A stretch of DNA of 64,000 bases from Caldilineaceae bacterium. Its GTDB lineage: Bacteria; Chloroflexota; Anaerolineae; Caldilineales; Caldilineaceae. The stretch covers positions 124,001 through 188,000 of the forward strand of contig JALHQH010000015.1 in NCBI GenBank assembly GCA_022842065.1. The letters are read 5' to 3'. Position 1 is the first letter of the stretch; each line of letters begins with the position of its first letter. Shown here piece by piece: positions 1-64,000 of the stretch. Position numbers and translations under genes: made by a program. Below the pieces are notes generated by a model. The model did no database searches. It was given only the letters and a program-made list of their open reading frames with translations, and was not told where the DNA came from.

Positions 1-45
1 TGCCCACACAGTAGACGCCTACAGTGTAATCAATTATATCGCCGA

Positions 46-120
<75 letters not shown>

Positions 121-125
121 AAAAA

Positions 126-169
126 AGCCCCGCCGGTTTTGACTAAACGACAACCCGGGCGGCTCTTTT
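126..169 (+). terminator. Intrinsic terminator after tRNA-Gln
   Basis: A GC-rich imperfect stem (AGCCCCGCCGG at 126-136 with CCCGGGCGGCT at 154-164) is followed by CTTTT. It starts 6 nt after the tRNA CCA end and would terminate the tRNA transcript. Confidence 0.75.
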
Positions 170-449
170 GTGATTGGTGCTAAGCGCAGGGTCCGCGCCA
201 ATTAACTGCGTGCTACGGTGCGTTGATTTGCATAATCGGCCAAGTGCCAGACTGATTTGGCTTGGTTGTGCAGTTGTAAATCGGCGCTGTGAGGCTTTTG
301 TTGTAGATATCCTTAATGTATTGTAAATAATTCATCCGAGGGATTCCGGTTGCTAGCACGATTAATTATTTAGCCAACAGTAGGTTAATTTAACTACTGC
401 CAATCTGCCTTGCAACTGTCGTTATTGGCGTGACCGGAGGATTTTGCCT
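170..449. other. Intergenic region upstream of the SH3/nuclease gene
   Basis: No ORF, repeat or RNA gene is seen here. It should hold the promoter of the gene starting at 450, but no convincing -35/-10 pair was identified. GGAGG at 436-440 is the ribosome binding site for the GTG at 450. Confidence 0.4.
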
Positions 450-2234
450 GTGAAGTATTTACAAAGCGCTGGATTGACTAGTTTACTCCTAAGTGGCCTG
501 CTGCTGTGGGCATTGCGCACACCTTTGCCGCTAGGCGCGCAGGTGAGCTATCCTGTTTCCGGCGTGGTGAATGCAGTTGCCAACCTGCGCACCGGCCCTG
601 GCACCACCTATGGGGTACACAGCCAGGTGCAGCCGGGCGCACGGCTGACCATTACCGGCTGTAACAATCCGTGTACCTGGTATCAACTGGCGAATGGCCA
701 TTGGATCGCGACCTTTCTGGTTGATCTGGTCGCGACCACAACTGCGGCGCTGGTCGCTGAACCAACCCCTATGCCACTGACTGTTGTGGCTTGGAATACA
801 GAGCTGAATGGCGCGGATGTGGCACAGATTGGCGCCCGGATTGCGGCCTTTCAAGAGGTTGATCTCTGGGGTTTGAGTGAGATCAACCAGCCCGCGGCCG
901 TACCGATCCTCGAGGCGGCCGCCGAAGTGGGCGAAGCGGCGGATTATCGCGCGGTGTTGGGGCAATCCGGCAGCGGTGATCGGCTGCTGGCGCTCTATGA
1001 CAGCAGCCGTTTTACGCTGGTTGATACCTGGGAGATTGATGCTATCAACACGACCGGCAATGCTCGCGCTCCCTTGGTGCTACACCTGCGCGAGGCAAGT
1101 GGCAACGAGTTGCTCTTTATGGTTAACCATCTCTACCGAAGCCGGGACGAGGAGCGCCATCAGCAGGCCCGTTTGCTCAATGCCTGGGCGGCAATGCAGA
1201 CTTTGCCTGTGATTGCCGTGGGTGACTATAATTTTGACTGGGCGCTCAACGGGGGCGAGGCGGACCATGATTTGGGCTATGATCTGCTGACCGCCGACGA
1301 TCACTTTACCTGGGTACGCCCGCCGACGCTCGTTACCACCCAATGTAGCGGCTGGCCCTGTGAATTCAACAGTGTGTTGGACTTTACCTTTACCGCGGGT
1401 GCGGCCCAAAGCTGGCGTGCCAGCGCTGAGATCGTGATCGTACCGGGCGACTTTCCCGATGATGCCACGACCAGCGATCATCGCCCGATCTTAACGCGCT
1501 TCTGGCCAAGCGCCGATACCCCAACCACTGATACCCCAATTACTGATAACCCAGTGGCGACAGCAACCCGATCCCCGGTCGCGTCTGGCCCGACTGCCAA
1601 CCAGGTCGCCAACCTGCGTCTTGGTCCCGCTACCACCTATCCCCTGGCTGGCCAGGTGACCGCCGGTGAGGCGTTATCTCTGGTCGGGCGCAATGGGGCG
1701 GGTGATTGGTATCAGTTGGCGACGGGGGCGTGGATCGCCGCCTTTTTGGTTGATGGGGCACCCACCACCTTGGCCCTGGTCGAGGTGACCCCACCTACTG
1801 CCGCGCCGCTCCCACCGACCGCGCTCCCGGCTGCCGTTCTCCCGCCCACTGCGCCGCCAATCCTACCGACTGCCATCCCGGTCGCCCCGACCATTGCCCC
1901 CGCCGGTGTCGCCCAGGTCGTCATCAGCACTGTTTACTATGATGGCCGGGTGGCGCGAGTGGAGAGTGACGAATATGCCGAGATCGCCAACGTGGGGAAC
2001 GCGGCGATTAACATTGGCGGTTGGCTGCTAAATGCTGGTGATGACGGTCAAAATTTTCGTTTTCCCAGCCTGGAACTGGGGCCTGGGACACGCGTGCGCA
2101 TCTACACCAATGAAATCCATGCCGAATCGGGTGGCTACAGCTTTGGCAAGGGCCAAGCGATCTGGAACAACAAAGGTGATTGCGGTTATCTCTTTGACAG
2201 TAGCGGTACACAGGTCGATCGTTACTGCTATTAA
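450..2234 (+). CDS. Secreted endonuclease/exonuclease/phosphatase-fold protein with two SH3b domains and an LTD domain
   Basis: This 594-aa protein starts at GTG 450, nine nt after GGAGG; a TTG at 444 is in frame but too close to that site. Residues 1-30 form a signal peptide. Bacterial SH3-like modules lie near 35-90 ([12 protein letters not shown]) and 385-430 ([12 protein letters not shown]). Between them is an EEP-type phosphodiesterase domain (about 110-350) with the expected metal and catalytic motifs: E in LSEINQ, N in VNHLY, GDYNFDW and SDHRP. A Pro/Thr-rich linker leads to a C-terminal lamin-tail (LTD) domain, common on secreted bacterial nucleases. The inferred role is extracellular or cell-wall DNA/phosphodiester hydrolysis. 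The substrate cannot be told from the sequence. Confidence 0.8.
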
Positions 2235-2404
2235 GCGGACTGCGCTGGCGCGCCATGTCCGCGCCCGCTGGACCCTTGGTTACCCATTCCTACTTGCGAC
2301 AATTGCCTTGTTGGTCTCAACAAAATGTGCTTTGACCAGCCATCCCGTACTGTGGTACGCTCTATGCTAATCTATTCTCGTGATTTCTCCGGCTACCGTG
2401 TCGC

Positions 2405-2515
2405 ATTTGTGAAACGTAAAACGTGATACCTAAAACGTGATATACAGGACGGTGACCCCGTTTCACGTTTCACGCATCACGTTTTACGTTTCACGCATCA
2501 CGCATCACGTTTCGT
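2405..2515. repeat. Heptamer (CACGTTT/CACGCAT) repeat array, inverted arrangement
   Basis: The left part carries AAACGTGA-type units and the right part their reverse complements (TTTCACG, ATCACGT), separated by a short unique spacer, so the element can fold back on itself. The same heptamer family occurs at 11545-11655, 15868-15975, 26404-26596 and 57519-57592. It fills most of the 2235-2536 gap. Confidence 0.85.
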
Positions 2516-2536
2516 TGCCTCCGCACTGTATTGGAA

Positions 2537-4560
2537 ATGATTGTTATGGCCATCTCCCCCCATCTGACGGACCGTTTGACGAAGGGTACTGCGCGCGCAC
2601 GTGTGCGCGTGCTGGGGCTTGATCTGCTCAAAAATGATGCCGAAGCGCGCCTGTTGTTAGCTGTGTTGGCCGCCTATGGTGATGATGCCCAGGCTTTGCT
2701 CTATGTGGCGCCGACGCGTGCCCATGCCCGCCGTCGTCCTCCTGATCTGGTGCTCTGTCATCCGACGACTGGGTTGCTGATTATCGAGTGTAAAGGCCAT
2801 CGGCTGGATGAGATCGAGGGGGTGGAAGCAGGCTTTCTAAAGGTCCGCTACCACAACCGCATGGAGCCGACCAATGTGATTCGCCAATCTGAGGATCAGC
2901 TCTATGATATTCAACATGAGATCGGCGCACTTCTCCCCGACCGGCGTCACCAACCACTGATCAATGCCATGATTGCTTTCCCCAATATTACCCAATCCGC
3001 CTGGCAGGAGCGTGGCTACCATGAGCTACATCCTAGTGACGTGTTGCTCTTTGCCGAACAGGTTGACGATCCGGCGTTGCTGCGGACACATATCGGTGCG
3101 CTGGTGACCCAGAGTTTGGCCGTGGCGCATAAGATGGCCCCCCTGGCACCTGAACATTGGGTGGCAGTGGGCAAAGTCTTTGGCAACTCGGATGTCATTA
3201 ACCCGGTGCGGCCACTGCGGCCAACTATCGAAGAGCGACAACTGGGTGTTATCTCGACGATCTGCTCAACCGCGAGAGTTATCTCTCGGATGAGCAGAAA
3301 GAACTGGTCCAACTACGGGTTGATGGCTTTCCGCGCTTGATCCGCGGGGTGGCCGGCAGCGGCAAGACCGTGGTGCTGGCTGAATTGGTGGCCCGTTATC
3401 TGCATCGCCACCCACCGACCGCGCGCCCACGGGTGGGGGTGACCTGTTTTAATCGTACTCTCGTGCCCTTCCTAGCCCAGAAGATTGCGGTGGCCTGGCA
3501 TGGTCATGGTCACGATGATGATGATCCACCGCCGCCGCTCAGCATCAAACATCTTAACGGCCTGATCTGGTCACTCAAAGAAGCGGGCTGGCCTTTCCAA
3601 TATATTAATCTGACGACGCTACCCGAGGCGACGCCGCGTGCGCTGGCCTATCGGGCTCAAATCGCCGCCTTTGCGCAAGTTCAGCCGACCCATTACCATG
3701 AGCTCTGCTTTGATGCACTCTTTGTTGATGAAGCCCAGGATTTTGAGCCGGCAGAGATCGCTTTGTTGAGTGATCTGGTCAAGCCTGATCCTACCACTGG
3801 CGAAAAGACCCTCGTGCTCTGTTATGATGATGCGCAAAATCTTTATGGTCGCACCCGTCCAGTCTGGCAAGAGATTGGTCTGAATCTGGTCGGTGGTCGT
3901 AGTCGCGTCATGCGCCGTTGTTTTCGCAACAGCCGCCAGACGGTAGAGTTTGCCTTTAATGTGCTCCTGGGCAGCCGCGCGCCGGCGGATCTGCGGGTGC
4001 ATACGCGCCAATATGCGGATATAGGCTATCTGCGCGAACACAATCTCGTGGTGGAGGAGGAAGGCTACTTTCAAGTGCATTTTGCGGAGCGAAATGGAGA
4101 CGTGCCAGCGGTGCAGACCTTTGCCACGCGCCACGAGGAACAGGATTGGATCGTGGCACAAATTGCGCAGCTGCTGGAGAGCGAAGCGGTACGACCGGAA
4201 GATATTTTGCTGATAGCCGATCAACCCCGCTTGCCCTTGCTGGATCTGACGTATCTGTTGGCGCAGTTGCACCGCCGGCTGCCGGCATTAACGATTCATC
4301 ATGCCTATGGTGAGCGCGAAAATAAGGATGGTTACCTCTTTGTCCCCAATCAGTTGACCATTGCCTCGGTCTACAGTGCCAAGGGGTATGATGCCCCGCT
4401 GGTCTTTTTGCTGGGGGCCGATCTCTTTTCCTATACCAAAGAAGGGCGCGCTGCGTTTTATGTGGCCGCAACCAGGGCTAAATACCGCCTGACCATCACC
4501 GGACTCTGGCGCGACCGCTCCTTGCTGGTGGAAGCCGCTGCCCTATGTAAGGGTGCCTAA
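2537..4560 (+). pseudogene. NERD-domain UvrD/REP-like DNA helicase, split by a frameshift near 3241-3250
   Basis: Two overlapping frames encode one protein of about 670 aa. Residues from 2537 to about 3245 form a NERD-like nuclease domain with a PD-(D/E)xK-type site (PPDLVLC then IIECKGH). The frame then has to shift by -1 (or +2) near the GGG at 3244-3246 to continue as YLDDLLNRESYLSDEQ and Walker A GVAGSGKT. Helicase motifs follow: LFVDEAQDFE (motif II), YDDAQNLYG (motif III), SVYSAKGYD (motif V) and YVAATRAK (motif VI). As read, the first frame stops at 3340 and the second has no real start (TTG 3337 is fortuitous). One missing G in a homopolymer would explain it, so sequencing error and true mutation are both possible. 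The start could be ATG 2537 or 2546; neither has a good SD. Confidence 0.8.
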
Positions 4561-4990
4561 GCGTGTAAACACGCTTTGTTATTCAGTTTGTTATTCAGTG
4601 AAAAATTAAGGTTTCTGACACACTACTTGTATCAAAATCGCGTAATGATGTAAACAAGTAATGATGCCGTGATTAGGGTGTGATCAGGTGCGTTGCACTG
4701 TCCAAACGGCGATCGTACGCCCCACTTCGCTCTGGACAGTACGACGCACCTGCATCGTTATCAACTTTAATCCTCTTCTTTCTCAGCCTCCGGATATTCC
4801 TCCTGTATACAATGGTTATTCTTTTTTGCAGTAATCGCTGTTTAATAATTAAGTCAAATTACGTAGACACATACCGTAACTCCTGTTGCCCTTGCTCGTC
4901 ATCATTAGTGAATTCGATGAAACAACATCAAAAACAAAATTAATCTTCACAGCCGTTTGGCCTACTAAACTAATGATCAGGAGTAATGCA
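4561..4990. other. Intergenic region with an imperfect hairpin
   Basis: AT-rich gap. The only structure is an inverted repeat pairing 4685-4704 with 4733-4752 (18 of 20 positions), loop 28 nt. No T-tract follows, so it is not a typical terminator. AGGAG at 4979-4983 belongs to the next gene. Confidence 0.5.
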
Positions 4991-5185
4991 ATGGGTAACA
5001 AATCCTACAATCAACAAGATCTCAACCGCCTGCTGGCCGAGAACAAAGCTGCCGGTCGTGGTGGTTATGGCAACCAATCCTATAAAGATGCGATGGCCGA
5101 TCAGGGCCTTTGGCTGACATCCAAAGAGCAATTCGACGAACTCTACAAATCGGTTGACGATATTGAAAAGTTCCTCCGTTCCTAA
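4991..5185 (+). CDS. Small hydrophilic protein, 64 aa, unknown function
   Basis: ATG 4991 is preceded by AGGAG at 4979-4983 with 7-nt spacing, which supports translation. The product is hydrophilic, with no signal peptide or membrane segment. Its first half is rich in Asn, Gln and Gly (MGNKSYNQQD, GRGGYGNQSY); the second half could form helix (SKEQFDELYKSVDDIEKFL). The motifs NKSYNQQD and NQSYKDAM look like an internal duplication. I do not recognise the family. It stands alone between two long gaps, so it may be monocistronic. Confidence 0.6.
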   Translation: MGNKSYNQQDLNRLLAENKAAGRGGYGNQSYKDAMADQGLWLTSKEQFDELYKSVDDIEKFLRS

Positions 5186-5666
5186 CTTGGCGTCGCTTTG
5201 GCAACGTGAGCAGTCCCAACACTAACGTCCACTACACTCGCATTTTCGGATAGAGCGCTTTTAACAGCTTCATTGTTGTAACCCCTGCGTCTCTGTCATG
5301 ATCTGACCCGGTACCAATTCAGACGTTTATAGAGTCTACTGCGCATTTGAAACGCGTTTTTGAAAAACAACGGCGCTGCTTCGTGCTTTTCAAAATTGTG
5401 TTGTCGTTGCTTGCGCGCGGCTGTTGCCCCTTCATTGTCCAGGCATCGCATCCGATCTTGCCAACATCTACTGCGGCTAGACAGGTCTACCACCATCCCT
5501 GTCCGGCCATGCTTATGGTGGCGGGCCCTTGTAGCGGGGCTCGCCACTTTTTGTCTGCCCTTTTTGCCCACGTCTGCCCTTTTCCCCTGTGTTGTCTGGT
5601 CAAAACGCCTGCAACTGGTATACAAAATAGACCTTTTGTCCCCTCTCTGGTAAACTTTATCACTAT
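5186..5666. other. Intergenic region, nothing recognised
   Basis: No convincing gene, terminator or promoter is seen in this 480-bp gap. Open frames running through it (for example 5347-5847) lack family features and overlap the SDR gene. A weak hairpin (GGCGGGCCC with GGGGCTCGCC) lies around 5519-5544. Confidence 0.4.
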
Positions 5667-6464
5667 ATGGCACAGAAAAAGTTACAAGGTCAAGTTGCAA
5701 TCATTACAGGGGGAAGCCGCGGATTGGGCGTCGGGGTTGCCGAACGTCTCATCGCGGCTGGCGCGTCGATCACCATCACGGCACGCTCGGCAGAGCAACT
5801 TGCGGCTGAGGCAGATCGTTTGCGCGCCTTCGGTGCACAGGTGCTGACCGTTACAGCTGATGTCAGCGATCCCGAGCAAGTGCAGGCGGTGGTCGATCAG
5901 ACGATCGATACCTATCAGCGGATTGACATCCTGGTAAACAATGCCGGTGTGGTCTGGCCCATTGAGGAAGTCGCCGAGAGTGACCCCGATGAGTGGGCTT
6001 ATAATATCCATGTTAATCTGATTGGGCCCTTCTACGCCGTCAACAGTGTGCTGCCGGCGATGCAGGCCCAAGGCTATGGGCGGATTGTCAATATCAGCAG
6101 CGGTTTGGGGCGCACGCCGGTGGCTGGTTTGAGCGCCTATGGCGCGGCAAAGGCTGGGCTTGATCAATTCACTCGTATCCTTGCCTTGGAACTGGCCAAC
6201 AGCGGTATTACCGTCAACGCGTTGCACCCTGGCGTGGTAGATACCGAAATGCAGGCTGATCTGCGCAGTGTTGATACCAGCGGCAGCAAGCTCGATTTGA
6301 CTATGTTTCACGAATTTGCGGATGGCGGTCGTTTGCAGCCCCCCCACCTGGTCGCCCGTCTGGTCTACTGGCTCGTCGGTCCCTGGAGCCGTAGCCACAA
6401 TGGCGAAGTTTTCAGTTTTCGTGATGAGGCTTGGCTGGCCCAGGTCGATAGCGATCTGAAGTAG
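5667..6464 (+). CDS. Short-chain dehydrogenase/reductase (classical SDR)
   Basis: A 265-aa NAD(P)-dependent oxidoreductase. The N-terminal Rossmann motif TGGSRGLG, the central NNAG motif, the catalytic Ser in NISSGLG and the YGAAK (YxxxK) pair are all present, so it should be active. The length fits the classical SDR family, 3-oxoacyl-ACP-reductase-like. Substrate is unknown. The ATG at 5667 has no clear SD. An 87-bp gap with a perfect palindrome separates it from the GH13 gene, so there is no clear operon. Confidence 0.85.
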   Translation: MAQKKLQGQVAIITGGSRGLGVGVAERLIAAGASITITARSAEQLAAEADRLRAFGAQVLTVTADVSDPEQVQAVVDQTIDTYQRIDILVNNAGVVWPIEEVAESDPDEWAYNIHVNLIGPFYAVNSVLPAMQAQGYGRIVNISSGLGRTPVAGLSAYGAAKAGLDQFTRILALELANSGITVNALHPGVVDTEMQADLRSVDTSGSKLDLTMFHEFADGGRLQPPHLVARLVYWLVGPWSRSHNGEVFSFRDEAWLAQVDSDLK

Positions 6465-6472
6465 GTAGAAAA

Positions 6473-6524
6473 GTAAATCAGTACATCGGTAAATCAGTAC
6501 TGATTTACCGATGTACTGATTTAC
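6473..6524. repeat. Perfect 52-bp palindrome
   Basis: Arms 6473-6496 and 6501-6524 are exact reverse complements; the central GTAC is itself palindromic. Each arm contains GTAAATCA twice. There is no T-tract, so it is not an obvious terminator, although it lies between two co-directional genes. Confidence 0.9.
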
Positions 6525-6551
6525 GGATATAGCCAAATCCGTTATACACCC

Positions 6552-8435
6552 ATGACTGTTAGTCCATCACTCACACCTGCGTATGCGACACCCACGGCGT
6601 CGGCGCACCAATTTCCGAGCGGCGTCAACATGCTGCCGATTGATATTCGTGGCGGCGTCCACCCTAATTTGTTGGCCCCTGATACCCTTACCTTTGTCCT
6701 CTATGCACCCTATAAGCCTTACGTAAGTTTAGTCGGTGACTTCAATGAGTGGAATAGCCGCGCCAATCGCATGGTTACCGATGGGCGCGGGGTGTGGTGG
6801 ACTACGATTCCTCATCCCGGCGAAACCAGCTATGGCTACTATGTCGCCGTGGATGACGATTCTCATGTGTGGGTCGGTGATCCCTATGCTACGCAGTTGG
6901 CTTGGGCTGAGGATGGCCCCTGGGCCTATTTACCCGCTACCACCTCCGCCTTTGTCTGGCATGACCAGGCATGGCAGACACCCCCCTTGCGCGAACTGGT
7001 GATCTACGAACTCTGTGTGCGTGACTTTGCTGGTTACTGGCAAGCCAACCGTCCTCACTTTGGTACCTTTCAGGATCTGCTTGGCTATGTTGATTACTTT
7101 GCCGAATTGGGGGTCAACGCGATTGAGCTAATGCCGATTCAGGCCTTTCCGGGCGATTCAAGCTGGGGTTACAATCCCGTTTTCTACTTTGCGCCCGCTG
7201 CCGCCTATGGCACCCCAACCGATCTCAAACGCCTGGTCGATAGCTGTCACCAGCGCGGGATTGCGGTGATCCTTGACGTGGCCTTTAACCATGCCTGGGG
7301 TGATCATCCCTATTATCAGATCTATCCCCCCATGTATGGGCCTAAGGGTGAATGGCTGGAAGATTGGAATCCCTTCTTTCATCATACACCCGGTGCGGTC
7401 AACAGTTGGGGGGGGGTAGACTGGGATCACTTTGCCCCGGAGACGACGCGCTACTTTCAGGATGTCGTCAAATTCTGGCTGACTGAATTTCATCTTGATG
7501 GCTTTCGGTTTGACTGGGTCTGTGGGGTCGATTATGACACCAAAAACCCGATGAACCCTGGCTTTGATCCCTATCATGGGATTAGCGCAATCGGGTGGGC
7601 GGCCCGCGCGGTTAAGCCTGATTGCCTACTGGTCGGTGAATTCTGGCAGTTAGAAGGCACCCATCCGGACAAAAGTGTCGCCAAGCTTGTGCATGAAACG
7701 CCAATGGCGGCTTGCTGGAATGGGGATTTTCACCATGTGCTCGAAGATGTGCTCAACCAGCGCTGGGCGTGGGAACAGCAGGATATCTTTCGCGCCTTGG
7801 GCGGGTTTCGTCAGCTAGGGTTCACCACCGCCACGCAGGTGATCAACTACTCCTGTAGCCACGATGAAGTGCGGCCGGAACATGAGATCATCTTCTACTC
7901 GCGGCGTCATATTACCTTGCCCGCGGGTATGAATGTGCATGAACTGGCCCTGCGCAAGGCGTTGCTGGGGTTGCTTGCCCTCTTTGGCGTACCAGGGGTC
8001 CCTATGCTATATAGCGGCCAGGAATTTGCCGAAGATACGCCACGGACCATCGACTTCCAGCCGCTACACTGGGGTAAATTGCAACAGGCGGTCTATGCTG
8101 ACTATGCGGCACTGGTGGGGCGTTTGATTCGGGCCCGGCGCAACCAGGCCGCGCTGCAAAGTGATCACATTCGTTTCTATGCCAATAACTTTGCGCAGGA
8201 GAAGGTGGTCCGCTTTGATCGTTTCGCCCTCGGCCCGGATGATACGACCGTGACCGATTTCGCCGCGGTTGCCCTCAACTTTGGCGAACGTCGTCAGCAG
8301 ATCGAGTTGACGCTGCCTTGGGCTGGTCGCTGGCGTGATCTGGTCACTAACCAGGTCCGTCAACGCAAAGCGGGAAGCTGGCAGGCAACATTGGGGCCGT
8401 GGCAAGGGCTGCTGTTGCTCTATGAGGGGCGCTAA
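6552..8435 (+). CDS. GH13 alpha-glucan-active enzyme with N-terminal CBM48 (branching enzyme/trehalohydrolase-like)
   Basis: A 627-aa protein. Residues about 45-130 form a CBM48-like beta-sandwich ([18 protein letters not shown]). The GH13 barrel follows, with region I DVAFNH (242-247), the nucleophile D321 in DGFRFD, the acid/base E363 in VGEFW, and the transition-state Asp D438 in SHDE. A small C-terminal beta domain ends the protein. This arrangement is shared by glycogen branching enzymes and malto-oligosyltrehalose trehalohydrolases. Length and order do not settle which, although the active-site set is complete. It is expected to be cytoplasmic, acting on alpha-1,4-glucans. No other glycogen gene is nearby. 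Confidence 0.85.
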
Positions 8436-8459
8436 AAATAGGCAAAAACAGCGCATTTG

Positions 8460-8488
8460 TTGCAACTCAATTGTCTCTGTATTACACT
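8460..8488 (+). promoter_or_regulatory. Candidate sigma-70-type promoter upstream of sdhC
   Basis: TTGCAA (8460-8465), a 17-nt spacer and TACACT (8483-8488) match the -35/-10 consensus at 4 of 6 positions each. It would give a leader of about 190 nt before sdhC. Confidence 0.35.
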
Positions 8489-8588
8489 ATAGTAACGACT
8501 CCCACGGTTGAAATTTGTAGGCTTTCCGTCTATAGGTCGTAAGCTATATCTGTAACGCGCACTCCAGCATCAGTAGCTTTTTTGTGCT

Positions 8589-8630
8589 AACCTGATCCAA
8601 AGACGAGAAACTTTGTATCAGGTTATTTTG
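8589..8630 (+). terminator. Terminator-like or attenuator hairpin before sdhC
   Basis: AACCTGATCCAAAG (8589-8602) pairs with CTTTGTATCAGGTT (8611-8624), followed by ATTTTG. It may end GH13 transcription or act in the sdh leader. Confidence 0.45.
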
Positions 8631-8686
8631 TAACCACTAATTTAATCCGCACTGGTTCGCATTGTGAAAGTAGTCAGGAGCTTGAA

Positions 8687-9370
8687 ATGGCAGCAGTATT
8701 AGCGCTCCCGCGCACAACAATCGGCAAAAAGGCGATCATGGCCCTCACCGGATTGTTCTATGTCGGTTTTGTCCTCATTCATATGTATGGCAATCTCAAA
8801 GTCTTTCTCGGGCAGGAGTATTTTAATGAATATGCGGAAGGGTTGCGTGGTTTTGGCGCGCCGCTCCTGGGCCATCTGCATTTTCTCTACATTATGCGGG
8901 TGTTGCTGATCGTTTCGATTGCATTGCATATCTGGGCCGCCGTTAGTTTGACGCGCCAAGCGCGTTCCGCACGGCCCACCGCTTATAAAGTAACGCGCCG
9001 GCAAGAGGCCGATTATGCCTCCTTGACCATGCGTTGGGGCGGCGTGGCGATTTTCTTCTTTCTCATTTACCATCTGGCGCACTTTACCTGGGGGATCCCC
9101 GTGATCCATCCGAACTTCACGCCCGGCGATGCTTATAACAATCTGGTGATTGGTTTTCTAAATCCGTTTAATGTCGTCTTCTATCTGGTTGCGTTGACTG
9201 CCCTTGGCTTTCACCTCTACCATGGTACGTGGAGTATGTTCCAAACGCTGGGCCTGCGTAACCGCGATACTGACAGTGCCATCCGTGGCCTGGCTTGGGC
9301 GCTGGGCTTGTTGATTCCGATTGGCTTTGCGATTGTGCCGATTGGGGTGCTGTTGCGTTATGTGGTGTAA
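8687..9370 (+). CDS. sdhC: Succinate dehydrogenase cytochrome b558 subunit
   Basis: A 227-aa membrane protein with five predicted hydrophobic helices, as in the single-subunit b558 anchors of Bacteroidetes, Chloroflexi and Bacillus-type complex II. His residues in helices (LIHMYGN, LHIWAAV, IYHLAHFTWG, FHLYHGTW) are likely haem ligands. It anchors SdhA/SdhB and passes electrons to quinone. An AGGAG lies 7-8 nt before ATG 8687. It is followed by sdhA and sdhB, giving the usual C-A-B order. Confidence 0.93.
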   Translation: MAAVLALPRTTIGKKAIMALTGLFYVGFVLIHMYGNLKVFLGQEYFNEYAEGLRGFGAPLLGHLHFLYIMRVLLIVSIALHIWAAVSLTRQARSARPTAYKVTRRQEADYASLTMRWGGVAIFFFLIYHLAHFTWGIPVIHPNFTPGDAYNNLVIGFLNPFNVVFYLVALTALGFHLYHGTWSMFQTLGLRNRDTDSAIRGLAWALGLLIPIGFAIVPIGVLLRYVV

Positions 9371-9386
9371 CACAAGGAACGATTAA

Positions 9387-9525
9387 GTTGTTGGTTGGAT
9401 AGTTTGTTGGTTAGATAGTTAGTTGGTTTGATGCAATCGACACACGGATTTTATGGGAACAAGCGATAACCCAGCCAACCAACGAACAAACAAACCAACC
9501 AACCACCAACAAACAAAAGCACACC
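9387..9525. repeat. TTGGTTGG / CCAACCAA low-complexity inverted repeat
   Basis: The left side has TTGGTTGG, TTGTTGG and TTAGTTGG units; the right side has CCAACCAAC, AAACCAACC and ACCAACAAAC. The halves can pair across a short spacer. The same kind of element lies at 42990-43051. It occupies the sdhC-sdhA gap. Confidence 0.75.
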
Positions 9526-9574
9526 CTTACGTTTGCGTTGAACTGTAATCATTCATGAGTTTGAGGAGTAATTG

Positions 9575-11539
9575 ATGGGTACATCGACGATTCCCGCGGT
9601 GAAGACCATGCCGGTCTTTACCGAGGCCACGCTGAATGCCGGCATCCCCTCGGGGCCGATAGAGCAAAAGTGGGAAAAGCATAAATTTGAAATGAAGTTG
9701 GTCAATCCGGCCAACAAGCGTAAATATACGGTCATTGTCGTCGGCACCGGTCTGGCTGGTGGTGCTGCCGCGGCAACGATGGGCGAATTGGGCTATAATG
9801 TCAAGAGCTTTTGTTATCAAGATAGTCCACGCCGCGCGCACAGTGTGGCGGCGCAAGGTGGTATTAATGCCGCCAAAAATTACCAAAATGATGGTGATAG
9901 CGTCTTCCGCCTTTTTTACGATACCGTTAAGGGGGGTGACTATCGCGCCCGTGAGGCAAATGTCTACCGCCTGGCCGAAGTGAGCGCGGCAATTATTGAC
10001 CAATGTGTGGCACAAGGTGTCCCTTTTGCCCGCGAGTACGGCGGCATGTTGGACAACCGCTCTTTTGGTGGGGCCCAGGTTTCCCGCACCTTCTATGCGC
10101 GTGGGCAAACCGGCCAACAACTGCTGCTGGGTGCTTATCAGGCGCTTTCGCGGCAGATCGCGGCGGGCAAAGTCGAGATGCATCCCCGCACTGAGATGCT
10201 CGACCTGATCGTGATCGACGGCCGGGCGCGTGGCATCGTGGTGCGCGATATGGTGACCGGGGCCATCGAATCACACTTTGCGGATGCAGTGGTCCTCGCC
10301 ACTGGTGGTTACAGCAATGCCTATTATCTTTCCACCAACGCCAAAGGCTGTAACACCACTGCGATCTGGCGCGCCTACAAGCGCGGTGCCTACTTTGCCA
10401 ATCCCTGTTTCACCCAGATTCATCCTACCTGTATCCCGATTGCCGGTGAAGAACAATCCAAGCTCACCCTCATGAGCGAATCGCTGCGCAACGATGGCCG
10501 CATTTGGGTGCCGCGCAAGGCTGATGACAAGCGCAACCCCAACGATATTCCTGACAGCGAACGTTACTATTACCTGGAAGAGCGTTACCCGGCCTTTGGT
10601 AACCTGGTGCCGCGCGATGTCGCCTCACGCGCCTCGAAAAAAGTGGTTGATGAGGGCTTTGGCGTCGGTGAACTGAAGAATGGCGTTTATCTCGACTTCG
10701 CCGATGCGATCAAGCGGTTGGGCAAAGCGGTAATCACCGACCGTTACGGCAATCTCTTTGATATGTATGAAAATATCACGGGTGAAAATCCCTATACCGT
10801 GCCCATGCGTATCTACCCCGCCGTCCACTATACCATGGGTGGTCTCTGGGTTGATTACAACCTGATGAGCACCATCCCTGGTCTCTTCGTCGTCGGGGAA
10901 GCTAACTTCTCGGATCATGGGGCCAACCGCTTGGGCGCGAGCGCGCTGATGCAGGGGCTCTCTGATGGTTACTTCGTATTGCCCTACACGATTGGCAACT
11001 ACCTGGCACAGACCAAACTCGACAAGGTCAGCGATAGTCATGCTGGGGTCAAAGAGGTTGAGACGCAGGTAGCGGATCAGGTCAAACAACTGCTCAATAT
11101 TAAGGGCAAACGTACGGTCGATTCTTTCCACAAAGAGTTAGGCCATATCGTCTGGGAATATTGTGGCATGGGGCGCACCGAAGAGGGGCTGCGCCAGGCC
11201 TTAGCAAAGATTCCCGCCTTACGTGCCGAATTTTGGGAAAATGTGATCGTCCCCGGCAGTGGCAATGACCTGAACCAGGCCCTCGAGAAAGCCGGCCGTG
11301 TCGCCGACTTCCTGGAATTGGGCGAACTAATGTGCGTCGATGCCCTCCATCGCACCGAATCCTGCGGCGGTCACTTCCGCGAGGAGAGCCAGACGGGGGA
11401 TGGCGAAGCGTTGCGTGATGACGAGAATTTTGCCTATGTCGCCGCCTGGCAATATGCCGGCACCGAGCAGGCCCCAATCCTGAATAAAGAGCCGCTCAAC
11501 TTTGAATATGTCAAGTTGACCCAGCGCAGTTATAAATAA
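9575..11539 (+). CDS. sdhA: Succinate dehydrogenase flavoprotein subunit
   Basis: A 654-aa flavoprotein that oxidises succinate to fumarate. The dinucleotide-binding motif [13 protein letters not shown] is near residue 57, and the covalent-FAD His lies in [12 protein letters not shown]. The substrate and active-site segments HPTC, ASRA and [10 protein letters not shown], and the late [19 protein letters not shown] motif, are intact. ATG 9575 follows GAGGAG (9563-9568) by six nt; a TTG at 9572 is too close. The long form is typical of the b558-type complex (non-E. coli class). It works with SdhC and SdhB in the TCA cycle and respiratory chain. Confidence 0.95.
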
Positions 11540-11544
11540 TTAAA

Positions 11545-11655
11545 CGTGATGCGTAAAACGTAAAACGTAATGGGTGAATCGTCGCGTGGGAAAGTCTTTA
11601 CGTTTCACGTTTCACGTTTCACGTTTCACGTCTCACGTCTCACGTTTCACGTCTC
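11545..11655. repeat. Heptamer (CACGTTT) repeat array inside the sdh operon
   Basis: Left-hand AAACGTGA/AAACGTAA units face right-hand ACGTTTC and ACGTCTC units, forming a potential fold-back between sdhA and sdhB. It is the same family as at 2405, 15868, 26404 and 57519. Confidence 0.85.
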
Positions 11656-11675
11656 CACTAGAAAGTTAGCAAATC

Positions 11676-12431
11676 ATGAAGTTACACTTGAAAGTTTGGC
11701 GCCAGAAGGGGCAGAACCAAGCAGGCCAGTTGGTCAATTATGACCTGGACGGCGTGAGCCCGGATTCGTCCTTTCTGGAAATGCTGGATAAGTTGAATGA
11801 AGAGTTGCAGGAGAAGGGCGAGGAGCCGGTTGCCTTTGATCATGATTGTCGTGAAGGCATCTGTGGTTCTTGTGGTTTGATGATTAACGGGGTTGCCCAC
11901 GGCCCTAAGAAAGCGGTGGCCACCTGTCAGTTGCACATGCGCACCTTTAAGGATGGCGATACCATCGTCGTCGAACCGTGGCGCGCCACCCCCTTCCCGT
12001 TGATCAAAGATCTGATCGTCAACCGCAGCGCTTTTGATCGGATCATCCAAGCGGGCGGCTATGTCTCCGTCTCCACCGGCAGCGCGCCGGATGCCAACGC
12101 GATTGCCATCTCCAAAACGGTGGCGGATCAGTCGATGGATGCGGCGGCTTGTATCGGCTGTGGCGCTTGTGTCGCTGCTTGCCCGAATGGCTCGGCGATG
12201 CTTTTCACTGCGGCCAAGGTTGGTCATCTCAACTCGCTGCCCCAGGGCAAGACCGAACGCTATGATCGCGCCGTGCTCATGGTCAACCAGCACGATGCCG
12301 AAGGTTTTGGCGGCTGCACCAACATCCGCGAATGTGAAGCAGCCTGCCCCAAGGAGATCAGCATCGACTTCATCGGCATGTTGAACCGCGAGTTGATCGC
12401 CGGGACTTTGCGGGGGGCGGGCAAACGCTAG
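11676..12431 (+). CDS. sdhB: Succinate dehydrogenase iron-sulfur subunit
   Basis: A 251-aa protein carrying electrons from SdhA FAD to quinone. The N-terminal plant-type ferredoxin domain has the 2Fe-2S set [10 protein letters not shown] plus a later C (TCQLHM). The C-terminal domain has [13 protein letters not shown] and a second cluster set, [15 protein letters not shown], for 4Fe-4S and 3Fe-4S. All cysteines expected for the three clusters are visible. It follows sdhA by 136 bp of repeats, so co-transcription would have to read through that array. Confidence 0.95.
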
Positions 12432-12450
12432 GGCGTTAGCTTTGCCAATT

Positions 12451-12568
12451 TTGTAACTACCAAGCCACCCCCTCCTAACCTCCCCCTGTTAAGGGGAGGA
12501 ACAGTCGTACCGTCGACCACTCCTTCCCTTAGCAAGGCCGGGTTAGGGTGGGGTTCGTAAGTAGCTAC
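12451..12568. repeat. MITE-like interspersed inverted repeat
   Basis: GTAACTACCAAGCCACCCC at the left and GGGTGGGG...GTAAGTAGCTAC at the right are roughly complementary, with an internal TTAAGGGGAGG segment. Similar 'CCCACCCTAACC...AAGGGGAGG' elements are scattered in many bacterial genomes. It carries no ORF. Confidence 0.6.
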
Positions 12569-12572
12569 CCAC

Positions 12573-12642
12573 AACATACACACTTTTCGTTTCGTACAGG
12601 CACGGTATACCGTGCCCGTACGAAACGAAAAGTGTGTATGTT
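12573..12642. repeat. 70-bp near-perfect palindrome upstream of the merB-like gene
   Basis: The 35-bp arms are centred on GTATAC (12605-12610) and have a single mismatch. The right arm ends 18 nt before ATG 12661, so it lies in the leader of the merB-like gene and could act as a terminator for sdhB or a leader hairpin (TTTTT follows at 12641-12645). Confidence 0.9.
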
Positions 12643-12660
12643 TTTAATGAGGTTAACTCA

Positions 12661-13377
12661 ATGTCCACCACACCTGCAACACCTGCTGATGACTTAATCT
12701 GGAGGGCGCGCACCTTTATCTATGAACACTTTGTCGCAACCGCCCGCGCCCCCCATGTCACACAGATCGCCGCGCACTTTGCCCTACCCCTAGCCGAAGC
12801 AGAAGGGATGCTCCACGCGCTACATGACCGCCACGCACTCTTTTTAGAGCCGGGGACAACCGAAATTCGCCTCGCCAATCCCTTCTCAGCGATTCCGACC
12901 GACTTTATAACCGAAGTGAACGGTCAACGTTACTGGGCTAACTGCGCGTGGGACTCGTTAGGAGTGATCGTTGCGGTGGGGGCAGGAGAAGGGATAGTTC
13001 ATGCTCAATGTGCTGGTGATGGGCTGCCCTTAACGGTGCGGGTGGAAAATGGGCAAGTGGTTGACAGCGGCGCGGTTGCCCATGTGCTTGTGCCTTTTCA
13101 ACATTGGTATGATGATCTGGTCTTCACCTGAGCGAATATTCAATACTTCCGGTCGGAAGCGAATTTTGCAGCATGGGTAGCTGCCCCCAATCACACCCGT
13201 GGTGAAGTGCTCTCCCTGCCCACGCTTTGGGCACTCTCACAAGCCTGGTACCATGACCGCCTTTCACCTGCCTATCGCAGCCGTACGGTGGCACAGGTAA
13301 CCGCAATCTTTCAGGCGCTGGGGTTGACTTCAGCTTTTTGGGCGTTGCAAGAGAGTGTGGAGATTCCACAGAAGTAA
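12661..13377 (+). CDS. Candidate selenocysteine-containing organomercurial (alkylmercury) lyase family protein, in-frame TGA at Sec157
   Basis: ATG 12661 follows GAGG at 12649-12652. Codons 1-156 encode an N-terminal helical domain, then the MerB-type core with YWANCAWD (C95, D98, matching E. coli MerB C96 and D99). TGA at 13129-13131 would end translation, but the same frame continues 81 more codons to TAA 13375-13377. That part matches the family C-terminus: IQYFRSEANFAAW, LPTLWALSQAWYHDRL, and ending near LGLTSAFW. Aligned with MerB (SFCC...FFAS), the TGA falls on catalytic Cys159. A hairpin with a GGTC loop starts 15 nt after the TGA (see 13129-13159). I infer Sec insertion. The alternative is a TGT/TGC-to-TGA nonsense mutation. 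MerB cleaves C-Hg bonds in the cytoplasm, but no mer operon is nearby, so the substrate is open. Confidence 0.7.
13129..13159 (+). promoter_or_regulatory. Putative bacterial SECIS element (UGA plus downstream stem-loop)
   Basis: TGA (13129-13131) is followed after 14 nt by CTTCC (13146-13150), loop GGTC (13151-13154) and GGAAG (13155-13159). UGA-to-loop distance is 19 nt; in E. coli fdhF it is 18 nt with the same GGUC loop, where SelB contacts the loop G and U. AAT (13142-13144) may pair with a downstream ATT to extend the stem beyond a small internal loop. Confidence 0.6.
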
Positions 13378-13392
13378 CCCAAATCGTCGTAG

Positions 13393-13461
13393 GGGCATAA
13401 GGTGCGGCGGCTGACAAGTTGACACTGCTGCATATATCTGCCACCGCCGCATCTTGTGCCC
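13393..13461. terminator. Imperfect 18-bp hairpin after the merB-like gene
   Basis: 13393-13410 pairs with 13444-13461 at 16 of 18 positions. CGTCTTT follows on the plus strand. It starts 15 nt after the TAA stop of the merB-like gene. Confidence 0.45.
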
Positions 13462-13524
13462 GTCTTTACCATTCGCCAACAGTACGATAGCTCGTGCTTC
13501 TACGCCTATAACGTGGATTTCTGG

Positions 13525-13580
13525 CATGAAAAATAGCCACAGAGAAACGCAGCTGCGTTTCTCTGTGGCTATTTTTCATG
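13525..13580. terminator. Bidirectional terminator, 56-bp perfect palindrome
   Basis: The palindrome is exact and its outer part is AAAAATAG / CTATTTTT, giving a T-tract on both strands. It lies between the convergent merB-like and rhaEW genes, as expected for a shared terminator. Confidence 0.85.
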
Positions 13581-13623
13581 TTTAGTGGTGCCGGCTCGGT
13601 GCGGGGCCGGATGCGTAGAGCAA

Positions 13624-15816
13624 TTAGCGCAAAAACGCCTCGTGCAAACCCCCATCAACCGTGATGATCTGTCCTGCGGTCTGGCGCAGCCGGTTGGTAA
13701 AGAGCAGGAAGAACGCTTCGGCCTGATCCGCCGGCGTGATCGGGCGCTTGAGCAGCGTGCGGTTCGCATAGAATTGGGCTAGTTTGGTCGTCAGCGATTC
13801 GGTTGGTTCATCTTCGCTGTAGGAGATGTTGTACTTGGCCAACGACGAGATCACGCGGTCGCGCGGGAACATGGCGCTCCCTTGGACGACGGTCGCCGGG
13901 GCCACGCCGTTGACGCGCACCAACGGGGCCAGTTCAATCGCCAGCTCACGCACCAGGTGATTCGCCGCGGCCTTGCTGGTGTCATAGGCAAGGCTGCCCT
14001 TTTTGGCGACCACGGCGTTGGCCGAGGTGGTCAACACGAGATTGGCCGGCAACCCTTGGCGTGCCCACAGCTGTGCCGCTTCATCTGCCACCAGGTAAGA
14101 GCCGGTAACGTTGATCGCAAAGGTCAGCGCCCAGCGGGCGTCGGGAATGTGGCCGCTGGTGTCGGGGGCGACAAAGATACCCGCGGTTACCGCCACGCCG
14201 TCAAGGCCGCCATAGGCCAGCGTTGCTTGGTTCAACATGGCGTGGATACTCTCGCGATTGGTCACATCCGCGGCCAATCCGATGGCCGGGCCACAGTTGG
14301 AGATGCCACTGCCGGCCACCCCAATCCCTACCCCATTGCGTTCGATGATTAGCTCGGCCGTGGCTTGGGCCGCGCCTTCATCGAGATCGACACAGACGAT
14401 GTGCGCCCCTTCGCGGGAAAGGCGCAAGGCAACTTCACGGCCAATCCCACTGCCGCCACCAACCACGGCGATAATTTGCCGCGCCAGTTCTTTTTCGGCG
14501 GGCATGCGCTGCAGTTTGGCCTCTTCGAGCAGCCAATACTCAATGTCAAAGGCTTCTTGCAGGGGGAGTGCGGTGTATTCATCCATCGCCTCTGCCCCGC
14601 GCATGACTTCGATGGCACAGTTATAAAACTCGGCGGTGACGCGCGATTCGCTCTTGTCCTTGCCCCAGGCGATCATGCCCAGGCCGGGAATCAGAATCAC
14701 GGTGGGGTTGGGGTCGCGCATGGCCGGCGAGTCGGGATGTTTGTGCGCTTCGTAGTAAGCCGCATAATCCTGCCGATACTGGGCTAAACCCGCGCTGAGT
14801 GCTTGTTTGAGCGCCTCGACATCTTCCTGCTCGCCATCCCAAGCGACATAAAGCGGTTTGATCTTGGTGCGCAAGAAGTGATCGGGGCAGGAGGTGCCCA
14901 ACGCGGCCAGCCGCGGTGCGTCGTGGCTGTTGACAAAGCGCAGGATCGCCCCATCTTCCTGGATGGTGCCGACAAAACGCTTCTGGCCGCTCACCTGGCC
15001 GCGCAACCAAGGCAGAATTTCGGCAAAAACCTTGTGGCGCTTGCCTTCGTCGAGTGACTGATATTTCTGGCCGCCAAAGGTTGCGTTTCCCTTTTCGCGC
15101 GCCTCAATAAAACGCGCCGCCCGCTCGATCAGATCAAGACTCAGGTCATAACAGGCTTTGTCATCATCAGCCCAGTTGATTAGCCCGTGGCTGCCCATGA
15201 TCGCGCCCTTGGCCTGGGGATGGGCCTGGCAGACCTCTTGCAACTTGAGACCCAGGTCAAAGCCGGGGCGCTGCCAAGGCGTCCAGATCACCTCGTCGCC
15301 GTAGATTTCACGAGTCAACCGTTCCGAATTTTTGGCCGCGGCCAGCGCAATCACCGCGTTGGGATGAGTGTGGTCAACATGTTTAAAGGGGACAAAGGCA
15401 TGCAGCGGCGTGTCGATCGACGAGGGGCGCGGGTTGAGGTTAAAGGTGGCGTGGCTGTAAAAACCAACCATCTGATCTTCAATCGCACTTTTGGGACCGC
15501 GTTCGGGGGCACGGTGATAATGATCCTGTAACCCGCGCAGCTTATCCATATAAAGGGACGAAAAGTTGGCGCGGCCCGCAGTGCGCAAGTCACCGCCCGA
15601 GCCTTTGACCCAGAGCACTTCGACGGCCTCCCCGCTCAGCGGGTCACTTTCCATGAGCTTCGCCGAGGTATTGCCGCCGCCGGTGTTGGTAATCCGGCCA
15701 TCGCTGCCCAGCAGATTGGAGCGATAGACGAGCCGCGCCAGCCCATCCAGTTGATCGGCATAGGCCTCGTTCCAGCCGTAATTGACATATTGATAGGTTG
15801 CTGGGGATTCTGACAT
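13624..15816 (-). CDS. rhaEW: Bifunctional rhamnulose-1-phosphate aldolase / L-lactaldehyde dehydrogenase (SDR) fusion
   Basis: A 730-aa fusion. Residues about 1-430 are a class II aldolase with the zinc-binding HVDHTHPNA motif and GSHGLINW. It should cleave L-rhamnulose-1-phosphate to DHAP and L-lactaldehyde. Residues about 445-730 are an SDR with GGGSGIG, the Ser in LTTSANAV and YDTSK (YxxxK), which in this family oxidises lactaldehyde to L-lactate. GAGGAG precedes ATG 15816. It is last in a minus-strand set with lutABC, which would oxidise that lactate to pyruvate. Rhamnose isomerase and kinase genes are not in the window. The symbol follows the oxidative rhamnose pathway naming. Confidence 0.88.
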   Translation of the reverse strand: MSESPATYQYVNYGWNEAYADQLDGLARLVYRSNLLGSDGRITNTGGGNTSAKLMESDPLSGEAVEVLWVKGSGGDLRTAGRANFSSLYMDKLRGLQDHYHRAPERGPKSAIEDQMVGFYSHATFNLNPRPSSIDTPLHAFVPFKHVDHTHPNAVIALAAAKNSERLTREIYGDEVIWTPWQRPGFDLGLKLQEVCQAHPQAKGAIMGSHGLINWADDDKACYDLSLDLIERAARFIEAREKGNATFGGQKYQSLDEGKRHKVFAEILPWLRGQVSGQKRFVGTIQEDGAILRFVNSHDAPRLAALGTSCPDHFLRTKIKPLYVAWDGEQEDVEALKQALSAGLAQYRQDYAAYYEAHKHPDSPAMRDPNPTVILIPGLGMIAWGKDKSESRVTAEFYNCAIEVMRGAEAMDEYTALPLQEAFDIEYWLLEEAKLQRMPAEKELARQIIAVVGGGSGIGREVALRLSREGAHIVCVDLDEGAAQATAELIIERNGVGIGVAGSGISNCGPAIGLAADVTNRESIHAMLNQATLAYGGLDGVAVTAGIFVAPDTSGHIPDARWALTFAINVTGSYLVADEAAQLWARQGLPANLVLTTSANAVVAKKGSLAYDTSKAAANHLVRELAIELAPLVRVNGVAPATVVQGSAMFPRDRVISSLAKYNISYSEDEPTESLTTKLAQFYANRTLLKRPITPADQAEAFFLLFTNRLRQTAGQIITVDGGLHEAFLR

Positions 15817-15867
15817 GGGTGCTCCTCTAGTTGTCTTCCTTTGATTTGTCTAAGCTTGTTCTGAACA

Positions 15868-15975
15868 TGCGTGATGTGTGAAACGTAAAACGTAAAACGT
15901 GATGCGTGATGCACGCCGCGAGCTTGTCGAACGGCACGTTTTACGTTTTACGTTTTACGCATCACGTAACGTTTT
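15868..15975. repeat. Heptamer (ACGTTTT/ATCACGT) repeat array
   Basis: Inverted arrays of AAACGTA/AAACGTG and TTTTACG/CATCACG flank a spacer containing GAGCTTGTCGAACGG. It fills the gap between lutC and rhaEW and its right end reaches the lutC stop codon. Confidence 0.85.
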
Positions 15976-16657
15976 ACTCAACAATCAACACTTCCAGCGT
16001 ACGCGGCCCATGTACCCCTTCGACGCGGTTCAGTTCAATGTCCGAGGTGGCGGATGGACCGGAAATAAAGGTGATCGGGCGCGGCTGATCGTGTACCACT
16101 GCTGCCAAGCCGGCAATCGCTTCGGGGACCAGGCCGACCACCTGGCGGGCTTCGATCACACAGAGATGGTAGTCAGGGAGCAGGGAAATGGCGCGGCGGC
16201 CTTGATAGGCACCCCCATCGAGTACAATCGTGCCGGTCTGTGCAATGCCGAGCGCACAGCCGGTAAGGACCCCATCGCTGGTATCGAGTTGGATATAGCT
16301 TAAATTTTCATCAGGCAGTAATTCAATCCCCGTCGGTTGCCATGCCGCAGGTAGGTCAAGGGGCACGACCAGCCGGCGCACGCCCCGCGCATCACACGCT
16401 GCGGTGATCGCCGCGGCTAACCCAGCGCTACTAACCCGGCGCACCTTGGCTTTATACTCGGTTACCCGTTCGGCGAATTGTTCGACCAACGTATCGTGCG
16501 GGGTGTCGCTGACTTGGTGGTAGGTGCGGTCAACCGCTACTTGCTGCGGTGTCTCCTCCGCGCTGACATCGCGCAGGGCGGTGCGGATGCGTTGGAGAAT
16601 TTCGCGGCGGGCGGTATTGGCTGGTTGGCTAGTTGCTTGGTTGGTTGGTGTGCTCAT
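15974..16657 (-). CDS. lutC: L-lactate utilisation protein C (LUD domain)
   Basis: A 227-aa LUD-domain protein, the small subunit of the LutABC L-lactate dehydrogenase complex (lactate to pyruvate). The conserved LUD segment includes TDGVLTGCALGIAQTGTIVLDGG, here in shortened family form, and PRPITFISGPSATSDIEL near the C-terminus. ATG 16657 overlaps the lutB stop as ATGA, so the genes are translationally coupled. The first 15 codons (TPTNQATSQPAN) are read from a TTGGTTGG-type simple repeat, suggesting repeat growth into the 5' end. Confidence 0.9.
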   Translation of the reverse strand: MSTPTNQATSQPANTARREILQRIRTALRDVSAEETPQQVAVDRTYHQVSDTPHDTLVEQFAERVTEYKAKVRRVSSAGLAAAITAACDARGVRRLVVPLDLPAAWQPTGIELLPDENLSYIQLDTSDGVLTGCALGIAQTGTIVLDGGAYQGRRAISLLPDYHLCVIEARQVVGLVPEAIAGLAAVVHDQPRPITFISGPSATSDIELNRVEGVHGPRTLEVLIVE

Positions 16658-18165
16658 GCGTCACCTGCTTTGCTTGAGGGCGTTTTTGTCTCACCAACGG
16701 GGCGTGGACGGCGCTCGGCTGGGGCGCGATCTGCCCGTTCCCGCCACCAATCGCGGAAGCTTTGTTTGGGTACCTGTTGCAGATCGCGCATGGTGCTCCA
16801 GACATTGAGCGGCGGTGGTAAGTGCTCGATCACCCCCTTGCGTGCAAAGGGCAGTTGACCCAGGCGCGCCAGCTTTTGTGCCTGTTCATAGCGGGCCGGG
16901 CTGGCAAAGATGCGTGCCATCACCTTCATGCCCAGTCGTTCGGGATCAAGGCGGTCGCGCAGTTTGCCCGCTTTTTCTTTGTGGTCAACCACGCGGGCAC
17001 GCAGGTGGACCAATACTTCGGGGATATTGATCTTAACCGGGCAGACATCGTAGCACGCCCCACAAAGCGACGAGGCGTAGGGCAGCGAACCGGCCTCCTC
17101 GACCCCAATCAACTGTGGGGTGAGGATCGCGCCAATCGGGCCAGGGTAGACCGAGTTGTAGGCGTGGCCGCCGGTACGCTCGTAGATCGGGCAGATGTTG
17201 AGACAGGCGCTACAGCGAATACAGTTGAGCGTCTGCCGCCCAATGGTGTCGGCCAACACATCGGTCCGCCCATTGTCGAGCAGCACCAGGTGAAACTCCT
17301 GCGGCCCATCGCCCTCATGCACGCCCGTCCAAAGCGAGGTGTAGGGGTTCATCCGTTCGCCGGTGGAAGAGCGGGGCAGCAGTTGTAGAAAGACCTCGAA
17401 ATCCTGCCAACTGGGGATGATCTTTTCAATACCCATGATCGAGATCAGCACCTTGGGCAAGGTCAGACACATGCGCCCGTTGCCTTCGGACTCGACCACG
17501 GCCACGGTGCCGGTTTCCGCCACGGCAAAGTTGGCCCCGCTGGTCGCCACCTCGACCTTCAGAAACTTTTCGCGCAGATAGCGGCGCGCCACCGCGGCCA
17601 GATCCGCTGGTTTGTCGGAAAGCTCGGTGACGCCCAGTGTACGCATGAAGAGTTCGCGAATCTCGGCGCGGTTCTTGTGAATCGCCGGCACCAGGATATG
17701 GGAAGACGGTTCATGCGCCAACTGGATGATCAGCTCAGCGAGATCGGTTTCAACCGCGGCGATGCCGAGTTTGGCCAGGGCGTCATTCAGGTGGATCTCA
17801 TCGGTGGTAAGCGACTTGACCTTGATGATCTCTTTGGCCCCGTGGCGCTGGACAATTTCACCGATAATGCGGTTGGCCTCTGCCCCGTCACGCGCCCAGT
17901 GGACTTGTCCGCCGGCGCGCGTCACCGATTCCTCCAACTGGAGCAGATAGTCATCGAGATGGCGTAATAGGCGCGTTTTTATTGCATAACCGGCGTCGCG
18001 CAATGCTTCCCAATCCGGCAACTCGCCGACCACATTGGCCCGTTTGCCGCGGATTGTCTGGGTCGCTTTGCCCATGTTGCGGCGTAATTGGGTGTTGCCG
18101 AGCGCGGTCTTGGCCGCTTCGGGAAAACTTAAGTGGATCGGCGTTTTGGTGCTGGTGCTACTCAT
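16654..18165 (-). CDS. lutB: L-lactate utilisation iron-sulfur protein B
   Basis: A 503-aa protein from ATG 18165, preceded by GAGGAGGAT; longer frames upstream lie inside lutA. The N-terminal part is a LUD domain (GTVAVVESEGNGRMC, GIEKIIPS). The C-terminal part has two 4Fe-4S motifs, CIRCSACLNICP and CGACYDVCPV. LutB couples lactate oxidation to electron transfer with LutA and LutC. It overlaps lutA by ATGA and lutC by ATGA, so the three form a tight operon. Confidence 0.93.
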   Translation of the reverse strand: MSSTSTKTPIHLSFPEAAKTALGNTQLRRNMGKATQTIRGKRANVVGELPDWEALRDAGYAIKTRLLRHLDDYLLQLEESVTRAGGQVHWARDGAEANRIIGEIVQRHGAKEIIKVKSLTTDEIHLNDALAKLGIAAVETDLAELIIQLAHEPSSHILVPAIHKNRAEIRELFMRTLGVTELSDKPADLAAVARRYLREKFLKVEVATSGANFAVAETGTVAVVESEGNGRMCLTLPKVLISIMGIEKIIPSWQDFEVFLQLLPRSSTGERMNPYTSLWTGVHEGDGPQEFHLVLLDNGRTDVLADTIGRQTLNCIRCSACLNICPIYERTGGHAYNSVYPGPIGAILTPQLIGVEEAGSLPYASSLCGACYDVCPVKINIPEVLVHLRARVVDHKEKAGKLRDRLDPERLGMKVMARIFASPARYEQAQKLARLGQLPFARKGVIEHLPPPLNVWSTMRDLQQVPKQSFRDWWRERADRAPAERRPRPVGETKTPSSKAGDA

Positions 18166-18902
18166 ACCATATCCTCCTCGGTCGCGGCCAGAATTTCCGC
18201 CAGGTGTACCGTCTTCACGCCGGCGCGCTGACGATGTAAGGCCCCACCAATCTGCATCAGACAGGAATTGTCGGCGGCCGCGCACACTTCGGCACGGGTG
18301 TCGAGCACATGGCGTACCTTATCACCCAGCATTGCCATCGAGATATCGGGATTTTTGATCGAGAAGGTACCGCCAAAGCCACAACATTCCTCGGCCCCAG
18401 GGAGTTCGATCAAGTCAATACTGCGCACCTTGCGCAACAGGCGCAACGGCGCATCGCCAACGCGGATCATGCGCAGCGAATGGCAGGTGGGATGATAGGT
18501 GACCCGATGGGGATAGTAGGCCCCGACATCGTCAATGCCTAACTTGTGGACAAGGAACTCAGAAAGTTCATAGACACGAGGGAGCAGGCTTTCAACCTTT
18601 TGGGTAAACGTGGCGTCTTCGGCAATTTCGGCCAGGCGCGGGTAGAATTCGCGCACCATGCCCACGCACGAGGCCGATGGCGAAAGTACCACCTCGGCAT
18701 CACCAAAGACCTCGACAAAGTGGCGAGCCAGCGGTAGCGCATCTTGTTGATAGCCGGTGTTAAAATGCATCTGGCCACAGCAAGTCTGCGCCAGCGGAAA
18801 CTCAACGGTGTGGCCGAGCCGTTCCAACAATTTGACGACGGCCTGGCCTGTGCCAGGAAAGAGAGTGTCGTTGAAGCAGGTAATAAAAAGAGAAACACGC
18901 AT
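18162..18902 (-). CDS. lutA: L-lactate utilisation protein A (CCG-domain Fe-S subunit)
   Basis: A 246-aa protein from ATG 18902 (family start MRVSLFITCFNDTLFPG). An in-frame ATG 15 codons upstream is possible but adds non-family residues. It has the two cysteine-rich CCG domains: CFND...TCCGQMHFN and SCVG...EECCGFGGTFS, typical of LutA and GlpC-like subunits. It likely carries a 4Fe-4S centre linking lactate oxidation to quinone. It is first in lutABC-rhaEW. Confidence 0.92.
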   Translation of the reverse strand: MRVSLFITCFNDTLFPGTGQAVVKLLERLGHTVEFPLAQTCCGQMHFNTGYQQDALPLARHFVEVFGDAEVVLSPSASCVGMVREFYPRLAEIAEDATFTQKVESLLPRVYELSEFLVHKLGIDDVGAYYPHRVTYHPTCHSLRMIRVGDAPLRLLRKVRSIDLIELPGAEECCGFGGTFSIKNPDISMAMLGDKVRHVLDTRAEVCAAADNSCLMQIGGALHRQRAGVKTVHLAEILAATEEDMV

Positions 18903-18941
18903 ATAGACTCTGGTTTGCTCCTCTGTTGGTGCCAAACTCAT

Positions 18942-18978
18942 TAACAATTGTCAATTGACAATTATCAATTGACAATTG
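18942..18978. repeat. CAATTGA heptamer palindromic repeat, copy 1
   Basis: This 37-bp AT-rich element is identical at 36 of 37 positions to 31371-31407. It consists of CAATTG-type units repeating every 7 bp. It lies just upstream of lutA. Confidence 0.85.
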
Positions 18979-19021
18979 CTGATTTAATACTTTATTTAAT
19001 GGTGAAATCACTGTTGCGCGA

Positions 19022-19050
19022 TGGCCGATTTTGGATCTATCTGTTATAAT
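19022..19050 (+). promoter_or_regulatory. Candidate promoter of the polysaccharide deacetylase gene
   Basis: A perfect TATAAT at 19045-19050 lies 17 nt after a weak -35 (TGGCCG, 19022-19027). It faces the gene at 19198 and implies a leader of about 140 nt. Confidence 0.4.
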
Positions 19051-19197
19051 ACCCTTAACATCAACCCATGCCAAACTACACGATAAAGATCTGCTCTAGA
19101 TAGCACGATCAGCTTACCTGCCAAAACAACAGCGCCAGATTAGAGCCGGTGACTGCTGGCGGGCAGACTTTATTATGCCGCATAACGGAGATCGCCG

Positions 19198-20238
19198 GTG
19201 ACCCTCAAACATTGGATCATACTCTGCTACTGCTTCGTTTGTGTATCGTTGGCCGGCTATCTTTTCTATTTGCGGGCGGATGTTCAGGCCCGCCGATCTG
19301 TGTCAACCGTGCCTTCCTTGTCTCGATTAGTCAACTCACTGCCGTCCACCCTAACCGTGGCCCAACCTACGGTTGTCGCACCGCTGGCGATGCCCAATAT
19401 GGCACCGGCTACCACCGCCGGGACGCATGAATCTTACTGCCTTTGGCCTGGGGATACCCTTTCGGTGATCGCCGAACACGCCGGGGTGACGGTTGATGCG
19501 ATTATGGCCGTCAACCCCAACTACACTGGTTATGCGGGGAGCACACTGCAACTGCCACCGGGGAGTATCCCGCCCGCGCAGTGGTCAATGCCCTTACCGT
19601 CGGTGGCGTCGATCACGGATCTGCCCTTTGGGGTTTCGGGTTATTACATCAGCCATGACAATCGCACTAAACGGGTGGCGCTCTCTTTTGATATTGGTTT
19701 TGTGCCGGAAAATCAGGGGCTGATCGAAGGGCTGGCTGCCCAGGGGATCCGCGCCACCTTCTTTGTATTGGGCGACCCAGTTTCGCGCCATCCGGAGATC
19801 ATCCACCAGGTGCTGGATCACGGGCACGAGTTGGGCAATCACTCCTTCACCCATGCCAACTTACTCAACCGCAGTGTTGATGATATCGGGGCCGAGTTGC
19901 GGATGACGGAGAAGGTCGTAGGTGAAGCGCGGCCCGGTGCCACCACCAAACCGCTTTTCCGCGCGCCCTTTGGCGCGATCAATGTTTTTATCAACCGGGT
20001 AGCGGCGGCGGAAGGCTATCATGTGATCGGGTGGACGATTGATAGCAGCGACTGGACCGAAAATGTCACCGCTGATAAGATTTACAATCGGGTGGTGAAC
20101 AACATCTGCCCCGGTGCGATCATTGCCCTGCACGATGTCAACCCGGCCAGCGCCGTTGCCTTGCCGCGCATCATCGCCTATTTGCGCGAAAATGGCTACG
20201 CCTTCGCCACCGTCTCCGAATTGCTTTTCCCGCCGTGA
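19198..20238 (+). CDS. Membrane-anchored LysM-polysaccharide deacetylase (NodB fold)
   Basis: A 346-aa protein starting at GTG 19198 with an N-terminal membrane anchor (residues 6-25), a LysM domain (about 80-121: WPGDTLSVIAEHAGV, NPNYTGY) and a NodB-type carbohydrate esterase domain (about 158-345). The zinc His pair HSFTH is intact (215-219), as are RAPFG and the late LHDVNPA. Motif 1 is SFDIG, not TFDDG, so one Asp metal ligand is Ile; related families with FDAG also exist. It likely removes acetyl groups from cell-wall polysaccharide outside the membrane. Confidence 0.85.
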   Translation: MTLKHWIILCYCFVCVSLAGYLFYLRADVQARRSVSTVPSLSRLVNSLPSTLTVAQPTVVAPLAMPNMAPATTAGTHESYCLWPGDTLSVIAEHAGVTVDAIMAVNPNYTGYAGSTLQLPPGSIPPAQWSMPLPSVASITDLPFGVSGYYISHDNRTKRVALSFDIGFVPENQGLIEGLAAQGIRATFFVLGDPVSRHPEIIHQVLDHGHELGNHSFTHANLLNRSVDDIGAELRMTEKVVGEARPGATTKPLFRAPFGAINVFINRVAAAEGYHVIGWTIDSSDWTENVTADKIYNRVVNNICPGAIIALHDVNPASAVALPRIIAYLRENGYAFATVSELLFPP

Positions 20239-20276
20239 AGGTTTATATAGCAATCACTGGTCTGACCCATCTTCAT

Positions 20277-20341
20277 TGTCCCGTAGGGACACTTGACCTT
20301 AGATGCGATTTTCCCCTAAGGTCAAGTGTCCCTACGGGACA
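20277..20341. terminator. Perfect 26-bp hairpin between convergent genes
   Basis: 20277-20302 and 20316-20341 are exact reverse complements (GTCCCGTAGGGAC...). The right arm overlaps the last codons of the minus-strand gene ending at 20332. It is suited to terminate in both directions, although T-tracts are short. Confidence 0.65.
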
Positions 20342-21702
20342 GGTTGTTCCGCGTGCTGCGCTGATTCGGCCTGGGCGAGGGCGTGCTCTAGTTGATCAGC
20401 CGATGTGAAGCTGCGGACGGTTTCGAGGAAATGGAGGAGATCGGGTGATAGGGCGCGCAGTCGTTCAAGCTTGGGGCCGAGGGGGCTGGTGCTGGCGGCG
20501 CTGGTGCCATAGCTGCCATGAAAGGCAAAATAAGCCTGGTTGAGGACGCGCAGGGGATAGCCATTTTCCACGAAGAAAAGCCGCCGTTCTTCCATATAAC
20601 GCTCGGCCTCCATTACTTCCCCCGCCGCGAGTAACTCATCCACGCGTAGGCGCGTCGCGCGCATCTCGGTGGCAAAATCAAATGCCGGCAGTTCGTTAGG
20701 TAAGAGCGGCGGTTGGCCGGCCGGTGTATTGTCTGCGTCTGGGGGCGGGAGCAACTGCGCGCGATAAAATGTTTGCATGGCGCGCGTCCCTACTTCATCG
20801 CCCACAATGTCAGCGACCGTTTCATTCATCGTCGTCAGATCGGGGCTGGTCATGTAGTTGAGGCCGAGCGGGAAGAGGGTGAGATAATTGTGCGTCCACT
20901 CGTGGGCGACTGTGGTTAGAATCCAGCCGAGACTGGCCTGGTCAACGACCATCGTGGGGAAGGCCCCTAGCCCGCCAATGTTGGTCACATAGGCGCTAAC
21001 ATCGTAACGCGCCCGATAGGTCGCTTCACTCTGTTCAATCTCTGCTAATGACATCTCGGCGTCAAGCATCTGGCTGTAAACTGTGGTGATCCGGTCGCGT
21101 GGACTGACCACCAATTTACGCGGCGGTTCGACAAAGGTGAATTGGACGGGGGGAAAGGCCTGGTCAAAGAGGGCAAGGTCCACTTGTTGCAACTCATACG
21201 CAATCTGCCCTTCGATGATTTGCTCCACCAACGGTCGTTGGGTCAGCTGTTCGCTGCGCAGGGCGTCCAACTCGGCCTGCAGGGCAATCGTTGTGGTGTC
21301 ACCAATGCTACCCGTTTCACTAAAACGGTGGTTGATCTCATTTTGTAACCGGCGCATTTCGCCGGCCCGGTCGAGATATGCGTTTACCTGCGCGACGGCC
21401 TTAGCGTGGGCCAACCCAGCCGCGGGTTGGTCAAGCAAGGCACGTACCTTCTGGCCGATGGCCTCTATTTCCCACGCTAACAGATCGAATTGCCAGGGGG
21501 CCACAATCATTGCCATCCCGCGCTGACGGGTTTCGGTGGCGGTAATCGTGCTGCCGCCACTGCAAAAGCCGAGCAACAGCAAGGTCACCACGACGAAGAG
21601 ACCGGTACGCAAGCGCAAATGTACACGGCTCCGCTGCCGGCTACGCGGCAACAATGGCTGTTTTATGATCATCGATTCGACAGGGCTTTGGTCAACAGAC
21701 AT
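20332..21702 (-). CDS. Membrane-anchored HExxH zinc-metallopeptidase-like protein, unknown family
   Basis: 456 aa. Residues 33-48 form an N-terminal membrane segment. A helical region (about 65-230, rich in Glu, Leu, Gln) follows. HEWTH at 267-271 with E294 in NETVAD fits a gluzincin zinc site (HExxH plus a downstream Glu). The C-terminal part is helical. I do not recognise a named family. An extracytoplasmic protease role is inferred from the motif alone. It is convergent with the deacetylase and divergent from the adenosine deaminase gene. Confidence 0.7.
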   Translation of the reverse strand: MSVDQSPVESMIIKQPLLPRSRQRSRVHLRLRTGLFVVVTLLLLGFCSGGSTITATETRQRGMAMIVAPWQFDLLAWEIEAIGQKVRALLDQPAAGLAHAKAVAQVNAYLDRAGEMRRLQNEINHRFSETGSIGDTTTIALQAELDALRSEQLTQRPLVEQIIEGQIAYELQQVDLALFDQAFPPVQFTFVEPPRKLVVSPRDRITTVYSQMLDAEMSLAEIEQSEATYRARYDVSAYVTNIGGLGAFPTMVVDQASLGWILTTVAHEWTHNYLTLFPLGLNYMTSPDLTTMNETVADIVGDEVGTRAMQTFYRAQLLPPPDADNTPAGQPPLLPNELPAFDFATEMRATRLRVDELLAAGEVMEAERYMEERRLFFVENGYPLRVLNQAYFAFHGSYGTSAASTSPLGPKLERLRALSPDLLHFLETVRSFTSADQLEHALAQAESAQHAEQPVP

Positions 21703-21880
21703 GATTGGGCTAGAATTAAACTTTAGATTTGGTTAGGCGCAAGTAAGATGAACAAAAATCACACGTCCAAAGTATGCTGTCCCCGCTGTTGTGTGACTGG
21801 AAGTGCGCTTACGATTGCGGCCATTTCTCAGCATTTACTCATTGCAATCATAACAGAAAGTTAGCAAAAGGTAGCCATCT

Positions 21881-22960
21881 ATGACGCTGTCCCATGCCCT
21901 TGACGAGACCACCCGCACCTTGATCGGGCAGATGCCCAAGGCTGAATTGCATGTCCACCTGGAGGGCGCGATCCAGCCAGAGACGTTGCTCGAACTGGCC
22001 CGCCGTCACGGCCACGAGGATCGGCTGCCGACGACTGAGATCGAAGGCTTACGCCGCTGGTTTACCTTTACCGACTTTCCCCACTTTATCCAGATCTACT
22101 GGACGATCTCTAATCTCCTCCGCACGCCGGAAGATTTTGCCCTGATCGTCCATGCCTGTGGCGCGGATATGGCGGCGCAGAATATTCGCTATCGTGAGCT
22201 GACCTTTACACCCTATACCCATACCGACCTTCAACAAAAAGGGCTGACGATTGACGATCTCTTTGCTGGGCTCGAAGCAGGGCGGACCCAAGCCAAGGCC
22301 GATTTTGGCGTCGAAATGCGCTGGATCTTTGATATTCCCCGCAACACCAGCTTCAAGGGGGTAAACAATGCGTACAATCCGACCATTGCAGAAAAGACGC
22401 TTGCCTATGCGCTAGCCGGCCAGGACAAAGGGGTGATCGGTTTTGGGTTGGGCGGCTATGAAGTCGGCGCACCGCCAGAACCCTTTGCCCATGTCTTTAC
22501 CGAAGCCAAAGCTGCCGGGCTGCTCTCTGTCCCCCATGCGGGCGAGACGATGGGGGCTGATAGTGTTTGGGGAGCCGTGCGCGATCTAAATGCTGACCGC
22601 ATTGGCCACGGCGTGCGCGCCATTGAAGATCCCGCCCTGCTTGCGCTGCTCAAAGATCGGCAGACGGTGCTGGAGATCAACCCGACGAGTAACATCTGTC
22701 TGCATGTCTATCGCCGCCTGGCCGAACATCCCTTTCCCCACCTGGATCGCATGGGGTTGCTTGTTACCGTCAACAGCGATGATCCGCCGCTCTTCAATAC
22801 TTCGCTCTGTCAGGAATACGAAGTGCTGGCCGGTGAATTTGGTTATGGACCGCAGGATCTGGCGCGCATTGCCCGCAATGCCTTCGCTGCCAGTGGAGCC
22901 GAAGCACCAGTTAAACAAGCGTTGCTGGCTGAATTTGATGCCTGGGTGGCGGGGCAATGA
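21881..22960 (+). CDS. add: Adenosine deaminase
   Basis: A 359-aa amidohydrolase that hydrolyses adenosine (or adenine; the families are close) to inosine and ammonia. The zinc motif HVHLEGA is at the N-terminus. The SVPHAGE catalytic motif, IGHGVRA, NPTSNICL and VNSDDPPLF segments are intact. Length is normal. ATG 21881 follows AAAGGTAG. It stands alone and divergent from the HExxH gene. It belongs to purine salvage in the cytoplasm. Confidence 0.9.
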   Translation: MTLSHALDETTRTLIGQMPKAELHVHLEGAIQPETLLELARRHGHEDRLPTTEIEGLRRWFTFTDFPHFIQIYWTISNLLRTPEDFALIVHACGADMAAQNIRYRELTFTPYTHTDLQQKGLTIDDLFAGLEAGRTQAKADFGVEMRWIFDIPRNTSFKGVNNAYNPTIAEKTLAYALAGQDKGVIGFGLGGYEVGAPPEPFAHVFTEAKAAGLLSVPHAGETMGADSVWGAVRDLNADRIGHGVRAIEDPALLALLKDRQTVLEINPTSNICLHVYRRLAEHPFPHLDRMGLLVTVNSDDPPLFNTSLCQEYEVLAGEFGYGPQDLARIARNAFAASGAEAPVKQALLAEFDAWVAGQ

Positions 22961-22978
22961 TAACGGGTGCGAAAAGCC

Positions 22979-22998
22979 CCGCAGGTTGAAACCTGCGG
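22979..22998. terminator. Hairpin between add and rluD (CCGCAGGTT/AACCTGCGG)
   Basis: A 9-bp perfect stem with 2-nt loop. The motif is a common dispersed repeat in bacteria. It lies between convergent genes; a second small hairpin (CGTCACTCCGTGACG) follows. No long T-tract. Confidence 0.5.
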
Positions 22999-23053
22999 CT
23001 ACCATCAGCCGTCACTCCGTGACGAACCGGGATTGCCAAATTCCCACGGCCTC

Positions 23054-24052
23054 TCAAGCACCGGTCGGCTCTGTGCCCAGCAAGGTCAAAATCGCTTGCA
23101 GATCCGCCGGCAGCGGGGCGACAAATTCGCGTTCGTCGCCGCTCGGCAAGCGCAACCGTAGTTTGTGGGCGTGCAGAAATTGGCGGTCGATGGGCAAGCG
23201 CTGCCGTTGATAGCCATAAAGGGTGTCGCCAACCACGGGATGTTTGCGCCAGGCAAAGTGGACCCGAATTTGGTGGGTGCGCCCGGTGTGCAGGATGACC
23301 TGGACGTAAGAAAAGCTGGCGATGTTGTTCCCGCTCCCAAAGCTATAAATCTGTTGCACATGGTAGTCGGTAATCGCTTCGCGCCCGGCACTCAGTCCGC
23401 TCTGGGGGGCCGCCGGCAGCACTGCTTGCCGTTTGCGTTCAACCGGGTGGCGGCCAATTGGGGCAATAATGCGCCCTTTGGGTGGCTCAACCCGCCCGTC
23501 GAGCAGGGTCAGATACTCTTTATACACGGTGCGCGCTTTGAACTGGGCTTGGAGCGCGCGGTGGGCACGGTCATGTTTCGCGACGACCAGCAGCCCCGAA
23601 GTCTCTTTGTCGATGCGATGGACGATGCCGGGTCGGCGTTCGCCGCCAACCCCTTCCAGGGTGGGGCAATGGTGCAGAATGGCATTCACCAGGGTGCCGT
23701 CATCGTGGCCAGGGGCTGGATGGACAACCATGCCTGTGGCCTTATCAATGACCAGCAGATCGCCATCTTCATAGACAATCGACAGGGGCAGCGGCTCGGC
23801 TGTCAAGCCTGGTACCGCCACCACCGCGGGCAGTTGAATCACAATCTGCTGCTGATCGGCGACGACTTGACTCGCTTTGGCCACCACACCATCGACCTGC
23901 ACCTCACCTTGTTTGATCCAGCGTTGGATCTCGCTGCGGCTGCGTTCGGGTAAGGTGCTGGCTAACCAACGGTCAAGCCGCTGGCCAACATCTGCCGCGG
24001 TCGTGGTCAGGCGCAGCGTTTGCGGGGAAGCCGATGGCATCGTTTCCAACAT
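23054..24052 (-). CDS. rluD: RluA/RluD-family 23S rRNA pseudouridine synthase
   Basis: A 332-aa enzyme that isomerises uridine in rRNA. An S4 RNA-binding domain (about residues 18-80) precedes the catalytic domain with HRIDKETSG, the motif containing the catalytic Asp. ATG 24052 is the first start after the lspA stop at 24066; ATG 24040 is also possible. lspA-rluD in this order is a classic bacterial pair, probably co-transcribed. Length fits RluD. Confidence 0.9.
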   Translation of the reverse strand: MLETMPSASPQTLRLTTTAADVGQRLDRWLASTLPERSRSEIQRWIKQGEVQVDGVVAKASQVVADQQQIVIQLPAVVAVPGLTAEPLPLSIVYEDGDLLVIDKATGMVVHPAPGHDDGTLVNAILHHCPTLEGVGGERRPGIVHRIDKETSGLLVVAKHDRAHRALQAQFKARTVYKEYLTLLDGRVEPPKGRIIAPIGRHPVERKRQAVLPAAPQSGLSAGREAITDYHVQQIYSFGSGNNIASFSYVQVILHTGRTHQIRVHFAWRKHPVVGDTLYGYQRQRLPIDRQFLHAHKLRLRLPSGDEREFVAPLPADLQAILTLLGTEPTGA

Positions 24053-24065
24053 AATGGATCGCAAT

Positions 24066-24602
24066 TTATGATTGGCCGGCTTGTTCTTCGGGTTGTTGCT
24101 GGCGCTGTTTCCGAATGTCATCCAGGATAATATAAATGCCTAACCCGATCACACCGGTGACAATGCTGCTGTCGGCAATATTGTAATTGGGCCAATAATA
24201 GACATCGGGAATCCCCATTTTGATAAAGTCGGTCACATAGCCTTGGTGCAGGCGGTCGATCAGATTGCCCAATGCACCCCCCAATTGTAACCCGAGCAAG
24301 ATGCGCACAAAGGTTTGATCAATTGGTAGATAGCGCACATAGACCAAAATGGCAATCGCGACAACGACGGCAATGACGACAAAGAGCATGCTTTGATTCT
24401 GCAAAATGCCAAAGGCGGCCCCATAATTAAAGACATGTTCATAAACAAAGTATTCGCCGAGCGCGGGAAACGGGATCATCGATGTGTACTCGGGAATCGT
24501 GGCGCGTACCCAGGCTTTCGTCCACTGATCCAGGCCAATGATCACCGCTGCAATCAACATGACAATCCAGGCTCGGCTAAACCAATCGCTAATCTTCTGC
24601 AT
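24066..24602 (-). CDS. lspA: Lipoprotein signal peptidase (signal peptidase II)
   Basis: A 178-aa membrane aspartic protease that cleaves prolipoproteins. Four hydrophobic segments are visible. The family motifs GNLIDRLHQGYVTDF and NIADSSI hold the two catalytic Asp residues. GLDQWTK near the N-terminus and FNYGAAFG in the second motif are also family signatures. Start ATG 24602 follows AGGGAG closely. Confidence 0.93.
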   Translation of the reverse strand: MQKISDWFSRAWIVMLIAAVIIGLDQWTKAWVRATIPEYTSMIPFPALGEYFVYEHVFNYGAAFGILQNQSMLFVVIAVVVAIAILVYVRYLPIDQTFVRILLGLQLGGALGNLIDRLHQGYVTDFIKMGIPDVYYWPNYNIADSSIVTGVIGLGIYIILDDIRKQRQQQPEEQAGQS

Positions 24603-24674
24603 ATTCTCCCTCTATTAATTTTATAGCAGACCACAAAAAATTGTACGCCGTCAATCTATCCTCAGTCGATCACA

Positions 24675-24732
24675 GTGTAGTTTGCATCCTCAGATGCAGA
24701 TACTTGTTCGCATCTGAGGATGCAAACTACAC
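24675..24732. repeat. Perfect inverted repeat, 23-bp arms
   Basis: 24675-24697 pairs exactly with 24710-24732 across a 12-nt loop. It lies in the 479-bp gap between lspA and the nitrilase-like gene. No T-tract. Confidence 0.9.
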
Positions 24733-24982
24733 GTTGCGGTCTACTGATACTTGGCGCTGCTCACACAAATGTAGTCGATTGAACTGTTTTTCTGCACTAT
24801 ATGCAGGCACTGCGCCATTGTAACCGAAAAGCGTATAACCGTCTATCTGTCTATGCTTTGTATCGAAAGTATACAATTGACGCACGCGTACATGGTGAAT
24901 TCGCCAATTTATGCTATACTAAGGTGATATGCTATCATTCAAACTTTGCGCCGTTTGGAAGTTTTAATGCTATTTCATTCAC

Positions 24983-25042
24983 CGATTTTCTCCTTTGCCT
25001 ACGGCCATCATACCTGATGGCTGTAGGCAAAGGAGAAAATCG
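24983..25042. repeat. Inverted repeat, 28-bp arms with one mismatch
   Basis: 24983-25010 pairs with 25015-25042 across a 4-nt loop. It lies 40 bp before the nitrilase-like gene start, so it would be in its leader. Both arms contain CGATTTTCTCC / GGAGAAAATCG. Confidence 0.9.
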
Positions 25043-25081
25043 TCATTCAGCCTAACTGTAAGCCAAGTAGAGGAGTATGCT

Positions 25082-25897
25082 ATGCCGCGTGAGATTACCG
25101 TTGCGCTCGTCCAGATGGCGCCTGCCCTGGCCAACCCCGAAGCCAATCTGCGCAAGATGGGTGATTTTGTCGAGCGCATCTGTGGCGAGCAGAATACCGA
25201 CCTGATCATCTTTCCTGAGCTGAGTTATACCGGCGCTGAGTTGGGGCTGCGGGCCACCGACCTGGCCGAACGGGTGCCGGGCCATGCCACCAACTATCTG
25301 GCCAAACGCGCCAACGATTTTAACACCCACATTGTGTTTGGGTTGGTGATTAAAGAGAAGGTTGAAAGCATTCTCTACAATGGCATTGTCTGTCTGGGTC
25401 CGGAAGGGGACGTTGCTGGTGACTATCGCAAAGTCCATCTGTTGGGTGAAGAGCGACAGGTCTACCGCAATGGGTTTCGTTTTATCACAGTGGAAGCTGA
25501 ATGGGGGCGTTTTGGCCTTTCCATTGGCCATGATCTGGCTTTTCCAGAGACGGCGCGGAGCCTGACCTTGGAAGGAACCGAGTTGATGGTCGTCAGCGCG
25601 AACTGGGAAGAGCAATATGCCGAATCCTGGCGTGCCCATATTATCAGCCGTGCTTGTGAAAATGCCATCTTTGTCGCCGCGACGAATCGCGTGGGCGAAG
25701 AGCCAACCAGTCGCTATCACGGTGATAGCATGTTGTCTGGTCCTTCTGGTGAGGTGTATACGGTTTTGGATGAGCCAATCGAAGGCTATGCCGTTGCTAC
25801 CATTGATCTCGACCTGGTGCGCAATGTGCGGGAAGAGCGGCAACTGATTCAATACCGCGAACCGCTGGCCTACCGGGCTATTGTGAAAAAATACTAG
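25082..25897 (+). CDS. Nitrilase-superfamily (CN-hydrolase) protein lacking the catalytic cysteine
   Basis: A 271-aa carbon-nitrogen hydrolase fold protein. Catalytic Glu is present (E46 in FPELSYTG) and Lys is present (K117 in YRKVHL). The nucleophile position, normally Cys in ICYDLRFPE, reads IGHDLAFPE with G149 (codon GGC 25526-25528). A single T-to-G change from TGC would give this. Hydrolysis by the normal mechanism is not expected, so it may be a regulatory or binding homologue or an inactivated gene; the frame is otherwise intact. AGAGGAG precedes ATG 25082. The DUF402 gene follows by 6 bp. Confidence 0.8.
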   Translation: MPREITVALVQMAPALANPEANLRKMGDFVERICGEQNTDLIIFPELSYTGAELGLRATDLAERVPGHATNYLAKRANDFNTHIVFGLVIKEKVESILYNGIVCLGPEGDVAGDYRKVHLLGEERQVYRNGFRFITVEAEWGRFGLSIGHDLAFPETARSLTLEGTELMVVSANWEEQYAESWRAHIISRACENAIFVAATNRVGEEPTSRYHGDSMLSGPSGEVYTVLDEPIEGYAVATIDLDLVRNVREERQLIQYREPLAYRAIVKKY

Positions 25898-25903
25898 CCA
25901 TTG

Positions 25904-26407
25904 ATGTATCCACTGGGCAACATCTTAAACGGTGAATGGCAGCGTGCCGTTGAGTTAACGGACTACCGCACCGAAACATTAACCAATGTGATTGTTGAAC
26001 GCGCCACCTGGTCACCCGCGACCGAAGAACGTACCCTCGGTGACACGGTGATCGCACGTCCCGGCTATGTCTGGTTGCGCTTCTGGCTGCTTGATAATGA
26101 GACGCTGGTTGAAAAATATTACGACGCACAGGGGCAGACGATTGGCTACTATATTCCCGTTGCCATGCCCATCAAACGGCGGAGTGATAGCATCCAGGCC
26201 TTCTCCCTGTTGCTGGCAATCTGGCTGCAACCCGATGATCACATCACCGTGTTGCACGAAGAGCAATTTGAGTTGGCCGTGACCAACGGCGAGATCACTC
26301 CAGTCGAGGCGGAACACGCGGAGTATCAGATTCGGGAATTGATTACAACGATGGTGCGCAAAAACTTCCCGCCCGCGTTGGTGCGTAATTTTGAAATAAC
26401 GCAGTGA
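25904..26407 (+). CDS. DUF402-family protein (possible nucleotide phosphatase)
   Basis: 167 aa from ATG 25904. The sequence fits the DUF402 fold (WLRFWLLDN, VEKYYDAQGQTIGYYIP, LQPDDHITVLHEEQF). Members include nucleoside tri/diphosphatases, but others are fused or unassigned, so function is tentative. It follows the nitrilase-like gene by six nt, suggesting co-expression. Confidence 0.65.
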   Translation: MYPLGNILNGEWQRAVELTDYRTETLTNVIVERATWSPATEERTLGDTVIARPGYVWLRFWLLDNETLVEKYYDAQGQTIGYYIPVAMPIKRRSDSIQAFSLLLAIWLQPDDHITVLHEEQFELAVTNGEITPVEAEHAEYQIRELITTMVRKNFPPALVRNFEITQ

Positions 26408-26596
26408 AACGTGATGCGTGAAACGTAATGCTACGACTATTCACGTTTCACGTTTCACGTTTCACGTTTCACGTATCACGTATCACGTATCACGTATCAC
26501 GTATCACGTATCACGTATCACGTATCACGTATCACGTATCACGTATCACGTTTCACGCATCACGTTTCACGCATCACGTATCACGTTTCACGCATT
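26404..26596. repeat. Large CACGTWT heptamer array upstream of hisH
   Basis: About 20 tandem 7-bp units (CACGTTT, then CACGTAT, then CACGCAT/CACGTTT) occupy 26445-26596, preceded by two inverted units. Because 7 is prime to 3, any frame gives a 21-bp (7-aa) repeat HVSRITY, so the ORFs seen here are artefacts. Confidence 0.9.
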
Positions 26597-26634
26597 TTGA
26601 GTTTCTCTGAAATACCTTACTGACAGGGGCAACC

Positions 26635-27333
26635 ATGATCGCAATTATAGATTACGGGGTTGGCAATCTGCGTAGCGTTTACAAAGCCTTTGAAACGGTG
26701 GCGTTGCCCCTGGGTATCCCGGTTGACATTCTCGACGCACCGACCGATTTTACCCGTTGGCGTGCCGTGGTGTTGCCTGGCCAAGGGGCCTTTGGCGATA
26801 GCATTGATAACCTACGCAATCAAGGTTTTGAAGCACCGCTGCTGGATGCCGTCCAAGCCGGCCTACCTGTGTTAGGGATCTGTGTTGGGATGCAGCTACT
26901 CTTTGATAGCAGCGAAGAGATGGGCCAACATGAGGGATTGCACATTATCCCTGGCCATGTGCGCCGCTTTCCCGAACAGGTGCCCGATCCACGTAATCCG
27001 CAACACACGTTGCGGGTGCCCCAGATTGGCTGGAATCAACTGCACCAGCAGCGCGCTGATGCGCTCCTGAACGGTGTCCCGGATGGGGCCTATGCCTACT
27101 TCGCGCACAGCTACTATTGTGACGCAACGGATGATGATGCCGTGCTCGCACGCACTGACTATGGCGTCGCTTATCCCAGTATCGTGCGCTATAAAAATGC
27201 CTGGGGGATCCAACCCCACCCCGAAAAGAGCCACCACGTTGGCCTGCGTATCCTCGCCAATTTCATGCGGATGGTTGTCGTTGCTGATGATCGGCCAGTT
27301 GACCTGCCCGACGCTGAACTGTTGATGGCATAG
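26635..27333 (+). CDS. hisH: Imidazole glycerol phosphate synthase, glutaminase subunit
   Basis: A 232-aa class I glutamine amidotransferase supplying ammonia to HisF in histidine biosynthesis. The nucleophile Cys is in LGICVGMQLLF, and the His/Glu pair is in GIQPHPEKSHHVG. GNLRSV and VLPGQGAFGD segments are also family features. ATG 26635 follows GGGGC weakly. It starts a plus-strand his cluster but is separated from hisA by a phosphatase-like gene and a structured gap. Confidence 0.93.
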   Translation: MIAIIDYGVGNLRSVYKAFETVALPLGIPVDILDAPTDFTRWRAVVLPGQGAFGDSIDNLRNQGFEAPLLDAVQAGLPVLGICVGMQLLFDSSEEMGQHEGLHIIPGHVRRFPEQVPDPRNPQHTLRVPQIGWNQLHQQRADALLNGVPDGAYAYFAHSYYCDATDDDAVLARTDYGVAYPSIVRYKNAWGIQPHPEKSHHVGLRILANFMRMVVVADDRPVDLPDAELLMA

Positions 27334-27350
27334 AGAGCGTTGCTATTGCC

Positions 27351-27926
27351 ATGCAACTCTATCTGATTACCCATGCCCACACGCAGGTCGATGCCCGCCA
27401 AGACGCCGTCCACTGGTCACTTTCGCCCGTCGGGGCCGCACAGGCACAGACGCTGGTCACCATGCCCTGGTGGGCGCAGATTGATCGGATTGTCCTGAGC
27501 AGTGAAGCAAAAACGCGGTTGACCGTGGCTCCGCTACTCGCCAGCCGCAACTTACCGGTACAGATTGATGCTCGTTTCGACGAATTGCAACGCCCCGGTT
27601 GGACGGCAGATTATGCCGAACAAGTGCGCCAGGCCTTTGCGGACCCAAACCAACGCGCAGGTGAGTGGGAGGCGGCGGCGGCGGCCCTGGCCCGTTTTCG
27701 CGCGGGGATTGCCGACTTGTGTCAGACCTATCCTGCTGAAACGGTCGCGTTGGTTGGTCATGGCCTAACCTTTAGTCTTTACCGGGCGGCGCTATTGGGG
27801 CGTCCGCAGGTCGATCTGGCTGAGTGGCGCGCCCTGAGTTTTGCGGCGGTAGCCATCGTTGACCCAATGCGCGCACAACTGCTGCAGGACTTTCAACCAG
27901 TCGCCGGTCAGTTGGCCCGCGGTTGA
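27351..27926 (+). CDS. Histidine phosphatase-superfamily protein with altered RHG motif
   Basis: A 191-aa protein starting 17 bp after hisH. The N-terminal motif is THAHT (residues 7-11) instead of RHGET: the phospho-accepting His8 remains, but the Arg and Gly are changed. The second His is in VGHGLTFSLYR. The position in the his cluster suggests a role such as histidinol phosphatase, but this is inference. Altered residues may reduce activity. Confidence 0.65.
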   Translation: MQLYLITHAHTQVDARQDAVHWSLSPVGAAQAQTLVTMPWWAQIDRIVLSSEAKTRLTVAPLLASRNLPVQIDARFDELQRPGWTADYAEQVRQAFADPNQRAGEWEAAAAALARFRAGIADLCQTYPAETVALVGHGLTFSLYRAALLGRPQVDLAEWRALSFAAVAIVDPMRAQLLQDFQPVAGQLARG

Positions 27927-27991
27927 TCTGTACTGTGGGCAGATAAACTGTGGGTAGATAAATCGTGTCGGTGCATCGTATCGGTGAATAA

Positions 27992-28119
27992 TACGACAAC
28001 GTTAAATTAGTCGTTGTCTGCTATGTGCCTAGCTGGTCCGTGACCAGCGGATCAATCCCAGCCGCTGCTCACCGGGTGCCCATTGGGCGCAGCTAGGTAC
28101 ATAATTTAACGTTGTCGTA
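27992..28119. other. 128-bp highly structured element upstream of hisA
   Basis: Outer arms 27992-28007 and 28104-28119 pair (TACGACAACGTTAAAT), then 28022-28035 pairs with 28090-28103 with one mismatch, after a 14-nt bulge. The interior (28036-28089) can form small hairpins (CAGCGG/CCGCTG, GCCC/GGGC). It may be a fold-back mobile relic or a structured leader of hisA, 206 bp before its start. Confidence 0.5.
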
Positions 28120-28325
28120 ATAAGCACGCAGGTTGCCCAGCATGATCAGTCTGCGCCCGCAGCTAGGGCATTGATGCCGCAACATTAATCATGAATGGGA
28201 AAATCATTAAGGATTAATTAGTCACTACCAGCGAAGCGGGAGTCAGCGTTACGTTCCATTGTCGTGGCTTGTGATAGAGTAATGGACCGTACCCATGATG
28301 ACTTGTTGTTGAAAGTAGTGATTCC

Positions 28326-29591
28326 ATGATCATTTTCCCTGCACTTGACCTGCGCCACGGCCGCTGTGCGCGCTTGGGTCAGGGTCACCCCCATGTTGGA
28401 ACGATCTTTAGTGAAAACCCAGTCGCAATGGCGCGTCACTGGGTAGACCAAGGGGCGGAGTGGCTGCATGTTGTCAATTTGGATGGCGCATTAAATGCAA
28501 GCGCTGCCCAACTCAACCTCCTCCACCGGCCGACGAATATCTTGGTACAACATCCTGGATCGGATAAGGCGGAATCACCCGAGGCCGAGCTTCAGCGTCA
28601 ACTGCCACTTAATTTGCAACAACTGCGCCTAATTCGTCAGGCCGTCACTGTGCCAATTCAATTTGGCGGCGGTATCCGGACGCTGGATGACATTCGCCTG
28701 GTTCTCGAACTCGGTGCCGATCGGGTGGTATTAGAAAGTGCTACCCTTAAAAATCCTGAGCTGGTGACAATGGCGCTGGACAAATGGGGGGCTGAGCGGA
28801 TTGTCGTCGGGATCGATGCGTACGAAGGCAAGGTGGCAACGAATGGCGAGCAAGCCACAGCTCGAGTCAATCTGATCGATCTTGGCCATCGGTTGCATGC
28901 GATGGGGGTCAAGCGCGTGATCTACACTGATCTAAGTCGCGAGGGGCTGTTGAATGGCGTTAACCTGGATGATACGACGCACCTAGGTGATGTGACCAAC
29001 TTACGGGTCATTGCCAGCGGTGGGGTAGCTGGTCTACATGATATTGCACATCTTAAAGCGCATGAACATTACAATATTGAAGGGGTGATCGTTGGGCCGG
29101 CGCTCTATACGGGCCAACTTGATCTGGCCGCTGCCGTTGCCCTTGGCCATCAGCCATTGCGCCGGCGTAGCGCTGGCGTAATTCCTTATCGCTACCATAA
29201 TGGTCAAGTTGAATTCCTGTTGATCTTTAACCTCTTTTTTGAGCAGTGGCAATTCCCACGTGGCGGTGTTAAAGCCGGCGAAAGTGATCACACCTGTGCC
29301 TTGCGCGAACTACACGAGGAGACCGGCCTGAGTGTGGTACAATTCCATGAGGATTGTGAAGTTGTGCTGGAGTACACAGCTATCATTCGCGATTATGAGA
29401 TCGAGCGCACGGTGATCTACTATCTGGCGCAAGCGGCAGCGCAAGAGGTACGTTTGGGCCATGAAGATCACGGTGAAGCGCGTTGGCTCAATACACATGA
29501 AACCTGGGAGCTATTGACGGAGACCTCCCCCGAACAATTGCCGGCCTTTGATAGCGCAATCGCCTATCTTGCCGCCCAAAAAACATCATAA
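28326..29591 (+). CDS. hisA: HisA (ProFAR isomerase) fused to a C-terminal Nudix hydrolase domain
   Basis: 421 aa. Residues 1-about 282 are the (beta/alpha)8 phosphoribosyl-ProFAR isomerase of histidine synthesis (D8 in [17 protein letters not shown]164 in [15 protein letters not shown]). An extra loop spans about 66-98. Residues about 283-421 are a Nudix domain with a complete box: G313, E319, R327, E328, E331, E332, G334. HisA is normally about 240 aa, so this is a fusion. Nudix enzymes hydrolyse nucleoside diphosphate linkages; whether this one acts on a his intermediate is unknown, and hisE and hisI are separate genes downstream. Confidence 0.88.
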
Positions 29592-29624
29592 GTATCGTGT
29601 AAATTAAATGGTGACCTATGCAAG

Positions 29625-29686
29625 CGCTCTAAGGGGATCGTCAGATCCCCGGTTTACAACGGAGATCTGACGATCCCCTTAGAGCG
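29625..29686. terminator. Perfect 23-bp inverted repeat after hisA-Nudix
   Basis: 29625-29647 pairs exactly with 29664-29686; the loop can extend with CCG/CGG. It lies between the hisA stop (29591) and hisF. No T-tract follows. Confidence 0.6.
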
Positions 29687-29772
29687 AAATATCTGTCGAA
29701 GCTTAATAGCGCAGTAAGTATCTATCGGAAAATTCGCAGTTCCTTGGGACACAGCCGAAAGCAGAGAGCGTT

Positions 29773-30567
<795 letters not shown>

Positions 30568-30568
30568 G

Positions 30569-30925
30569 ATGGAACAAGCCGAACTACTCGCTACTGTACA
30601 ATATAACGCGGCGGGTCTGGTCGCTGCCATTGTGCAGGATGCCCAGACCCAGCAGGTACTAATGATGGCCTGGATGAATGCTGAAAGCCTGCAACGCACC
30701 TTGACGCTGGGCGAAACCGTTTTCTGGAGCCGTAGCCGGCAGGAGTATTGGCACAAGGGGGCCACTAGTGGCAATGTGCAGAAAGTCGTCAGTCTCAGCG
30801 TTGACTGTGACGGCGACGTGCTGTTGGTCCAAGTCAACCCCGCCGGGCCGGCCTGTCACACCGGCGCGATTAGCTGTTTTTATCGTACGCTAGCGCCGGT
30901 GGCCGCAGGCATTGATGGAGATTAA
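30569..30925 (+). CDS. hisI: Phosphoribosyl-AMP cyclohydrolase
   Basis: A 118-aa enzyme opening the adenine ring of PR-AMP. Zn/Mg residues are visible in SVDCDGD, CHTG and SCFY, and the [12 protein letters not shown] segment is a strong family motif. ATG 30569 overlaps the hisF end as TGAGATG, so translation is coupled. Stand-alone HisI (without HisE) fits the separate hisE at 31077. Confidence 0.93.
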
Positions 30926-30931
30926 ATAAAT

Positions 30932-30995
30932 CATCGAGCGTAGGCTGAGCTTGTCGAAGCCGAAGCGCTTCGACGAGCTCAGCCTGCGCTCGATG
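30932..30995. repeat. 29-bp inverted repeat (GCTTGTCGAAGC type) between hisI and hisE
   Basis: 30932-30960 pairs with 30967-30995 with two mismatches. The core CTGAGCTTGTCGAAGC is a widely dispersed bacterial repeat motif. It starts 7 nt after the hisI stop. Confidence 0.85.
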
Positions 30996-31076
30996 TACCG
31001 AATTCATTCACCGCCTGGCTGCTGGCCAACCGTCTATAACAACCAATCAACCAAACAACTAGTAAGCGAACAAACC

Positions 31077-31358
31077 ATGAGCAGTGTGATTGAACAGCTC
31101 TTTGCCACGATTGAGCAGCGTAAGCAGAACCCATCGCCCACTTCCTATACTTCGTCGCTTTTCACCACCGGCGAGAATGAGATTCTCAAGAAGATCGGGG
31201 AAGAGGCCGTGGAAGTGATCATCGCCGCCAAAGGCGAGGGCGATGAACGAGTGATCTATGAAATGTCTGATCTGATCTACCACAACCTCGTGCTGCTCGC
31301 CCAGCGCGACCTCAAGTGGACCGATATCGAAGCTGAGTTGGCGCGCCGCTTTAAGTAG
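31077..31358 (+). CDS. hisE: Phosphoribosyl-ATP pyrophosphatase
   Basis: A 93-aa all-alpha NTP-PPase fold enzyme that hydrolyses PR-ATP to PR-AMP, step 2 of histidine synthesis. [12 protein letters not shown] and EMSDLIYH are the metal-binding helices (EExxE, ExxD). ATG 31077 is at codon 43 of a longer frame that starts in the repeat, and fits the family. With hisI it supplies the substrate of HisA. Confidence 0.93.
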
Positions 31359-31370
31359 CCGGCACGCCAT

Positions 31371-31410
31371 TAACAATTGTCAATTGATAATTATCAATTG
31401 ACAATTGTTA
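31371..31410. repeat. CAATTGA heptamer palindrome, copy 2 (perfect 40 bp)
   Basis: 31371-31390 is the exact reverse complement of 31391-31410. It is 36/37 identical to 18942-18978. It lies between convergent hisE and the ABC exporter gene, so it may act as a terminator there. Confidence 0.85.
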
Positions 31411-31423
31411 ATGAACTCACCCC

Positions 31424-33265
31424 TTAGTTCGCATATACCGCCGCGTCCGTTGCCTCTTCCCAGACCTTCTGCTCCACCAACTCCTGTTGGAATTGTTGCG
31501 TGTAAAGTCGGTAGTAGTGACCCTGGGCTCGGAGCAACTCGTGGTGGGTGCCCACTTCCGCAATGCGCCCATTTTCGATGACTAGAATGCGGCTGGCATT
31601 GCGAATGGTGGAGAGCCGGTGCGCGATCACAAAGCTGGTGCGTCCCTGCATCAACGTGACCATGCCACGTTGGATCAAGCCTTCGGTCAAGGTGTCAACT
31701 GAACTGGTGGCCTCATCCATGATAAAGATGTCCGGCTGTGCCAACACGGCGCGCGCCAGGCTGAGTAACTGTTTTTGCCCAACGGAGAGCAACACACCAC
31801 CCTCGCCCACTTCCTCATCATAACCCTTTTCCAGCGTCATAATGAATTCATGGGCACCAACCATTTTGGCCGCGGCTTCGATCTCCTCCGTCGTGGCTTC
31901 CAGCCGCCCATAACGAATATTCTCGCGGATCGTGCCGGAGAAGAGATGGGGCGTCTGTAACACCATGCCGATGCGCGACTGGATGGCATGCTGGGTCATC
32001 TGCGTATAGTCAATGCCATTGATGGTGATTGTCCCCTGTTTTGGCTCAAAGAAGCGACAGAGCAGGTTGACAATGGTTGACTTGCCACCACCGGTTGGCC
32101 CGACCAGCGCAATCGTCTCCCCCTCTTTGACATGCAAGGTGAAGTCGCTCAGCACCGGCTCGCCTGACTCGTAGTAAAAATTAACCTGATCAAAGACAAT
32201 ATCACCACGGGCGCTGCCAGGGTCAAAGGCGGTTGGGCTGTCAACAATCTCGGGCTTGGCATCGATTAACGAGAAGATGCGTTCCCCCGATGCAATTGCC
32301 TGCTGCATCTCGGCATAGACGCGCGCCATCTCCTGGATCGGCCAGAGCATAAAGATGACGTAGGAGATAAAGGCTTGGATGCCACCAACGGTGATGCCGC
32401 CAATGCCGTTACCGATTAAGCCCACGTTGCCGCTGTACCAGACAATCGCAATCACCCCCATGGCGCTGATCATCTGCACCACTGGTAAGAAGAGCCCAGA
32501 GAGCCAGGCTGCCCGGTAGCTCGCCCCGTACATTTCTGTGGTCAGCTCGCCAAACTCAGCCAGGTTGCGCTCTTCCCGGTTGAGCGCCTTGACGACGCGT
32601 ACCCCGGTGATACTCTCGTTGTAGCCGCCGGTGATCTTGGAATTGATCTTGCGCACATGGCGATATTCCCCAATAATGCGCTTTTTGAACTGGATCGCCA
32701 CAATCGTAATCGCCGGAATCACCGCAAAAACAATCAGCGCCAATTGCCAGTTAATGCGCATCATAAAGTAGACCGCCGCACTCACATTCATCACCGCCCA
32801 GGTCACATCGAGCAGCCCCCAGGTGACCAACTCGGCCAGCCGGTCGGTGTCCGAGGTGACGCGCGCCATAATCCAACCGATGGGGGTACGATTGTAGTAA
32901 GAGAGCGAAAGCTGTTGCAGATGATTGAACATCGCTTTGCGCAGGTCATACCGTACCCGTTCCCCCAAGAGGCCCGTGACATAGATAAAGGTAAAGACCA
33001 TCGCGGCCTGTACCATAATCAACCCACCATAGACCAGGAAGATCTGCCAGAGGGCATCGGTATTGCGCGCAACGATCCCTTCATCGATGATCCGTTTACT
33101 TAGATAGGTGAAGTAGGACTCGGTAAAAGAGACCACCCCGACCGCGGCCAGAAACCCAATCACCCAGTAGCGATAAGGCCGCAGTTGCTGCAAAATGCGC
33201 CAAACCGTCTGGCCGTTGAACTGGGTGGTGAATTCTTCCTCTTCGAACTCAATTGGCTGAGACAT
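31424..33265 (-). CDS. Heterodimeric ABC exporter subunit, ATPase plus membrane domain (canonical Walker B)
   Basis: 613 aa from ATG 33265 (a longer frame starts inside the upstream gene). Residues about 30-320 form a six-helix exporter membrane domain. The nucleotide-binding domain has Walker A GPTGGGKST, signature LSVGQKQ and Walker B IFIMDEATSS, with the catalytic Glu. The signature is LSVGQ, not LSGGQ, as in subunits that complete a degenerate site. It overlaps the upstream ABC gene by 17 bp. The two should form one exporter for drugs, lipids or peptides; the substrate is unknown. Confidence 0.9.
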   Translation of the reverse strand: MSQPIEFEEEEFTTQFNGQTVWRILQQLRPYRYWVIGFLAAVGVVSFTESYFTYLSKRIIDEGIVARNTDALWQIFLVYGGLIMVQAAMVFTFIYVTGLLGERVRYDLRKAMFNHLQQLSLSYYNRTPIGWIMARVTSDTDRLAELVTWGLLDVTWAVMNVSAAVYFMMRINWQLALIVFAVIPAITIVAIQFKKRIIGEYRHVRKINSKITGGYNESITGVRVVKALNREERNLAEFGELTTEMYGASYRAAWLSGLFLPVVQMISAMGVIAIVWYSGNVGLIGNGIGGITVGGIQAFISYVIFMLWPIQEMARVYAEMQQAIASGERIFSLIDAKPEIVDSPTAFDPGSARGDIVFDQVNFYYESGEPVLSDFTLHVKEGETIALVGPTGGGKSTIVNLLCRFFEPKQGTITINGIDYTQMTQHAIQSRIGMVLQTPHLFSGTIRENIRYGRLEATTEEIEAAAKMVGAHEFIMTLEKGYDEEVGEGGVLLSVGQKQLLSLARAVLAQPDIFIMDEATSSVDTLTEGLIQRGMVTLMQGRTSFVIAHRLSTIRNASRILVIENGRIAEVGTHHELLRAQGHYYRLYTQQFQQELVEQKVWEEATDAAVYAN

Positions 33266-35147
33266 GTTCGTACGTCCCTTTCTTCTGTTGCTCGCCTTCA
33301 CGCAACTGTTGTTCCAGCAGTTGCGCATCCAGCACTTCGTTGTTGAATTCTGCTTCCATGCGCGTTTGTGCTTCGTAGATGCGGCGGTAGAAGCCCTCCT
33401 GCGCGAGCAATTCACTATGCGTGCCGCGTTGGACCACCCGCCCGTGGTTAAAGACCAGAATCAGATCAGCGTCAACCACGCTTTGGACGCGATGGGCAAT
33501 GATAAAACTGGTGCGCCCCTTCATCAGGTGCTGTAACGCGCCGCGAATCTGTGCCTCGGTCTCCATGTCCACTGCGGAGGTGGAGTCATCGAGGATCAAA
33601 ATGCGCGGATCCTTGAGCAACGTGCGGGCAATCGCAATCCGCTGCTTCTGTCCACCGGACAAGGTAATCCCACGTTCACCGACCAGGGTGTCATAGCCTG
33701 CGGGGAACTTGCTCATAATCACATCATGCACCGCTGCCGCGCGTGCGGCCGTTTCGATCTCAGCTTGGGTCACCGCCCGACCAACGCCATAGGCGATGTT
33801 GTCGCGCAATGTCCGCGAGAAAAGGAATGGCTCCTGCTCGACAATGCCGATCTGCTGCCGCAGAAAAGCGCGGTCATAGTGATTGAGATCAACGCCATCA
33901 AGCAGCACGCGGCCATCGGTGTAATCGTAGAACCGGGGCAGCAAGTTGACTAGTGAACTCTTGCCCGAACCGGTTGGCCCCAGGAGGGCAATGCGCTGAC
34001 CTGGCTTACAATGGAATGAAATGTCGTGCAGCACCTGCTCGTCGCCGGCGTTGTAACGCAGCCCCACATGGCTGAAGATCAGCTCGCCGCGCAAGGGCAC
34101 GCTTGGCCGAAAATCATCGGCCTTGCTGCTTTCCCGTTCGGCCCCGATCACCTCGGAGACACGCCCCAGTGAAACTAACCCACTCGACATTTGCACAATC
34201 AAGCGCCCCAAGTTGCGCATGGGCCAGATGATCCAGATCACCAGCCCGGCATAGGCCAGATATTCACCGATGGTCAAGGTGCCATTGATTGTCATGATCG
34301 CGGCCACGGCAAAGCCACCCAACATCTGCGCGCCACAGATCAAGTCGGTAACGGGCCAGAAGGTGGCATGCGTGAGCAGTAGTTTGCTGCCCAGCTTGTA
34401 TTTCTGCCAGTTGATCGCGTCGAACTTCTCCGCTTCGTAGCCTTGGCGGGCAAAGGCCTTAACCACACGGACACCGCTCAGATTCTCTTGGACAGTGGTC
34501 GAGAGCCGCGCTTCCTGCGCCTGATAGGCTTCGTAACGTTGCTCCACCAGCCGGAAGAAGTAGAAGGAGATCGCCAGGATCGGCGGAATCACCACGATCG
34601 AGAGTAGCGCCAGTTGCCAGTTGAGCAGACAGATCGCCGCAAAGTTAACGACAAAGAGCAACACGACACGCCCACTCTCAATTGCCTGATCGGCAAAGAA
34701 GCGGCGAATCGCATCCACATCCGAGGTTGCCCGTTGTAACAGATCACCCGTCTGCATCTTGTCATGGTAGGTGAAGGGTAACCGTTGAATCTGATCATAC
34801 AGATAGTTGCGTAGCCGGCGGGTGATCCCTTCGGCGGTCTGCGCTGCCAATTTGCGGCTTTGGAAGGTGAAGAAGGCTTGCGTCGCCGCCAACCCCACAA
34901 AGCCGAGCAGAATCAGCCACAGCGCGATGACCCGTGACTGGCCGATCAGATAGTCGTCGATAAAGTAGCGCAGCAGGAGGAAGGTGCCGGTATTGGCAAA
35001 AGCGGCAAAGCCCACGCTGGCGGTTGCCCCCAAGTAGGTGCGCTGATAGCCGCTCATCAATTTCCAGAGCTTGCGTAGCTTGTTAGGTTCGGTGACGACC
35101 TGCTGTAAGTCTATATTCGGTTGTGTAATTGATGCACTGTTAAGCAT
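33249..35147 (-). CDS. Heterodimeric ABC exporter subunit with degenerate Walker B
   Basis: 632 aa from ATG 35147, preceded by AAGGATC. It has a six-helix membrane domain and an NBD with GPTGSGKSS, LSGGQKQ and ILILDDSTSAVD. The catalytic Glu after Walker B is Asp, the hallmark of the degenerate site in heterodimers such as TM287/288 or BmrCD. The partner at 31424 has the matching altered signature. A terminator and a 29-codon gene lie upstream on the same strand. Confidence 0.9.
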   Translation of the reverse strand: MLNSASITQPNIDLQQVVTEPNKLRKLWKLMSGYQRTYLGATASVGFAAFANTGTFLLLRYFIDDYLIGQSRVIALWLILLGFVGLAATQAFFTFQSRKLAAQTAEGITRRLRNYLYDQIQRLPFTYHDKMQTGDLLQRATSDVDAIRRFFADQAIESGRVVLLFVVNFAAICLLNWQLALLSIVVIPPILAISFYFFRLVEQRYEAYQAQEARLSTTVQENLSGVRVVKAFARQGYEAEKFDAINWQKYKLGSKLLLTHATFWPVTDLICGAQMLGGFAVAAIMTINGTLTIGEYLAYAGLVIWIIWPMRNLGRLIVQMSSGLVSLGRVSEVIGAERESSKADDFRPSVPLRGELIFSHVGLRYNAGDEQVLHDISFHCKPGQRIALLGPTGSGKSSLVNLLPRFYDYTDGRVLLDGVDLNHYDRAFLRQQIGIVEQEPFLFSRTLRDNIAYGVGRAVTQAEIETAARAAAVHDVIMSKFPAGYDTLVGERGITLSGGQKQRIAIARTLLKDPRILILDDSTSAVDMETEAQIRGALQHLMKGRTSFIIAHRVQSVVDADLILVFNHGRVVQRGTHSELLAQEGFYRRIYEAQTRMEAEFNNEVLDAQLLEQQLREGEQQKKGTYEHVSAN

Positions 35148-35232
35148 CGGGAAGATCCTTTCGCAGATTGGGCCTATCCCACTGCATAAGCCGAAAATAG
35201 GGTAATGGTATGTAAAAACCCTATAAAAAATA

Positions 35233-35280
35233 CCATAAAAAAACGACATAGACACGGGAATTCCCTGCCTACGTCGTTTT
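35233..35280 (-). terminator. Intrinsic terminator, minus strand
   Basis: 35240-35260 pairs with 35261-35280 with a few mismatches; reading the minus strand, the stem is followed by TTTTTTT. It lies between the 29-codon gene and the exporter genes, so the exporter needs its own promoter or readthrough. Confidence 0.75.
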
Positions 35281-35334
35281 ACACTTCTCACCAACCCAAC
35301 GCCAGATCAAACCCGGCGTCTGGCTCGCGGAAAT

Positions 35335-35369
35335 AAAAAAGCCGCAGGCATCTTACGAATGCCTGCGGC
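35335..35369 (-). terminator. Strong intrinsic terminator after the 29-codon gene
   Basis: GCCGCAGGCAT (35341-35351) pairs perfectly with ATGCCTGCGGC (35359-35369) around a 7-nt loop. On the minus strand it is followed by TTTTTTATTT. It begins 22 nt after the small ORF stop. Confidence 0.9.
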
Positions 35370-35391
35370 CAAAGCTTACTAGCTGGCTGGC

Positions 35392-35481
35392 CTAGTTGGC
35401 CGCAGACGCACTCGTCCCTTTGCTGATAAAATCACCGCCACATGCATTGCGCAGGGCAAACAGGAATTTAATCATGGACAT
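35392..35481 (-). CDS. 29-residue peptide gene, unknown function
   Basis: ATG (35479-35481) follows GGGAG with 9-nt spacing and the ORF stops at TAG (35392-35394). The peptide begins MSMIKFLFALRNACGG and ends KGTSASAAN, so a short hydrophobic, slightly basic N-half precedes a small polar tail with one Cys. A good promoter (35599-35628) and a strong terminator (35335-35369) frame it, making a transcript of about 250 nt. It sits directly upstream of the ABC exporter. A secreted or signalling peptide is one possibility, and a small RNA is another. I do not recognise the family. Confidence 0.55.
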   Translation of the reverse strand: MSMIKFLFALRNACGGDFISKGTSASAAN

Positions 35482-35598
35482 TCGTTGCGTCTCCCATACA
35501 ACTACTACAATCAAACTTATGAAAATGATACCGACATCAAACTGCTCACAAGCAGTTGGCATACGCGTCCCTGCTCAGCTCGATCTACTGATTTGCCC

Positions 35599-35628
35599 AC
35601 TTTAGCACAGGATAAAAGAGTCTGTCAA
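35599..35628 (-). promoter_or_regulatory. Promoter of the 29-codon gene
   Basis: On the minus strand TTGACA (35628-35623) is a perfect -35; an 18-nt spacer leads to TAAAGT (35604-35599) with a TG-type extension (TGCTAAAGT). The leader before the ATG is about 110 nt. Confidence 0.6.
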
Positions 35629-35689
35629 ATGAGCAAAGGCTGAGAATTGCATTAAAATAGCATAACTTTAACACGCCTGTTATTTACTT

Positions 35690-35711
35690 GCCTTCGCCAC
35701 GTGGCGAAGGC
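35690..35711. terminator. Perfect 22-bp palindrome after the DUF11 gene
   Basis: GCCTTCGCCAC / GTGGCGAAGGC lies 13 bp past the stop codon of the minus-strand DUF11 gene. There is no T-tract, so it may be only a 3'-end hairpin. Confidence 0.5.
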
Positions 35712-35723
35712 TGACGGCCATGC

Positions 35724-37337
35724 TTAGCGAGTGATGAGTGGTAGATAGAGCATGGTGAAGCCTCCTGGCGCGCCGTTGAAAAGGAGGGTAATTGTTGCAT
35801 CTTGTGCTGTTTGGGTATCGGGATCATCCGAAGCTAGCAACTGCTGCCCGGTTGGCCCACTTGCTGTATAGCGTAGTTGTGCTTGGTTGGCCAGCGTTAG
35901 CCGTTGCGCAGTCGGCAGCACCTGGACGCGCAACGAGATCAATGCTGTACTGTTGGGGGCAAGCTCGTTAATGGCAATGACCACGCGCCCATCGGTTGGC
36001 TGATTGCCCATTTGGACCGTGCCGTGTGTGCTCTGGATCGAATCTGCCACCAACACCGTGCCGGCATCTGGCTGATCTTCTAAGATAATTTCGCGTAGCG
36101 GCGTGCCTCCATCATTGCGTATCGTGATCAGGTAGAGCAGAATGTCACCCGGTGAGACCGTGCCACTTTCATCGCCATCGACAAAGAGCAGATCGCGCTT
36201 TTGGAGGGTCAACGCCACCGGTGGCTCCGGCGTACTGGTCAGGGTGGCCGAAGGGGTCGGCGTCACCGTGATGGTTGCCGTTGGCGTTGCTGTCGGTAAG
36301 ATCGTTACTGTCGCCGACGGGGTGGGCGTGACGGCGAGGGTCGCGGTCGCGCCCGGCCGCGGGGTGGCGGTTTGGGTTGGCGGTGGCTGCTGTGTGGGGG
36401 TAGCAGTTGCAGTGGCCGTTGGGGTGGCGGTGGCGGTCTCGGTTGCCTTGAACGATTGGGTTGGCGTTGCCGTCGCGCTGGCGGTTGGTGTGACTGTCGG
36501 CGTCGCGGTTGCCGGTTCCTCGTGGCAATCGGCGGCCCAGTCAACGGCACTTAAAAAGAGTGCCAATCCTGCATTCGTTAGATCGGGACCAGTGGCATTA
36601 TGGATAAAGACTCGTTTGGCCGGGGCAACCAGGCCCACCATGGGGGTGCCGGCTGCATATGCATAAATCATCGCCCGCTTTTCATTTTGGGGATCGCGCG
36701 CGACAACTTGCGCGTTCTCATTGGGCTTACCCCAGTGAAATTTATTTTCACGGTTGACAACGGTTGTAACCTTGCCTATGTATCCAGCCGCCAGCGGATG
36801 GTTGGGATCAACAATGAGGATCTCCGTCTCCCCAATTATCTCACCGTAGGGACCCCGATCATCATCATCCCCATCGCCATTACCCCCATGATTAGCGCTC
36901 CCATCATCATCGTCCTCCGCCTCGACCATGCCCAGATCGTCCTGTAGCCAACCTTCCCAGGTGACAATGGGGACTGGGATATTGCGTAGTTTGGTGTTGA
37001 CTTCGACTGATTCGACCGATTCGGAGATGATAACCAGATCTTTCCCAATCGCATCGGCGGCTTGCACTTCATTGCCATTGCGGACGACCACAATATTGCC
37101 GAGCAGTGAGAGATAGAGGCGCAGTGGCTCATCGCGTGCCGGCAGCGGTCGACTGCCACTGACAAAAAGAATGGTCTTCAAGAAACAGCGTCCTTGCGCT
37201 GCTGGTCGTGCGGTCGCCGGTGTGGCTTGGGGCCATAAGGTGCCAAGCACGGTGAGGAGGAGGACTGCGCCCAGCACAAGCGACTGCCGGGGGGCGCGTA
37301 ACAGTAATTGTTGGGAATGGTTCACGGTTAATCTCAA
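35724..37337 (-). CDS. Secreted surface protein with Thr/Pro stalk and DUF11-like domain
   Basis: 537 aa. An N-terminal signal or anchor (residues about 18-43) precedes a globular region (50-290) that contains an acidic stretch (EAEDDDDGSA, GDGDDDD). A low-complexity stalk of TATPT repeats follows (about 280-375), then a DUF11-like beta domain (about 380-510: DILLYLITIRNDGGTPL). It ends MLYLPLITR, like the FG-GAP-like protein at 54966. The start TTG 37337 overlaps the upstream carboxypeptidase stop; GTG 37325 is an alternative. An exported cell-surface function is inferred, with no enzymatic motif. Confidence 0.75.
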   Translation of the reverse strand: MRLTVNHSQQLLLRAPRQSLVLGAVLLLTVLGTLWPQATPATARPAAQGRCFLKTILFVSGSRPLPARDEPLRLYLSLLGNIVVVRNGNEVQAADAIGKDLVIISESVESVEVNTKLRNIPVPIVTWEGWLQDDLGMVEAEDDDDGSANHGGNGDGDDDDRGPYGEIIGETEILIVDPNHPLAAGYIGKVTTVVNRENKFHWGKPNENAQVVARDPQNEKRAMIYAYAAGTPMVGLVAPAKRVFIHNATGPDLTNAGLALFLSAVDWAADCHEEPATATPTVTPTASATATPTQSFKATETATATPTATATATPTQQPPPTQTATPRPGATATLAVTPTPSATVTILPTATPTATITVTPTPSATLTSTPEPPVALTLQKRDLLFVDGDESGTVSPGDILLYLITIRNDGGTPLREIILEDQPDAGTVLVADSIQSTHGTVQMGNQPTDGRVVIAINELAPNSTALISLRVQVLPTAQRLTLANQAQLRYTASGPTGQQLLASDDPDTQTAQDATITLLFNGAPGGFTMLYLPLITR

Positions 37338-38899
37338 CTGAACAGGGGGGGCAGCGCAGATACGGGGGAAAAGCCATAAATTGCGCCATATTTGGTGCGC
37401 AAATAATCAAGATAAGGCGTCAGGGATAGCTCTTCGCCGGTCACCATTTTGACAAGCTCTGTTGTCGTGAACTTGGCCCCATGTTGGTAGATATTTGTGC
37501 GTAGCCAGTGGTGTAAGGTCCCAAATTGACCCTGTACGATCTGGCTGGGAATTTCTGGATGTTGGGCAAGCGCCGCGGCGTAAAACTGTGAAGCTAACAC
37601 ATTGCCCAGCGTGTAGCCCTGGAACTCACCGCCAATGACACCGGCAAACCAATGGACGTCTTGTAATACACCATCGCGATCATCGGGGGCATTAATGCCC
37701 AGCGTCTCGCGGTAAGCGGCGTGCCATGCTTCTGGTAGCTCGTCAATCGTCAGCTCACCCTCTAATAAAGCCAATTCAAGACCAAAGCGCGTAATCACAT
37801 GTAAATTGTAAGTCACTTCATCCGCATCAGTGCGGATCAGCGATGCTTCGGATTTGTTCACTGCCTTGTAAAAGGTTTCGACTGAAACGTTTGCCAGTTG
37901 GGTTGGGTAGTAAGTTTGTAATTTGGGGTAATAATATTGCCAGAAATCTAGACTGCGCCCCACCAGATTCTCCCACAGGCGCGATTGGCTTTCATGGACC
38001 CCAGACGATGTGCCATTCGCCAGTGGGGTGCCCTCGAAATCTGGATCGATGCCTTGCTCATAGAGGGCATGGCCGGCCTCGTGCATGGTGCTAAAGATCC
38101 CTTCGCCCAGGTAATTTTCACCCATGCGGGTAGTAATGCGCACATCACCTAACGAAAACTTAGTCATAAAGGGATGCAGCGTTTTATCCTGGCGCCCGCG
38201 GTTAAAGTCATAGCCAAAGTCCCTGATCACCGCTAGCCCAAAGTCCCATTGCCCCTTTTCGCTGTAATGTTGGGCTAGAAAATCGGCGTTGGGCTGCGCC
38301 TGTTTGCTAATCTGGGCCATGATCGCCACCAAGCCCTGGCGCAACTCAGCCAACAGTGGGCGCAAAAGGGCGACGCTCATGCCATCATCAGCGCGTGCAA
38401 TTAGCGGGTCGGCAATATGCTGGTAGTTGGGAAAGAAGCCCGCCATCTGGCGGCTGAGATCTAATGTTTTTTGCAACAGTGGTGCCATCGCGCGAAAGTT
38501 ATTTTCTGGGCGGGCGACGGTCCAGACTTCATAGCTGTGCGCAATGTGGTTGGCTAATTCAGCCGTAAAGGCCGCCGGCACTTTGATGGCACGCTCATAG
38601 TCGCGGCGGGTCACCCGGAGCAGTGATGACTCGTTGCTGGCATAGGCAAAGTCGCGTAGGGCAGGTTCCAGCCCATCCAGCAAGCGGCCAATAGCTGGAT
38701 CTGTAAATTTCTCGTGGGCCAATTGCTGGAGCGTTGCCAGTTGGCGACCACGTGCGGCTGCGCCACCTGGCGGCATGTAGGTGGTTTGATCCCAGTTAAG
38801 TACCGCCGCGGCTGCATTTAAATCATCGACTTCGTGCAGGCGCGCCTGCAACTCCTCAAATTGGGCAACGGCGACTGGGGTAGTGAACGTGGTTTGCAA
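37334..38899 (-). CDS. M32-family metallocarboxypeptidase
   Basis: A 521-aa zinc carboxypeptidase of the thermostable carboxypeptidase Taq family. The HEAGHALYEQ zinc motif is followed by HESQSRLWEN, the other M32 signature. It releases C-terminal residues from peptides, likely in the cytoplasm. The start is TTG 38899, weakly supported by AGAAAG upstream; there is no ATG in the first residues. It overlaps the DUF11 gene by 4 bp. Confidence 0.92.
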   Translation of the reverse strand: MQTTFTTPVAVAQFEELQARLHEVDDLNAAAAVLNWDQTTYMPPGGAAARGRQLATLQQLAHEKFTDPAIGRLLDGLEPALRDFAYASNESSLLRVTRRDYERAIKVPAAFTAELANHIAHSYEVWTVARPENNFRAMAPLLQKTLDLSRQMAGFFPNYQHIADPLIARADDGMSVALLRPLLAELRQGLVAIMAQISKQAQPNADFLAQHYSEKGQWDFGLAVIRDFGYDFNRGRQDKTLHPFMTKFSLGDVRITTRMGENYLGEGIFSTMHEAGHALYEQGIDPDFEGTPLANGTSSGVHESQSRLWENLVGRSLDFWQYYYPKLQTYYPTQLANVSVETFYKAVNKSEASLIRTDADEVTYNLHVITRFGLELALLEGELTIDELPEAWHAAYRETLGINAPDDRDGVLQDVHWFAGVIGGEFQGYTLGNVLASQFYAAALAQHPEIPSQIVQGQFGTLHHWLRTNIYQHGAKFTTTELVKMVTGEELSLTPYLDYLRTKYGAIYGFSPVSALPPLFS

Positions 38900-39527
38900 G
38901 AGCGATTCTTTCTATCGGTCGATGAATTAAGGATGTTGGCGCACTATCCGGCTGATTCTGCCATGCTGATCTACCACGTTGCTGACTCATCCATTTTGCC
39001 ATGAATATGCTTCAACTCCTTGACTACTTTTGTGCGCATTATATGCTACGACCCGTTGATTTACCAACTTCCTGAATATGTTACAATGTTCACAAGCGTA
39101 ATAGCGTTTGGCATATGAGGTAGACCGGAGTATAATATACTCTAGCTATTTTTGGGGATGGTTGCTGTTTAAGTGCGTAAGGAGATCGTAGTGTGCTTCT
39201 TGCGTGCTTTCGCGGCGAACTTTCCTGCATGATTGAGGCATTCGGCATAATTCTTTGCTTTACATACGGCTACCCTGCGCACCTTTGTCTGCTTGCGATT
39301 TGCTGATGATTGTAGGAGCTCTTTTATCCGGGACGTTTTTTATTCTGGTTTTATTCTGGAATTTATTGTCCTTTGTACAGGTATTGTGCAATGCAGCCTA
39401 CGATGGTTGTACGGTACTGATAAAAGAGTGAATCTAATGCATCAGTTGAATCGCCAGATCGAGGGTTGCCTAGGCAGTAGAGGTGTCATTGCAAGCGGGT
39501 TGTGCTGGCAGTATTGGGGAGGCTATG
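38900..39527. other. Divergent intergenic region with promoter and long leader
   Basis: This 628-bp gap separates the minus-strand M32 gene from the plus-strand S1 gene. It contains the promoter at 39108-39136 and a leader of about 385 nt. AAGGAG followed by GTG (39191) opens a 13-codon ORF (MCFLRAFAANFPA) that might be a leader peptide. No other gene is seen. Confidence 0.45.
39108..39136 (+). promoter_or_regulatory. Strong sigma-70 promoter upstream of the S1-domain gene
   Basis: TTGGCA (39108-39113, five of six), a 17-nt spacer, and a perfect TATAAT (39131-39136). It is the best promoter match noted on the plus strand. Confidence 0.65.
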
Positions 39528-40517
39528 ATGACTGAACATTCAGAACCGATTGTTGCAGAGGCAACAACAACGGCAGCGTCAGACGCGGTAAGTGCAGAAC
39601 CAAGCACCGCTGATATAGATGTCGCTGACACGATGATGGCTGCGGCCGTGGCAGAGCCGACAGCGCAGGTAAGCGATACTGACACTGCTGTGCAAGGCAC
39701 TGACAATGATAACGAAAATGGTGAGCTGACAGAGCCTGAGGAGATCGATGATGAGGGTCGCGTTGTCAAGCTGCTCGCTGTCGGTCAAGAAGTCACCGGC
39801 GTTGTCAAGCGCATCACCGAATTTGGGGCATTTGTCGATATTGGGGTGGGACGTGATGGCTTAGTACATATCTCTGAGTTGTCATCCCGTCGCGTGGGCA
39901 AAGTGGCCGACGTTTTACAGGAAAACCAGGAAATACAAGTCTGGATCAAGAAGCTCGATCGCGACCGCAATCGGATCAGCCTGACTATGGTTGACCCCAA
40001 TACCAAGACCATCCGTGATCTCGAAAAAGGTGAATTGGTCCACGGTACGGTGACCCGCATTCTGCCTTATGGCGCATTTGTGGATATTGGCATTGGGCGT
40101 GATGCTCTGCTGCACATCCGCGAAATGAGTGAAGGGTATGTGGCGAAACCAGAAGATGTCGTGAAAGTGGGCGACGAACTTGACGCCCGGGTGATCGAGT
40201 TGAGTCGCCGGCGTCAACGGGTTGATCTCAGTTTGAAGGGGTTGCGGCCTGAACCGGAACCACAGCCTGTTTCGCAACAAGAACAGTTGGCACAGGCTGC
40301 GCAAGAGCCCGAAGAAGAGAGTGTTGATGACTTCGCTGATATTGAAGTTTTGACACCCATGGAATTGGCGTTCAAGCGCGCGATGGAAGCCGAAGGGATT
40401 ACAATCGACACTGGTAAGGGTGGCGGTAAAAAGCGGGGCAAGAAGGGCCGACGCGGCACGCGTTCGATCCAAGACGAAATCATTGCCCGTACCCTTGAAG
40501 TCGCCGGCAAATCGTAA
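39528..40517 (+). CDS. S1-domain RNA-binding protein (ribosomal protein S1-like, two domains)
   Basis: 329 aa from ATG 39528 (GGGGAGG 39517-39522; the ATG at 39525 is too near). An acidic Ala/Thr/Glu-rich N-terminus (1-90) precedes two S1 OB-folds (about 92-165 and 177-247), with [18 protein letters not shown] and [19 protein letters not shown] Glu/Gln linker and a Lys/Gly-rich segment ([13 protein letters not shown]) end the protein. Two-domain S1 proteins in Chloroflexi-like bacteria likely bind mRNA on the ribosome. A hairpin terminator follows. Confidence 0.85.
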
Positions 40518-40635
40518 AAGACTAAATGTACGAAATGGCGTTGGTTTGAAAAAGGATAACTGCCTTTACTGCTAAATGTAGTAGGGATTATCGTCTTTTA
40601 AACAGCGCACCTGTTAAGAATGAAAAGTAGCATTA

Positions 40636-40664
40636 GGGGTGGTGATTATTCATCACCCCGTTTT
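40636..40664 (+). terminator. Intrinsic terminator after the S1 gene
   Basis: GGGGTGGTGA (40636-40645) pairs with TCATCACCCC (40650-40659) with one wobble, and GTTTT follows. It is 118 nt downstream of the S1 stop. Confidence 0.75.
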
Positions 40665-41011
40665 GCATTTCCTGGGATTAGTGGATCAGATAACTTTGTA
40701 TTTGCCAATGCAGCTGCCGGTTTTCGTCTTGATACTCAAATCAACTTGAGAAGCCGAGTTTTAGATTTTGCTGGATGGGGTCACCGCTACTTTTGTTAGC
40801 CCGCTATTGACTGACCCCTTCCAGGAAGATGGATGACCCGAAGCGCCGCGTTGCATTCTGCATAGAGTATAGTTGCTGTTCTCGATCCACTTGGGGCAAT
40901 CGGCAAAAGGGTTACATCGGCTTTGACCTGTTTGTGCTAAAATTAAGCGCGCCACTTCCCGCTCGGCGCTTATATAAATGATAAATAAGTCAAGGATAAA
41001 GGGATGGTTGT
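40665..41011. other. Intergenic region, nothing else recognised
   Basis: About 350 bp between the S1 terminator and the SDR gene. No ORF of note or repeat was seen. A promoter for the SDR-dGTPase pair should lie here. Confidence 0.4.
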
Positions 41012-41758
41012 ATGGAACTAAAAGGCAAGAACGCACTGATCACTGGTGGTGCGCACCGGGTTGGCAAGGCGATCACGTTGATGCTGGCCGAGGCGGGGGT
41101 CAATGTCGCTATCAATTACAACGCCTCGGCCATGCCTGCCCAGGAAACGGCGGCGGAAGCACAAGCCTTTGGCGTCACAGCACGCTCTTTCCAGGCTGAT
41201 ATGGCCGATCGGCAGGCAGTTGATCGAATGGCGGATGCGATCACAACTGCCTTCGGTGGTGTTGATCTGATCATCAACAATGCTAGCTATTTTGGCAAAA
41301 CTCCTTTCCCCACGCAAGATGAGGAGGTCTATGCCATGTGGCAACAGGTGACGCGCATTATGATCGATGGGCCTTTCTTTATCTGCAACCGGCTCGTTCC
41401 CCACATGCTGGAACGGGGCGGCGGTGCCATTATCAACATTGTTGATCTTTCTCCTTGGACGCCCTGGCGCAGTATGATGGCCCACGCCGTCGGCAAAGCT
41501 GGCTTGGTAACGATGACGCGCGCGATGGCCTTAGAATTGGCCCCCACCATTCGTGTGAATGCCGTTGCCCCCGGGGCCGTTGTGCCCCCCCCCGACTACA
41601 GTGCCAAACAGATTGAAGCTTCCGGACAGCGCAATCTGCTCAAAAAATGGGGTGGTAACGAAGCCGTCACCCAGGCCGTACGTTATCTGCTTGACGCCGA
41701 TTTTGTCACCGGCGAGGTGCTCACGGTTGACGGCGGCGAGCGCTTTGTCCATCGTTAA
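41012..41758 (+). CDS. SDR protein of the pteridine-reductase/FolM type
   Basis: 248 aa. The cofactor motif TGGAHRVG resembles FolM/PTR1 (TGaxxRiG), NNAS stands in place of NNAG, and Asp145 (NIVDLSPW) occupies the PTR1 Asp181 position. The Tyr of YxxxK is His158 (HAVGK, K162), 13 residues after the Asp as expected, so a catalytic Tyr-to-His change. It may reduce pterins or other carbonyls, or be altered in activity. It is followed by dGTPase with 60 bp between. Confidence 0.7.
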   Translation: MELKGKNALITGGAHRVGKAITLMLAEAGVNVAINYNASAMPAQETAAEAQAFGVTARSFQADMADRQAVDRMADAITTAFGGVDLIINNASYFGKTPFPTQDEEVYAMWQQVTRIMIDGPFFICNRLVPHMLERGGGAIINIVDLSPWTPWRSMMAHAVGKAGLVTMTRAMALELAPTIRVNAVAPGAVVPPPDYSAKQIEASGQRNLLKKWGGNEAVTQAVRYLLDADFVTGEVLTVDGGERFVHR

Positions 41759-41818
41759 AGGCCCACCAATTTTGGGTAGCCATCGTCGCCGTCTGATTCT
41801 GACAAAGGAGCCGCGCAG

Positions 41819-42982
41819 ATGATCGTGACACGCCAAGTGCTAGAAGCACGCGAAGAGCAATTTCTAGCTTCTTATGCAATGTATAGTAGCCAAAGCCGTG
41901 GTCGCATTTATGCGGAAACTGAACATGATTACCGCACTGTTTATCAACGCGACCGGGATCGGATCATCCACACCACTGCTTTTCGCCGTCTCGAGTACAA
42001 GACGCAAGTTTTTGTTTATTCTGAAGGTGATCACTACCGCAACCGTCTAACCCATAGTGTGGAGGTGGCGCAGATTGGGCGCACATTAGCACGAGCGTTG
42101 GGCTGCAATGAGGATCTAACCGAAGCCATCTGTTTGGCGCATGATTTGGGCCATCCGCCTTTTGGTCATGTGGGCGAAGCAACCCTGAATGCGTTAATGG
42201 CCGCGCATGGCGGCTATGATCACCAAAAGCAGACCTACCGGATTCTGACCGAGTTAGAGCGTCGCTATCCCGAACATCCCGGCTTAAATGTGACCTATGA
42301 AGTGCGCGAAGGGGTGGTAAAGCATGATACGGATTACGACATTATCGATGCGCGTGATTACTTCCCGACGGAAAGGGGGACGCTAGAGTGTCAACTGAGC
42401 AACCTGGCCGATGAGATTGCCTATAATACCAGTGATCTAGATGATGGTCTACGCAGTAATATTCTTGATCCCGAAGCCGTGGTTGAATTGGGGATCGCGC
42501 AAAAGGTCTTAGCCAGTTTAGGCGAACCATCGCATAGTAATTTACGCAATAATATGCTGCGCTATCGCTTTGTGCGGCGCTTGGTGGGCATGGAAGTGAG
42601 CGATGTAATTCGTACAACCGAGCAAAATCTACAAGCGGCTGGGGTAAGGACATTGGCTGATCTGCGTCAACTACCCCACAATGTTGCGGCCTACTCAGCC
42701 GAGTTTCATGCCCTGAACAGCGAACTAAAACGTTACCTGTTTGACTGTTTTTATCGCCATTATCGGGTTGTGCGGATGGCTTCGAAGGCCGAGCGCCTGC
42801 TTAGCGATCTGTTTGATGCTTATGTAGAGCAGCCGCTACAACTGCCCACCGAATTACAACAGCGCGCTCGTGAACATCCCGAGGGCTTATACCGCGTGGT
42901 TTGTGATTACTTAGCCAGCATGACCGACCGCTACGCCATTCAGGAACACAAGCGCCTCTTTGATCCAGAAGAGCGCGCCTAG
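41819..42982 (+). CDS. dgt: Deoxyguanosinetriphosphate triphosphohydrolase-like HD-domain protein
   Basis: A 387-aa HD-superfamily dNTPase. RRLEYKTQVF, NRLTHSVEVAQIGR and LAHDLGHPPFGHVGE contain the H...HD...D metal set. It hydrolyses dGTP (or other dNTPs) to the nucleoside and triphosphate. AAGGAG lies nine nt before ATG 41819. Probably co-transcribed with the SDR gene. Confidence 0.9.
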   Translation: MIVTRQVLEAREEQFLASYAMYSSQSRGRIYAETEHDYRTVYQRDRDRIIHTTAFRRLEYKTQVFVYSEGDHYRNRLTHSVEVAQIGRTLARALGCNEDLTEAICLAHDLGHPPFGHVGEATLNALMAAHGGYDHQKQTYRILTELERRYPEHPGLNVTYEVREGVVKHDTDYDIIDARDYFPTERGTLECQLSNLADEIAYNTSDLDDGLRSNILDPEAVVELGIAQKVLASLGEPSHSNLRNNMLRYRFVRRLVGMEVSDVIRTTEQNLQAAGVRTLADLRQLPHNVAAYSAEFHALNSELKRYLFDCFYRHYRVVRMASKAERLLSDLFDAYVEQPLQLPTELQQRAREHPEGLYRVVCDYLASMTDRYAIQEHKRLFDPEERA

Positions 42983-42989
42983 AGGAATC

Positions 42990-43051
42990 GGCTGGTTAGT
43001 TAGTTGGTTAGTTAGTTAGCGGCTCGACAAACCAACCAACCAACTAACCAA
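42990..43051. repeat. TTGGTTAG / CCAACTAA low-complexity inverted repeat
   Basis: TTAGTTAGTTGG units on the left face CCAACCAACCAACTAACC on the right across GCGGCTCGAC. It lies between the convergent dgt gene and the minus-strand 601-aa gene, so it could serve as a terminator hairpin. Confidence 0.75.
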
Positions 43052-43054
43052 TCC

Positions 43055-44860
43055 TCACCGCTTCTGCTGTACCGTCATTTCCACCTTAATGTTATGAAAG
43101 ATCCCTTTGGCTGCGCCACTCTGGGCATATTTGACCTCAATGATCACACAGTCAAGCAGCAAGTTCTGACTTTCTAGTTGGAAATGGACATTGGGTTGTG
43201 CCGTAAATGGCCGGGGGTTGTCCTGGCGCTCCTTGAGAAAGACTTGCTCCAGGTTGTTATCAACCGCATACTCGCTGAGCAAAATGCGCGTCTGCTGGCC
43301 CATGCTGCGCTCATCGGATTTGTCAAAGAGCCAAACTTCCAGCGCTACCACCTGATCTGGCCCTGTCTGCACCAGCGCATTCTTGGTACTTACTCCCATG
43401 CCAAATTCGCCAATATATTTTCCCGCCGCCGGATCGAGAATTGCTTTTGATTCGTCGTACTCATGCATTCCAACCCGGTATTGCAGGGTGTGCTGATCGA
43501 GAATTTTGTAACGAGTACGCTGTGCCGGCAGGGGGGCTGCACTTGCCGCTGGGGTTGGTTCCCGATGACGAGCAAGCGGCTCTACCGGCGGCGTGGCGCG
43601 CCGGGCGCTCGGATCGTCTTCATCGTCGATCTCTTCCTCTTCTGCCCCCTCTTCATCGCCGTCTTCATCTATTTCTTCGTCTAGGGTATGACTGTGGCCG
43701 GCCAGGCGGCTCGGCGTGGGGTGCGCAGCCCCCTCTTTTTCCCATGTGGGCTCTAGCAGATCTTCATCGCTTTCATCCTCATCGGCAAGCTGGTAATCGG
43801 TTACAGTAAAGCGGTTGCCTGGTTGGGCTGGGCCTCTCTGCGTCTCCACGTCATCGTCATCATCTTGCGCAAAGTGATCAACTGCAAACTCAGCTTCGTC
43901 AGCTTCGTCGTATGCTTGTTCAAAGCGCTCATCCGCTCTATTGCGTGCTGTCTCTGCCGGCGGCCGGCGGTATGCGTCCGTCTCTTCGGCAGTGAAGGTG
44001 TCGCGCCGCTCATCAGTATCGCGATAACGGGCTGCCGGTGCGCGCCAATCGCTATCCTCATCTTCCGCTTCAAACGCAAGATCATCGTGGGCCATCACCA
44101 TCGACCGCCCCGGCAATGGCTGCGCCCCGCGGCCCCGCTGGCCACCAACTGCATAGTCGTCGTCTGTAAACTCATCATCGCCTAGCGTGTCGTTTTCCCA
44201 CGCGTTGGCCGATGACCCACGACGGTCGCGCCACTGCTGGAAGCGTTCGCGCAAGGTAATAAACCAGGCTTGGCGATCAATGCCAACAACGGTAAACAAA
44301 AGATAGAGACCACCACCCATGAGCAGTAAAACCAAGAGCCAGAGCAGCCACTGCCACTGGCTGCTCGCTTCGGTTGTGGTTGCAGTGGTGGTTACGCCGC
44401 TTGCCGTTGTATCATTGGTGGCACCCACCTGCGTTGGCAGCGGTACTAATTCGGGGGCTTGGCCGGCGGCTGCGCTGTCGCTGGCGGCCAGCGTTGGTGG
44501 TACTAGCCCAATGGCACTGGCGAGGCGCCCTAAATTGCTGATGCGAATAGCACGCTCTGGTTGCTGGCTGTCACGAAAATAAAGAATGGCATCATTAAAG
44601 GTTTGCTGGATCTCTGGCTCAAAGCCTTGGAGGCGACGCCAGGCAATTTCCGCTGCCTCGGGATCGCTGTAAATGACAAAGGCATCAGCCACCGCGGCGA
44701 GGTACTCAGCCTTCTCGGCCGTATCAAGATCGCGCAGGGTGGCACCTTCCCACTCAACCGGCCAGAGCACCCAACCGACAAAAAGGCCCAGCAAAAGCCC
44801 AAGGCTCAGGGCAATGCTGAAAATGGTGGCAAAGAGTTGTTGTGGTTTGGCATTGTTCAT
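43055..44860 (-). CDS. Two-membrane-segment protein with acidic linker, unknown function
   Basis: 601 aa. The N-terminus has one membrane helix (about 10-33), then a roughly 130-residue domain with TPR-like features (LAAVADAFVIYSDPEAAEIAWRR...), a second helix near 170-188, a long acidic disordered stretch (about 225-430, EEIDEDGDEEGAEEE), and a conserved-looking C-terminal domain (about 455-601: YKILDQHTLQYRVGMHEYDESK). No catalytic motif is seen. It follows manC by 179 bp on the same strand. I do not recognise the family. Confidence 0.65.
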   Translation of the reverse strand: MNNAKPQQLFATIFSIALSLGLLLGLFVGWVLWPVEWEGATLRDLDTAEKAEYLAAVADAFVIYSDPEAAEIAWRRLQGFEPEIQQTFNDAILYFRDSQQPERAIRISNLGRLASAIGLVPPTLAASDSAAAGQAPELVPLPTQVGATNDTTASGVTTTATTTEASSQWQWLLWLLVLLLMGGGLYLLFTVVGIDRQAWFITLRERFQQWRDRRGSSANAWENDTLGDDEFTDDDYAVGGQRGRGAQPLPGRSMVMAHDDLAFEAEDEDSDWRAPAARYRDTDERRDTFTAEETDAYRRPPAETARNRADERFEQAYDEADEAEFAVDHFAQDDDDDVETQRGPAQPGNRFTVTDYQLADEDESDEDLLEPTWEKEGAAHPTPSRLAGHSHTLDEEIDEDGDEEGAEEEEIDDEDDPSARRATPPVEPLARHREPTPAASAAPLPAQRTRYKILDQHTLQYRVGMHEYDESKAILDPAAGKYIGEFGMGVSTKNALVQTGPDQVVALEVWLFDKSDERSMGQQTRILLSEYAVDNNLEQVFLKERQDNPRPFTAQPNVHFQLESQNLLLDCVIIEVKYAQSGAAKGIFHNIKVEMTVQQKR

Positions 44861-45039
44861 GGGTGCAGCGTCTCTCTTTACAGTGTAGACGTTTGAAGCA
44901 AGCGGGGGATGCTGCGAAAAGGCTTGTAAAGGGTAAAACGCAAAGCATCAAACGCAATAGGGGCAATAGGGTTTTGCTGCTCTATTCCATTTTATGCTTT
45001 GCGCACATCAATCAGCTCAGCGCGTGTTGATTTAATTGA

Positions 45040-46116
45040 TTATAGCAGATCTAGGCGTCCTTTTCCACGTAGCTGTTCGACGATCTCTTTAACTTTTTGC
45101 ATTTGTCCTTTATGGCCGATTAGCAGGGCATCCCCAGTATCAATGATCGCCAAATCATCAACCCCAATCAGGGCAACCAGGCGGTCACTATAGACAATAT
45201 TGCCGTGGCTGTCAATGGCTAAGGTTTCTCCCTGTGCCACCACATTTTGTTGCGCATCGCCAGGCAGCACCGCTTCCAACGCGTCCCAACTGCCCACATC
45301 ATTCCAGCCGGCATCGAGAGGGGTCACCGCAACCCGTTGTGCCCCTTCCATAATGCCATAGTCAATGCTAATATTGGGCATCTGCGCCCAGGCCGTCGCC
45401 ATTGCCGTGATCTGATCGGCCTGATCAAGCGTGGCTTGAATCGCTTGAAGGCACTGATAAAGCGCAGGTAGTTGCCGCGCCATCTCGGCGAGCATCTGGT
45501 CAACGCGGCTGATAAAGATGCCACCATTCCAGAAATAACCGCCGTCAGCGAGAAAGCCTTCAGCGGTAGGCTGGTTTGGTTTTTCAAGAAAGCGTTCGAC
45601 CTCGTAGAGGGCTAGCGGCGCAAGGGCCGCACCATCAAGCGCCCGACCACGTTTAATGTAGCCATAACCGGTGTGAGGAAAGGTGGGTGTGATGCCTAAG
45701 GTAACTAAATAGCCCTGGGCTGCGGCCACGGCCGCGGCCTCCAATGCGGCCTGAAAGCTGGCCACATCAGGAATCACATGGTCGGCCGGCAAAAAGGCGA
45801 CCACCGCGGTTGGATCGCGGCGTTGCAGGTGCAGGCAGGCTAGCCCAATCGCGGGTGCCGTGTTGCGGCCACTCGGCTCGATAATCAACTGGGGCTGACT
45901 TAGTTGTGGCAACTGCTCTGCGGCCAGGTGAGCAAATTTTTCCCCGACTACCACATAGAGCTGATCGTCAGCGACTAGCCCGGCTAACCGATTCGCCGTC
46001 GCCTGGATGAGGGTCTCACCTGCGCCGGTAATATCCGCGAATTGTTTCGGTTGGCGTTGGCGGCTGCGCGGCCAGAGCCGCGTGCCACTACCACCCGCTA
46101 AAATTGCTGCATACAT
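45040..46116 (-). CDS. manC: Mannose-1-phosphate guanylyltransferase
   Basis: 358 aa from ATG 46116, preceded by AGGAGG; a longer frame upstream lacks support. The nucleotidyltransferase signature GGSGTRLWPRSRQRQPKQ is complete. GDP-mannose synthesis from mannose-1-phosphate and GTP feeds surface polysaccharide or glycoprotein assembly. It is the short form without the C-terminal isomerase domain of bifunctional enzymes. dprA lies 63 bp upstream on the same strand. Confidence 0.9.
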   Translation of the reverse strand: MYAAILAGGSGTRLWPRSRQRQPKQFADITGAGETLIQATANRLAGLVADDQLYVVVGEKFAHLAAEQLPQLSQPQLIIEPSGRNTAPAIGLACLHLQRRDPTAVVAFLPADHVIPDVASFQAALEAAAVAAAQGYLVTLGITPTFPHTGYGYIKRGRALDGAALAPLALYEVERFLEKPNQPTAEGFLADGGYFWNGGIFISRVDQMLAEMARQLPALYQCLQAIQATLDQADQITAMATAWAQMPNISIDYGIMEGAQRVAVTPLDAGWNDVGSWDALEAVLPGDAQQNVVAQGETLAIDSHGNIVYSDRLVALIGVDDLAIIDTGDALLIGHKGQMQKVKEIVEQLRGKGRLDLL

Positions 46117-46179
46117 ACAAACTGCCTCCTTTACTTCTCTACATTGCGTCGGCATTGATTGCCACCCGTGCGATCGCAC

Positions 46180-47283
46180 TCAGCGAATTACATAATTCAT
46201 CCCACCTACCTGCTTGATCAACCCTTTCAACTCCATCATAATCAGTAGGCTGCTCACTTGTGCTGCGGGCCAGGCAACCTGCCGTGCAATGTCATCAATG
46301 TGGCGCGGGTCGCGTGAAAGCGTGTCCAATAATTGGTTTTCGAGCGGATCCGCTGGGCTGCTTTGGCGGACACGCGATTGGACGCTGAAGGTGGTAAAGT
46401 CCAGTTGTTCGAGCAGATCGGCAACGGAAAGAAACGGTGTGGCCCCTTCGCGGATCAAGTGGTTACAGCCAAAGCTGCCTGGATGCAAAATGCTGCCCGG
46501 CACTGCAAAAACATCGCGTCCCTGGTCAGCGGCAAAGCTGGCTGTGATCAAGGCTCCACTCTGTTGGCCTGCTTCGATCACAACGACACCGCGACTAAGG
46601 CCACTAATAATCCGATTGCGTGGCGGGAAATTGTTGGCTTCTGGTCGCGTTCCTAATGGGTATTCACTAATGAGCGCCCCCTGATTGATGATCGCTTTAC
46701 CCAGCTCACGATTTTGGGCAGGGTAGATCTGATCAACGCCACTGCCCAGTACTGCCAACGTGCGGCCGCCGGCATCCAAGGCCGCTCTGTGCGCAATCGC
46801 ATCTACCCCCAGCGCCAAGCCACTGATGACGGTCACCTGCTGTTGTGCTAGTTGCGTCGCTGCCAAATGAGCGACTTCACGCCCGTAGGCGCTGGCGCGG
46901 CGAGTGCCAACCAAGGCAACCGCAAGTAGATCCTGTTCTAAGATGGTCCCGCGCACATATAGCACTGGTGGCGGCGCATCCACTTCACGTAGGTTGGCCG
47001 GATAGTTAGCATCATCCCAGGTGAAGACCTGGACCTCCGCCCGTTCGACTCGCTGCCATTCTTGGGCAAGGTCGAGCTCACGGCGTGCCTGTAGTAGATT
47101 CTCTTGGGTGCGTTTATCAAGTCCAGCCGCTTGGAGTTGGTGGATGGATGCACGCCAGGCTGCTTCAATCGAGCCGCAAATTGCCAGAAGCGCCGCAAGG
47201 CGCGTCGGTCCAATGCCGGCTACTTTATTGAAGGCAACCCAGTAAGCTTTTGGATGGAGTGTGGTTAAATGGATGACTGACAA
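46180..47283 (-). CDS. dprA: DNA-processing protein A
   Basis: A 367-aa protein that loads RecA on incoming single-stranded DNA during transformation. An N-terminal helix-hairpin-helix region (GIGPTRLAALL), the Rossmann-like core (VALVGTRRASAYG, SGLALGVDAIAH, GSGVDQIYP, SEYPLG, PRNRIISGLS, GSALITAS) and a C-terminal winged helix are all visible. Start is TTG 47283, with no better start close by. Confidence 0.93.
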   Translation of the reverse strand: MSVIHLTTLHPKAYWVAFNKVAGIGPTRLAALLAICGSIEAAWRASIHQLQAAGLDKRTQENLLQARRELDLAQEWQRVERAEVQVFTWDDANYPANLREVDAPPPVLYVRGTILEQDLLAVALVGTRRASAYGREVAHLAATQLAQQQVTVISGLALGVDAIAHRAALDAGGRTLAVLGSGVDQIYPAQNRELGKAIINQGALISEYPLGTRPEANNFPPRNRIISGLSRGVVVIEAGQQSGALITASFAADQGRDVFAVPGSILHPGSFGCNHLIREGATPFLSVADLLEQLDFTTFSVQSRVRQSSPADPLENQLLDTLSRDPRHIDDIARQVAWPAAQVSSLLIMMELKGLIKQVGGMNYVIR

Positions 47284-47604
47284 CGCTGGCGCTCAACTGT
47301 GCTCAAAGTTAATGCGGTTCTATTGGGAAACAAGCCCTGTGCCCGCAGAGGCAGCAGGGCTTGTTTCCCAACAATCGCAAGTTAGGCATAATTGCTGAAG
47401 CAGAATTGTCATCTGTTGCACTGTTGCCGGCTCAGCCTGTCGTCCTGCCATCTTGTGCCCGTAACCTGTACAGTGGGCACGCGCCGGTGTGGGCAACTGG
47501 TACGGTAACCCTGAAGCTGAACGTCAGTTTACAATTCTCTGGTTGCGAGAATACTGTAGAAGGCGTTGTTTGTCAAGCTACGCCAAGAGTAGCTAAGGCT
47601 ATCA
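47284..47604. other. Intergenic region with a 17-bp perfect hairpin
   Basis: 47323-47339 pairs exactly with 47355-47371 (TTGGGAAACAAGCCCTG). It is downstream of rimM on the minus strand and upstream of dprA, so it may end the ffh-rimM transcripts. The remainder carries no visible gene. Confidence 0.55.
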
Positions 47605-48264
47605 TTAGGCGTCAAGTCCAGGCAAGAGGTGTACAATCATGCGCTTCTGCGCAATATCAACGGTACGCACGACCTCGGCGATGGCTGGTAAGAGCAACTC
47701 TTTACTTTTTTCTGTGCCCTTTTCGGGTTCTTTTCCGAGCTCTTGTGTTGTGCCTGCCGTGTCGGCGCTTGCCCGTTCAACCACATAAACATCGTTCGCA
47801 CCGGTGAAGATCACATCGCTGACTGTGCCCAGCGTTTCGCCACTTTCGGTCTCAACTGTCATACCAATAATCTCATGAACCCAATAGGTATCAGCTTCCA
47901 GTACAACCGCATCCGCTTCTGTGACAAAGAGCCATTCGTTGCGTAAGGCTTCGGCTTGGGTACGATCATCGACACCGGCAAATTTAACTAGCAAGTAGTT
48001 TTTGTGAGGGCGTGCTTCTTCTACTAAGGTTTTGATGAGTTCGGCACCAATCAGAATCTGTGTACCAGGGGCAAACCGTTCGGGAAAATCGGTATGAAGC
48101 TCGACGCGCACTTCGCCGCGCAGACTATGGGCTGTGATGATGCGGCCAATCGCTAAATAGCCTTCGGGCACAAAAACGGCCTGATTGCGATGGTAATAAG
48201 TTGATCCGTCTGTGGTTGGCCGGCGTTGGTTCATGGCTGATTTTGGTTTACGTGGTTGATTCAT
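47605..48264 (-). CDS. rimM: 16S rRNA maturation factor RimM
   Basis: 219 aa. The N-terminal barrel (YLAIGRIITAHSLRGEVRV...) and C-terminal PRC barrel (YWVHEIIGMTVETESGETLGTV) match RimM. It assists 30S head assembly by binding S19. A 30-aa N-terminal extension and an insert rich in Glu/Lys (TTQELGKEPEKGTEKSKEL) are unusual. It is last in ffh-rpsP-khpA-rimM, after a terminator-like hairpin at 48334-48364. Confidence 0.9.
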   Translation of the reverse strand: MNQPRKPKSAMNQRRPTTDGSTYYHRNQAVFVPEGYLAIGRIITAHSLRGEVRVELHTDFPERFAPGTQILIGAELIKTLVEEARPHKNYLLVKFAGVDDRTQAEALRNEWLFVTEADAVVLEADTYWVHEIIGMTVETESGETLGTVSDVIFTGANDVYVVERASADTAGTTQELGKEPEKGTEKSKELLLPAIAEVVRTVDIAQKRMIVHLLPGLDA

Positions 48265-48333
48265 GCGTCTAATTACTCGATTTTTAGGCTAGAACGGACA
48301 TTTTTATGCAGGGCAAGCGATTTTGTAGATTAA

Positions 48334-48364
48334 AAAACAGCGGAAGATCATCTCCCGCTGTTTT
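48334..48364 (-). terminator. Intrinsic terminator between khpA and rimM
   Basis: AAAACAGCGGAAGAT (48334-48348) pairs with ATCTCCCGCTGTTTT (48350-48364); on the minus strand a run of six T follows. It should end most ffh-rpsP-khpA transcripts before rimM. Confidence 0.75.
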
Positions 48365-48407
48365 CTATCCATTCGATCAATTCTGTAACTACGGCAGCTT
48401 ACTAAAG

Positions 48408-48635
48408 TCAGTCGATGTCGAGCATCACTTCGCGGTTATCGTTGCGGGCAGCTACGCGCAATAGTGCGCGCACGCTATTCGCAACGCGGCCACTGCGTCC
48501 GATGACACGGCCCATATCATCGGGCGCTACGCGCAACTTGAGAATGGTGGCGTAGCGGGTCTCTTTGCGATGAACCTGGACGGCAGCTGGATCTTCGACC
48601 AGCGATTTGGCGAGAAATTCGACTAGCTCTTCCAT
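48408..48635 (-). CDS. khpA: KH-domain RNA-binding protein
   Basis: 75 aa. A single KH domain with the GxxG-like GRSGRVANSVRAL loop. It follows rpsP by 44 bp, the usual place of KhpA (YlqC), which forms a dimer or pairs with KhpB to bind small RNAs and mRNA. Confidence 0.9.
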   Translation of the reverse strand: MEELVEFLAKSLVEDPAAVQVHRKETRYATILKLRVAPDDMGRVIGRSGRVANSVRALLRVAARNDNREVMLDID

Positions 48636-48679
48636 ATGCGCCTCTCTGCTTTACTCTGCTGCTACGTTACTGGCCGACC

Positions 48680-48976
48680 TTATGCCGCCACGGGGGTGGC
48701 TTCAGGCGCGACGAACGGAATTGGTTTTCCACCATCATCCAGCAGATTAGCTTTGCGCAAAATTCGCGCCACACTGTCACTGGGTTGAGCACCGACATGT
48801 AGCCAATGGGCTGCGCGATCATCTTTTAAGACAACACCACTTGTGTCATTCGCCGGATCATAGGTGCCGATTGTTTCAATGAAACGACCATCGCGCGGCG
48901 AGCGGCCATCGGCAACAACAATACGGTAGAATGCCTTCCTCTTGGCGCCCATGCGGCGCAAACGAATACGAATCAC
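48680..48976 (-). CDS. rpsP: 30S ribosomal protein S16
   Basis: 98 aa from GTG 48976 with AAGGAG nine nt upstream. [22 protein letters not shown] is the S16 N-terminus, shortened here to its start [11 protein letters not shown]-terminal tail ([13 protein letters not shown]) is slightly longer than usual. It sits between ffh and khpA. Confidence 0.95.
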
Positions 48977-49129
48977 TGTTGGAAACTCCTTTTGAACCTA
49001 GGTAACATTTGTGTAAACGATTTATTGCTGCTCATCCAAGGGGAAAGTTGTTTTGCAGCGTGATCAGTTGAGCGAACTTACTGCTGCATGCTTTTCACAG
49101 ATGAGCCTTTAATTTATGTTCAGGTGTTC

Positions 49130-50494
49130 TCAGTTCATGCCACCAAACATATTCATAAAATTGGGCAGGCCGCCTTTGCCCCGGCGTTTTTTACCGCCAC
49201 CACCCATAATGCCCATCTGCTTCATCATCTTTTGCATGTCGCGGAATTGTTTCATCAAGGTGTTGACATCTTGGACCGTGGTGCCACTACCAGCGGCAAT
49301 CCGGCGCCGACGGCTGGCATTGAGCAGATCGGGCAGGTGCCGCTCTTTGCGGGTCATGCTGTTGATAATCGCTTCGGTTTTTTTGAGGCTACCTTCAGCC
49401 ATCTGCGGATCGACATCCTTCATCATGCGATTAACGCCGGGAATCATCCCCAGCAGATCGGTCAACGAACCAAGCTTTTTAATCTGCTGCAGCTGTTGCA
49501 GGAAATCTTCCAGATCAAAGTCGCCCTCGCGGAGCTTTTGCTCCATGGCCATGGCGTCTTCTTCGGTAATATTACTCTGCGCCCGTTCGATCAGGGTCAA
49601 AACATCACCCATGCCCAAAATCCGGCCGGCCAAACGGTCGGGTTGGAACGGCTCGAGATCGGTTAGCTTTTCGCCCGTGCCCAAAAACTTGATCGGTACA
49701 CCGGTCACCTGGCGCATACTAAGCGCTGCCCCACCACGGGCATCGCCGTCGATTTTTGTCATAATCAGGCCGGTCAGCGGGACGCGACTGTTAAAGCCGG
49801 CGGCGACATTGACCGCTTCCTGGCCCGTCATCGCATCTACCACAAGCAGAATTTCGGCAGGACGGGCGATCATGCGCACCTGTTCCAATTCCTGCATCAT
49901 CTGCTCGTTGATCTGCAAACGCCCGGCTGTATCAAGAATGACAACGTTGTAGGCTTTGTCGCGGGCTAAGCGCAGCGCATTCTTCGCAATGGTGGCTGCA
50001 GACGTATCAGTCCCTTCACTATGGACGGGAATATCGATCTGGCGGCCTAAAATTTCCAACTGTTGGATGGCGGCTGGCCGATAAATATCCGCGGCGACAA
50101 GCAGGGGGCGCTGACCTGATTTGCGCAGCCGCAGGGCCAATTTACCGGCCATGGTCGTCTTGCCGGCCCCTTGCAAACCAACCAACATGATGATCTGGGG
50201 TGGCTGCCCAGAAAGGTTGAGCGGTGCCGGTTGGCCGAGCAGTTCAATCAGCTCTTCATTGACAATTTTGACGACCTGCTGCGCAGGGGTCAAGCTGTTC
50301 ATGACCTCGGCCCCAATCGCGCGTGTCTTCACCCGTTCGACAAACTCTTTGACCACCTTAAAATTGACATCAGCCTCCAGCAATGCCAGCCGCACTTCAC
50401 GCATGGCGACATTGACATCACTCTCGCTGAGCTTGCCTTGGCGGGACAGGTTATCAAAGATACTCTGTAATTTGTCGGTTAAATTCTCAAACAC
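49130..50494 (-). CDS. ffh: Signal recognition particle GTPase
   Basis: 454 aa from GTG 50494. N domain (1-85), G domain with GLQGAGKTTMAGKLA, DTAGR, TKIDGDARGG motifs, and the Met-rich M domain (about 300-454; MMKQMGIMGGGGKKRRG) that binds SRP RNA and signal sequences. It targets membrane and secreted proteins co-translationally. It leads the ribosomal-type operon. Confidence 0.95.
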   Translation of the reverse strand: MFENLTDKLQSIFDNLSRQGKLSESDVNVAMREVRLALLEADVNFKVVKEFVERVKTRAIGAEVMNSLTPAQQVVKIVNEELIELLGQPAPLNLSGQPPQIIMLVGLQGAGKTTMAGKLALRLRKSGQRPLLVAADIYRPAAIQQLEILGRQIDIPVHSEGTDTSAATIAKNALRLARDKAYNVVILDTAGRLQINEQMMQELEQVRMIARPAEILLVVDAMTGQEAVNVAAGFNSRVPLTGLIMTKIDGDARGGAALSMRQVTGVPIKFLGTGEKLTDLEPFQPDRLAGRILGMGDVLTLIERAQSNITEEDAMAMEQKLREGDFDLEDFLQQLQQIKKLGSLTDLLGMIPGVNRMMKDVDPQMAEGSLKKTEAIINSMTRKERHLPDLLNASRRRRIAAGSGTTVQDVNTLMKQFRDMQKMMKQMGIMGGGGKKRRGKGGLPNFMNMFGGMN

Positions 50495-50811
50495 AAGCAG
50501 CTGTTCCTAACTGCACTACGGCAAGATCGACGGCTCTTCTATACCAAACTCAGCCACACTAAAAGTGTTTTATGTGGCGCTTGCCCAGACTTTGCATCGA
50601 GATGCTGACAAAAAGATGCGCCTCCATCACGCGTGCGTTGGCACAAAGCCATTCAACTACGCGAGCAGGCGCAAGTTCGCACTATATTGTAACTGCTACA
50701 CCGGGTTTTGGTCAAATATCGGCAAGGACAAATAATCTCTACTTGCCCCGCCGCCTGCTTGCCAATGCTGCGTAAAATACTTCCCTCTATAAACGCATTG
50801 GCCAAAAATAA
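50495..50811. other. Intergenic region upstream of ffh
   Basis: No gene is seen. It should hold the minus-strand promoter of the ffh operon. A hairpin lies just to its right. Confidence 0.4.
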
Positions 50812-50857
50812 TTATCTCCCCTGGCGCAACCACTAACGGTCACACCAGGGGAGATAA
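50808..50857 (-). terminator. Terminator of the sigma/LysM operon
   Basis: 50812-50824 pairs exactly with 50845-50857 (TTATCTCCCCTGG). On the minus strand TTATTTTTGG follows. It lies 55 bp past the stop of the LysM gene. Confidence 0.8.
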
Positions 50858-50911
50858 GCTACGATAATTAAAATGGTAGAAATGCGCGCCTTGGCTTGAT
50901 CGCAACTGTGC

Positions 50912-52741
50912 CTATGGTTGGCTCGTCAGGGGTGAATCATCCATCGCTGTTGGGGTAGCTGTTGCAATGCCACTCCGGCCCGCGGTATCAGATGTTGGAC
51001 GCGCTGCTGTGGGTGGGGGCACCGGCGTTGGGGTAAGTGTCGCCGTCGGTGTCAGGGCATCCGTACCCGCTGCCTTGCCTTCGTCCCCGCCGTTATCGTC
51101 ATTGTCGGCTGCATCTGCCGTCGCTGTTACTGCTGTCGCCTCCCCAGTGCCATCATCCCCACCGCTATCATCAGTGGGCGGTGTGGGCGTCGCTGATGAC
51201 AACGGCTCTGCCGTCGCTGTGACAACGGTCGTTGCCATGGTCGTCAACGTCAGCGTGAGGCCTGGGCCTGGTGGAGGGGTGCCAGGGGTTGGCGTCTCAA
51301 TTGCTGGTGCGACCGTGGCTGTTATTGTTTCGGTTGGCATTACGGTCGGTGTGCCCAGCGTTGCTGTTACGACTGGCGATGGTGTTATGGTGGCAGTTGT
51401 GCTAATCGTGACGGTTGGCGTCATCCCAATGGTCGTTGACAGCGTTGCTCCTGGCTCCACGGTTTGGGTCGGGGTAACCACTTCGGTTGAAACCGTCGTT
51501 GAGACGGCCGTCAAAATTACCTCCAGCGATGGCATTGGCGTTAAGGTCGGCGCTATCGTCGGGGCGGCTGGCACAAAGAGGCGACTGCCGCTTGGGATGA
51601 CATTGGGATTTGCCAGGCAGTTTACCTCCGTTAAGGTTACCACGTTCGTGCCAGTGCGACTGGCGATCCCGCTAAGGGTATCACCTGCGCGGACGGCAAT
51701 CGGCACCCAGCCCCTGGGGATGTCAACTGTACAGGGCGTTGGCGTGAAGGTCGGCATGGGCGTGACCGTGGGCACGACAATACTCTCTTCAATGACACTT
51801 AAACTAATCCCCTGGACGACTTGGCGTTCCGCCTTACCGCCCTCAACGGTGTTTGTCAGACTGGCATCCGGGACAATCTGGTAATAGATGGTTACCATTT
51901 GCCCTTCGGCCGGTGTTTGCGGCATCGCAATGGCGGCACGCTCGGCACCAGGTGGGTTGACCTGATAGGACGGTTCGACCACTAAGGAACCAAGCAGCAG
52001 ATTGCCGCCTTCCCAGCCGCGAAAGAAAAGGCGTTGGGTTGCCCGTGCCGGCTTTTGTTCTGCTGCGGCTCTGATACGCGCTTTCGCGATGTCTTCTAGC
52101 GTCTCTTTTTCAATGTTATCGACGATCTGGGGACGATCTACTTCCGCCGCCAGGTTTAACTCTTGTTGGCGCATCCACTGCTTGGCTGGATAAGCGAGAT
52201 CGCCAGGAATGGCGGCTTGTGCCACTGTAGCAAAGCCAAAGGTGCCGAGTGAAATCACGGTCAGCATCAAGACCAACGGTGCCAACTGCATCGGTGCTAC
52301 AGTAAAACTGCCCAACAGATTCTGCCAATTGATCCGGATGCGATCTAGCCAAGTGGGCGCGGCAACTGTCGGCTTGGTACGCACGGCTGTCGCGCCGGTT
52401 TGGGGCTTGGCGGCAACCGTTGCGACGATGGCGGGCGTTGCAGCTATAGCTTGTGCCCCGGTCGGAACGTCGGCTGTGGCCATTTCAGCACGCATGGTAG
52501 CGGCGGCCTGCAAGAACGCACGCTTGTTTGCTGCACGTCTTGCGGCAGTGGGGCGAGGAATCTCTGCTTCCTGCAACTGGTGCGTCGCTGCAACCACGGT
52601 TAAGAGGTCGCGTAACTCAGCATGCAGTGCCGCGGGGTAAGCAGCAATAATTACCTCCAGCGGCTCGCCGGCTTCCAGCCGTTCGAGTGCCTGGGTGAAG
52701 ATTTCTTCTGTATTATAGGGTAAATTCGAGTCAACCGTCAT
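50912..52741 (-). CDS. Membrane LysM protein, likely anti-sigma-like partner of the ECF sigma factor
   Basis: 609 aa. A cytoplasmic N-terminus (1-145) with an anti-sigma-like helical start (TEEIFTQALERLEAGEPLEV...), one membrane helix (about 155-178), then an extracytoplasmic DUF5667-like helical domain (PGDLAYPAKQWMRQQELNLA), a beta-rich region, a LysM domain (about 345-390: VRAGDTLSGIASRTGTNVVTL) and a long Thr/Pro/Val tail. The cognate sigma gene is 88 bp upstream on the same strand. It would hold the sigma factor at the membrane until a cell-wall signal. The role is inferred from layout. Confidence 0.7.
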   Translation of the reverse strand: MTVDSNLPYNTEEIFTQALERLEAGEPLEVIIAAYPAALHAELRDLLTVVAATHQLQEAEIPRPTAARRAANKRAFLQAAATMRAEMATADVPTGAQAIAATPAIVATVAAKPQTGATAVRTKPTVAAPTWLDRIRINWQNLLGSFTVAPMQLAPLVLMLTVISLGTFGFATVAQAAIPGDLAYPAKQWMRQQELNLAAEVDRPQIVDNIEKETLEDIAKARIRAAAEQKPARATQRLFFRGWEGGNLLLGSLVVEPSYQVNPPGAERAAIAMPQTPAEGQMVTIYYQIVPDASLTNTVEGGKAERQVVQGISLSVIEESIVVPTVTPMPTFTPTPCTVDIPRGWVPIAVRAGDTLSGIASRTGTNVVTLTEVNCLANPNVIPSGSRLFVPAAPTIAPTLTPMPSLEVILTAVSTTVSTEVVTPTQTVEPGATLSTTIGMTPTVTISTTATITPSPVVTATLGTPTVMPTETITATVAPAIETPTPGTPPPGPGLTLTLTTMATTVVTATAEPLSSATPTPPTDDSGGDDGTGEATAVTATADAADNDDNGGDEGKAAGTDALTPTATLTPTPVPPPTAARPTSDTAGRSGIATATPTAMDDSPLTSQP

Positions 52742-52829
52742 AAGATTACGACTATTATCAATAAGTTACTGATCAACACTTGCTTGATCATGATTGATGG
52801 ATCTGCTGTTGCACTGTGAAAATTGCACC

Positions 52830-53432
52830 TTAGAACAGGCCCTCATGCTGTAACAACTGGCGTAATGTCGCGACCGCGCGATATTGCAACGCCTTAATGG
52901 AGCCTTCAGTCTTGTCCATCATAATCGCTACCTCGCTGATGCTATATCCTTCCAGAAAGCGCAAGCTAATCACATCGGCTTGTTCCTCGGTTAGACGAGC
53001 AATGGCAGCGCGCAGACGATTGGCATCCATGTTGGTTTCCGCAATGACAACCGGATTGTGGTCGCTAGCTACCACGCTCACGGCATCCTCCAACTGGACC
53101 TGCTGTTGGCGGTCGCGTTGGCGGTAATAGTCAATAACGGCATTGTGGGCAATGCGGTAGAGCCAGCCGGAGAACGAACTGTGCCACCCCTTCCCACTAC
53201 GGATTGCTTCCAACATTTTGAGGAAGACTTGTGCGGTTAGATCTTCAGCCAAGGTGGCATCGCCGGTACGGCGAAAGATATAACTGTAGATGCGCGCTTC
53301 ATAGCGATCATACAGTTCACCTAACGCTGTTTCGTCGAATGCTGCGGCTGAGGCTAACAGCGCCTCCTCTGATGCATCCTCGATGGACGTGAATCCATCT
53401 GTTGAGATGGATACATTTTCTGTGCTACTCAT
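52830..53432 (-). CDS. ECF-type sigma factor (sigma-70 family)
   Basis: 200 aa. Region 2 is at about 35-105 (ALGELYDRYEARIYSYIFRRTGD...TAQVFLKMLEAI) and region 4 at about 138-195 (LTEEQADVISLRFLEGYSISEVAIMMDKTEGSIKALQYRA), a helix-turn-helix for -35 binding. There is no C-terminal extension. Coupled with the LysM membrane protein downstream, it probably senses cell-envelope state. Confidence 0.9.
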   Translation of the reverse strand: MSSTENVSISTDGFTSIEDASEEALLASAAAFDETALGELYDRYEARIYSYIFRRTGDATLAEDLTAQVFLKMLEAIRSGKGWHSSFSGWLYRIAHNAVIDYYRQRDRQQQVQLEDAVSVVASDHNPVVIAETNMDANRLRAAIARLTEEQADVISLRFLEGYSISEVAIMMDKTEGSIKALQYRAVATLRQLLQHEGLF

Positions 53433-53917
53433 AAAGACGTGGATTGCTTCAAAAAATTACGGCCATTTTACCGAACTGATAATCTTAAGCCGTTGATGGT
53501 TTGATCTGGAAGATAGGGAGAAGAGTGAATCGCTCATAATACATCGGCAGCACTGTCATAAAGCAACACTTTTTCCATGGAAAAAGTGTTGCTTTATGAC
53601 AGCCGCCAGTATCACAAAGCTTCACTGCTATCATGTGAACTGAATAAGTACCATGTTAATGTGACTCGTCTATGCGAATGGTCTTAATGGGTACTTTGCT
53701 TTAATCTACTTGCGGCCACCGAACTAACATTTTCGTAACAGCAGCGCGACTCGCCGATTTACCAATAAATGCTGACGCAATGATTGTTCGTAAGTATGAC
53801 GTAAGATCGGACAGATGGCAAATGTCATACTTGCTATACGACCATTTTTGGGCAATTATGGCTCTTTTTTACGACATATTGCCGAATTTCGTGCCGTATC
53901 TTGAAGGTGGCCGTCGC
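53433..53917. other. Intergenic region with a 50-bp palindrome
   Basis: 53553-53577 and 53578-53602 are exact reverse complements with a CCATGG centre. The gap has no ORF of note; it separates the sigma gene from the phosphatidyltransferase gene, both on the minus strand. The palindrome lacks a clear T-tract but its interior is A/T-rich (TTTTTCC, GGAAAAA). Confidence 0.6.
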
Positions 53918-54565
53918 CTATTCTTTGGTCTTGGCTAAATTGGTGCTCTTCGCCAACGTGGGATTGGCCGGTGGGGCACTTTGCAACTGATTCGTGCGCC
54001 AATAGACTTCATAGATACGTTGTAAGGCGGTAAAGTTGGTAAAGATGGCCAACAACCACAGGATCGGCTCCAGCCAACCAACGATTAGCCCAACGACTAG
54101 AATCACAATGCGTTCTGGGCGTTGTAACCAACCTGCTTTACATTCAACCTGGAGCGCTTCGGCGCGCGCTTTCGTGTAGCTAACCATGAGTGAACCGACG
54201 AGGATAAACATGATCAAGACTAATTCTGTTCGCGTGCTGGGGCCACGCGAAAAGAAATACGCCAAGGCCAAAAAGGTAACACTTTCACTATAGCGGTCAA
54301 GCGTGCTATCCAAAAATGCACCGAAGGTACTCATCTGCTTGGTAAAGCGCGCGACCGCCCCGTCAAGCATATCAAAGAGCGCCGCCAGGAGGAGGAGAAT
54401 CCCACCCCAACGAAAAGCGCCAGTGGCGAGGACGAACGCGGTAATCACGGTTAGGACAAACCCACTATAGGTCAGTGCGTTTGGCGTGACGCCAAGGTGG
54501 TGTAAATAATAGGCTAGACGACTAAGCGGATCTGTAAAGAGCGGGCGTCCATATTTTGAGAGCAT
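53918..54565 (-). CDS. CDP-alcohol phosphatidyltransferase
   Basis: A 215-aa membrane enzyme with the family motif DG-x2-AR-x8-G-x3-D-x3-D, visible as DGAVARFTKQMSTFGAFLDSTLD. It transfers phosphatidate to an alcohol such as glycerol-3-phosphate or inositol. Several hydrophobic helices follow. The acceptor cannot be told here; a PgsA-like or PIP-synthase-like role is possible. Confidence 0.88.
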   Translation of the reverse strand: MLSKYGRPLFTDPLSRLAYYLHHLGVTPNALTYSGFVLTVITAFVLATGAFRWGGILLLLAALFDMLDGAVARFTKQMSTFGAFLDSTLDRYSESVTFLALAYFFSRGPSTRTELVLIMFILVGSLMVSYTKARAEALQVECKAGWLQRPERIVILVVGLIVGWLEPILWLLAIFTNFTALQRIYEVYWRTNQLQSAPPANPTLAKSTNLAKTKE

Positions 54566-54765
54566 GATGCTTTCCTGTTCGCCAAGATTTCACGAGTTAA
54601 CTATCTTTAATCAGGTAAATCGGCCGGGCATACCTTTTGTTGCTGTGCATAAATCAGCCCTACGATACTTTATCATAACGCTGTATCTTCTCAGTATACG
54701 GCTTTAGTATACATCAAGATGCCAGCGAAATCGTAATCCGTTTCATTTCTACAGAAATATACGCA

Positions 54766-54804
54766 AAGCGCACTGGTTCAGTTCCGCGACTGACCGGTGC
54801 GCTT
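54766..54804. repeat. 17-bp hairpin with one bulge
   Basis: 54766-54782 pairs with 54789-54804 (AAGCGCACTGG with CCGGTGCGCTT). A second hairpin pairs 54911-54919 with 54940-54948. Both lie in the 400-bp gap below the FG-GAP-like gene and might end its transcript; no T-tract is evident. Confidence 0.55.
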
Positions 54805-54965
54805 GGGCAACGCTTTAGTACGACGTAAGCCTTGCACCATTGCTGGCGTAAGCTGCGTTTATATTGCTCACCCATCCCATGCAGTTTTTAAGTTATCCTT
54901 TGTACTGCTTGAGCACCGGCGTTTTTACACCAGCAAGGACCAGTGCTCAGGCAGTCGCAGGATCG

Positions 54966-57074
54966 CTAACGCCTGATGAGCGGCATGAAAAGCTGTACAT
55001 TGGCCCGCAACAAAGTAACTGGCAGTAGCCGGACATTTTGTGGTGGCTCGCCGGTGCGTGCATCGCCAATAATAATCACGTAGGCCTGTTCAAAACTACT
55101 TACCTGTTTGCTAAGGTCCACACGCAGTGACACCACCGCTGGGATCGTGCCTGCGCTTGGGTTGATCGAGAGCCACGGTACGGCATCGGTGGCAAGGGGG
55201 CCAACAATTGCTTCATTGCCGGCGGCGTCTTGCAGCACGAGGTTGCCTGCCTCATCGACGCGGGCACTTTGTACTTCACCCGCTAGCGTCGCAGCGGCGG
55301 CACTCACGGCTGGCACTGCGGCCGTCCCTGCCGTAAAGCGAATGCCATCGGTGCCAAAGATGCTAATATTACGGCTGATAATCTGGGTGACGGTGATCGG
55401 CTCTTGTGACACGTAGGTGAAGCCCACGGCGTCGGGGCGTGGCTCAATCGCCGCGGGGGTTACCTTTAGCTTAACCGTGATATAGTAAGGCTGGTTGATG
55501 ACTGATGTGTTGTCACTCGTAATGACAATCCGTGTCGTGTAATCGCCCGGTGTCAGGTTGACGGCATTCGCTGTATAGGAGATCAGGGCCGGCGTATTGC
55601 CAAACCGTGGCGAAATACTCAGCCATGTTGGTGCATTTTCCACATCGGCACGGTAGGAGATCGGATCGTTGTTGGTGGCATTGCGTAATTCAAAGGACTT
55701 GGTTGTACCTGTCGTGCCGATCTGCAACTGTTCATCAATCGAACTGATGGTGGTGCTTAGTTGCGCGCCGAGCGTAAAGCCATTTTTATCAAGATCCCCC
55801 GTGCGAATTGTGCGGCTATCCGTGAGTGCCGCGTAATCAGTCCGGGACGCATTGCGTTCGGGCTGGGTATAGACGCGGATATTATTGTCGCGCATGATGA
55901 TGATCTCGTCTTTGCCATCACCATCGACATCGCCACCGACCCCGGCTTGATAGCCGTTATCGCTGTCCAAAAATTGTTCCAGCTCGCCGGGCGTGTTGTC
56001 TTTGCTGCGTACAATCATGCGCACGGCATTGCCGCTGGAAACACTACGCAACATGACAATCGCTTCGCGATTATTATTGTTGATATCAGCCCCAAAGACA
56101 AAGCGCGGTGACGGTTGGAAGGCTTCAGTTTTATCTTCTGTAAATTTTTTATCATCTTTGTCATACTTAAAAACAAAAAAAGCTGCCAATGGTGAAGGCG
56201 CATCACGGACCCCAATTACCTCTTTGGTGCTGCCGGCGTCGTAATCAGCAATGGTCGCCGCGCGCCAGCGTCGTGACTCGCCGGTAACTTTGAGCAGCGC
56301 ATCGGAGTTGGCATCGGAGCGGTAGACACTTAGGCGCCCGGCAGTATCATCGATCAACACCATCTCTTCGGTGCCTTCATTATCAATGTTGCCAATCGCA
56401 ATTTGTTCCCAGCGCTCTGTAAAATCGCGCGTGTAATGAACGGCCCATTGCCGGCCAGTTGGTGTCGGAATCGCCGGCTTCAGCACAATCATGCGGCTGC
56501 CGCCGTTTAAATCATACGTGTAGACAATGTGGGCACCAGGCAAATTGGGATCAAATTTGCCAGTGGCAACCAATTTCGGGACCCCAGGGATGGTGGTTGT
56601 ATAGAGCGTCGCCCAGGGAATCCCCCGTGGGGTTTGGGCATCAAAGGCCCCGGACGCGACGACTGGATCCCAAACGGTCAGTTCACCTGTGCTGCCGGTG
56701 GTCTTGATCCCGATAATCTCCAGATCGCCATCGTTATTGACATCACCCAGGGCAAAACTAGACCAACCCGCGCTGGGGCTACTCCAGTCAATTTGCGGGT
56801 TCCCGCTACTTTGCATTGTATCCAAGATGCGGATGGTGCCCGTATTATCAAGGTAGACGATTTCTACATCGGGGTCCGCACTCGTTTCGGCCTGTACCAC
56901 AAGGGGTGCTGATGCGAGTGTAGGTAAAAGTAGCGCTGCAACCAAGAGGAGGGTGAACCCAGCACGCCACAGCCGGCGCACGCTGCCTCTGCTTGGCTTG
57001 ACCACCGTTGCAACATCTGTGGTCGCGACACGGCGTTGGGCGGAGGGACGGATGGATAGAAACGAACCTGGCAT
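54966..57074 (-). CDS. Secreted FG-GAP/VCBS-like beta-propeller protein
   Basis: 702 aa. A signal peptide (about 35-62) precedes repeats with Ca-binding-like loops: DVNNDGDLEIIG, NIDNEGTEEMVL, DINNNNREAIV, DVDGDGKDEIII and DLDKNG. An Ig-like/BACON-like part follows (about 460-545, VTPGD...). It ends VQLFMPLIRR, similar to the end of the DUF11 protein. An exported or surface-attached role is inferred, with no catalytic motif. Confidence 0.75.
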   Translation of the reverse strand: MPGSFLSIRPSAQRRVATTDVATVVKPSRGSVRRLWRAGFTLLLVAALLLPTLASAPLVVQAETSADPDVEIVYLDNTGTIRILDTMQSSGNPQIDWSSPSAGWSSFALGDVNNDGDLEIIGIKTTGSTGELTVWDPVVASGAFDAQTPRGIPWATLYTTTIPGVPKLVATGKFDPNLPGAHIVYTYDLNGGSRMIVLKPAIPTPTGRQWAVHYTRDFTERWEQIAIGNIDNEGTEEMVLIDDTAGRLSVYRSDANSDALLKVTGESRRWRAATIADYDAGSTKEVIGVRDAPSPLAAFFVFKYDKDDKKFTEDKTEAFQPSPRFVFGADINNNNREAIVMLRSVSSGNAVRMIVRSKDNTPGELEQFLDSDNGYQAGVGGDVDGDGKDEIIIMRDNNIRVYTQPERNASRTDYAALTDSRTIRTGDLDKNGFTLGAQLSTTISSIDEQLQIGTTGTTKSFELRNATNNDPISYRADVENAPTWLSISPRFGNTPALISYTANAVNLTPGDYTTRIVITSDNTSVINQPYYITVKLKVTPAAIEPRPDAVGFTYVSQEPITVTQIISRNISIFGTDGIRFTAGTAAVPAVSAAAATLAGEVQSARVDEAGNLVLQDAAGNEAIVGPLATDAVPWLSINPSAGTIPAVVSLRVDLSKQVSSFEQAYVIIIGDARTGEPPQNVRLLPVTLLRANVQLFMPLIRR

Positions 57075-57143
57075 AAAATCTTTGCCTTTCTTATAATTGA
57101 CTTTTGATATGCGTTTTGTTTGAAAATGGTCGCTTACTCGTTG

Positions 57144-57203
57144 TACAAATCACAAAGGTACAAATCACAAAGGTACAAATCACAAAGATACAAATCATAA
57201 CGG
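57144..57203. repeat. Four tandem 15-bp direct repeats
   Basis: 57144-57158, 57159-57173, 57174-57188 and 57189-57203; the first two are identical and the last two diverge by one to three bases. Such iteron-like arrays can bind a regulator. They lie 70 bp upstream of the FG-GAP-like gene start on the minus strand. Confidence 0.85.
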
Positions 57204-57518
57204 ATCATTTAAAAGCAACCGCAGTTTGGAGAGCATCAATTGCAAACGCACTTTACAGGGCGGTTACATTGCTCGTTGGGCTAAATCACGGTATGCTATT
57301 ATGCTGTTGATAATATTGGGTACCAGATTCAGCATAATGTTCGGCACAAAATGTTTGACACAAAGTAGCTAGACGAATTTGTGAGCGTTATTGTTGCAAT
57401 CAATGTGCTGATCTTCATTTTACATCAAAGTGTTACGGGTCAAAAGACAGCTAACCATAAGAAGAAAGACACATTGCTGTCATTTACTTTACACAAAGCT
57501 TGGCTCATGTGATTGATC

Positions 57519-57592
57519 GACGTGAAAGATAAAACGTAAAGCGTCGTGAGCAATTTCGCTTATCTGCCACGTCTCACATTTTACATTTTACT
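57519..57592. repeat. CACGT heptamer array, degenerate copy
   Basis: ACGTGAAAGATAAAACGTAAAGCG at left and CACGTCTCACATTTTACATTTTAC at right are inverted relative to each other, each shortened here in family form. It ends 26 bp before the mdh start. Confidence 0.65.
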
Positions 57593-57618
57593 TTATCAGG
57601 ATTTAATAGGAGGTTATC

Positions 57619-58602
57619 ATGAAAACACCCATTCGTGTCGCCGTCACCGGCGCAGCAGGTAATATCGGTTATGCATTGGTCTTTCGCATTGCCAATGGCG
57701 ATCTCTTTGGGCCCGATCAACCGGTGATTCTACATATGTTGGAAATCACGCCCGCGCTGCCGACGCTAAACGGGGTGGCTATGGAGTTAGATGACTGTGC
57801 TTTTCCGTTGTTGACTGACATGGTGCTAAGTGATGATGCCAATACGGCGTTCAAAGGCATCAACTGGGCCTTGTTGGTGGGCGCCCGCCCGCGCAGCAAG
57901 GGCATGGAGCGCAAGGATCTACTCGGCGCAAATGCCGCCATTTTCTCGGTACAGGGCAAGGCGATTAATGCCAACGCCGCGGCCGATGTGCGCGTCCTGG
58001 TCGTGGGCAATCCGGCCAATACCAACTGCTTGATTGCGAAGAGTAATGCGCCCGATGTGCCTGCCGAGCGCTTTACGGCAATGACGCGCCTGGATCACAA
58101 TCGCGCTGTCACCCAACTGGCCCAGAAGGCTGGGGTTGCCAATACCGATGTGCAGAAGGTAACCATCTGGGGCAACCATAGCGCGACTCAATATCCCGAT
58201 GCCTTCCATGCTGAGATCAAGGGGCAGCCGGCGGCGCAGGTGATCGGCGATGATGCGTGGATCAAAGAGACCTTTGTGCCGGCGGTGCAGAAGCGCGGTG
58301 CGGCGGTGATTGAAGCCCGTGGTGCCAGCAGCGCGGCCAGTGCCGCCAATGCGGCGATCAACCATGTGCAAACCTGGTATCAGGGGACAGCGGCCGGCAA
58401 CTGGACCAGCATGGGGATCCCCAGCACGGGCGCTTATGGTTCGCCAGCCGGGGTAATCTTCAGCTACCCGGTTACGGTCAGCAACGGCCAGATCACCGTA
58501 GTCGAAGGGCTAACGCTGAGTGACTATGACCAGCAGATGATTGCCAATACCGCGACCGAATTGCAGGAAGAACGCGCGGCGGTCGAAGAGATGCTGGGAT
58601 GA
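57619..58602 (+). CDS. mdh: Malate dehydrogenase
   Basis: 327 aa. NAD-binding [25 protein letters not shown] (substrate Arg), [10 protein letters not shown] and the catalytic His in [12 protein letters not shown] are intact. This is the cytosolic/bacterial dimeric malate dehydrogenase type, closing the TCA cycle alongside SdhCAB. AGGAGG sits six nt before ATG 57619. Confidence 0.95.
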
Positions 58603-58608
58603 GTTGGT

Positions 58609-58678
58609 AGGGTTGCAAAGGGGCAAGGGTGCAGCGTTGCAGCGTGTAAACCTTACCACTCTGCCTCTTTGCAACCCT
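58609..58678. terminator. Hairpin between convergent mdh and ppk1
   Basis: 58609-58625 pairs with 58662-58678 with one mismatch (AGGGTTGCAAAG). The loop is 36 nt. It probably terminates both genes; T-tracts are short. Confidence 0.6.
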
Positions 58679-58684
58679 GCCCCT

Positions 58685-61036
58685 TCACAATAACCCTGTT
58701 GAACTGCTCTCGGTTGGCACTTGCATGGCATGGGTGCGCGCTTGTTGCATCAACGCGACCTGTAGCCCCAAAACGAGCGGTGAATCAGCGGCTTCGTCGT
58801 GGGGATAGCGCCGTTGATAGCGTCCATCCGGGAGCATCTCCCACCCTTGGCGGTGGTCGAGGAGTGAGAGCTGCAAAATGTGGTCGATCTGCTCTTTAAG
58901 GCGCTGATCTTCGATGGGCGTAATCGCTTCCACCCGGCTGGTCAGGTTGCGCTGCATCCAATCGGCGCTACCGATAAAATATTCGCTGTTGCCATTATTC
59001 GCGAAATAGAAGATGCGTGAATGCTCCAGGAAGCGCCCGATAATGCTGATCACCCGGATATTTTCGCTGATGCCGGGCAGCCCTGGGCGCACGCGACAGT
59101 TGCCGCGAATAATCAGATCAATGCTGACGCCGGCCTGGCTGGCCTCGTAGAGTTTGCGGACAATGGGCGGATCCTCTAGCCCATTCATCTTGGCGATAAT
59201 GCGCCCTGCTTTCCCCTGCAGGGCAAAACCGATCTCCCGGTCAATCATCTCAATAAATTTTTGCCGCATATTGACCGGTGCCACCAGCAGCTTGCGATAT
59301 TCGGTTTGGCGACTGTAGCCGGTGAGAAAATTAAAAAGATCCATCAGGTCCGCGGCTAACTCCGGATCGCAACTGAAGAGCCCCAAGTCAGTGTAGAGGG
59401 TAGCCGTTTTGGCATTGTAGTTGCCGGTGCCAATATGGTAGTAGGCGCGTAAGCCATCATCTTCTTCCCGGATCACCAGGGAAAGTTTGGTGTGGGTTTT
59501 GAGGCCAACCAGCCCATAGGCAACATGACAGCCGGCATTTTCCAACATGCGCGCCCATTCAATATTTTGCGCTTCGTCAAAGCGGGCCTTCACCTCGACC
59601 AACACCGCCACCTGTTTGCCCTGCTCGGCGGCATGGATGAGCGCTCGAATAATCGGTGAGTTGGCGCTGGTGCGGTACAGCGTTTGTTTAATCGCCAGGA
59701 CGTGGGGATCACGGGCCGCGGCCTCGACAAATTGCTGGGTGCTAGCAGCAAAACTGTGGTAGGGATGGTGTACCAAGAGATCACCTTGGCGGATCAGGGA
59801 GAAGATCTCGGCCGGCCGGGTCTTGTTGTCCAGCCCGGCAAACCGAATCGGGGTATGGGGGACCCACGGCTCGAATTTCAGATGCGGCATGTTAACATCC
59901 GCCAGCGCAAAGAGATCATCAAGACGCAACAGGCCGCGAATGGGATAAACATCAATGGGCTCCAAGCGCAGTTCATTGCGCAGGATCGCCTGCATATTTT
60001 CCGGCATATTGTCGGCCACTTCCAGCCGCACCACCGGTGCAAAGCGCCGCTCACGCAGCTCTTCATTGATCATATCCAGCAGATCTTCCGCCTCATCCTC
60101 GTTACGTTCCACATCAGCATTGCGCGTCACCCGAAACGGGTGGGCCGCGATAATCTCCATGCCTTTAAAGAGCGTGTGCAGGTTATGGAGCATCACTTGT
60201 TCCAGGGGCACAAAGTGGTAAGGCGTTTCCAGCGGCACCCAGCGCGGACGGTTGGCCGGCACTTTGACGCGTACAAAATAGGTCTCATCATTGCCGGGAT
60301 CATAGAGAAAAACGCCAATGCTCAGGCTCAGGTTGCTGATCAGGGGGAAAGGATGGCCCGGATCAACGGCCAGGGGCGTGAGGATGGGATAGACCTCGCG
60401 TTGATAATATTCTTGTAAGTGGGCTTTTTGCTGCTCGTTGAGCGTACTGTAATCCAAAATCTGCACATTGTGCTCGCTGAGGGTGGGCAAAATTTCTTCG
60501 TATAGGCAAACGCTCTGCGCATCTAACATGGGGCGCACTGCTTTGGCAATAAAGCGCAACTGTAGATCGGGCGTCCAGCCTTGCAGGGTCAGATTGGCAA
60601 TGCCGGCGGCCTGTTGCCGCTTGAGGCCACCCACACGCTTGCGAAAGAATTCATCCAGATTGCTGGCTGTAATCGCAATAAATTTTAGGCGTTCCAGCAG
60701 AGGAGTACGGGCATCAAGCGCTTCGGCCAGCACACGCCAGTTAAAATCGAGCCAACTCAACTCCCGGTTATAGACTTGCTCCGAGGTGCTTAACTCATCC
60801 AGCGATAAGGTACTGAGATCCATGGGCGGTTGATAGGCCCGCTCCGTTGGTTGAATGACTGGCGGTTGGTTCAGCAGTGGGGCCGGCTGGCTGGTTACAG
60901 CGTCAGACCCCGGGTTAGACACATAGTCGGATCCATTGTCGGCTGCGGAGACGGCTGTGCTGCCATTCGTGGTGGCGTGGATGGCTTTTTCTTTCGCTGC
61001 CAGTTTTTGTGCAGAGGTTTTACGGTTGGCGGACAT
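58685..61036 (-). CDS. ppk1: Polyphosphate kinase 1
   Basis: 783 aa, longer than the usual near 700 because of an N-terminal Ala/Ser/Pro-rich extension (1-80). PPK1 N, H and C domains follow: [12 protein letters not shown], and the catalytic His in [11 protein letters not shown], with GTGNYN and [10 protein letters not shown] in the C part. It makes polyphosphate from ATP reversibly. GAGGAG precedes ATG 61036. It is convergent with mdh. Confidence 0.93.
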
Positions 61037-61381
61037 AAGGGCTCCTCACGATGTGACCGGACAAAGTGTCATGGGGCGGTTGCTTTCTGCATTTTAGGGG
61101 GAAAAGGCGTCTTTGTCGAATCTCACATATGCGCGCCTGATAGCTTGCCCCAATGAAAAAGTGCAAGTACACTTACCCTTGGTAAACTTACGCAGCTTGC
61201 CCCGAAGCCGTAATTTGTTCCAAATGGTTAGGTTGATTCACTGCCACAGCGCTGCTGGTGCTGGGGCAAATGATAATAGGCGTTATAAAGTGCTCTCTGG
61301 CTTCGACATGCTCAGCCGCCGAGCGCTGCGTAACGCCTAAATAAAATAGAGGCGGGGATGAAGCAATGAAATGGAGTTGGC

Positions 61382-62419
61382 ATGAGTGAAATTTTAAGTA
61401 TGTTGACAATCTTTGCGCCGTTGTTTTTGATCATTGGGCTGGCTAACGTTGCCGAACGACAACGGGCGCATGGGGAAGCGTACCGTGGCTTAGCGGTTAC
61501 CAGCTATGTCCTGTTGGCCTTTCTCTATGTGGCCGCGATTCTGATCGGCCTGGCGTTACATGGCGCGAGTATCGTGGCGACCACCCAACCCCAACTCTTT
61601 GAAGAAATTCAATTGGGGATGCCGATGGATTCGCTTGCCCTGTTGGGCTTAGGCTTGTGGCTACCAGCCTTGATCGGGATCATCTTGCTATTACCCCCCG
61701 TCCGCCGTTTGGCGGCACGTTTGATTCCGATTGATGCGGCCAATCCGGTTCATGGCATTGCCTTGGCCTTTTCGGTCTTGGTGGCGGTCAATCTACTGTT
61801 TACACTTGGCATTGGGCTAAGCAATCTGGCCGATGTGCTGGCCGAGCAGGAAGCCGCGGGTATCACCAGCAATACGATGCTCAGCTTGTGGGTGCAACAG
61901 ATCTTCACGGCCCTGCTGGGGATGATTGGGGTCGGCTGGCTGATCCGCCGTGGCACCCGGGCCACCCTGGAACGTTTGGGCATTGTAGTGCCTTCCTTTG
62001 GTCAGCTCTTGTTTGGCCTTTTGTTGGGCCTGGGCCTGGTCCCCGTCATTATGGCGATTGAGTGGCTGACTTCCTACCTTGAAGTCGGCATCGATCCTAG
62101 CGTGGCAAAGTTGACTGAACAACTGCTTGGCCCACTGTTTGATACGCCATTCGGGATTGTCACCATCGGCCTTGCCGCGGCATTGGGGGAAGAGACCATT
62201 TTCCGTGGGGCCATGCAGCCGCGTTTTGGGCTGCTCTTCACCGCATTGCTCTTTGCCTTGGTCCATAGCAACTATGGTTTGACCCTTTCAACATTAATTG
62301 TCTTTCTGCTGGGGCTGGTTTTGGGGATGGTGCGCATCCGCGCTAACACGACGACGGCAATGGTTACCCATGCCGTCTACAATATGTCATTGGCACTGCT
62401 CGCCTATTTGGGCATATAA
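61382..62419 (+). CDS. CPBP-family intramembrane metalloprotease
   Basis: 345 aa with about eight hydrophobic helices. EETIFRGAMQPRFG, FALVHSNYG and THAVYNM are the three CAAX-protease/bacteriocin-processing motifs (EExxxR, FxxxH, HxxxN/B). It could process membrane or peptide substrates. A GGAG lies nearby upstream of ATG 61382. Its substrate is unknown. Confidence 0.85.
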   Translation: MSEILSMLTIFAPLFLIIGLANVAERQRAHGEAYRGLAVTSYVLLAFLYVAAILIGLALHGASIVATTQPQLFEEIQLGMPMDSLALLGLGLWLPALIGIILLLPPVRRLAARLIPIDAANPVHGIALAFSVLVAVNLLFTLGIGLSNLADVLAEQEAAGITSNTMLSLWVQQIFTALLGMIGVGWLIRRGTRATLERLGIVVPSFGQLLFGLLLGLGLVPVIMAIEWLTSYLEVGIDPSVAKLTEQLLGPLFDTPFGIVTIGLAAALGEETIFRGAMQPRFGLLFTALLFALVHSNYGLTLSTLIVFLLGLVLGMVRIRANTTTAMVTHAVYNMSLALLAYLGI

Positions 62420-62589
62420 TACCAGTTAATGATTAATGGATAATGGCGTCATGGCTAACCGTGGCCCCTGCTCAGTGCTTACCTGTTACCCGGCCGCCAT
62501 TATCCACACGGCTTCTACCTGCTTTGTGTGACTAGATCGATAGCACCCCACCCTGCGCAAGGATAGTCTGATCTATACACAAGCTAACA

Positions 62590-62629
62590 ATAACAATCAC
62601 CGCGCCGGCTTGGCCGCGGTGATTGTTAT
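62590..62629. repeat. Perfect 15-bp hairpin in the leader of the MFS gene
   Basis: 62590-62604 pairs exactly with 62615-62629 (ATAACAATCACCGCG) across a 10-nt loop. It ends 22 bp before the MFS start; no T-tract, so it may be a leader structure or the end of the CPBP transcript. Confidence 0.6.
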
Positions 62630-62651
62630 GTGAAGAAGAAGGAAATCTGAC

Positions 62652-63887
62652 ATGCTACCCCAATGGCGCCGAAATCTATACATTCTGTTTGGTGTACAGT
62701 TATTGACCACCGCTGGTTTTAGCCTGATTTTCCCCTTTCTGCCGCTCTATATCAAGGAAGTAGGGGTGGCAACGCGCGGTAGTCTAGAATTTTGGGCGGG
62801 AATGGTCTTTTCCATGCAGGCGTTGACCATGATGATCAGCTCACCGTTTTGGGGCGTGATCGCTGATCGCCACGGGCGCAAACCGATGCTTTTGCGCGCC
62901 ACCCTGGGGGGCGCGGTCTTGGTCACCCTGATGGGTTTTGTGCAGAATGCGGAGCAACTGGTGATCTTGCGCGCCATTCAAGGCGCGGTAACGGGGGTAA
63001 TCTCCTCGGTTAACGCCCTTGCCACCGCCACCACCCCGCCGGAAAAGAGCGGCAGTGCGCTTGGCCTGCTCATGTTGGGCCGTTGGGGCGGCATTGCCTT
63101 GGGGCCAGTCGTCGGTGGCATCTTGGGGGATGCCTTTGGCTATCGCGAGAGTTTCTGGATTACCGGCCTCATGCTGGGCCTCGCCGGCCTCACCGTCTGG
63201 TTCTGGGTCCACGAAGAGTTTACCCCGGTCGCCAAAAGCAAACAGATCGGCATGATCGCCAGCTATCGCCAACTGCTCACCATGCCCGGCATGATCCCGC
63301 TCTATCTGCTTGCCTTCCTACGCAGCCTCGGCCAGATGATGATCTACCCCGTTGCCTCGCTGTTTATGATCCAACTGCTGCAGACCGAAACCGGCGCCGC
63401 CACCGCGACGGGCCTGATGATCGGTGCGGTTGGCGCGGCCAGCGCGGTCAGCGGCGTCTACCTTGGCCAGTTGGGTGACAAGATCGGCCATCAGAAGATC
63501 CTGATTGGCTCTGCCATAGCCGCCGTGCTCTTCTATCTGCCGCAACCCTTTGTCACCACGCCCTGGCAACTGATTCTCCTACAAGGGCTGACCGGCCTCG
63601 CCGCCGGTGGACTGCTCTCGCCCATGGCCGCCCTCATGAACCTCTGGACACCGCCCGGCACGCAGGGCGCCACCTACGCCCTCGACAACAGCGTCGTCGC
63701 CGCCGGCCGCTCCATCGCCCCCATGATCGCGGCGGGGGTGGCGGTCTGGTGGGGCGTGCGCGGGGTCTTTGGGGTCACCGCACTGGTTTATGGGGTGATC
63801 CTGGGGCTGGTAATCTGGATGGCGCAGGGGGTGAAGGCCAGGCAGGCACAGCTTGCGGGGGACGCGCAGGCTGTGGTGGGGGATTGA
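62652..63887 (+). CDS. MFS transporter (multidrug-efflux type)
   Basis: 411 aa, about 12 membrane helices. The loop 2-3 motif [13 protein letters not shown] is the MFS A-motif, with a degenerate copy later ([15 protein letters not shown]). It resembles drug efflux permeases of the DHA1 group. AAGGA precedes ATG 62652. The substrate cannot be told. Confidence 0.88.
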
Positions 63888-63916
63888 AACTAAATTATAA
63901 ATGCCTTATAATTCGC

Positions 63917-64000
63917 TTACTTCACTCGTTTCAACACCCCTAAATCCGCGCTCGACAGCGTCTCGACCGGCGCAGGGGTTGGTTGTGCAACGGCCGGCTT
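63917..64000 (-). CDS. 3' end of a minus-strand ORF (partial)
   Basis: The minus strand has an open frame from the window edge to a TAA at 63917-63919, giving 27 residues that end LGVLKRVK, with a Pro/Thr/Ala-rich start (AVAQPTPAPVE). The composition fits other secreted or linker regions here. It is convergent with the MFS gene (30-bp gap). Only the tail is visible, so function is unknown. Confidence 0.4.
   Translation of the reverse strand, partial: KPAVAQPTPAPVETLSSADLGVLKRVK

Follow-up and report, generated by a model that had tools for sequence, protein, structure and literature searches.

A predicted selenocysteine in place of Cys159 in a MerB-family protein encoded in a Caldilineaceae genome

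The stretch of Caldilineaceae DNA analysed here (64,000 nucleotides, referred to as the window) very probably harbors a MerB-family gene in which a UGA codon at the position of Cys159 is decoded as selenocysteine (Sec) with the help of a conserved hairpin carrying a GGUC loop; the product is predicted to be a full-length lyase. The gene occupies positions 12661..13377 of the forward strand and, with TGA read as Sec, is open over 238 residues, with Sec at residue 157 and a TAA stop. An earlier note, made from the letters of the window, had proposed that Sec takes the place of Cys159 in a MerB homologue. This proposal is supported by the occurrence of the TGA across phyla, by the hairpin, by Cys forms replacing Sec forms in SelA-less genomes and by the Sec machinery of the relatives; the function as an “organomercurial lyase” is predicted.

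The protein belongs to the MerB family PF03243: its match of 75.2 bits (E 5.8e-21, gathering cut-off 27 bits) covers residues 75-197 and spans the TGA, and the fold predicted for it is that of the MerB crystals. In a phmmer comparison with the PDB, and again with a profile, the TGA (13129..13131, forward strand) aligns with the C of “FCSHVHFF” in 3f2g, which is the C160S mutant according to its entry title, so that the C preceding that S is Cys159; 5c17 is a second structure aligned at the predicted Sec site. Likewise, the pairing of C95 (codon 12943..12945, forward strand) and D98 (12952..12954, forward strand) with MerB Cys96 and Asp99, drawn by eye in the earlier note, is reproduced by HMMER. 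According to the abstract of PMC4525700, Cys96, Asp99 and Cys159 hold or serve mercury in MerB. From the catalytic triad of true MerB, C95 and D98 are present, and the third position is the UGA codon with its predicted Sec; an in-frame UGA thus faces a functional Cys of homologues, as in selenoprotein genes. The likeness to MerB (PF03243; 3f0o, 3f2f, 5c17) comprises the fold, the two counterparts of Cys96 and Asp99 and the column of the third catalytic residue, whereas the window protein differs by the predicted Sec in place of Cys159, by an identity of about 20% and by roughly 30 C-terminal residues past the MerB-aligned part.

The frame, which the earlier note had called family-like past the TGA, remains open for 81 codons there and then ends in TAA; the matches of relatives run across the TGA. 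Since 81 open codons arise by chance with P about 0.04, the open frame is unimpressive when taken alone. A TGAGG element 8 nt 5' of the ATG (12648..12652, forward strand) is a possible ribosome-binding site. Two long, near-perfect and spacerless inverted repeats, found in a repeat search, bracket the gene: directly 5' of it lie two 35-nt arms that are 97% complementary (12573..12642), and 3' of it lies a perfect, terminator-like repeat of two 28-nt arms (13525..13580).

The product would be a full-length lyase in which Cys95, Asp98 and Sec157 stand for Cys96, Asp99 and Cys159. If MerB is taken as the model, the metal of the substrate, an organomercurial or another organometal, would be held by the thiolate of Cys95 and the selenolate of Sec157, and Asp98 would help to relay the proton by which the metal-carbon bond is broken. 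Compared with a thiolate, a selenolate has the higher affinity for mercury and is deprotonated at lower pH. For the window organism, we infer Sec insertion, metal-carbon cleavage and the substrate alike. The role in mercury chemistry is the weakest step of this explanation because the MerB cut-offs are missed (NF009710, 34.1 versus 193 bits; NF033555, 27.5 versus 200 bits), no mer gene (merA, merR or transport) is found by Pfam among the six neighbors, three on each side, and MerA scores over its curated cut-off in only two of the 35 Sec-MerB genomes (G012 and G016), many of which are draft metagenome assemblies. According to Pfam, the neighbors are succinate dehydrogenase subunits upstream, and an aldolase/short-chain dehydrogenase fusion and lactate-utilisation-type proteins downstream.

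These same observations would fit a genuine selenoprotein that has the MerB fold but a substrate other than an organomercurial, perhaps another organometal or a metalloid, as in the proposed SAO system, or one that binds a metal and cleaves no bond. Such a protein is a genuine possibility, if not the expected one. It would also fit the lack of a widely shared neighbor family in a crude clustering of ORFs from 34 stretches, where a family reaches at most seven loci, mostly in one Gemmatimonadota group, the ORF calling being rough at high GC, as well as the term used for SaoL in a review table, MerB-like organometallic lyase (PMC13188914, table entry). Against it stand the predicted fold, which is that of MerB, and the invariance of C95, D98 and the Cys/Sec column 157, as of their counterparts in MerB, in an alignment of 31 rows (A2), in which four TGA carriers with odd or missing ends (L017, L018, L028 and L034) were omitted. 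A MerB without MerA is described as a puzzle in a portion of PMC8261052, since Hg(II) is supposed to pass from MerB to MerA.

For the preferred reading, a MerB-family lyase with Sec at residue 157, the behavior of the codon in relatives is central. A contig scan with the window protein yielded 35 genomic loci, which by their record titles belong to Chloroflexota, Gemmatimonadota, Acidobacteriota and a few others. The earlier note had asked whether close relatives carry TGT or TGC at this codon and have lost the hairpin; the codon is TGA in all 33 loci that cover the site (34/34 with the window), and the hairpin is kept with hardly a letter changed. The two further loci end before the site, L032 with its contig and L035 in apparent assembly junk. 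Among the best 120 of 275 protein homologues, 118 end in Thr immediately before the UGA, as expected if gene callers stop at UGA, and the remaining two have Cys (P0017) and Trp (P0010) at the site. Past the UGA, F163, R164, W172, W196, Y197, R200, L222 and W227 are invariant in the 31-row alignment. Judged from the constancy of the TGA in the relatives and the common end point of the protein records, the window gene is not a pseudogene.

A search with the C-terminal part for full-length relatives returned one match among 27 candidates, P0122, which is full-length, has neither Cys95 nor Cys or Sec at 157, and is possibly a non-catalytic homologue.

The hairpin CTTCC-GGTC-GGAAG is present at 13146..13159 (forward strand) with its loop at 13151-13154, starting 19 nt past the UGA, as described in the earlier note. 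In fdhF of E. coli K-12 (L157), with which it had been compared, GGTC does begin 18 nt past the UGA; the two hairpins are alike in the GGUC and its distance, but differ in stem sequence, and the genes are unrelated. Codon choice in the loop region is narrow in the 34 rows: Phe is TTC in 34/34, Arg is encoded by CGG in 32 rows with AGG in the other 2, and Ser is TCG in 32/32; gene-wide, TCG makes up 42% of Ser codons and CGG 38% of Arg codons in the same genes. The full five-pair stem occurs in 31/34 rows versus 4096/17000 synonymous shuffles. Counted over 63 distinct UGA sites, pairing at the five stem positions is possible in 63, 62, 62, 62 and 59, and GGTC stands in the loop at 59 of the sites. 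One relative, L107, has T-A instead of C-G as its innermost pair with the GGTC loop kept (L158 and L159 have identical letters), which is a two-sided change, though in a single lineage. As far as sequence comparison can tell, the hairpin is conserved beyond protein constraint, and the conserved stem with its GGUC loop past the UGA has the features of a bacterial SECIS element.

The folding energy of the hairpin region, in contrast, lies only slightly under that of synonymous shuffles (mean z -0.58; negative in 22/34 rows). Folding energy is thus weak as proof of a SECIS and was dropped in this role, the argument relying on position-specific conservation instead. An Rfam search at a permissive threshold returned no match to a SECIS family and only five matches, all at chance level. 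Six rows of the clade defined below have Cys at the site; among them, the GGTC loop occurs in 0/6 and a complete stem in 2/6. GGTC at the loop position is also found in three Cys-type MerB rows (L123, L085 and L113, the latter two from the same place), so that GGTC alone is no proof of Sec.

In the 35 genomes of the relatives, SelA scores over cut-off in 34, SelB in 34, and tRNA-Sec at 53 bits or more (referred to as strong) in 31; all three are present in 30/35. Matches to tRNA-Sec near 47 bits were not counted, because the search also passes its cut-off in 5/14 control genomes. Of 30 tRNA loci that were retrieved, ARAGORN assigns 28 to tRNA-SeC(tca). The genomes with gaps in this set are G028, which carries the TGA form without SelA over cut-off, G008, which carries it without SelB over cut-off and without a strong tRNA-Sec, and G009, G018 and G032, which are without a strong tRNA-Sec. 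In sampled genomes of two phyla, however, SelA is over cut-off in 81/101 and 112/150; its presence alone is therefore weak evidence and was rejected as such, and the comparison of Cys with TGA forms was used instead.

For this comparison, the search for MerB-family matches covered 301 genomes from the phylum to which G001 belongs (41 with a match) and 150 from that of G026 (30 with a match), the three catalytic codons were read from the DNA of nearly all matches, where the family HMM aligned them, and clade membership was set at more than 110 bits with this HMM. TGA is found in 32 clade genomes, of which 32/32 have SelA, and Cys (TGC) in six, of which 0/6 have it (one-sided Fisher 3.6e-7; 0.002 and 0.0006 for the two phyla apart). 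The six Cys genomes form two tree clusters of three, so that the events are fewer than the count, and the evidential weight lies on these six genomes and few events. Omitted were G035, whose match stops before the site, and G115, with SelA and a TGA fragment that at 99 bits is under the threshold. Weak partial Pfam matches in G043, G202, G313 and G376 correspond to no family-HMM match in the DNA, and the same holds for L151 (G419) and L152 (G376). Two Cys copies in G056 were counted once, G462 was scored as SelA-less, being absent among the 115 matches listed, and the G404 copy L148 was kept as TGA despite a second, off-column TGA.

Two of these copies stand out individually. In L148, the second TGA falls on no Cys column, and the copy may be damaged or misread; L168, the fragment in G115, has the TGA at the site, its upstream part was not found in frame, and it is possibly broken.

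In a FastTree phylogeny of 98 sequences, 61 TGA forms fall into a clade of 66 members with support 0.93. Nested within it are the Cys forms L126 with L137 and L150, and P0017, which look like cases of Sec replaced by Cys, to go by their placement; the Cys forms L097, L098 and L101 branch beside the Sec clade, outside it. In L126 and L137, Cys forms from SelA-less genomes, Cys also replaces Asp99, which creates a CxxC at 96-99.

With these data, decoding of the UGA as Sec may be set against two other fates of the codon. A true stop would leave a protein of 156 residues, with the downstream frame a relic of a nonsense mutation or the product of a sequencing error; UGA is indeed a normal stop in 15 of the 39 ORFs picked in the window, and the gene callers treat it as one in the homologues, but the invariant downstream residues in relatives from several phyla, the identical codon in every row and the Cys forms that read on in SelA-less genomes make this most improbable. 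Reading of the UGA as an ordinary residue (Trp, Cys or Gly) through a changed code or leaky termination could draw on the Trp of P0010, a protein record only, which may stem from a gene call under another code, but is hardly credible given that TGA commonly serves as a stop in the window, that the six SelA-less genomes of the clade have a Cys codon, and that hairpin conservation and Sec machinery would be unexpected under ordinary decoding.

A Sec-bearing MerB relative, SaoL, is already in print. A table row of PMC13188914, with Haft and Gwadz 2023 and older work as its references, gives it as a selenoprotein of the SAO system with the motif CU; the entries there and in a table of PMC9312934 are for an alkylmercury lyase MerB-like selenoprotein. 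When relatives were scanned with NCBIfam, position 159, the last of the SaoL profile, aligned with the Sec of the relative L108, so that the Sec of SaoL is probably located at the same site as that predicted for the window protein. The two are alike as MerB relatives with a Sec, listed for SaoL and predicted here, probably in the same column. The window protein differs in that it misses the SaoL cut-off (NF040728, 30.6 versus 140 bits), has the motif TU and not CU, has full MerB length, and lacks the SAO operon context, its six neighbors being other genes by Pfam; by score and by context, it is not SaoL. In NCBIfam of June 2026, no model scores over cut-off for the window protein or for the six relatives scanned. 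The window protein and its relatives are therefore best regarded as a separate, widespread and stand-alone Sec-MerB family.

Such a family bears on how organomercurial degraders are counted. Methylmercury breakdown is surveyed via merB: a survey from 2021 screened on Cys96, Asp99, Cys159 and Cys117 (methods as given in PMC8261052), and the HMM of a study from 2022 was built on Cys96 and Cys159 (PMC9948709). Proteins cut at the Sec codon are probably lost to such screens; in the proteins of this family, mostly entered in databases as cut-off fragments, selenium would occupy the predicted mercury site. The records of the family, mainly from Chloroflexota, Gemmatimonadota and Acidobacteriota and mostly from genomes without MerA over cut-off, may add possible organometal degraders, and the family bears on how MerB works without MerA, a question left by the 2021 paper in the portion concerned (PMC8261052).

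The most novel part are relatives with two predicted Sec residues. Both catalytic cysteine columns, Cys96 and Cys159, carry TGA in L104-L106 (G171), L107 (G046), L158 (G515) and L159 (G574), that is, in four genomes; as in the window gene, a GGTC hairpin comes after the TGA of the Cys159 column, but the window protein has Cys where they have the first TGA. L104, L105 and L106 are three paralogues in one genome (~60% identical to L104, 75% between the others), and L108, the next closest relative (50% identical to L104), combines Cys in the first column with TGA in the second. L107 carries the motif YAAUAID and, later, DAFURNS. Among 400 genomes of the phylum of G046, two further double-TGA genes were found with TGA at the same positions, those of G515 (68% identical) and G574 (60%); the classes of G046 and G171 (1 and 29 genomes) contain no more double-TGA kin. 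Downstream of the first TGA, L107, L158 and L159 share a letter-identical GCCCTT-CGTGC-AAGGGC, and the GGTC hairpin follows the second. In L104 and L106, a six-pair stem is possible 17 nt past the first TGA, and for L105 the search preferred another stem. SelA is present in G046 and G171. The two double-TGA groups are located on different branches of the tree, which was computed without L158 and L159.

A wider reading, whose chances are about evenly balanced, is that MerB-type enzymes moved to selenium more than once, that two lineages have acquired a bis-selenolate site for carbon-metal cleavage, and that the window gene represents a single-Sec, cross-phylum family that works without MerA, the metal perhaps leaving in selenium- or thiol-bound form. 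If true, surveys that require Cys159 would miss the whole family. Having Cys, single-Sec and double-Sec versions of the same active site in nature would also allow the effect of selenium on carbon-mercury cleavage to be measured.

A further TGA form, L109 (G101), is more classical in its likeness to MerB; its TGA at the Cys159 column is directly followed by Cys, and its best hairpin has a different loop, CGTGA, 24 nt past the UGA.
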